From JALXCG01 sp026991065 [NCBI: Gemmatimonadota bacterium] (GTDB lineage: Bacteria; GCA-2686955), in NCBI GenBank assembly GCA_026991065.1, contig JALXCG010000526.1, positions 1-5,419 of the forward strand: a stretch of DNA of 5,419 nt. Direction: 5' to 3'. Below, piece after piece: positions 1-5,419 of the stretch. The notes beneath the pieces are model-generated. The model did not search any database and was not told the origin of the DNA. It saw nothing but the letters and a program-made list of their open reading frames with translations. Position numbers and translations under genes: made by a program. Every line of letters begins with the position of its first letter. Positions within the stretch are counted from its first letter, which is position 1.

Positions 1-1571
1 CTGTGACCGAGGCCGGCGCGGAATCTTTTGCCAAGGTCTCCTATCTGTCGCAAGAGGCGGTTTACGTGGACGCCGGCTCCGAGGCCGGGATTGCGGTTGG
101 CGATACACTGGAACTGCTCAGGGGCGGGGCGCTGGTGGTCGAATATGTTGCCGGTCACTCCGCGGCTTGCCGGTTGCTCGACGGCGCGGTTGCCGTGAAG
201 CCGGGCGACCGCCTGCGTTTCACTCCGGCGCCGCCGGCGGAAGATGTGGCGGAACCGGTCACCGAGGCGCCCGCCGAGGCGCTGCCCGCGAGCCTTGGAA
301 CCGCCGCCGCGCCGGAGAGCGGTCCACGGAGTGAAACCCGCGGCAAGGTCGATCTGTACTGGCTTTCGCTCTCCGCGACCGATGCCGATGTAACGAGCTA
401 TCAACAGCCTTCAGCTTCGATTCGACTGGAGAGCAGTGGACTCTTCGGGCGTGAGATCGACCTCTTGGTGCGGATGTGCAGCAAGTACTCCCGCCGCGAG
501 CGGGATTTGGGTTTGGGCGGTTACTCCACTGACTGGCGCCAGCGCGTCTGCGAGGCGGCGCTCACCTACGCTCCCGGCGATGGCTCGACCACCTTCCGGC
601 TGGGCCGCCTGTTTTCGCCCCGGCTGCGCGGCTTCGGCAACTGGGATGGTCTTTACCTGGATCATCGGTTCGGCGAACGCTGGCGGGTGGGGATTCTCGG
701 CGGTGGAGCGCCCGATTTGACCGACGGCAGTGTGCGCTTTGATCAGCAGAAGGGGGCGGCGTTTGTTGCCTGCGATGCGGGGGTGATGGGACGGACCCGC
801 TACCGCGGCACGCTGGCCGTGACCGGCAACTATGAAGATGGCACTGTCGAGCGCCTGGGTGTGGACGGCATCATCAGCCGTGAGTACCTGTATCTCCAAA
901 ACGACATCTGGTTCGGCCGTCGCCTGGATCTGCATCAGGACATGATGGTGGACCTGCTGCGGGACTGGCGCCATGAAGAGGGGGGCGACCGGTTGAAGCT
1001 CACCTCCTTCTATTTCCATGCGCGCTACTTGGTCAATGACTGGCTGTGGCTATCCGGCTGCTACGATCGCCACGAGCATGTGCGCCTGATCGATACCCGC
1101 GAACTGCCCGACTCGCTTTTCTTCGATGAGGGACAGGGGGGAGGACGCCTGGAAGCGGGCGTTCGGCTGCCGCTCTCTCTGCGCTTGACGACGGCCTACG
1201 GCGTGCGCAAGTTGGACGAATCCGGCAGCGAGTCCTATTTCCTCCACACCACACTTGGGTCGCAGTTCCGGATCTGGCGGCCGCTCGACTGGCGAGCAGA
1301 CTATGCCTGGTCCGACGGCGTGGACAGTGATGCCAGCGCCGGAATGCTGGATCTCTGGTTGCGCCTGACACCGACCTTTACGCTGGGCGCCGCGGGCGGG
1401 ATGGAGCGCAATACCTCCTTGCTCGGCACCGATCTGGATCGTGACTGGGAACGCTTGCACACCACCTGGGTCGTGGCCCGTCACGTCGATCTGTACGCGT
1501 CATTCACGCACGCTTCCGGCGACATTGGTGCCGGTGACGAAGTCTTGGCGCGCTTGGGTTACCGCTGGTGA
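1..1571 (+). CDS. extI: Outer-membrane beta-barrel protein, ExtI-like porin of a selenite/tellurite-type electron conduit (5' partial)
   Basis: Likely the outer-membrane channel of a cytochrome conduit. The frame is open to the left edge. The first possible start, GTG at 3, would give a protein with no signal peptide, so the true start and leader probably lie upstream. Numbering from that GTG, residues 8-73 form a small beta-rich domain (VYVDAG, GIAVGDTLELL, VKPGDRLRF), the hydrophilic fold often placed before barrels. Residues 75-110 are an Ala/Pro/Glu-rich linker. From about 113 to 522 there are alternating polar/aromatic strands with charged loops, ending in LARLGYRW; a C-terminal aromatic is the usual barrel-assembly signal. 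There are no heme motifs. Five cysteines (56, 159, 183, 257, 353) are more than is usual for a porin. The ExtI name rests mainly on the next two genes, a multiheme selenoprotein cytochrome and a rhodanese lipoprotein. The alternative is an unrelated PioB/MtrB-like or generic barrel. Confidence 0.72.
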   Translation, partial: VTEAGAESFAKVSYLSQEAVYVDAGSEAGIAVGDTLELLRGGALVVEYVAGHSAACRLLDGAVAVKPGDRLRFTPAPPAEDVAEPVTEAPAEALPASLGTAAAPESGPRSETRGKVDLYWLSLSATDADVTSYQQPSASIRLESSGLFGREIDLLVRMCSKYSRRERDLGLGGYSTDWRQRVCEAALTYAPGDGSTTFRLGRLFSPRLRGFGNWDGLYLDHRFGERWRVGILGGGAPDLTDGSVRFDQQKGAAFVACDAGVMGRTRYRGTLAVTGNYEDGTVERLGVDGIISREYLYLQNDIWFGRRLDLHQDMMVDLLRDWRHEEGGDRLKLTSFYFHARYLVNDWLWLSGCYDRHEHVRLIDTRELPDSLFFDEGQGGGRLEAGVRLPLSLRLTTAYGVRKLDESGSESYFLHTTLGSQFRIWRPLDWRADYAWSDGVDSDASAGMLDLWLRLTPTFTLGAAGGMERNTSLLGTDLDRDWERLHTTWVVARHVDLYASFTHASGDIGAGDEVLARLGYRW

Positions 1572-1579
1572 GCGGACGA

Positions 1580-1584
1580 AAGGA
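1580..1584 (+). promoter_or_regulatory. Ribosome binding site of extKL (AAGGA)
   Basis: AAGGA lies 7 bases before the ATG at 1592. It favours this ATG over the in-frame GTG at 1568, which overlaps the extI stop and would place the charged stretch SGRKESS before the signal peptide. From 1592 the protein starts MKR followed by a hydrophobic segment, as expected for a lipoprotein. Confidence 0.75.
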
Positions 1585-1591
1585 ATCGTCG

Positions 1592-2971
1592 ATGAAACGC
1601 ATAGTATCGATCCCGGGGACGGCGCTGCGCCTACTCCTTGTGGGTGGGATCGTTTCGGTTCTGGGGAGCGGCTGTACCGACACGACCAATCCCCCCGAAG
1701 TGGTTCCCCCCGGCTCGGAGACAAGCAGTTCCTGCGTCAATTGTCACCGCGATCAGGATCTGCTGATCGCCAGCGCGGATCCCGATACCACACCGCCGCC
1801 GGCCGATTCGGGCGAGGGCTGAGGCGGGGCAGTTGCCCCGCTGGAAGCGTGGGAAAAGGTTGTTATTGAGAATATGGACGAGTTCCTTCGTGACGCCCAT
1901 GGGCGGGTTGGCTGCACCGGCTGCCACGGTGGCAATTCCACCGCGGCGGACAAGGAGTCGGCCCACGAGGGGGTGACGCTTGACCCGACCGAGGCGCCGG
2001 CCGCGGCCTGCGGAGGCTGCCACCAGGATATCTCCGCCGCGGCGCCGCTCTCGATGCACTATCTGCTCTCCGGGGAACGCGCCTTGATCGAGAAACGGGC
2101 GGAGTGCACTCTGGATTCCGATCCGAATCTTCATCAGGCGTTCACCGAAGATTGTTTCAAGTGCCACGCGACCTGTGGCCAGTGCCACGTGAGTCGGCCC
2201 AAGTCGGTTGGCGGCGGGCTGATTGAAGGGCACATTTTTCAGCGCACGCCGTCGATGGTGAACCAGTGCACCGCTTGCCATGGGAGCCGCATTGGTGAAG
2301 AGTACCGTGGCGCGCACAAGGACCAGATCCCCGATTACAAGGGCGATGTGCACTATCTGAAGAATTCAAGTGTCGGCGGCAAACACTGCGCCAATTGTCA
2401 CTCCGGGGCGGAGATGCACAACGGGCAAGCGGATCATCGCTACTCGGTTGCCGAGATGCCACGCTGTGAATGGTGTCATTATGACGACGAGGCCACCAAT
2501 GACTATCACGAACAGCACTGGGGTGAACTGAGCTGCACTGTTTGCCACGCGCAGGACTACAAAAGTTGCAACGATTGTCATGTGCAGGGTGGCGGCCTGA
2601 GCGAACCCTCTTACCTTTCTTTCAAGATCGGGCACAATCCGCGCCCGGATGATCGACCCTATAAATATGTCACTTTGCGCCACATTCCTATTGCCGAAAC
2701 CTCCTACGATCCCACCGGCTACAGTGGTGGCTTGCCGGGTTATACCGATGAGCCGACCTGGAAAATGACGACACCTCACAACATCCGGCGCTGGACAGCG
2801 CGTACCGATACGACCGGGGGGCGCTCCTGCATGACCGCGTGTCATGAGACACCGGCCACGGTCGAGGGGTACTTCCTGCGGGCGGTGGATTTAGAAGAGA
2901 TGTCGGAGGACGAGGCTGCGGCCAATGCGGCGCTGATCGTGCCGGATTCGCCGCCGACCGAATGGAACTGA
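1592..2971 (+). CDS. extKL: Multiheme c-type cytochrome lipoprotein, ExtKL-type selenoprotein with in-frame UGA read as selenocysteine
   Basis: Predicted 459-residue periplasmic or outer-membrane electron carrier. Residues 1-28 are a lipoprotein signal (MKR, hydrophobic core, LGSGC; lipid Cys28, loose lipobox). A Pro/Thr-rich linker follows. Heme sites CXXCH start at 48, 108, 140, 188, 195, 226, 266, 292, 315 and 326, and a CX3CH lies at 413-418, giving 11 potential hemes. The pair at 188-199 is only two residues apart. Codon 77 is TGA (1820-1822) in GEG-U-GG, between hemes 1 and 2. The frame stays open on both sides, and 17 protein-like codons (GGAVAPLEAWEKVV...) run to the next ATG at 1874. 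Read separately, the downstream part would have ten heme sites but no signal peptide, so it could not be exported for heme attachment, and that ATG lacks a well-spaced Shine-Dalgarno. I recall a family called multiheme (seleno)protein ExtKL in which ExtK and ExtL are one Sec protein; this fits. The alternative is a nonsense-mutated gene. The gene starts 20 bases after extI. Confidence 0.8.
1820..1822 (+). other. In-frame UGA, proposed selenocysteine codon (Sec77 of ExtKL)
   Basis: This TGA is the only stop in an otherwise continuous frame from 1592 to 2971. Its context is GGC-TGA-GGC, giving Glu-Gly-Sec-Gly-Gly. A SECIS-like hairpin begins 13 bases after it. No selA, selB, selC or selD gene is in the window, so decoding capacity must be checked in the rest of the genome. 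Confidence 0.75.
1824..1841 (+). other. Perfect GC-rich hairpin directly after the UGA, competing with the SECIS candidate
   Basis: GCGGGGC (1824-1830) and GCCCCGC (1835-1841) form a perfect 7-bp stem with an AGTT loop, starting one base after the UGA. Its loop is only 8 bases from the UGA, too close for a standard SECIS. It shares 1836-1841 with the SECIS candidate, so the two folds exclude each other. It is not followed by a T-run, so it does not look like a terminator. Confidence 0.5.
1836..1853 (+). promoter_or_regulatory. Candidate bacterial SECIS hairpin for UGA 1820-1822
   Basis: The 5' arm CCCCGCT (1836-1842) pairs with AGCG-T-GGG (1846-1853). This gives seven base pairs with one bulged U at 1850 and a GGA loop at 1843-1845. 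Twenty bases separate the UGA from the loop. As I recall the bacterial SECIS model, the loop lies about 16-37 bases after the UGA, is short and has a G in its first two positions, and all three conditions are met. The hairpin sits inside the coding sequence and would be bound by SelB. It overlaps an alternative hairpin at 1824-1841. Pairing was worked out by eye, without folding energies. Confidence 0.6.
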
Positions 2972-3031
2972 ATGGGGCCGCAAGTGCTGCTGATGTGGCG
3001 CGCACGGCCTTCTGAATCCCTGAACTCCATG

Positions 3032-3038
3032 AAAGGTG
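3032..3038 (+). promoter_or_regulatory. Ribosome binding site of extH (AAAGGTG)
   Basis: AAAGGTG lies 7 bases before the ATG at 3046. That ATG opens directly into a lipoprotein signal peptide, which supports this start. Confidence 0.7.
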
Positions 3039-3045
3039 AAAGACA

Positions 3046-4050
3046 ATGACCAAGCTATCGAAAGTAGCCCTGTGGACCACACCGGCCATGATCGCTCTCT
3101 TCGCGGCTGGCTGCAATGATGACGACAGTGGCACCAATCCGCCGCCGGAAGTGAACGAATTCGAGACCTTGACCACCTACCTGAGCAACAACAGCCTGGA
3201 TCTTCCGAGTCTGTTCGACGGCTGGTTGATCGATGCCCAGACCATTTTCGACAACGGCCCGGAGACCTATTTCATCATGGATATCCGTGGTGGTGATATC
3301 TATGGCGGTGGCAATGGCACGCCGGATTTCGAGGATGGCCACATCCCGGGCGCCCACTCGGTGGCGCTGAGCGACGTGGTTGACTACGAGGCCGCCAACA
3401 ACACCAGCGGGCTGCCGGTCGTGGTGGTTTGCTACTCCGGTCACAACGCCGCGATGGCGACGATGGCGCTGCGCCTGATGGGCGTGCAGGCGGCATCGCT
3501 CAAATTCGGGATGAGTGCCTGGAACGCTGCCTTTGACGTGTGGACCGGCAATGTGGGCAACACCGCACTGGACTACGCGGGTGCCTGGACCACCGATCCG
3601 GTTGCGGAAATGCCGAGCGGTTTCGATGCCCCGGTCCTCAATACCGGCGATGAGGATGGTTTCGACATTCTTCAGGATCGGGTGATGGCTACTCTGAGCG
3701 AGGGGCTCCACGGGATCAAGAACGTGGATGTGCTTTCGGCAACCACCGACTACCAGATCTTCAACTACTGGGCGATGTCCGACATCGAGCACTACGGCCA
3801 CATCACCGGCTGCTACCAGGTGACCCCGGGCGAGTTCGGTGTGGATGACCTGGATGCGTTGGATCCGAACGCGGAGAACGTATTCTACTGCTGGTCGGGA
3901 CAGACGGCGTCGATGATCGCCGAGTGGCTGCGGGTGCTTGGCTACGATGCCTACACCCTGCTCTATAGCGCCAATGGCATGATCTACGATGACCTCGAGA
4001 GCCACAAATGGCCGGGGCCGGGCGATTTTGAATTCGAAACCGGTTCCTGA
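3046..4050 (+). CDS. extH: Tandem rhodanese-domain lipoprotein, ExtH-like
   Basis: Exported 334-residue lipoprotein with two rhodanese-type domains, probably handling sulfane sulfur or the selenium equivalent. The signal is MTKLSK, then a hydrophobic stretch ending in lipobox FAAGC (lipid Cys23) and an Asp/Pro-rich linker. Domain 1 (about 40-175) has FIMDIRGG, GHIPGAHSVAL (99-108) and the six-residue loop C129-YSGHN. Domain 2 (about 205-325) has the parallel GHITGCYQV and loop C282-WSGQT. Both domains keep the catalytic-type cysteine, whereas tandem rhodaneses often keep only one. Neither loop has the Arg that is common in thiosulfate sulfurtransferases, so the substrate may differ. Cys256, in the GHITGC motif, is an extra possible redox partner. 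The gene follows extKL by 74 bases and is probably co-transcribed. In Geobacter, as I recall, extH heads the operon; here it follows the cytochrome. The rhodanese fold and lipid anchor are clear; the ExtH name depends on context. Confidence 0.82.
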   Translation: MTKLSKVALWTTPAMIALFAAGCNDDDSGTNPPPEVNEFETLTTYLSNNSLDLPSLFDGWLIDAQTIFDNGPETYFIMDIRGGDIYGGGNGTPDFEDGHIPGAHSVALSDVVDYEAANNTSGLPVVVVCYSGHNAAMATMALRLMGVQAASLKFGMSAWNAAFDVWTGNVGNTALDYAGAWTTDPVAEMPSGFDAPVLNTGDEDGFDILQDRVMATLSEGLHGIKNVDVLSATTDYQIFNYWAMSDIEHYGHITGCYQVTPGEFGVDDLDALDPNAENVFYCWSGQTASMIAEWLRVLGYDAYTLLYSANGMIYDDLESHKWPGPGDFEFETGS

Positions 4051-4073
4051 GTCATAACCGGATCGGAATGAGT

Positions 4074-4103
4074 CGGGCCGTCGCGGTGCGCCGCGGCGGC
4101 CCG
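4074..4103 (+). terminator. Strong hairpin between convergent genes, probable transcription terminator
   Basis: A 13-bp stem (4074-4086 with 4091-4103, a single G-U wobble when read on the plus strand) closes a TGCG loop. It lies 23 bases after the extH stop and 36 bases before the end of the hydrolase gene, so it could serve both. Only a weak T-rich stretch (TTGTGGTTC) follows on the plus strand and none on the minus strand, so efficiency is uncertain. Confidence 0.6.
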
Positions 4104-4139
4104 TTGTGGTTCAAGGTGGCCCGAGACCGGCGATCCGGG

Positions 4140-4979
4140 CTATTCGGCCGGCTGCGGCGCCCGGCTCAGGATCCGCTTCAGCCATGCGCCGACCACGGCG
4201 TAGACCTTGGCCCGCTCCACCTCGTTGAAGATCTCGTGGTACATGCCGTCGAAGATATGCAGCTCTTTGTCTTCGCTGGCGACATCGCGATGAAAGAGCA
4301 CGCTGCCTTCGGGCGCGACAATGCGGTCTTCGCGCCCGGCGAGGATGAGCAGCGGGAGCTTGATCTCTTCGGCGCCGGCCAGGGCGTCTTCCATCGCCTG
4401 CGTCATTTCGGTGTAGAGCCGCGGCGAAACCTGATCGTGAACCAGGGGGTCGGACTCATAGGCCTCGATGATCGATGCGTCGTGGGAGAGGGCGCCGGGG
4501 TCGATCTCGTTGGACATGCTGAAGCTGGGCAGGATGTTGGAGAGCAGGCGCCCGGCACTCTCTTTCCACCAGGGGACTTCGACCGCTACCTGGAAGGCGG
4601 CGCCGGAGAGGATGGCGCCGTGCACCTCTTCTTGATGGTCGAGCAGGTAGTGGGTGACGATGAGCCCGCCGAGCGAGTGGCCGATGAGGATGCGCGGCAG
4701 ATCGGGGGCCTCCACCACCAGGTGGTCGACGATTTCGCGGATGCCGCCGACAAAGTCGGCAAAGCGGTCGCAGTGGCCGCGCTGGCCGGGGGAGTTGCCG
4801 TGACCGACATGGTCCATGGCATAAACGCTGTAGCCTTGGTCGTTGAGATAGGCAGCGATCTCTTCGTAGCGGCCGGAGTGCTCGCCGAGACCGTGAGAGA
4901 GGACGATTGCCGCGCGCGGTTTTTCCACGGACCAGATGCGCAGGTGACGCCCGGATGGTGACTTGGTTTCTGTTAGCAT
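4140..4979 (-). CDS. Alpha/beta hydrolase, monoacylglycerol lipase / lysophospholipase family (serine hydrolase S33-like)
   Basis: Probable cytoplasmic serine hydrolase acting on monoacylglycerols, lysophospholipids or similar esters. The 279-residue length is typical of the family. In order it shows the oxyanion motif HGLGEHSGRY (29-38), DHVGHGNSPGQRG (57-69), nucleophile elbow GHSLGG with Ser102, a cap region (about 135-195), the acid in AGREDRIVAP (Asp218) and the catalytic His248 in MYHEIFNE. All three catalytic residues are present. There is no signal peptide. I place the start at the ATG at 4979, because GAGG lies 8 bases upstream; a GTG at 4985 would leave only 2 bases to that site. 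The gene is convergent to extH and divergent from miaB, so it is probably a single-gene unit unrelated to the conduit. Class is certain; the exact substrate is not. Confidence 0.93.
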   Translation of the reverse strand: MLTETKSPSGRHLRIWSVEKPRAAIVLSHGLGEHSGRYEEIAAYLNDQGYSVYAMDHVGHGNSPGQRGHCDRFADFVGGIREIVDHLVVEAPDLPRILIGHSLGGLIVTHYLLDHQEEVHGAILSGAAFQVAVEVPWWKESAGRLLSNILPSFSMSNEIDPGALSHDASIIEAYESDPLVHDQVSPRLYTEMTQAMEDALAGAEEIKLPLLILAGREDRIVAPEGSVLFHRDVASEDKELHIFDGMYHEIFNEVERAKVYAVVGAWLKRILSRAPQPAE

Positions 4980-4987
4980 TTGCACAA

Positions 4988-4991
4988 CCTC
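4988..4991 (-). promoter_or_regulatory. Ribosome binding site of the hydrolase (GAGG)
   Basis: On the minus strand GTGAGG precedes the ATG at 4979 by 8 bases. This decides for that ATG over the GTG at 4985. Confidence 0.6.
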
Positions 4992-4998
4992 ACTCTCG

Positions 4999-5142
4999 GT
5001 GGGAGCAGCCGTATTTTTCCCAGCTAAGATAAGTGTATCCCCGTTTTTTGGTTTGGTGGTGTTCTCTTTGTTTTGCCCGATGCGGCGGCGGCGTGCGAGG
5101 GGGGGGAAGGGGCCGGCTGGAGCCTGAGCCCTCTGCTCCCAC
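4999..5142. repeat. Widely spaced 10-bp perfect inverted repeat (GTGGGAGCAG / CTGCTCCCAC)
   Basis: The arms are at 4999-5008 and 5133-5142, with 124 bases between them. The proximal arm lies just upstream of the hydrolase Shine-Dalgarno. The arms could pair in a long hydrolase leader or be two sites for one regulator. A chance match is possible in GC-rich DNA. Confidence 0.4.
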
Positions 5143-5178
5143 GAAGACCCGGTTCAGCATGAAGGGGAAGGGGTGCGC

Positions 5179-5221
5179 CGGCGGCCGGCAGGCTTGCCAC
5201 GGCCCGGTTTCGGCGGCCGGC
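5179..5221. repeat. Direct repeat of CGGCGGCCGGC
   Basis: The 11-base unit occurs at 5179-5189 and 5211-5221, with start points 32 bases apart. Each copy contains the palindrome GGCCGG or close to it. It may be a protein-binding pair or simple GC-rich drift. Confidence 0.35.
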
Positions 5222-5286
5222 GGTACTTCTTCAATGGAATGGTGCGATGAAAGAGCGGCAAAAAGGGAGCCTGCGGTGATCCTGGT

Positions 5287-5316
5287 TTGACCGTTTGCGA
5301 CCGCCACCACTATCCT
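5287..5316 (+). promoter_or_regulatory. Candidate sigma-70-type promoter for miaB
   Basis: TTGACC (5287-5292) and TATCCT (5311-5316) are separated by 18 bases. They match the -35 consensus at five of six positions and the -10 at four of six. The start of transcription would fall near 5323, about 35 bases before the ATG. Confidence 0.35.
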
Positions 5317-5358
5317 CTGTTTTTCCTCGTTTCTCTTTTGCCGAAATTTGTGAGACCG

Positions 5359-5419
5359 ATGCGGCCGACCTATCACATTGAAACTTATGGCTGTCAGATG
5401 AATGTGCTCGACTCCGAGC
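5359..5419 (+). CDS. miaB: tRNA-2-methylthio-N6-dimethylallyladenosine synthase MiaB, N-terminal fragment (3' partial)
   Basis: Only the first 20 codons are in the window; the gene runs off the right edge. They include YHIETYGCQMNVLDSE, the start of the N-terminal methylthiotransferase (UPF0004) domain, with Cys12 as the first of three ligands of the auxiliary iron-sulfur cluster. The GCQMN form is typical of MiaB; RimO usually has GCPKN and MtaB GCKVN. The full enzyme is a radical-SAM protein that methylthiolates A37 of certain tRNAs. The ATG at 5359 has only a weak GTGAG upstream. An in-frame GTG at 5350 is an alternative start that would add three residues. The T-rich tail and candidate promoter at 5287-5316 lie directly upstream. 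Confidence 0.85.
   Translation, partial: MRPTYHIETYGCQMNVLDSE

Follow-up and report, generated by a model that had tools for sequence, protein, structure and literature searches.

The window, meaning the whole stretch of 5,419 nucleotides that was analysed, is the entire contig C526 of a metagenome-type assembly of a Gemmatimonadota bacterium (902 contigs, 83.8% complete, 1.3% contamination). A beta-barrel-like ORF, a multihaem cytochrome gene and a rhodanese lipoprotein gene follow one another on its forward strand (Table 1). The barrel-like ORF ends 20 bases 5' of the cytochrome gene and is its probable outer-membrane partner; its barrel nature is putative, being judged by eye from strand-like stretches in alternation and from the ...RLGYRW at the C-terminus. 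No Pfam or NCBIfam model matched this ORF, and no blastp relative was found among the context ORFs of the family loci described below. In the rhodanese lipoprotein, domain 1 was assigned by Pfam Rhodanese (4.1e-15) and domain 2 by NF045521 at 251-308 (E 0.016) plus an active-site motif; the active-site loops are VVVCYSGHNAAM and VFYCWSGQTASM. Since TGA terminates the cytochrome gene (2969-2971) and both same-strand neighbours (1569-1571 and 4048-4050), this genome uses it as an ordinary stop and not generally as sense. On the opposite strand (4140-4985, minus) a serine aminopeptidase S33-type alpha/beta hydrolase (Hydrolase_4), unrelated to the cluster, was found. An Rfam scan of the window returned nothing at gathering thresholds, and PADLOC returned no match.

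Table 1. Coordinates of the features in the window (position 1 is the first nucleotide of the contig)
Feature	Position	Strand	Remarks
Beta-barrel-like ORF, truncated by contig start	3..1571	+	Open frame reaching the contig edge
Predicted Sec-containing eleven-haem lipoprotein cytochrome, 459 residues	1592..2971	+	Single frame; Cytochrome_C7 Pfam match; alignable over its whole length with 31 relatives
In-frame TGA, codon 77, predicted Sec in motif GEG-U-GG	1820..1822	+	Same column is TGA in 30 loci and Cys in L133 and L151
Competing GC-rich hairpin, loop AGUU 1831-1834	1823..1842	+	Free fold -18.5 kcal/mol; begins directly after UGA
Candidate SECIS hairpin, 7 bp with one bulged U, loop GGA 1843-1845, -9.4 kcal/mol	1836..1853	+	20 nt after UGA
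Tandem-rhodanese lipoprotein, 334 aa	3046..4050	+	74 bases 3' of cytochrome; Pfam Rhodanese and NF045521

The sequence-only reading had described the cytochrome region as two ORFs in one frame parted only by the TGA at codon 77, and this held: from 1592 the sole other stop is the terminal TGA. As it had also stated, the part 5' of codon 77 has a lipoprotein-type signal (LGSGC, Cys28, by eye) and one haem site, CVNCH at residue 48. The part 3' of codon 77 has nine CXXCH (residues 108, 140, 188, 195, 226, 266, 292, 315 and 326) and one CXXXCH (residue 413), so the ten haem sites claimed for it are reached only if the CXXXCH is counted; the accompanying claim that this part has no export signal stood, a search by eye at ATG 1874 having found none. 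The 17 codons between the TGA and this ATG, which had been called coding-like, give GGAVAPLEAWEKVVIEN, and 6 to 12 of the 17 positions are identical in the eleven relatives listed, though they would be untranslated if TGA were a stop. The predicted selenocysteine (Sec) lies 29 residues past the first haem Cys in the window protein, and 28-31 residues where the distance was measured in Chloroflexota. Structure prediction for the mature window protein alone gave a mean pLDDT of 32.

A contig scan of genomes confirmed no close relative of the window cytochrome (17 stretches matched the pattern), and none was found in plasmids. One other genome of the same phylum had no full homolog, only a haem-motif match (E 9e-4, 37 residues). 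Other Sec users were reached via a SelA scan, and 39 genomes, drawn from the 80 SelA loci returned, were searched for the cytochrome. Two of the 39 contained end-to-end relatives (41% and 37% identity), and both of these have a single in-frame TGA at the same place. Profile searches placed the family in 16/40 genomes of Calditrichota, the phylum of the Caldithrix MAG (17 loci); at full length in 12/400 genomes of Chloroflexota, the phylum of the Chloroflexi MAG (13 full loci, plus one partial); and at full length in 1/396 genomes of Acidobacteriota, the phylum of Acidobacteria Mor1 (partial matches in two more). The cytochrome family is present in these three phyla beyond that of the window. 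Rows L019, L102, L103, L149, L152, L153 and L154 were dropped as partial or weak. Extra TAA or TAG codons occurred in four Calditrichota matches, all outside the haem-bearing stretch that such stops bound. Loci L138-L143 (Chloroflexota) have 13 CXXCH, with the additional haem sites C-terminal.

Of the 32 loci retained, 30 have UGA in the codon-77 column and the other two, L133 and L151, have Cys, which is the pattern that had been anticipated for residue 77 in homologs. The 30 UGA loci come from 28 genomes and comprise the window, 16 Calditrichota loci and 13 Chloroflexota loci. The tree puts the two Cys rows in separate clades, an indication that Sec and Cys were exchanged at least twice in the family; the branch of L151 is long and its placement unsure.

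A conserved stem follows the UGA in the family, formed by nucleotides 15-20 with 24-29 counted from the U of UGA and closed by a GUU loop. Across 29 UGA loci, 154 of 174 pairs are formed, against 97.8 +/- 4.8 after synonymous recoding with the codon usage of each gene (2000 trials, none reaching 154). The covariation and recoding counts do not include L137 (= L101), whose hairpin is offset in the alignment, or L133, which lacks the UGA. When the window and L119 were excluded, 92.0% of 150 cells were paired (27 sequences, 25 distinct), compared with 33-54% in slid-stem controls; with both included the value is 88.3%. Exchanges of G-C to C-G and of U-A to C-G were seen. The covariation score exceeded 500/500 shuffles, and two other covariation measures were not above shuffles (doubly changed pairs 136/500, further pair types 357/500). 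The published bSECIS model allows 16-37 nt from UGA to loop, and the family loop and 17 nt spacing agree with it (PMC13188914). A hairpin meeting that model was found in 22 of 30 distinct UGA loci, the remaining 8 failing mostly on the energy threshold, and the Cys form L133 has a weak hairpin (-3.8 kcal/mol) that does not meet it.

The window itself is atypical. Only 2/6 pairs of the family stem are kept at the equivalent positions (1834-1839 with 1843-1848). Its candidate SECIS hairpin meets the bSECIS model at chance level, as do 284/948 arbitrary TGAs in pieces of the same genome and 633/2000 synonymous recodings, and the competing hairpin has 8 nt from UGA to loop, less than the 16-37 nt that this model allows (PMC13188914). 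As L119 and L131 also form only 3/6 family-stem pairs each, shifted hairpins may occur inside the family.

Genes for selenocysteine synthesis and insertion had been named as a check, and the window genome has them: SelA (438 bits), SelB (341 bits, extending up to the end of its contig), one tRNA-Sec above cut-off (73.5 bits, confirmed by ARAGORN) and SelD above cut-off with one in-frame TGA in GGUARKL (L161:57-1088 minus, G000:C739), followed by a hairpin with a GUU loop. None of them shares a contig with the window in this MAG of 902 contigs. The nearest named SelA is 67% identical and belongs to a MAG labelled Gemmatimonadetes ARS67. SelD was above cut-off in 19/19 genomes checked, and 18/19 have a copy bearing one in-frame TGA. 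Of the genomes with a Cys form, G449 (Calditrichota) has a SelD without UGA and no SelA match. G1000 (Acidobacteriota) still has a UGA-bearing SelD, so loss of Sec use does not account for its Cys. SelA was strong (E 1e-120 or better) in 13/15 UGA-form Calditrichota genomes; G436 has no SelA match and G443 only one at 3e-5, both being drafts and both having a UGA-bearing SelD. SelA (E 1e-30 or better) was also present in 16/24 Calditrichota genomes without the cytochrome, and the association of cytochrome and SelA over the 40 genomes minus the Cys-form one was not significant (13/15 vs 16/24, Fisher p 0.26).

Adjacency of rhodanese genes was scored by blastp with the window rhodanese, within about 210 bases of the cytochrome. 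A rhodanese gene adjoins the cytochrome at 27/32 loci, namely the window and 26/31 others. Of the five loci without one, L122, L124, L128 and L137 reach a contig edge within 1 to 395 bases on the downstream side; the flanks of L147 are present but contain no rhodanese. None was found beside 19 control loci, which had short flanks (0/19; 12 ExtKL loci and 7 weak cytochrome matches). Counted among the 27 is a natural in-frame fusion of rhodanese and Sec cytochrome in Chloroflexota (L150:3-2489, G480:C164), in which two rhodanese domains are followed by haem 1, Sec414, the other haems and a C-terminal hydrophobic segment with a basic tail. Two Chloroflexota rhodanese partners have four rhodanese domains each. 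The wider context varies among loci: L104 and L163 have a barrel-like ORF and more CXXCH proteins downstream of the cytochrome; a 4Fe-4S/NrfD pair is divergent from the Sec cytochrome operon of L104, NrfD and 4Fe-4S genes are near that of L105, and an HdrD-like protein occurs in the context of L164. GcvH-like proteins, identified in one case by Pfam and in the other by eye, lie beside the 4Fe-4S/NrfD pair at L104:9654-13398.

The cytochrome had initially been linked to ExtKL, which a prediction of 2007 put among the candidate selenoproteins (PMC1914089). In descriptions of the Geobacter extHIJKL cluster, ExtKL (GSU2937-2936) occurs with the rhodanese lipoprotein ExtH and the outer-membrane integral protein ExtI (PMC6148476, PMC5877670). 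The likeness is that of an exported multihaem c-type cytochrome with one in-frame UGA, clustered with a rhodanese lipoprotein and with an outer-membrane protein, the latter being putative in the window, where the barrel was assigned by eye. The two differ in haem number, five in ExtKL against eleven haem sites in the window family, and in the place of the Sec, which ExtKL carries in a C-terminal DGUPTPN and the window family in a GxGUGG that follows haem 1. Identity with ExtKL was ruled out: the window cytochrome gave no match to NF040886 at E<=1 (model cut-off 250 bits), and none of 19 family members matched that model at E<=0.01. All 12 of the NF040886 loci fetched carry DGUPTPN after five haems (L112 counts nine, since its segment enters the neighbour). 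Alignment of the family profile with an ExtKL profile by hhalign (10/12 loci used; L108 and L112 omitted) covered only a 23-column haem motif. NF040886 was above cut-off in 39/395 genomes from the phylum to which the Desulfomonile MAG belongs; among the 49 matches listed above cut-off, a single TGA occurs in 42 and a TAA in 1, and the other 6 have neither. The ExtKL-family matches without in-frame TGA or with TAA (G321, G067, G243, G366, G329) are possible Cys forms, copies or cases of decay.

Other known families were compared in the same way. A review of May 2026 lists 119 prokaryotic selenoprotein families, and the available part of its table includes as haem-related or CXXCH families ExtKL, the TIGR04315 tetrathionate reductase family octaheme cytochrome and the GSU2204 family NF041027 (PMC13188914). 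TIGR04315 and NF041027 matched 0/19 family members at E<=0.01. ExtM (NF040943) and the DmsE-type decaheme model (TIGR03508) gave weak haem-repeat matches in 7/19 and 5/19 members, far under curated cut-offs (e.g. 37.8 of 800 bits); for both, the review table as available records no Sec (PMC13188914). A profile search of the PDB returned weak haem-motif matches only (E 0.001-0.006). The family was absent from the available parts of the review table (PMC13188914) and of deep-Sep (PMC12013277), and no model in NCBIfam of June 2026 names it. In the open-licence PMC literature no description of a Sec multihaem cytochrome with rhodanese, or in these phyla, was found; one may exist elsewhere. The family is apparently undescribed and separate from ExtKL.

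Members of the family are almost certainly selenoproteins, judging by their sequences, and the window gene very probably encodes one lipoprotein cytochrome in which the UGA at codon 77 is decoded as Sec. The proposal of the sequence-only reading, a single cytochrome whose Sec falls between the first and second haem sites, is borne out by the UGA column of 30 loci, the Cys in two, the family SECIS and the full machinery. It had named missing machinery, or an unrelated residue at position 77 of homologs, as findings that would speak against it; the outcomes favour Sec, except for the atypical SECIS of the window itself. That exception gives some room to an improbable variant, in which the family is made up of selenoproteins but the SECIS has decayed in the window lineage, so that the window copy is a dying gene that stops at codon 77. 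The loss of four of six stem pairs would fit decay, as would the lack of a full homolog in the other genome of the phylum; yet all 11 haem sites and the 365 codons after the UGA are intact, the residues that a stop would leave untranslated are conserved, SelD of the same genome points to UGA being decoded as Sec, and L119, with a similarly divergent stem, has an intact gene too. It is most improbable that the locus yields a one-haem lipoprotein and, by re-initiation at 1874, a separate second protein. An ATG is present there and gene callers would give such a split, but the second product would not have the export signal that haem attachment in c-type cytochromes requires, the residues between TGA and ATG are conserved, and the Cys relatives are single open frames. 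Least tenable of all is equating the cytochrome with ExtKL, the known Geobacter multihaem selenoprotein: the neighbours are the same (rhodanese lipoprotein, barrel-like protein and a cytochrome with in-frame UGA), but model match, haem number, Sec position and profile alignment all speak against it.

The explanation that we prefer, at a probability of about 0.75, is that the window encodes an exported, lipid-anchored eleven-haem cytochrome in which Sec would be inserted by UGA recoding, belonging to a family distinct from ExtKL and forming part of a rhodanese-linked electron conduit. We infer substrate, direction of electron flow and protein location as follows. Sec would sit on a Gly-rich, probably flexible arm (GxGUGG) close behind the first haem site. 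Similar mobile arms, with Sec flanked by Gly, occur for example in SelD and thioredoxin reductase. The selenolate would attack the persulfide sulfur on the neighbouring rhodanese lipoprotein or, alternatively, a polysulfide, thiosulfate or selenite-derived chalcogen delivered by the rhodanese. The haem chain would provide or take up electrons via the barrel or periplasm, to or from the quinone pool, and the net reaction could be sulfur, polysulfide or selenite reduction, or sulfide oxidation. The cluster would then be a chalcogen-linked electron conduit working like Geobacter extHIJKL (rhodanese lipoprotein, barrel and Sec cytochrome) but built on a different cytochrome. Because the persulfide carrier usually adjoins the cytochrome and is once fused to it, selenol-persulfide exchange is the simplest reading of the Sec; coupling of such exchange to the haem chain is put forward tentatively, at slightly under even odds. 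Another role for a real Sec, as haem ligand, redox sensor or peroxide scavenger and not in sulfur exchange with rhodanese, is unlikely. Many selenoproteins are peroxidatic, the Sec is near haem 1, and a cytochrome without nearby rhodanese occurs in L147 and perhaps G035. Against these points stand the recurrence of the rhodanese neighbour and its one fusion, and Gly-rich surroundings that would fit a mobile arm better than a fixed ligand.

Gene callers would split the gene in two and overlook the selenium, and since the family is missing from the review table and NCBIfam, its annotated copies should be broken in two or cut short. That a Sec cytochrome goes together with a rhodanese in two unrelated cytochrome families, in one case within a single chain, points to a common reaction, namely sulfur or selenium transfer between a persulfide and a selenol that is wired to haems. 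A wider proposal, somewhat more speculative still than the exchange mechanism, is that the family represents a second, independent type of Sec multihaem enzyme at the cell surface or in the periplasm: a selenol-dependent chalcogen oxidoreductase found in several phyla, convergent with Geobacter ExtHIKL, of which the L150 fusion might be the minimal one-chain form. The pairing could also bear on the role of ExtHIKL in selenite and tellurite reduction.
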